DNA of 20,571 nucleotides, from contig JAHLKH010000321.1 in the NCBI GenBank assembly GCA_025526915.1, forward strand, positions 1 to 20,571, written 5' to 3'. Shown here piece after piece: positions 1 to 20,571 of the stretch. How positions within the stretch are numbered: position 1 is the first letter of the stretch; each line of letters starts with the position of its first letter. The notes beneath the pieces are model-generated. The model was given only the letters and a program-made list of their open reading frames with translations, was not told the origin of the DNA and did not search any database. Made by a program: the position numbers and the translations under genes. Source of the stretch: Entophlyctis helioformis (Eukaryota > Chytridiomycota > Chytridiomycetes > Chytridiales > Chytriomycetaceae).

Positions 1-2
1 TG

Positions 3-1614
3 TCCTCTGCTGCACTGGATTTGGCTGTCGACAGACCGGAGAGCTCGGTGCTGTTCCGTCTTGGCACGAGCAAGTACTCCATCTATAAATGCTCAACCTA
101 CATCAGGCCGTGGATGGCCCACGCCAGGCTGCAGCCGTGGGGACCGTCCGACAGTTTGTCATTGCATATGCACTGTGAGTCTTGCCAGTCGATCGTTCAA
201 GCCTCGCTGCCCTGCCGTTTTCACTGACCGCTCGAGCGGACTGTGATTGCGACAGGCTTGTGTACCGCACATCGTCGTCGATTGCATCGTGGGGCGCCGC
301 ATCCAGAGAAGCCGCGGGTGAAGGAGGGACACTAAACCACGGCGAGTGTCGGCCATCCACGCCGCAGCCTCCACATCACCACGGCAGGACCCGCAGCATC
401 CCTCACCTGCACCGGGATCCATGTCAGTCACGGGCATGCCCTCGACCATGGAGCGTCTTTTTCCGCAGACGCCGTCGACGACCAGCGGGTCTATGAGAAT
501 CTGCAGCTGTCATTCCCGCGCGACAAGACCGTGGGAGAGCTGAGCGCCACGGAACGCGCCGAGCTCCTCACGCGCATCGACAAGCTCAACAGCTCGACCA
601 TGACGCGGCTGGCACCCAAGAAACGCAACCCCCATGCCCGTCGCCCGCGTTTGAGTCGCTTGCGGCTATCCGTGCGCGGCTGTGTCCGAATCCGTCGCGT
701 GGGCGAGGCAGTCGTCGGCCACTCACGGCTGAAGAAGATGCAATCAGACGGGTGAGGCCGAGGAGGAGTGCGAGTGCGAGTGCGAGTGTGGTTGGCGGTC
801 GAGAACGCCGGACTGACGCGTGTGCATTGGTATCCATCGACAGGAACGAGTGCGGACTGATTATTACTCTGGGTCCGCACAAGTACGCGGTGCGGGCGGC
901 CCTGGAGCAGCTCGCCTTCTGGCTGGAAGATCCCGTTGTTCACTTGTGGACGGCCGAGCAGCTCATTGTTGTCTATGCAACGCAAGTCCCACTCGCCACC
1001 CCCTTCTCTCTCTCTCTCTCTCTCCTTCTCTCCTTTGCCCTCTTCACACACCGTTCGTGCTCCGCGTAGACCAAGGACTGACTCGATCCGCCCAACCTTG
1101 TAGGTTCATTTACCGTATCCAGGGCACCGTCGGCAACTTTAAAGCCAACTTCTCGGCCGATTTCGACGAGGCGACTGTCGGCATGGAGCGCAAGACGCCG
1201 GATCCCTCGCAAGCAGCGTCAGCGTCGACTGCCTTGGTCGACACGTCGTCCATTGCGTCTGCGGCGGACCATGTGGCTTCGACTGCTGTTGCGTCTGGTG
1301 TGGCTGTAGCGCCAGTGTCTGTGTCCAAGGAGGTGGAGGCGGCTGCAAAGGCGGCTGCGCAAGTGGCTGCGCAAGTGGCTGCCAAAGTGGCTGCGCAAGT
1401 GTCAGGCTCGGCTAACGGCCAGTCCAACGACCATGGCAACATGAGCGACAGTGCCGGCACCGAAACAAAGTCCTTGTCGGATATGGCGTACGACAACGTG
1501 TTTGCCGAGCACGGTGTTGGCATGATGGACGATGACGATGACGACGACGACGACGACGAGGACGGGCCGTCCATGACCGACTTTGAAGAGGATCTGGCCG
1601 TCAAGCCAGAATGA
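3..1614 (+). CDS. Unrecognised protein with acidic C-terminal tail (5' partial, spliced)
   Basis: I do not recognise this family. A phase-consistent model joins exons 3-174, 469-751, 844-981 and 1104-1614, giving about 367 visible residues; the 5' end is off the window. Splice signals are GTGAGT at 175, CCGCAG before 469, GTGAGG at 752, GACAG before 844, a GC donor (GCAAGT) at 982 and TTGTAG before 1104. The most protein-like part is exon 3 and the start of exon 4, which includes ITLGPHKYAVRAALEQ and GTVGNFKANFSADFDE. After that come an Ala/Val repeat (about 1330-1400) and a run of ten Asp with an acidic tail. The Arg-rich end of exon 2 (about 640-740) and the whole first exon are the least certain parts. 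The gene is tail-to-tail with the SNU23 homologue, with 80 bp between the stop codons. Surest: exons 844-981 and 1104-1614. Confidence 0.6.
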
Positions 1615-1693
1615 CTTGCGCGCGATCAATGAACTTGCTTGCTGTTGGTGTGACGGGATGACGGGATTGTGGGGTATGTACATGCAGGGGCGC

Positions 1694-1699
1694 TTTATT
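1694..1699 (-). promoter_or_regulatory. AATAAA poly(A) signal overlapping the SNU23 stop
   Basis: The minus strand reads AATAAA here, sharing bases with the TAA stop (1695-1697). Cleavage would fall inside the 80-bp gap to the convergent gene, so the 3' UTR must be very short. Confidence 0.55.
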
Positions 1700-2758
1700 T
1701 TAATGGGGCGGAGAGCGACGATGCCATTGCGGGCTTTGAGGAGCCGAACCCGCCGAATCCCATGACGGCCGCCATGTCGTCGTCAATGCCCTCGCCTAAC
1801 GCGGCCAGGTGCGCGTCTTTCGCGTCCTGCTTGGCCTTCTTCTTGCGGTCCCGCCGGTCCGTCTTTTCCTGCTCTTCGGCCGCCCGCCTCTTCTCTCGCT
1901 CTGCCCGAAAGTCTATCGGTGGCCGCAGCCCGTGGCGGCAGTGGCAAGTGGTCAGCGTGATGCAGAGCGAGACAGGCACCACGATCGATGGCTGACGAGC
2001 GATCGATGCGCATGGGTGGCGAGCGCGCACTTACCGACAGTCACTTTGGGTGCGTTCTTTGCCTGTTTGTGGAAGAGCAGCCGTGCTCGCACCTGCTCGA
2101 CCGTTGATCGCTGTGCCCGTGGCGCATACCCCGCCGCCTTCAGATCTGTCATATCCACACATGCACACACACACGGCCAGCCAGATACCTGCCATTAGTT
2201 CCGCATTCGCTGCACCGACCGCCACGCCGGCCACGTACGCTGGATGCTGTTCAGGTGGTCCAGAAACGTCATGTTGTCCTTGTACGTGCGGTCGCAGAGC
2301 GCGCAGTGGAAGCCGGGCTGCGTGCCGTCTGACGTGTCCACGACCACTGTCTTGCCGACCGATGCTGCGAACCCGAGGTCGCCGTCACGCGCTGTGATGA
2401 GGCTCGGCACCAGCGGCTTCTCGCCCGCCTCGGCTGTTGGATGGCTGTCAGTGCGTCTGTCCGCCTGCCTGTCTGCCTGCTAGCCTGCCTGCCAGGTGCG
2501 CTCACCTCGCCGTGCGTCCTCGTCCATGACCCGCTGCACACGCTCCGTCTCTTCCGTGCGCTTGAGCTGGCCGGCCTGCCGCAGCACGGCCTTCTTGGCA
2601 TACTCGTCCTTGTCCCATGTGCGTCGGAACCCCGTGTCGCCCTGTCCCGCCGTCGGCACCGCACACGGTCAGCCATGCCGGCATCTCGCCACGCCCCCAC
2701 CAGGCCCGTCCGCACTTGCCTTTGTGCCGTACACGCCTCCGCCCTTGCTGCTACTCAT
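1695..2758 (-). CDS. SNU23: U4/U6.U5 tri-snRNP zinc-finger protein Snu23 (ZMAT2 homologue)
   Basis: Snu23/ZMAT2 is a tri-snRNP component that enters the spliceosome at the B-complex stage in the nucleus. The model has exons 2720-2758, 2506-2641, 2239-2433, 2035-2145 and 1695-1912 and encodes 232 residues; human ZMAT2 has about 199. The N-terminus has GTKGDTGFRRTWDKDEYAKK, like the family's GTK...FRRKWDKDEY. A U1-type C2H2 finger uses C102, C105, H118 and H124; H124 is created by splicing across the intron at 2146-2238. The segment QRSTVEQVRARL and the ending DDDMAAVMGFGGFGSSK match the conserved C-terminus. Intron 1 (2642-2719) appears to start with GC (AAG|GCAAGT), which keeps the frame and restores the family's GTK...FRR junction. 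An AATAAA overlaps the stop codon. The start ATG is 61 bp beyond the stop of the upstream minus-strand gene. Confidence 0.93.
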
Positions 2759-2808
2759 TGAACGATGTGATGTAAAATGGCAAGTGGCCAGATATCAACT
2801 CATAGCAG

Positions 2809-2814
2809 TTTATT
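2809..2814 (-). promoter_or_regulatory. AATAAA poly(A) signal just after the membrane-protein stop
   Basis: The minus strand reads AATAAA starting six bases past the TGA stop (2820-2822). The next gene on this strand starts at 2758, so transcript ending must happen within about 60 bp. Confidence 0.5.
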
Positions 2815-2819
2815 CATTC

Positions 2820-3857
2820 TCATGCAACGGCTGCCGCTTGTTGCCGGAGCTGAGAATAGTACTCGCTGATCGGCATCTGCATGTCAAGCACACGCACGTC
2901 GGGCACAGCATCGCCTGCATCCACGTCGGCAGCGGCTGCCACCTCGACATCCAGGTCGTACTTGGACCTCGACCGCACAATCGCATGTCCGCCGCGCTTC
3001 ACCGGCCCGTCTGCATCGTCGTTCTTGCCGCCCGCCATCGCGTCGTCAGTGGATGCGACCGCAATGGCCGACAAGTCGTAGTTGGAGCGTGACCGCACGA
3101 TGGCGTGGCCGCGGTGCTGTGGCTCGTCCGACAGGTCAAGGTCGACGCTGGCAACAACGGCTGACAGGTCGTAGTTGGAGCGCGATCGCACAATCGCGTG
3201 GCCGCGGCGCTGCGGCTCGTCGTCCTTGTCGCTGTACAATGCCGACGGGTCGGTCTCGTCGTAGGCGTCGTAGAAGGCCTCGGCCTCGGCATTGACATCG
3301 GCATCGGCGACGGCGTCTGAGAACGACGCGGGAGATTCGGTAGACGGAGACGAGATGCTGGGAACGGTCGGCATGAGCTGCGGCTTGGCTTCGGACACGG
3401 ACAGGGTATCATTGTCCGTCTCGGTGGTCTCCGTCTCCATCGTCAGCGCGGTTGCAGTGACGGCCGTCGTCGTCGTCGTCGTCGTCGTCGTCGAGGTGAT
3501 TGCATGTGACACGGTTGTCGTCGTCACCGTGTGCACATCTGCTGTGGTAGAAAGCGAGACGACGGGTGGCGGGCCGTCTATAGCAGGAGCAGCAGGAGCA
3601 GCGGGAGCAGCCGTCGAGGTGCTCGTGGCCGTGGCAGTCGTGTCCTTGGGGGCGTCCATGTCGATTGCCACTGATGCTGCGTCTGGCGCAGCCGGGCCGT
3701 CGCTGGGATCGGCGCTCGCACCGTACCCAATGCTCTTGGCGGCGTCAGCCGAAGACGCCTTGCGCGTCGATCGAGGAGCGCACATGCCGACGGCAGCAAC
3801 GATGCATGCAACGGCAGCAACGGCACCAATGATGCCTGGAAGAGCGACGGCGGACAT
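2820..3857 (-). CDS. Single-span membrane protein with three RGHAIVRSRS-type repeats
   Basis: Unrecognised 345-residue protein in one exon. The ATG at 3857 is chosen because the 17 codons upstream start with GTG, not ATG. Residues about 4-26 form one hydrophobic Ala/Val/Ile segment followed by a basic patch (PRSTRK), which suggests a signal-anchor or single transmembrane helix. The middle is rich in Ala, Ser, Thr, Asp and Pro and holds a poly-Thr run encoded by a trinucleotide repeat (about 3461-3493). Near the C-terminus are three diverged copies of R-G-H-A-I-V-R-S-R-S-[N/K]-Y-D-L, at 3163-3212, 3070-3119 and 2950-2999. The R-S-R-S core could be a basophilic-kinase or adaptor docking site; that is inference. 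AATAAA lies 5 bp after the stop. The gene shares the 3858-4603 promoter region with RRP1. Confidence 0.8.
   Translation of the reverse strand: MSAVALPGIIGAVAAVACIVAAVGMCAPRSTRKASSADAAKSIGYGASADPSDGPAAPDAASVAIDMDAPKDTTATATSTSTAAPAAPAAPAIDGPPPVVSLSTTADVHTVTTTTVSHAITSTTTTTTTTTAVTATALTMETETTETDNDTLSVSEAKPQLMPTVPSISSPSTESPASFSDAVADADVNAEAEAFYDAYDETDPSALYSDKDDEPQRRGHAIVRSRSNYDLSAVVASVDLDLSDEPQHRGHAIVRSRSNYDLSAIAVASTDDAMAGGKNDDADGPVKRGGHAIVRSRSKYDLDVEVAAAADVDAGDAVPDVRVLDMQMPISEYYSQLRQQAAAVA
2950..3212 (-). repeat. Three in-frame copies of a ~50-bp coding repeat
   Basis: The units at 3163-3212, 3070-3119 and 2950-2999 each encode about 16 residues built on R-G-H-A-I-V-R-S-R-S-x-Y-D-L. The first two are nearly identical and the third has diverged. 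The acidic or Ala-rich spacers between them differ in length, so this is a dispersed motif repeat, not a strict tandem array. Confidence 0.85.
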
Positions 3858-4603
3858 GGGAGTGGATCGATGGCGGGCGGACTGAGCTGAGCGAAACAGT
3901 GCACGCACGTTCGAGGGACTGCCCCGCCTTTTGAATGGCCGAAAAGATGCTCAGGTCCGCATGGTGTGTCTGGCGTGCGTCGTGTGCACGAGCCAGCCCA
4001 AGCGCCGGCCAGCCAGCCAGTCAGCCAGCCAGACACGAGGAGGCGATGGATGAGCGATGGATGCGAGCACGAGCGCTGCGCACACACACCGACACGCGCG
4101 CGAGTTGCTCCGCCTTGCCCCCACGATAAGCCGTTGGCACGTGAAGCCAAACGCGATAAGCTTCGTCGGCACGTGCACACTGTGCCGATAAGGGCCTGAT
4201 GCATTGCGCATCTGGTGCACATCTGCTGAGCAACCGGAGCGCCATTTCATCCCTCCCGCTCACATCCGAGCACCACTCATCTGGCCTCTCCGACCCGGAC
4301 TGGGCCAGCACAGCACAAGGGCGGAGGCGGAGCACTGATCCAGCTGGCTGATGGCCGCCTTGAGCCCCTTTCCCTTTCATCAGTCATCTGGCTCTGCTGG
4401 CCGCCGGCTTTGGCCGTGCCTCGCTGGCTCGCAGCTGGCTGATCCTGCCTCTCTGGCTCGCTCAAGCCAGACAAGGCCATGTTTGAAGACTCTTTGAAAA
4501 TTCTTGAAATTGTTGGCAGTTTGTTTGCAAATTTTGATCGACACGAATTGCCGCGAAATGCCAAGAAAAAAAATTCTGGCCGGCTTTCGACAAACGCAGC
4601 GCC
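3858..4603. promoter_or_regulatory. Divergent intergenic promoter region (membrane protein / RRP1)
   Basis: This 746-bp gap separates divergent start codons and no convincing gene lies in it. It holds CAGC/CCAG-rich simple sequence (about 3990-4030), a tandem CGATAAG/CACGTG array (4124-4192), CTGGCT-rich repeats (about 4340-4465) and an AT-rich stretch just before the RRP1 ATG (about 4480-4580). The last is the likeliest core promoter for RRP1. Confidence 0.5.
4124..4192 (+). promoter_or_regulatory. Tandem CGATAAG + CACGTG modules
   Basis: CGATAAG occurs at 4124, 4154 and 4186, spaced 30 and 32 bp. CACGTG occurs at 4138-4143 and 4170-4175, spaced 32 bp. GATAAG is the core for GATA-type zinc-finger factors and CACGTG is the E-box core for bHLH factors. 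Evenly repeated pairs suggest a composite control element. Which of the two divergent genes it serves is unknown. Confidence 0.45.
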
Positions 4604-6446
4604 ATGACGAGTAAGGGAAACGGCGCAAGTGCAAGTGGGCGTCTGCTGCCCGTGTCGCTTCCTGACTCTGCGCTGCTCGTGACGTCGCCCTCTGCAGCCG
4701 TTTCATCAGCCTCGACCGTCTCGGGCATCGCTGGGTTCGGCAAGCGTCTTGCGCATTCAGGTACGTGGCTGCCGAGTTGCTTCTGGCAAATGCCTGCTGC
4801 ATGCCTGCCTGCACAGACTCGCAAGCGCCGGCCCGTCGTCGCCATGAACAGACAGCGGCAGTCGTGGCTGCGTATCCTGCGTCGCTGCTTCTGGCTGCTC
4901 AAACAGCTTCCTGTCCGCCTTGTCCGGCCTGCTGTTGTGCCGCCATCTTGCTCACACGTCTTGTTCGCCTGGCTTCCAGAAAAGAAGATTCGTGATCTGG
5001 CCGTCAAGTCGCTGCAAGAGTACCTCATCGCCAATGCAGAGGGTCTCTCTGACTTGGATTTCCTCAAGCTGTGGAAGGGTCTCTTCTACTGTGAGTCGCA
5101 CGCAGCAACCCAGCATCAATGCGCACATCTCCGAGGCTGTTCCACTGATCCGCGTATCCATTGCTCCGTGTGCATGTAGGCTACTGGATGTCGGACAAGC
5201 CGCTGATCCAGCAGGATCTGGCACAGAAGCTCGCGTCCACCATCATGACGCTGCCCGTGTCCCAGGCCCCGCGGTACATCCGCTCGTTCTGGAAGATCTT
5301 CCTCATGGAGTGGTACAACATTGACCGCCTCAGACTCGACAAGTTCTACCAGCTGTGCCGTCAGTTCCAGCAATGGTCGTTCCGGTGGTTGCATTCGCAG
5401 CACTGGAATACCGAGCTCATTGCAGAGTATCTGGCCATCATGAACGAAGGCCCATTGAGGTGGGTTGTTGCCGATCGCTTCTTTGGCAGTCTCGCTAGCC
5501 AGGCAGCTGACGGTGTGGCTGTTGGCAGTATCAACGTTGGATCTGTGCCGGACAGTCTCCGGTACCATACCGCCGAGGCACTGCTTCAGGAACTTGCCAA
5601 GGCACTTGCTGCCGAGGGCGTCGAGGTGGGCATCTCTTTTTCTGCAACGGTGCTGTCAAGTGTCGTGTGCTCACCGTCTGCTTGAATGCTTGCAATGCGC
5701 AAACAGACTCTTCCCAAGCACGCCTTTGACAGCATCACGGATCCATTCTTCCAAGCCCTGTCCAGGAGCCACAACCAGATGCTGTTTACGCGTCTTCGCA
5801 GCGAAGTGCTCGACCTCTGGCTCAAGGGTGAGGCGTGATGATGGGCCATCTGCAGCATCGACGTGACTAACATGTGCCAACATCTAGATCAAGATGAGAT
5901 GGATGAGGACGACGACGAGGATGCACAAGAAACGACAAGGACGACGCCTGCCTCGGTTGTCAAGTCGGTCCTGTCGCCAGACCAGCTGCTCGACCGTCTC
6001 CACGACATCATCTCGGATCCGGCCACTCTCCAGTGCAACCGCAGAAACCTGATTGCGTTCAACAAGGAGCTGGCCAAGTCCATGGGCAAGACGTACGTTG
6101 CCACGCCAGCCGTGCTTGGTGGCGTGCAGGGTTTCCCCGAGACCCTCGCCCCTTCTTCTTCGTTGTCATCCAAGGCGGACAAGAAGAGCAAAAAGGCCAA
6201 GAAGGCTGCCAAGGCGGCCGAGCGCTTGTCTGACGACGCCGACATGGACCAAGATGTCAACGAGAAGGAGACCAAAAAGTCCAACAAGCGCAAGGCTGCA
6301 GAGGTCGAGGCTGTCGATGCCGACGATGCCGAGGACGAGGCGGCAGATGAAGACGGCAGCGAAGACGTACACGAGCCCACTGTTGCCGATGCAGAGGACG
6401 ATGCTGATGACGCGGAGGGCAATGGCGATGCAGAGACAAATGGCAA

Positions 6447-6480
<34 letters not shown>

Positions 6481-7079
6481 GGCGAGGATGAGGCGGAGGC
6501 GGAGGCGAGAGAGGCCCAGCGTGCCTCGCCCAACAAGAGAGCAAGGCTCGAGGAGGCCGAGTCGGCAGAGGGCAATGGAGATCTGGATGTGGACGCGTCT
6601 CAGTCGTCCACCGTTGAGGCTTCGCAGGAACGCAAGTCTGTTCGCTGGGGCGAGAAGCTCCGTGTCAAGAGTGAGTGCGAGCAACGCATGCGTATTGCTG
6701 TTTATTGCTATAAGACTGACTGACTGGTGTGTTCAACTCTCTCTCTTCTTGTGCAGCCTTCTTCAAGGCCAAGCCCATCGCCAAGGCGACGGATCCCGCC
6801 ACGCCGCCACCCAAGACGGGCACAGCAGCCAAGCCCGTGCTCAAGCGCGCACCCGGCACTGCGTCTCCCGTCGTTGTGCTCACCGACGACGACAGCAGCC
6901 TTGCCGCCAACACGATCAGCAACTCTGTGTCCAAGTTTGCCAATGCTGCGCTGGCCAACCGCGCCGATCGGGGTGCGTCTGGCGGCAGCAAGAACGCCAA
7001 GAAGAACAAGAAGAAGAAGAAGGCTGCCAAGGCTGCCAAGGCTGCCGCCGCCGCTGCTGCTGCTGCTGCTTCACAATAA
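4604..7079 (+). CDS. RRP1: Ribosomal RNA processing protein 1 (Rrp1/Nop52 family)
   Basis: Rrp1 (NNP-1/Nop52) is a nucleolar factor for pre-60S assembly and 27S pre-rRNA processing. Seven exons (4604-4760, 4980-5090, 5180-5459, 5529-5625, 5707-5827, 5888-6670, 6757-7079) give 623 residues with all phases consistent. The Nop52 domain covers about residues 45-260: KKIRDLAVKSLQEYL, then LWKGLFYCYWMSDKPLIQQ, then ITDPFFQ. Residues 260-500 are an acidic and basic low-complexity region with a poly-Asp run. The motif KSVRW (505-509) fits the PP1-docking consensus [RK]-x-[VI]-x-[FW]. The tail is Lys/Ala-rich, as is usual for nucleolar proteins. Intron 1 is 219 nt; the others are 60-89 nt. AATAAA overlaps the stop. 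NOP14 follows 138 bp downstream on the same strand. Confidence 0.95.
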
Positions 7080-7080
7080 A
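7075..7080 (+). promoter_or_regulatory. AATAAA poly(A) signal overlapping the RRP1 stop
   Basis: AATAAA spans the TAA stop at 7077-7079. Only 138 bp separate this stop from the NOP14 ATG, so RRP1 termination and the NOP14 promoter must share that interval. Confidence 0.5.
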
Positions 7081-7093
7081 TGACATGCCATTG

Positions 7094-7120
7094 CACCGTT
7101 CACCGTTCACCGTTCACCGT
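7094..7120 (+). repeat. CACCGTT heptamer repeat between RRP1 and NOP14
   Basis: There are three perfect CACCGTT units plus a fourth lacking its last base. It lies about 100 bp before the NOP14 ATG. It may be part of the NOP14 promoter or a simple replication-slippage repeat. Confidence 0.8.
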
Positions 7121-7217
7121 CGGCGAACCCATCCGCTTGTTGATCTGGAAGCCGCGTCGAATTCATAAACGAAAGAAAAAAAGTTTGGCCCAACCAAGCG
7201 CAACAGCAATCGCAGTC

Positions 7218-10200
7218 ATGGCCAAGGGACAAGGCGCCGGCGGGTCAGCGCTCAAGCGGCTCAAGAACTCGCTCAAGACGGCCGGCATCATCGGGCCGCA
7301 AGCCAAGGTGCGCAAAGTGTCCAAGACCAAGGGCAGCAAGAAGAAGCAGGTCGAGGCCGCCACGGCCCGCAAGGACGCCAAGACGCTGCTGCGCTCCATG
7401 TCGCAGACCGCCCGCGAATCCAACCCCTTTGAGATGCAGTTTGGCCGGCCCAAGCACGAGGTTCTTGGCCGCCGGGTCAAGGGCACCGTCGGCCGCCCCG
7501 GGCAGACCAAGAAGCGCTCAGAGGACATCCGCAAGAAGACGCTGCTCGTCGAGATGCAGCGCAAGAACAAGGACTCGGAGATTGTCGATCGTCGTATTGG
7601 CGAGAATGACCCGAACATGTCGGTCGAGGACAAGATGCTCGAGCGGTTCATGCGGGAGAAGACTGCTGCCGTGAGTGGTGCTGTGATGTGCTGTGCGATG
7701 CTGTGTGGAATGGCATGCTTTGCGATGCCGTGTGCTGACGGCATCGGTTGCTGCAGAAACGCACGGGCCATGGATCGGCATTCAACCTCGAGGACGATGA
7801 CGAGATCGAGCTCACCCACATGGGCAGATCCCTCAACGAGCCGGATGCATTCGATGATGCCGGCCTGCGCCGCATGGAGGACGACTCTGACGATGGTGAG
7901 CTGCGTGTCCCGACTGCGATCCTGTCGTGGACCCATGCTGACGCCTCGTGTGGCGGCGTGCAGAGGGAGGGCTTGATGCCGACTTTGTGAATGCGGCGCA
8001 TTTTGGCGGTTTCGGCAACGACGACGAGGCGGATCCCAACGCACGCAAGTCGCACAAGGATATCATGAAGGAGGTCATGGCCAAGAGCAAGATGCACAAG
8101 GTTGGTTATGCTTCCCCACGGCGTGGCCATGCGGATGCGGACATGGAGCTGACGATCGTGTACAGAAAGAGAGACAGAGGCAAAAGGAGGAGGACTACAA
8201 CCTGCAGACCCAGGTGGATGCCGAGCTCGACGACATTCGCAGTCTGCTCGCACCCATGGCCGAGACGCGTCCGCCGCCTCGCTCTGCCCGTCCGGCCGCA
8301 GCTGCGGATGGATCAGACGCGACTGCTGCTGCTGCACCCAAGCCGCCAGCACCGACCGACGAGGACTACGATCGGTTTGTCAAGGAGCTCGCCTACGAGC
8401 GTCGTGCCCAGCCCACGGACCGCCTCAAGACCGACGAGGAAGTCGCCTACGAGAGCAAGAACCGGCTCGAGAAGCTCGAGCAGGATCGACTCCGCCGCAT
8501 GCAGGGTCTCGAGGAGCAGGATGCGCTCATTGCCAGCGGCCGTGGTCCCAAGCGCGGCATCAAGCGTGCTGCACAGGGCGACGATCTCGGCGATGATGAC
8601 TATGCTGCCCATGTGCAAAAGACCATCGAGGACGAGGAGGAGATGCCGTTGACGTACAAGGACGGCAAGCTTGTCAACAACAAAATCTTTTTCAGCAAGA
8701 CCGGCGGCAAGAAGTCTGACGACGACGAGGATAGCGACGAAGATGGCAGCGACGAGGAGGGCAGCGATGACAGTGATGAGGATGATGAGGACGACGAGGA
8801 CGACGAGGACGACGAGGAAGAGGAAGAGGAAGAAGAGCAGGAAGAGAAGCGGCCTCGCAAGACTGTCAGCCGCGACACCCGCGACGAGTCCCTCGAGCCC
8901 GAGTTTGAGTTTGACGCTGGTCTCGACGAGGCAACACCATTCGAAGAGTACTCTGACGACGATGGCATGGGCGAGAACGATGACGACCAAGAGGATGGCG
9001 AGGGCGAGGACGATGAGTCTGAAGAGTCCGAGACGGAGGCTGCCGATCGTGCCGCTCTTTCCAAGGGCGGCGAGGACGAGGATGACATTCCGTACGCCCC
9101 CAAGACACCCGAGTCTCTGGACGACTTCCTCAAGCTCATTTCCGGCCGATCGCAAACTGCCAAGGCCACGATTGTCAAGCGGCTGCGCATCCTCAACCAC
9201 TCGCGTCTCGGCGCCACCGCCAAGGAGGCTCTCAAGAGCGTCACGATGGTGCTCCTCGAGTACCGCGACTACGTGCTCACACTGCCGACACCCGATCTTG
9301 CGTCACTCAAGGCGCTTGAGGGCCATACCGTCGAGCTGTCGCGTACCCATGCAAGCCTGGTGGCCGAGTACGCGATCGACCGTCTGACGGATATCCAGGA
9401 GACGCTTATCAAGGCCATGTCGTCCGAGTCGTCCAAGAAAAAGGTCGGCTTCCCGTCCCTGCCCGACCTCTACTTTTTGCGTCTCGTGGGCGAGGTGTTT
9501 TCAACGTCGGATCTGCAGCATGTCGTCATCACCCCTGCTATGCTTGTCATGGCCCAGTTCCTCGACCAGTGCCCGATGCGCCACATGCAGGACGCTGTCT
9601 CTGGGCTGTTCCTCTGCGAGATCTACTACGACTATGTGTTCGCGGCCAAGCGCTTTGTGCCCGAGATTGTCATCTTCGCCAACCGCCTCATTGCGTCGTT
9701 CCTTGGTCTGTCGCCAGCCAAGGTGCCGCTCATGGTTCCACTGCCCGGCATGGTCAACACTGGCTTTGCGATTGCGGACTTTTCTGCCGAGCCTGCCGAG
9801 CTGTCCCTGTCCCTGCTGCCGTCGCTTGCCAAGGCCAAGGCTGCCACGGACAACATCAAGTGAGTATTGCTGGTTTTGTTGATGGGGTTTGTAGCAGTTC
9901 TGACGCCTTGTGGTAGGGTTGCGTTGTTGGCACAGGCAATGCACTTGATGTCGCGGTGCGCGCGGCTGTGGAACGACACTGGATCCAACATTGAGATCTT
10001 TGAGGCCACCATGCAGATGCATGCGCTCGTGCCCGTTGACCAGCTGACTGGCAGAGCCAAGGTACACACCCGCCTGGCTCTCTGTTTGCAAGCCCACGCC
10101 ATGCAACATGATGCTAACATGCCGAAACATGGCGGCAACCAGGAGCTTGTCAACGAGGCCGCCAGCAACATCACTAGCCTCATCGCCAGCGCGTCACTCA

Positions 10201-10547
10201 AGCGCCGCCCCCTGCAGATGCAGAAGCGCAAAGCAGTGCCGATCGCCACGTACGTGCCCAAGTTCTCCGAAGGCTACTCGCACGACAGCCGCAGCAAGCA
10301 CGACCCTGACCGCGAGCGTGCCGCCGCCGCCAAGGAGCGTGCCCAGTTCAACAAGGAGAAGAAGGGTGCCATCCGCGAGCTCCGCAAGGACGCCGCCTTT
10401 GTCGCCCGCCAGCAGCTCGACGCCATCAAGGAGAGCGATGCTGCCTATAAGAAGAAGATGGACAAGATCATGGGCCAGTTGTCAAGCCAGGAAGGTGCCA
10501 TGCGTGGCTACGAGCGACAGGCCAAGAAGGGTCGGTCAAAGAAGTAG
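7218..10547 (+). CDS. NOP14: Nucleolar protein 14 (Nop14), SSU processome subunit
   Basis: Nop14 is a U3-associated subunit of the 90S/SSU processome, needed for 18S rRNA maturation in the nucleolus. Six exons (7218-7670, 7757-7895, 7964-8100, 8166-9859, 9917-10061, 10143-10547) give 990 residues, longer than yeast or human Nop14 because of acidic insertions. Family landmarks appear in order: NPFEMQFGRPKHEVLGRR (about 76-93), KKTLLVEMQRKN and VDRRIGE, FNLEDDDEIELTHMGRSL, then VMAKSKMHK. A very acidic stretch covers about 425-560. The helical core follows, and the C-terminal block has RRPLQMQ, PKFSEGYSHD, KKGAIRELRKDAAFVARQQ and a Lys-rich end. Introns have GT-AG ends and in-phase joins. The gene lies downstream of RRP1, so factors for both ribosomal subunits are adjacent. 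Confidence 0.97.
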
Positions 10548-10672
10548 AGACGTTGGAGGAGGAAGAGGGTTGACATCAATGAAAACGACATTGGCGGAGA
10601 TAGGTTCCAAGTGCATGACTGGCGAGTCGCGTTGCCACGTCGTCCAAAAGGATTGGGGCAGCTGGAAAGTGC

Positions 10673-10677
10673 AAAAA
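10673..10677 (-). terminator. RNA polymerase III terminator of tRNA-Arg
   Basis: The minus strand has a run of five T starting 8 nt after the tRNA 3' end, the expected position and sequence for Pol III termination. Confidence 0.8.
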
Positions 10678-10684
10678 GTGGGGT

Positions 10685-10757
10685 CGAGCTTACCAGGGGT
10701 CGAACCTGGAACCTCCTGATTCGTAGTCAGACGCGCTATCCATTGCGCCATAAGCCC
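10685..10757 (-). tRNA. tRNA-Arg(ACG): tRNA-Arg, anticodon ACG, no intron
   Basis: A 73-nt cloverleaf on the minus strand. The 7-bp acceptor stem GGGCTTA/TAAGCTC has one G-U pair and the discriminator base is G. The D arm is GCGC-AATGGATA-GCGC, the anticodon arm is TCTGA-CTACGAA-TCAGG and the T-loop is TTCGAAC. Loop bases 34-36 (10722-10724) read ACG, which becomes ICG after deamination and decodes CGU/CGC/CGA. Internal A box (TGGCGCAATGG) and B box (GGTTCGAACCC) are both intact. Confidence 0.97.
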
Positions 10758-10786
10758 GCTTCCACGACTCATTTTCTTGCAGGTGC

Positions 10787-10794
10787 TTTATATA
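10787..10794 (-). promoter_or_regulatory. Upstream TATA element of tRNA-Arg
   Basis: TATATAAA on the minus strand lies about 30 bp before the first base of the tRNA. That spacing suits TFIIIB/TBP placement, as in fission yeast and plants, where tRNA genes rely on an upstream TATA. Confidence 0.6.
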
Positions 10795-10797
10795 CTT

Positions 10798-11308
10798 TGT
10801 TGTGTGTAAGAGAATTGAGGAGCCACTCGAGGATGGCGTGCACAAGCTCGACTGGCAGCGACTGCATGCGGCGGGTTGAGGTGGTGCGAGGTGCTGTGCG
10901 AGGTGGCAGCACTGGGGGAAAGCGGTGCAGACGATGCTGTGCACCAGCCGCGCAGATGAAACAGGGCGTGTTGCGTGCGGCTGCCCAGACAGACCGGCAC
11001 GCTGACAAGCAGACACGCTGACGGACACGCTGACACAAAGACAGACACGCAGACCGGCAGGCTGGCTGGCCGATAGACACGAAACGCGGATAAACGCACA
11101 CGTACGCACGCACCGCATGGCGCAGTCGAGTCTGCGTGGGTGTGCACAGCGTGACTGGCCATGTGCTTTGCGTCTTTGCGTCTTTGCCTTATGGAGGCTG
11201 AAGCTTTCTGCCAGCCAGCCAGCCATTCAAAAGGCACCGCAAACAAGAACGAAAAAGCCACTCAGACGCACGCCCACACACACACACACAGACACACTCC
11301 GCATCATC
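10798..11308. other. Intergenic low-complexity region and 5' leader
   Basis: I see no gene here. The region has short repeats of the GACACGCTGAC type (about 10985-11050), CCAG-rich sequence (11205-11225) and a CA tract (11270-11297) just before the ATG at 11309. An in-frame ATG at 11117 exists, but the peptide it would add is repeat-derived. Confidence 0.5.
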
Positions 11309-12073
11309 ATGACCGAACAGACGTTCAAGCTCGGCTGGGGAAACAGAGCCAAGGCGCTGGCCGAGGAGCAGGAGCGGCTGCGGCAGCTGCAGCTGCTGCG
11401 CGAGCAGGGCCTGCTGCCCGACTCGCCCGCCGCCGCCAGCGAGCACGCCGGCGAGCACCGGCAGATCCCGCCTGGTGGTGCACACGGCCAGCAGCACCTG
11501 TGCCTCGACCACACGCACGCCTCGCTGTCCGTGTCGGCCGCCTCGGCCTCTGCCGCTGCCTCGCTGGCGCCGTCGCTCTCGCTGTCGTCGTCGCTGGCCG
11601 TGCCGTACGCCATCCCGGCCGCCCCCAACGCCATCTCGGTGCCGCTGTACTCGACGTCGGCCGCCTCGTCTCGCGGTATCGGCTCGTACCTGGGCGGCGG
11701 CTCGTCGGCTGCCTCCGCTGCTCGGTCGGTGTCGTCGTCGTCGCTCGCGGGCAGCGCATTGTCGTCGGTCGGCGGCCACACACACGGCGCATTCGCAGCG
11801 GTCGGCTCGCTGTCGACTGCTCCCGTGTCGGTTCCGCTGGGCGGCATCGCCATCAAGGGCGGCCGGCAGGGCAGCGCAAGCATGGCCCACCAGCAGCAGC
11901 TGTCGACGTCCAGCAACGCACACGGCGGCCACATGCTCGGCACGTCGTTCTCGTCCACGGCGTCGTCGCCCTCCAGACGGCACCTGTCCATGTCGCTGCC
12001 GCCTGCACGCATCCGCGAGTTTGGCGACTCGCCGTTCATCACGGGCACGCAGTCGACCGTCTTCTCGCGCTGA
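11309..12073 (+). CDS. Ala/Ser/Gly-rich low-complexity protein, unknown function
   Basis: Unrecognised 254-residue protein in one exon. The start at 11309 is preferred over the in-frame ATG at 11117 because the extra 64 codons translate CA repeats and leader sequence. The N-terminus, FKLGWGNRAKALAEEQERLR, begins a predicted short helix or coiled coil (about residues 6-32). The body (35-230) is rich in Ser, Ala, Gly and His with SSS runs, and looks disordered. The ending is more ordered: ARIREFGDSPFITGTQS. No transmembrane segment or catalytic motif is visible. Strong third-position GC and a stop directly followed by repeat-rich sequence support a real gene, but simple-sequence coding lowers certainty. 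It lies upstream of two Stf2-like genes on the same strand; any link is speculative. Confidence 0.6.
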   Translation: MTEQTFKLGWGNRAKALAEEQERLRQLQLLREQGLLPDSPAAASEHAGEHRQIPPGGAHGQQHLCLDHTHASLSVSAASASAAASLAPSLSLSSSLAVPYAIPAAPNAISVPLYSTSAASSRGIGSYLGGGSSAASAARSVSSSSLAGSALSSVGGHTHGAFAAVGSLSTAPVSVPLGGIAIKGGRQGSASMAHQQQLSTSSNAHGGHMLGTSFSSTASSPSRRHLSMSLPPARIREFGDSPFITGTQSTVFSR

Positions 12074-12660
12074 GCCGTGCACGGCGCTCGGTCTGGCGCT
12101 GCGTCTGGCGCTCTGTCTCTCTGCAGAGCACGCCCTCCTAATAGACACTCACACACACATCTCCTACTCTCTCTCTCTCTCCTACTCTCTCCTACTCTCG
12201 CCTTCCTGTGCTTTCCTCCTGTGAAATACATCCGTCTGCCTGCCTGCCTGCCTGCCTGCCTGATTGATCTCCCTTGTGGTCAGCCACAGCCGCCTGTGCT
12301 TGTGGCTTTGTGCACATCAGCAGACAAGCGGCGGATCGCCTGCCGCACCTGTCGCCACAGGGGAACAACCGCTTGGCCATGACCACTCGTCTCAGAGGCA
12401 CCGATGCTGTCCCAATGCCAGCACACTGGTGTCTGCCAAGACTCTCCAGCAGATGGCGAGCCAGACAGGCGGCTGTGCCACGACAGACCCGCAGGCATGG
12501 TGCTCACCGCTGGTGCTGTGCGCATCAAGGAGCACACACGGCCAGCTTTGCATCAGGGCAACCAGCCAACGCGCTTCACGCTCATCTGCATCGCACAAGC
12601 TTTCCCAGCCAGATCAACAGCGACAGCCAGCCAGACACACACACAGCCAGGCAGCCAGCC
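12074..12660. other. Intergenic region with CT and TGCC microsatellites
   Basis: No convincing gene. It contains a TCTC/CTACTCTC tract (about 12165-12200) and a TGCC tract (12237-12261), then CAGCCAG-rich sequence leading into the ATG at 12661. It probably holds the 3' UTR of the upstream gene and the promoter and leader of the downstream one. Confidence 0.5.
12237..12261 (+). repeat. TGCC tetranucleotide microsatellite
   Basis: Six uninterrupted TGCC units lie in the intergenic region. Similar short tetranucleotide runs recur across the window. Confidence 0.9.
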
Positions 12661-13333
12661 ATGACTCGCACCAACAGAACCAACACCATTGCCGTGCAGA
12701 CCCACGACCGCTCGATTCCACGGTGAGCCATCCATCCATGCATCCATGCATCCAGCCATCCATCCAGCGTTGCTGCCAGTCTGCCGAGTCCAAGGTTGCG
12801 CCACTGACGTCGCATTGAATGGCATCGCTTGTGGCATCGCTCGCTTGTGGCATCGCTCGACTGCAGCAACGGTCGCACAGACACCACCAAGAAGGGCGGC
12901 GCAGGGCAGGGCAACTGGGGCAAGCCAGGCGACGAGCTCACGATGCAAGAGGCACACGACCTGGCGTCCAGCCCGCCAAAGACGCTGTCGTCTGCTGCGC
13001 TTGCGGTCAACAAGGTGCGTCGTCCATGGCAGCTCTTCCCTTGCTGCTCGCCCATGGCAGCTCTTCCATCGCAGCTGCCCAGGACTGCCCTGGCGCAATG
13101 CACGGCGGCTGTGTGCGCCAGCTGTGTGCGCCAGCTTGGAACCCCAACGAAGCTTATCCAGCGACGCGTGACTCACTCGCCCTTGATGCATTGTCATGCC
13201 GCTGGTGGTGCTGCGTGTGCTGCGTGTGTGTGTGCTGCGGGTGCTGCGGGTGCTGCGAGTGCAGATCCAGGTCGTGTCGGTGCCTCCAACGTCGACGGCC
13301 AACGAGGCTGCTGCTGCTGCTGCCCACTCGTGA
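12661..13333 (+). CDS. Stf2/Tma10-like small hydrophilic protein (copy 1, spliced)
   Basis: Three exons (12661-12722, 12867-13014, 13265-13333) join in phase to encode 92 residues. The start MTRTN and the motif KKGGAGQGNWGKPGDEL match the layout of yeast Stf2 and Tma10: an MTRTN-type start, then K-x-G-x-G-K-G-N-W-G-K-P-G-D-E-I. Stf2 is a hydrophilin linked to desiccation tolerance and originally described as an F1Fo-ATPase stabilising factor; Tma10 is ribosome-associated. The remaining residues are polar, with a poly-Ala run near the C-terminus. Exon 2 is well supported by a paralogue at 13986. Exon 3 rests on a phase-0 join and an open frame to TGA, so it is less certain. Both introns hold tandem repeats. 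Confidence 0.75.
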
Positions 13334-13610
13334 CACTCACGCACAGTCACAGTCACCGTCACTGTCACGCCATGCACAGTCACAGTCGCGCCATGATGCC
13401 ACCATGCCACGATGCACAAGCCACAATGAACACAACCTGCCATTCCTCGCTCTGCTGTTGTGGCGACTGCACCTGCTCAGACTGCCTGGTCTGTCCAGCT
13501 GCAGCTGCAGCGTGCGCAGGACGAGCAACGCCCGCCACGCCGCCCTGCCTGCCCGCTGATGACTCCACTGGCTCAAGGGCGAGTGGATGCGCCACTGGCG
13601 CAACAACGCG

Positions 13611-13650
13611 CAGGAACACGCACGAACACGCAGGAACACGCAGGAACACG
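13611..13650 (+). repeat. CAGGAACACG decamer, four tandem copies
   Basis: Four consecutive 10-bp units; the second carries one substitution (CACGAACACG). No spacers, so not a CRISPR-like array. Confidence 0.9.
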
Positions 13651-13746
13651 CGCCATCACTCACTGGCACGCACCCAATGCAAGCCACACGACGCGCTCCA
13701 TTGTCTGTCTCGAGCAGCACGCCTGCCGTGCCAGGGTTCCCTCGCC

Positions 13747-13753
13747 TATTTAA
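13747..13753 (+). promoter_or_regulatory. TATA-like element upstream of the 13986 gene
   Basis: TATTTAA in an otherwise GC-rich setting, 233 bp before the ATG and followed by pyrimidine-rich sequence. It is a plausible core promoter if the 5' UTR is about 200 nt. Confidence 0.35.
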
Positions 13754-13985
13754 CCACGCCTGCTGCCCGCCTTGCTCTTCCCTTGTCCCGTCCAGCCGGT
13801 CTCTGTCTCTCTCTCTCTCAGTCAGCTGTAAGCAGCGCATCGCGCACTTGCACCTCTTGTCGCTGTCTGGTGCACTGCAACGTCTGACACGTCTGTTCCC
13901 TTGCACCGACTCTCCTCTCTCCCCTCACTCGACGTCCACTCGCACACACTCGACATGCACAACCAGAATCCACACACAACCAGCC

Positions 13986-14183
13986 ATGGCCCGCTCTCGC
14001 AACAACAACAACAATGCCCGTGACCGCCAGCCGCACAACGGCCGCAACAACAGCTTCAAGAAGGGCGGTGGCGGCGCGCACAACTGGGGCAAGCCCGGCG
14101 ACGAGCAGTCGATTGAGCAGGCACGCCGCCGTGCAGACCGCATCACGTCGCCGGCCTCGTCTCCTGTGAAGCTGCACTTCTAA
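13986..14183 (+). CDS. Stf2/Tma10-like small hydrophilic protein (copy 2)
   Basis: Single exon, 65 residues. It has an Asn run near the N-terminus, then NGRNNSFKKGGGGAHNWGK and PGDE, followed by a short Arg-rich helix (QARRRADR) and the ending SPASSPVKLHF. The N-G-R-x-x-x-x-K-K-G-G-x-G-x-x-N-W-G-K-P-G-D-E block aligns without gaps with the spliced gene at 12661. The two are therefore tandem paralogues, one with introns and one without. Family members are hydrophilic and heat-soluble, with proposed roles in desiccation tolerance, ribosome association or ATP-synthase regulation. The start is the first ATG of the hydrophilic frame; the longer upstream frame translates leader repeats. Confidence 0.8.
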   Translation: MARSRNNNNNARDRQPHNGRNNSFKKGGGGAHNWGKPGDEQSIEQARRRADRITSPASSPVKLHF

Positions 14184-14880
14184 TCGGCCCTCTCTCTGTT
14201 CCCGTCTCCGTGTGTTCCTGTGTCTGTGTGTCTGCTGCGCATGCCATGATCGTTTGGCAAGGTTACCAATGAAGCGCAGGGTCTGTCCGACTGTCCAACT
14301 GCCTGTCCACATCCACGCGTCCATCAGGGCAGTCTCGCCATCACCAACACGCAGCCGAGACCAAAGGGAATGTCAAGCATACGATCGCTTCATTGAGGCA
14401 GCCAGCCAGCAGCAACAGCAGCAGCCAGAAGCAGCCAGAAGCATAGACAGCGCAAAGGGCAAGGCAGGAGGGAATGTCCAATCGCTCTAGAGTCACGCCG
14501 CCATGGAGGAGGGCTGTCGCAACCGCTAAACGACTGGTGGCAAGGTGGCTGTTTGCGGACTCAGTTCAAAGACAAGCCATAGTGCGTCACACACGGATCG
14601 GCTCGGCAGGCTTCGATGTAGCCCGCAGTCATACATAGCAGAGTGGAGTGCAGAGTGCATTGCAGAGTGCACTCTTCAGAACAGAGTGAGGCGGTGTGGC
14701 TGTGTGCGAGAGCGTCGTGCGGTGTCGCTGGCCACAGAGAGGCGGCCAGACTGGCAGGAAGACTGCCGCCAGTCAGCCAGACACACAATGGGGGGCGGCC
14801 AGAGAGACCCCACAGACGCTCTCGCACCAACACAACCAACAGCGACAGGCAACAGCGACAGGCAAGCAGGCGATAGCAAG
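14184..14880. other. Intergenic region, no gene seen
   Basis: About 700 bp with no supported gene. It contains CAGCAG/CAGAAG repeats (about 14400-14445), GAGTGCA repeats including the palindrome GAGTGCACTC (14665-14674), and CAACAGCGACAGG repeats (14835-14870). Next comes a sharp fall in GC content at about 14880. Confidence 0.5.
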
Positions 14881-14899
14881 TGATGGAAGAAAAGCTGCA

Positions 14900-15132
14900 A
14901 ATCTCGAATTTAACTAATGGCCCAATATTCGGCCCGATAAAGATACAATTACCAAGGATTTTGGAATTGGATTCGTCGCAAGAGGCGTCGAAAAGAAGCC
15001 CGCGTATCACACGATGGAAGGTTCGAGTCAGCAACAAGCATGCGACGACAGGCGGGCGAGGCACACCAACCAGAGGCTTACCTTTATCGTTAGAAAAAGT
15101 GACCCGTTAGGTCGATCGGGAGGTGCCCCGAT
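14900..15132 (-). ncRNA. Candidate Fanzor guide RNA (fRNA/omegaRNA) region
   Basis: This block starts at the base after the Fanzor stop and runs downstream on the same strand. GC falls to about 42% by hand count over 14881-15000, against a clearly GC-rich surrounding. Hairpins on the minus strand: 15115-15132 (ATCGGG/CCCGAT, 6 bp); 15101-15113 (GACC/GGTC); 14972-14992 (TTCGACGC/GCGACGAA, 7 bp with one A-A mismatch); and 14946-14969 (CAATTCCAA/TTGG-T-AATTG, 9 bp with one bulged T). A GGCC/GGCC inverted pair lies at about 14917-14935. TnpB omegaRNAs and Fanzor fRNAs are encoded at or just past the 3' end of the nuclease gene, so the position fits. The exact ends and the guide segment cannot be set from one copy. 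It could instead be a structured 3' UTR or an unrelated ncRNA. Confidence 0.4.
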
Positions 15133-18100
15133 TCAAAGTTGGTAGTCAAACAAGTCACTGTGTGGAATGAGTGACAGGTGACTTGAGGGCAGGCTGTCTG
15201 CGTGCTGGTCGCAGCTGGACGACGGATGGACCGTGTCTTGAACGCTGCTGTACAGCACGTCTTGAACGCCACAGGACGGCAGGCTGATCTGGTCCCATGA
15301 GGCCACATGCGACTTGAAGTGTTTCCGCGTTTGAGGCTGTGGGACAACAGACGGAGCATTTCTTGCACGCAGCTGGATGGAGATATGCATTGCCGCGATG
15401 CTGTTGAGGTGCGCTTGCGTGGCTGGATTGCTGTCGGCTTTGGTGTGCGTCAAGTAGAGCGGCCGGTGTCCAAAGAGCAGATGCCACAGTGCAACCATCC
15501 CGATGTTGGTGGCTCCAAGCACATCGCGGTGGTAGACGGTCGTGCATGGTATGCACTCGTAGCGTCGCAGGTTGGTGCGGTTCTCGTATGGGATCCGCTG
15601 CTTGCACTGCGGGCACATCTGGCTGGTCAGGTTCTCGTTGCAGCGGTAGATCTGTGTGTGTGTGTGTGTGTGTGTGTCAGTTGGTGCACAGATGGATGGA
15701 TGGACAGTGTGGCATCAGACGCACATAGGCATATCCAGACGACCGCAGATGCCTGATGAGAAACCTCTCAAACACAGCGTGCCGGCCACCTTGACCTGTA
15801 AAGTCAATGCCAAATGCCCACACAACGGGAATGTCCTTCTCTGTTGGCTTGTCACAGCGACCTTGAGACGCAGCAGATGCGCGCTTGCCAGTGGTCGATC
15901 CTGCCAGCTTCATGATGCCCTCAAGAGCGTTTCCGCGATCAGACGTGCGCTTGCAGCGCATGGCAAACCGCTTGTCCTTGACCTTCTGTGGAATGCCATG
16001 CCATGCCATGCCATCCAGTGCAATCAGCATGGCGATCAAGCAGCTTGGCGGCCATGTCAATGGGCATTCAGAAACAGAGAAAACGTACCCGTGCATTCAG
16101 GAATGGCGTGCAGTACGCATGGCAGCGCAGATCCCAAAAGGCTCTTTCGCCAGGCTTGACGTTTGGATCGGCATGCTTTGCTGTCTTGAATGCAATGGCC
16201 GCCTGGATGTCGGCAGCCTTGGCATATCGATCAGCAAACCTGACACAAGAGGCAGGCACTGTGAGTTGATCTGGTCAAGAGTGCGCGTGGCGGAGTCATT
16301 GCATGCATACCACCGCTGAAAGTCACGCTCAGCTTGAAACATGCCAGAGGAGAGCACGTAGTTGGCCTCGAGCTTATACGAAAAGTCTCTGAGATCAACC
16401 AAGATGCTGGACGCGCCATACAGGTACCGCTGGCCCCAATCAAAGCTGACAACGCGAACAGTCTGGTAGCCTTGGTCAGTGAACAGATTGTTGGCGTTGA
16501 CAATGTTGGGCAGTCGCTGCGAGGCGTAAAAGTTGCGCTGGGCCTGTCATGCCATGGCATGAGTGAGGAATGTGCAATGCATGTGCACCAAAGCGCGAGG
16601 TTGGCATGCAAGTGGCTTACAGGATTGGGCGTGTATGGCTTGGTGGTTGACGGGTTGGCTGGATCGGCGGCTGTGGATGGCATGTCAGTTGGTGTGGACA
16701 ACAAGTGCGCGTCTGAATTGGCACAGCAACTCACATTCGCCGTTAATGTAATCGGGCTCGCCATCAGCCTCGTCAACAAGCCACGGCTGCTCGCCTGAAG
16801 ACGCTGCGTTGGGATCTGCAGATCAAGGCGGCAGTCAGAATCCATGTGTGCACCATCGCATTCAAGCATGCCACATACAGCAAGGTGACTCTGGACGGTT
16901 TGTGCGGCAGTCCAGAGCCAGCTGGTAGATGCTGTATCCATCCGTCATGATGCTGCCAAGTAGGATCGCCTTGGCTGGTCTTGCTGGACGCACAGCATCA
17001 ATCGCAGCCTTGATATGCTTCTCGTGCTCCTTGCCAACCAGACCCTGCTCGTCGGCCTCTTGCGTCGCCTTGGCTGTTGCCTTGGCAACCGCGTCCATCT
17101 CATCTTTGGCTTCTGAAGGTGTCTGGAAGCGACCTTTCTTGGGGCGGAGACCTGGGAGAAGGATGTCAAAGATGGAAACCTCGCGACTTGCGCTGAATGC
17201 GTCTTGGATCATGCTATTGGGCAACTCAAGAGCTGACTTGGCATCTTTGTAGCCTTGGAGAAAAGTGCAGAGTCAGCATCAAATTGTGTACACATGGCAT
17301 ATACAGGCAGTGCGACCAACCAAGTGCAGCCAGAAGCTGTAGTCTCAATGCCTGCAAAGCAGGATCCTGATTGCCACGGATGCGCTCATCCTTTGTCCTC
17401 ATCACCGCCCAAAAGAGGGTGGTCTCAGTGATGAGGACAAACGGATCACGGCCTGCAGGCTGCGGACACAACTTGAGGGATGAGCCTGCGAGATCACACA
17501 ACTGCTTGAACTTGCCGGCCTCTGACAGCGACTTGTTGCGCACGACCGCCGTGAGCCTGTGCAGTGCTTGTGGGATCTTGACAACGCGTCCGTCTTGTCT
17601 GGTCGACAGTGGCGTGCCAGACGTGGCGTCCCCGGTGGCTGTATCCATTGCCTTGGCAAATTCCGCTGCCTTGTCAGCAGATATACCAGGAATCAGTCGG
17701 TGGATTGCCCAGTCAATGAGCATCGACTGGTGGGTCATGAAGTGCACAGCAAGCATGCCACAGATGCCCCGTGCAAGGTTGCTGTAGATGTCGTTCCGAG
17801 CAGCTGCACACAAACTGTCGTCAAGCCTGCCAGGCAAAACGGCATGCATCGTGCTTGCATCCATGTGCACAATGGCTGACAGCAATGAGCCGGCCTGCGT
17901 CACGTCCATCTTGGCTGCCCGCGCCACACCAGCCTGCATCTTGGTCATGCTGTCCCGGATCATCTGCTGCGTCCATTCGCGGTTGATGATCATCTGCATG
18001 ACCGTCACAATCCACGAGTGGGCCACATGCTTTGTTGCCCGCGGCATGACTGACTCCTGACCGGTGAGAATGTAGCCCAGGTATCGCAGGAGCATATCAA

Positions 18101-20571
18101 CAGCACCCTGGCCACCAGAGGTGCTGTTTGTGAGCACCTTGAGCAGATCATTTGCCGATGGTACTGCCCGTTGTAGTGGTGGCTCGATGGCTGGTGGTTG
18201 GGCATCGGTGCTGCTGGATGCTGCGGCTACTGCTGCTGGTGCTGCTGTTGCTACTGCTGCTGTGTCGTCGGTGAAGGTGCAGATCTTGACCATTGTGCCC
18301 ACCTCAAGTCTCACCAAGTCGCCATAGTGAGCAATGTCGGTGTTGCTGCAGAGCGGGCCTTCGCCGTACATGCGCTGGGCATTAACGGGCCATCTGAGGA
18401 CGCATCCAGCGGCGTAGAGCCACGCGCTCTCGTCCTTGAAGTGATCAGGATCAATATACACATATTCCATCTCACCATTCCTCCTGGCCTCCATGACGCA
18501 GAACTTGAGTGGCAGCGGTGCATCTGGGTCAAGTGCGACGAGCTCTTCAACGATGGCGCCGATCATAGTGATGCATGCATGCCGCACGTCGGCCGTGTAT
18601 TGGTACACGCCATTGAAGATGCTTTCTGAGACCGAACCGCGGGTCTGTGTTGCCGGCGCCGTCTTGGCCTGGTGTCCAAAATACTTTGCAAGCATTGGAT
18701 CTCCAGAGAGCATTTCCTGTATGTAGCACAAGTCAGCATACACAAAGCCAGACATGCAGAGCAACCTGGCAATCCAAACTCATACCTCCATTTTGACGAT
18801 CTGCTCAGGGCGATTGTATGTGCTCTCCACTGGCCTTGCCTCATTGCCATGGATGGCAGCAGCAGCTGTCATGACTGGCAATGCCATCATGCGGTGGATC
18901 TTTTCAAGCATCTGCTCTATCGCCGATCTTTCACCACGCACACATCTGTCAAAGAACGCACCGGTCAGCACACACACTCAAGGCACATGCCATGCCATAT
19001 GCCACTTACGCCCGTGTCTCGGCATCAGATGGAGCCTGGCGGGCTTGCCTGCTTGCATCCTTCTTGTGCTCCTGGATGAACTTCTTGGTCTTGGCCTTCT
19101 CAGCTTGCTCAGCTCGCTCCTTATCACGCTCAGCCTGCATGGCCGGTGTGACCAGGTATGGATCCTGCCGTGGTTGAATGCAATGTTAGGCGTCCATCTT
19201 GAATGTGCACAAGATGCTCGCAATCACAAGCCTGCAGTTCAACTCACAGTCGTCCTTGTGTCTTGAAGCACACCAATGTGAAAGACCTTGTCGCAATCTG
19301 TGCCTCTATCATCTGCGGCTCGAGGTGGCAGCAGCATCTTGCATGGTTTTGGTGGCTTGACAGCCTGTTGAGTGGAAGGATAAGCAATTGCAGCAAGCCG
19401 TCACATGCAAACAGAGCCAGCAAATGCAAAGACGCACCGGTACTCGATTGATAATTGACTGCAGCATCTGCTTTGCTTGGTCATAACACTCGCCAAATTC
19501 TGACACTTGGAAATCAGCATGCCTGACATCCGTTGGGTTTGTCAGGGCATTGAGCGTCTTTATGGCCGTTTCGCGAATATTGGCAACAGCTTCTGGGGTC
19601 GCAATCCGTGTGCTCCTTCTGAGCGGCTGCTTTGTCTTTTTACCCTTGACTGTCACACAAATGCCATGATCAGTGGTGAATACACAATGCCACACTGTGT
19701 CAACCCATGCAGAGCGAACCTGGCGTTTTTAGACGCCTGAAAGATGCGCATTTCAAGCCTGGATACTTCTTGAGCCGCTCATTCAGTCTTGCTATCACAT
19801 TCTGCTCGCCCAGTAATGGATCAAGCCGACAGCATTGAAGATCAGCAACAGCATGCAGTGGACAGCCAAGACACGCATCCAAGCCTCGCAAAACCCACCA
19901 ATGCATGATAAAGAATCTTGCCAGCCGGGCTGAGCCTTGCATATGCTTCTTTAGCGATACGCCAGTCATGCACAGCCTGCAGCAGCTGCTTGCTTGCATT
20001 CTCGCAGATATCAGCAAGGATGTCGCGACCGTTGAGAATGTCGTTGGCGAGGAGGTCTGCCGTGCATCGGAGAACGCAGCTAAACACGACACGGCAGCCA
20101 TTGAGCATGACAAAAACGTCGTCCAGTCGCCTTGTGTTGACAATGTGCTTGGCGAGCACCATGACTTCAATCCCGTGTAAGGTGCCAAACCGCACCACTG
20201 GCATTGCCCTTCAGCTGCTGTGCCGTGTGGCTCAAGCAGCAGTCATTGCAGGCCGTGCATGCAGAGGCAGATCTGCCAGTGGCATCCCTCAGAGTCCAGT
20301 GCCATGAGAATCCTCCAGAGATCACAAGCACGCCTACTTTTTTCGAGCCGAGGCGGCCCTGTTGGCAGTCCTGCTGTTGCCATTGGATGATGCATGCATT
20401 CATGTCAATGCCATGCTGTCCAAGTGCATCCAAAGCAAGACTTACAGCGGTATCATTTGAGCAAAAACATCCCCATAACAACCATGGCTTTGGTCTGTGA
20501 ACTCTCCAATATCCGCTCCAGTTTCGTCACAGTTGAGAAACCACCGCGAAGGCATTGCTGAACGATTGAGC
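15133..20571 (-). CDS. Fanzor-type (eukaryotic TnpB-like) RNA-guided nuclease with very long N-terminus
   Basis: The model has exons 20446-20555, 19899-20208, 19720-19801, 19438-19649, 19248-19364, 19010-19164, 18786-18945, 17321-18716, 16879-17253, 16735-16815, 16621-16670, 16311-16543, 16089-16239, 15725-15985 and 15133-15651. All joins are in phase, giving 1,403 residues from the Met at 20555; the frame stays open to the window edge. The C-terminal core has T-D-G (951-953), RuvC-I SFDWGQR (D1051), AFGID (D1205), NENLTS (E1237), a zinc ribbon C1244/C1247/C1264/C1267 and RuvC-III HRD (D1274) followed by GATNI. Fanzors are programmable RNA-guided DNA nucleases related to transposon TnpB. Residues 1-900 are unrecognised: a basic NLS-like KGKKTKQPLRR (169-179), a charged helix (286-315) and an Ala-rich linker (533-563). 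The intron at 20209-20445 may instead hold a small in-frame exon. Confidence 0.85.
15653..15677 (+). repeat. TG microsatellite forming the last Fanzor acceptor
   Basis: A (TG)n tract at the 3' end of the last Fanzor intron. On the coding strand it reads (CA)n ending in CACAG, directly before the zinc-ribbon exon, in place of a polypyrimidine tract. Confidence 0.9.
15993..16012 (+). repeat. ATGCC pentamer repeat inside a Fanzor intron
   Basis: Four perfect ATGCC units inside the intron at 15986-16088, close to its acceptor. Confidence 0.9.

Follow-up and report, generated by a model that had tools for sequence, protein, structure and literature searches.

A transposon-borne Fanzor1-like gene of Entophlyctis helioformis and the predicted FEN/EXO1-like domain of its paralogs

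As far as the portions of PMC11423790 and PMC10711439 drawn on here describe them, published Fanzors contain one nuclease and measure about 500-800 aa, and their motif is given in the relevant portion of PMC3627910 as D-X(125-275)-[TS][TS]XX-C4-X(5-50)-RD. In the accessible parts of its descriptions (Bao and Jurka 2013; Saito et al. 2023), SpuFz1, a Fanzor1 of Spizellomyces punctatus, shares with the locus reported here the C-terminal motif, a relocated catalytic Glu, the zinc ribbon, a terminal-inverted-repeat (TIR) transposon, a chytrid host, and a candidate guide RNA between the stop codon and the 3' repeat. By the same partial descriptions, SpuFz1 is a single open reading frame of 633-638 aa with D383/N385 and lacks the extra N-terminal FEN-like domain predicted in paralogs of our gene, whereas our gene is modelled in 14 exons, has D-W-G at the D383/N385 position, and encodes about 1,350 aa in the part seen and about 1,750 aa in predicted full-length paralogs. 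Cas12a likewise carries a large N-terminal addition to a TnpB-lineage RuvC nuclease (an insertion of about 900 aa in the part of PMC10432273 consulted), but the part added in the chytrid paralogs includes a nuclease-like domain.

The window analyzed here (20,571 nt) is an entire contig of E. helioformis and holds the Fanzor half of one copy; the contig stops short of the gene's 5' end. Exon modelling on the minus strand keeps a reading frame open from 20208 to 15133 across 14 exons and 13 GT-AG introns (Table 1), yielding a Fanzor1-like part of about 1,350 aa, and junctions 13/14 and 14/15 are also found in GenBank model P0002. The first-pass annotation, made from the letters of the window, had proposed 15 exons, 14 introns, and about 1,400 residues. 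The open, intron-rich frame and the unusual size hold; the exact exon count does not, and the length is too low for the family, because paralogs add the N-terminal FEN-like domain beyond the contig. Its gene model upstream of approximately 20168 was wrong, as paralogs identify the stretch at the contig edge as the end of another domain, matching AQSFSNAFAVFLNRDERGADIGE of paralogs L046, L048, and L055. For the same reason, an initial 5' model of ours starting at ATG 20555 was dropped. Comparison with paralogs also reveals that the window copy is frame-shifted in its N-terminal part, near 20543 and near 20168. Exon 9, modelled alone, gave a low-confidence predicted fold without a confident fold match.

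Table 1. Features of the window, all on the minus strand (stretch positions)
Feature	Position	Strand	Remark
Expected target-site duplication and first bases of would-be guide	14923..14930	-	GAATATTG, if 8 bp; inferred from related elements
3' terminal inverted repeat; guide-proximal end of candidate omegaRNA	14931..14953	-	reverse complement GGCCCGATAAAGATACAATTACC
Candidate omegaRNA (guide-RNA scaffold)	14931..15133	-	conserved; between stop codon and element end
37-nt core of candidate omegaRNA	15097..15133	-	exact copy
Last exon (exon 16 as modelled)	15133..15651	-	stop codon 15135-15133
Catalytic codons in last exon	Glu 15636-15634; R-D Asp 15525-15523	-	
Zinc-ribbon Cys codons in last exon	15615-15613, 15606-15604, 15555-15553, 15546-15544	-	
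Exon 15	15725..15985	-	VVWAFGID strand; usual RuvC-II Glu missing there
Exon 14	16089..16239	-	
Exon 13	16311..16543	-	RuvC-I Asp codon 16441-16439
Exon 12	16621..16670	-	
Exon 11	16735..16815	-	
Exon 10	16879..17253	-	TDG strand
Exon 9	17321..18716	-	465 aa; middle region, beta-rich then helical
Exon 8	18786..18945	-	
Exon 7	19010..19164	-	
Exon 6	19248..19364	-	
Exon 5	19438..19649	-	
Exon 4	19720..19801	-	
Exon 3 as modelled	19899..20208	-	shifted by one base near 20168 compared with paralog L028
Introns 10-15	16878-16816, 16734-16671, 16620-16544, 16310-16240, 16088-15986, 15724-15652	-	
Remnant of FEN-like domain end	20467..20571	-	AQSFSNAFAV / FLNCDETGADIGEF; one extra base near 20543; truncated by contig end

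The TnpB/Fanzor signatures claimed at first reading (TDG, SFDWGQR, four Cys, R-D, GATNI, and GHRPLYL) are present on the minus strand in the claimed order, and a profile comparison bears out the assignment to the TnpB lineage: PF07282 (TNB/OrfB zinc ribbon) matched at E=1.6e-9, and its score of 38.2 bits, where the cut-off is 26.3, indicates that the match is not due to chance. The protein fits the Fanzor motif in full, with a spacing of 188, TSQM preceding the first Cys, and 5 residues between the last Cys and R-D. The relocated Glu lies ahead of the zinc ribbon in NENLTS. Published Fanzor1 marks G500 and E536, 36 apart, for this relocation in the portion available, and from sequence the equivalents here are G1215 and E1249, 34 apart. 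The prokaryotic profile guided_TnpB of NCBIfam scored 18.4 bits, below its curated cut-off of 100, and the host is a eukaryote. PDB sequence searches returned no Fanzor chain, and their sole TnpB-derived rows were LaTranC (E=0.4); a protein database search gave eight matching proteins, from E. helioformis only, and a scan of viral contigs for homologs found none. The RuvC part is likely an RNA-guided DNA cutter.

Upstream of the part seen in the window, paralogs encode a FEN/XPG/EXO1-like domain. Its acidic motifs VD, HVDG, EAD, DSD, and ND stand in what we take to be the superfamily order. Across 31 rows, after exclusion of loci covered below 55% and of stretches that match poorly, the superfamily acidic residues occur in D 24/24, D 27/27, E 25/31, D 26/30, D 30/30, D 30/30, and D 30/31 of the rows with a letter. 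The domain has an MGI-like start in paralog J19, and the topology of its low-confidence model resembles that of the superfamily. The best 13 Foldseek matches to its model are all EXO1, with unrelated folds interspersed from rank 27 and none at E <=0.001. Against our best explanation, the mean pLDDT of the model is 52.6 and falls below 50 over residues 186-280, which contain the last acidic motifs. Pfam XPG_I_2 stayed below its cut-off (E=0.12; 12.3 bits versus 24.2), and PDB profile and sequence searches with the domain returned no FEN chain. We predict that this domain is a FEN/EXO1-like 5' nuclease, differing from the superfamily in its sub-threshold Pfam score, its predicted fusion to a Fanzor, and its location on a transposon.

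The FEN-like and Fanzor parts can be joined in frame by splicing through a phase-2 intron in two divergent loci from separate subfamilies, predicting a full-length paralog protein of about 1,750 aa. The complete protein would exceed every Fanzor known to us in size and be the first to combine two nucleases. Alternatively, a separate FEN-like gene may lie directly upstream of the Fanzor gene, with two proteins that cooperate or act independently. We regard this arrangement as unlikely, though it is the best of the alternatives. It would account for the length of the junction introns, about 220 nt, and the GC donor of the one in J19; for the short public gene models retrieved, of 217-332 aa, from a search that admits proteins only up to about 1.75 times the query; and for the outcome of protein database searches open to long proteins, which found no long fusion protein. 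These observations count against a fusion, as do 39 of 88 FEN-like loci without a TNB downstream among the matches listed, a figure that partly reflects how many matches are listed. Opposing two genes, the junction phases agree (2 and 2) wherever they are readable, which is in two divergent loci, and J19, J20, and L028 share no start codon where the exon after the junction begins. An automatic gene finder kept an open path through the junction, yet picked different small exons there.

A further alternative, which we consider improbable, is that target DNA is not the substrate of the FEN-like part, which instead processes guide RNA or mRNA, or merely binds nucleic acid. Its structural matches include XRN1/XRN2/Rat1 and T4 RNase H, and the fold houses such RNases; the leading EXO1 matches point the other way, though they are not decisive on substrate.

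At least 150 TNB-encoding copies occur in the E. helioformis genome, and the copies examined sit on terminal-inverted-repeat transposons. Of 19 paralog stretches, 16 lose homology between 14928 and 14933, so the mobile element runs on to 14931, past the boundary at 15133 first assigned to the feature. The 5' counterpart repeat on related elements is GGCCCGGTTCTCATACCATTACC, with 19/23 matches between the family ends when counted by eye; that of the window copy falls outside the contig, and its target-site duplication is expected from those of related elements. A flank word of at least 8 letters is common to both sides in 8/13 related elements versus 5/156 mismatched pairs. Such ends, combined with duplications near 8 or 9 bp, are compatible with several transposon superfamilies, and a search for a transposase in the upstream parts of two elements gave 7 open reading frames without a Pfam match. 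Two other candidate element ends were set aside: the L011/L028 5' boundary, after further paralog comparison and the TIR evidence, and the J19/J20 boundary, which is merely an identity drop.

The region of about 200 nt 3' of the stop codon is conserved and probably structured: in a 36-sequence alignment, 17 cells carry double-sided changes versus 6.0 in shuffles, and 4 pairs were found versus 2.7 in shuffles. Its 37-nt core has 179 genome copies at <=3 mismatches (0 for a reversed-pattern control) and is identical in 82 of 100 copies among the matches listed. An Rfam search of the region gave one match, below its gathering score. We infer that this is a candidate omegaRNA that would take its guide from flanking host DNA. 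Cores without a listed TNB make up 34/100 among the matches listed; the label "ghost loci" was rejected for them because the window copy itself is among those 34.

The family could also be decaying and presently inactive, its conservation reflecting past selection and gene conversion. We doubt this, although the frame shifts in the window copy and in J20, a 974-bp derivative, and the short public models would be in keeping with it. The dN/dS between copies ranges from 0.18 to 0.92 and is <1 in 44/44 comparisons, indicating purifying selection on the protein; the 37-nt core, identical in most of the listed copies, and the FEN-like frames of J19 and J28, in which no shift is seen, also speak against decay. 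That the locus is a domesticated host gene, maintained as such according to the first-pass annotation, agrees with its introns and purifying selection but is very improbable, since the copy number, common 3' end, TIRs, target-site duplications on related elements, and short derivative mark a transposon family.

We lean, with some confidence, toward the reading that the window contains the 3' part of a Fanzor1-like gene carried by a transposon, the full-length paralogs of which are predicted to fuse an EXO1/FEN-like 5' nuclease to a likely RNA-guided RuvC nuclease, with a guide RNA likely from the 3' end of the element. Flanking host DNA would supply the guide to the candidate omegaRNA; where one allele or sister lacks the element, or after its excision, the empty site would be cut by the RuvC part, its 5' ends would then be trimmed or resected by the linked FEN/EXO1-like part, and repair by homologous recombination would copy the element back into the cut. 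More tentatively, a self-contained polypeptide of about 1,750 aa may both make the break and ready its ends, with at least 150 copies re-aimed by their own flanks and exons reshuffled via conserved introns. If true, this natural fusion of cutter and 5' end processor would offer a ready design for biasing repair toward homologous recombination and a testable reason why transposons carry Fanzors. The copies, with a shared candidate scaffold and differing flanks, would form a natural library in one chytrid, covering guides, target sites, and protein variants.

Introns are less diverged than synonymous sites, and introns 10-15 are unusually conserved among paralogs. Structured intronic RNA and mobile introns were considered as causes, and nothing favored either over recombination. 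Paralog comparison indicates that the 3' half of the gene recombines among copies, the trace to be expected of such a cut-and-recopy machine.

The window gene runs in 14 exons separated by 13 GT-AG introns on the minus strand of what is a complete contig, and its frame is open throughout (see table). Its protein carries the Fanzor motif published as D-X(125-275)-[TS][TS]XX-C4-X(5-50)-RD (PMC3627910, available text). In the numbering of the gene model built for the window copy, Asp 1063 is followed by 188 residues, TS 1252-1253, four cysteines and an R-D pair with Asp 1286. The places of two further residues conserved in Fanzor1s are taken by Gly 1215 and Glu 1249, and this Glu, the presumed catalytic one, stands just ahead of the zinc ribbon, as PMC11423790 describes for Fanzors. 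At position +2 from the RuvC-I Asp, the window protein has Gly where SpuFz1 has Asn. The Pfam zinc-ribbon profile (TNB) matches the window protein over its cut-off (E=1.6e-9), and the prokaryotic TnpB model scores far under its own.

Entophlyctis helioformis is a chytrid of the order Chytridiales, and all 8 GenBank proteins matched by the C-terminal profile bear its name. They are public models of 217-332 aa, and our database searches found no long protein of this kind. The GenBank model P0002 shares junctions 12/13, 13/14 and 14/15 with the window gene model and then departs from the frame.

Paralogs of the window copy carry a FEN/XPG/EXO1-like (FEN-like) domain upstream of the Fanzor part. 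Merging the 150 listed of 194 FEN-like matches gave 88 loci. Among the matches listed, 49 of the 88 have TNB in the same orientation no more than 12 kb downstream (4.8-6.5 kb away in 41 of the 49), 39 have no TNB partner, in part because neither set of matches is complete, none has TNB on the wrong side, and one has it on the opposite strand. Of the paralog loci J28, J19 and J20, the first two gave a readable phase for the junction between the two parts. Their donors, AG|GTATGT and AG|GCAAGT, respectively, are both in phase 2, as are the acceptors about 220 bases further on; J25 has AG|GCAAGT at the same place. An automatic gene finder picked junctions other than those in J28 and J19. By our own estimate, the full-length protein would comprise about 400 plus about 1,350 residues, or roughly 1,750 aa. 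Window positions 20571-20467 correspond, given a one-base shift near 20543, to the last part of the FEN-like domain in L046-type paralogs. A second frame shift lies near 20168; the window copy may therefore be defective, or errors may be present at the contig end.

A TNB profile search of the genome placed all 150 scored candidates (of 205) over the cut-off, indicating at least 150 copies, a lower bound because the window's own copy is absent from the listed matches. Homology to the window stops at 14928-14933 in 16 of 19 paralog stretches; in L010, which has a small deletion, it breaks off earlier, at 14966, although the element end itself is present, in L023 it breaks off at 15020, and L026 falls short of the region. 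The element ends come in two kinds. The window kind ends in ATATCGGGCC, and its two ends are inverted repeats of 23 bp that match at 19 positions (by eye). In 12 of 13 such elements CCGGTTCTCATA stands immediately ahead of CCATTACC, and GGCCCGG is complete in 7. The other kind, longer by 48 bases, has a distinct inverted repeat, GAGGGGNNGGCAAT, and the 9-bp flank repeats of three elements of that kind agree at 8, 7 and 6 of 9 positions (by eye). Flank words of at least 8 bases are common to both sides in 8 of 13 window-kind elements versus 5 of 156 mismatched pairs; they are mostly 8 to 11 bases long (16 in the transposon copy C24). The remaining 5 of 13 show no clear target-site duplication. 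Genome-wide we counted 194 end tags and 95 copies of the 5' motif, versus 0 for reversed controls. We also found a derivative element of 974 bp, and recognized no transposase in 7 ORFs upstream.

Between the stop codon and the transposon 3' end lies a candidate guide RNA, whose anatomy agrees with the placement by Saito et al. (available text) for the S. punctatus Fanzor. Its 37-nt core has 179 copies in the genome (control, 0), including an exact one at window 15097-15133; 82 of 100 among the matches listed are exact. RNAalifold on 36 copies predicted 34 pairs, with two hairpins where the region starts; the covariation term is weak, and one pair has a both-sided change. In the predicted structure, an internal GCCC is the pairing partner of the last bases ahead of the flank. 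Adding a variable hairpin by hand raised the both-sided changes to 4 pairs, a count reached in 74 of 500 shuffles and thus not unusual, as is that of further pair types (479 of 500). There were 17 cells with both-sided changes; shuffles gave 6.0, with none of 500 as high, and sliding gave no more than 9. Since the added pairs were picked after the alignment had been viewed, this covariation test is supportive rather than independent. We propose that the 3' RNA, with the flank as guide, would bring the RuvC part to a matching empty site, where the FEN/EXO1-like part could trim 5' ends; repair might then recopy the element.

We compared the window with 14 paralogs, several of which are closely related to each other, excluding gapped sites and setting aside L024, the closest to the window. 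Introns 10-12, nearly fixed in length, differ at 5-10% of aligned sites, versus 29-42% of synonymous and 16-27% of nonsynonymous sites in exons 10-12. Introns 13-15 differ at 3-9%, and the synonymous and nonsynonymous sites of exons 13-16 at 11-28% and 5-11%, respectively. Introns 10-15 (window 16878-15652) thus diverge less than synonymous sites and, around exons 10-12, less than nonsynonymous sites too. Further 5', where most paralogs offer few intron sites, the introns differ at 16-27%; the synonymous sites of exon 9 still differ more (38-53%). dN/dS is 0.18 to 0.71 across the 14 paralogs and 0.35-0.92 for L024. None of 500 permutations had as few incompatible site pairs within 100 bases, which points to recombination in the 3' half. 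We read these results as exchange between copies, with the introns most homogenized.

Published Fanzor1 proteins are mostly 600-700 aa (PMC11423790) and reach about 800 aa, and some Fanzor transposons number hundreds of copies (PMC10711439), so high copy number is not new. The size and the second, predicted nuclease are new relative to published Fanzors, as, apparently, is the intron pattern. The titles and abstract openings searched, mostly outside subscription journals, mention neither a Fanzor in Entophlyctis nor a FEN-fused one.

A repeat of about 260 bp (about 83-98% identical) is inserted many times into Fanzor elements. Upstream of the FEN-like domain, the window-type elements of L039 and L027 keep about 1.7 kb at 84%, opening with tandem repeats of an approximately 27-bp unit (by eye); the L039 ORFs tried from this region gave no Pfam match. 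A lone 25-nt end tag outside a Fanzor element, its likeness confined to those last bases, may belong to the end of a different element family. The window also holds other genes (see table), and a segment resembling the HABP4-like gene (KKGGAGQGNWGKPGDE, by eye) is a possible tandem duplicate of it.

Coordinates of the window gene, host genes and repeats
Feature	Location	Strand	Remark
Fanzor1-like gene	window ~20208 to 15133	-	
Nop52/Rrp1 homologue exon	window 5149-5682	+	PF05997; upstream of Nop14
Nop14 gene	window 7080-10544	+	PF04147; intron-containing; host ribosome assembly
Segment resembling HABP4-like gene	near window 12890-13015		
HABP4-like gene	window 13986-14180	+	PF04774; small
Syntaxin-like (t-SNARE) host gene	L029:1-381		by eye; adjoins J19 element insertion site
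Lone end tag	L020:8069-8093		
~260-bp repeat	L024:7497-7753		
~260-bp repeat	L027:3865-4129		
~260-bp repeat	L012:2939-3207		
~260-bp repeat	L018:5320-5579
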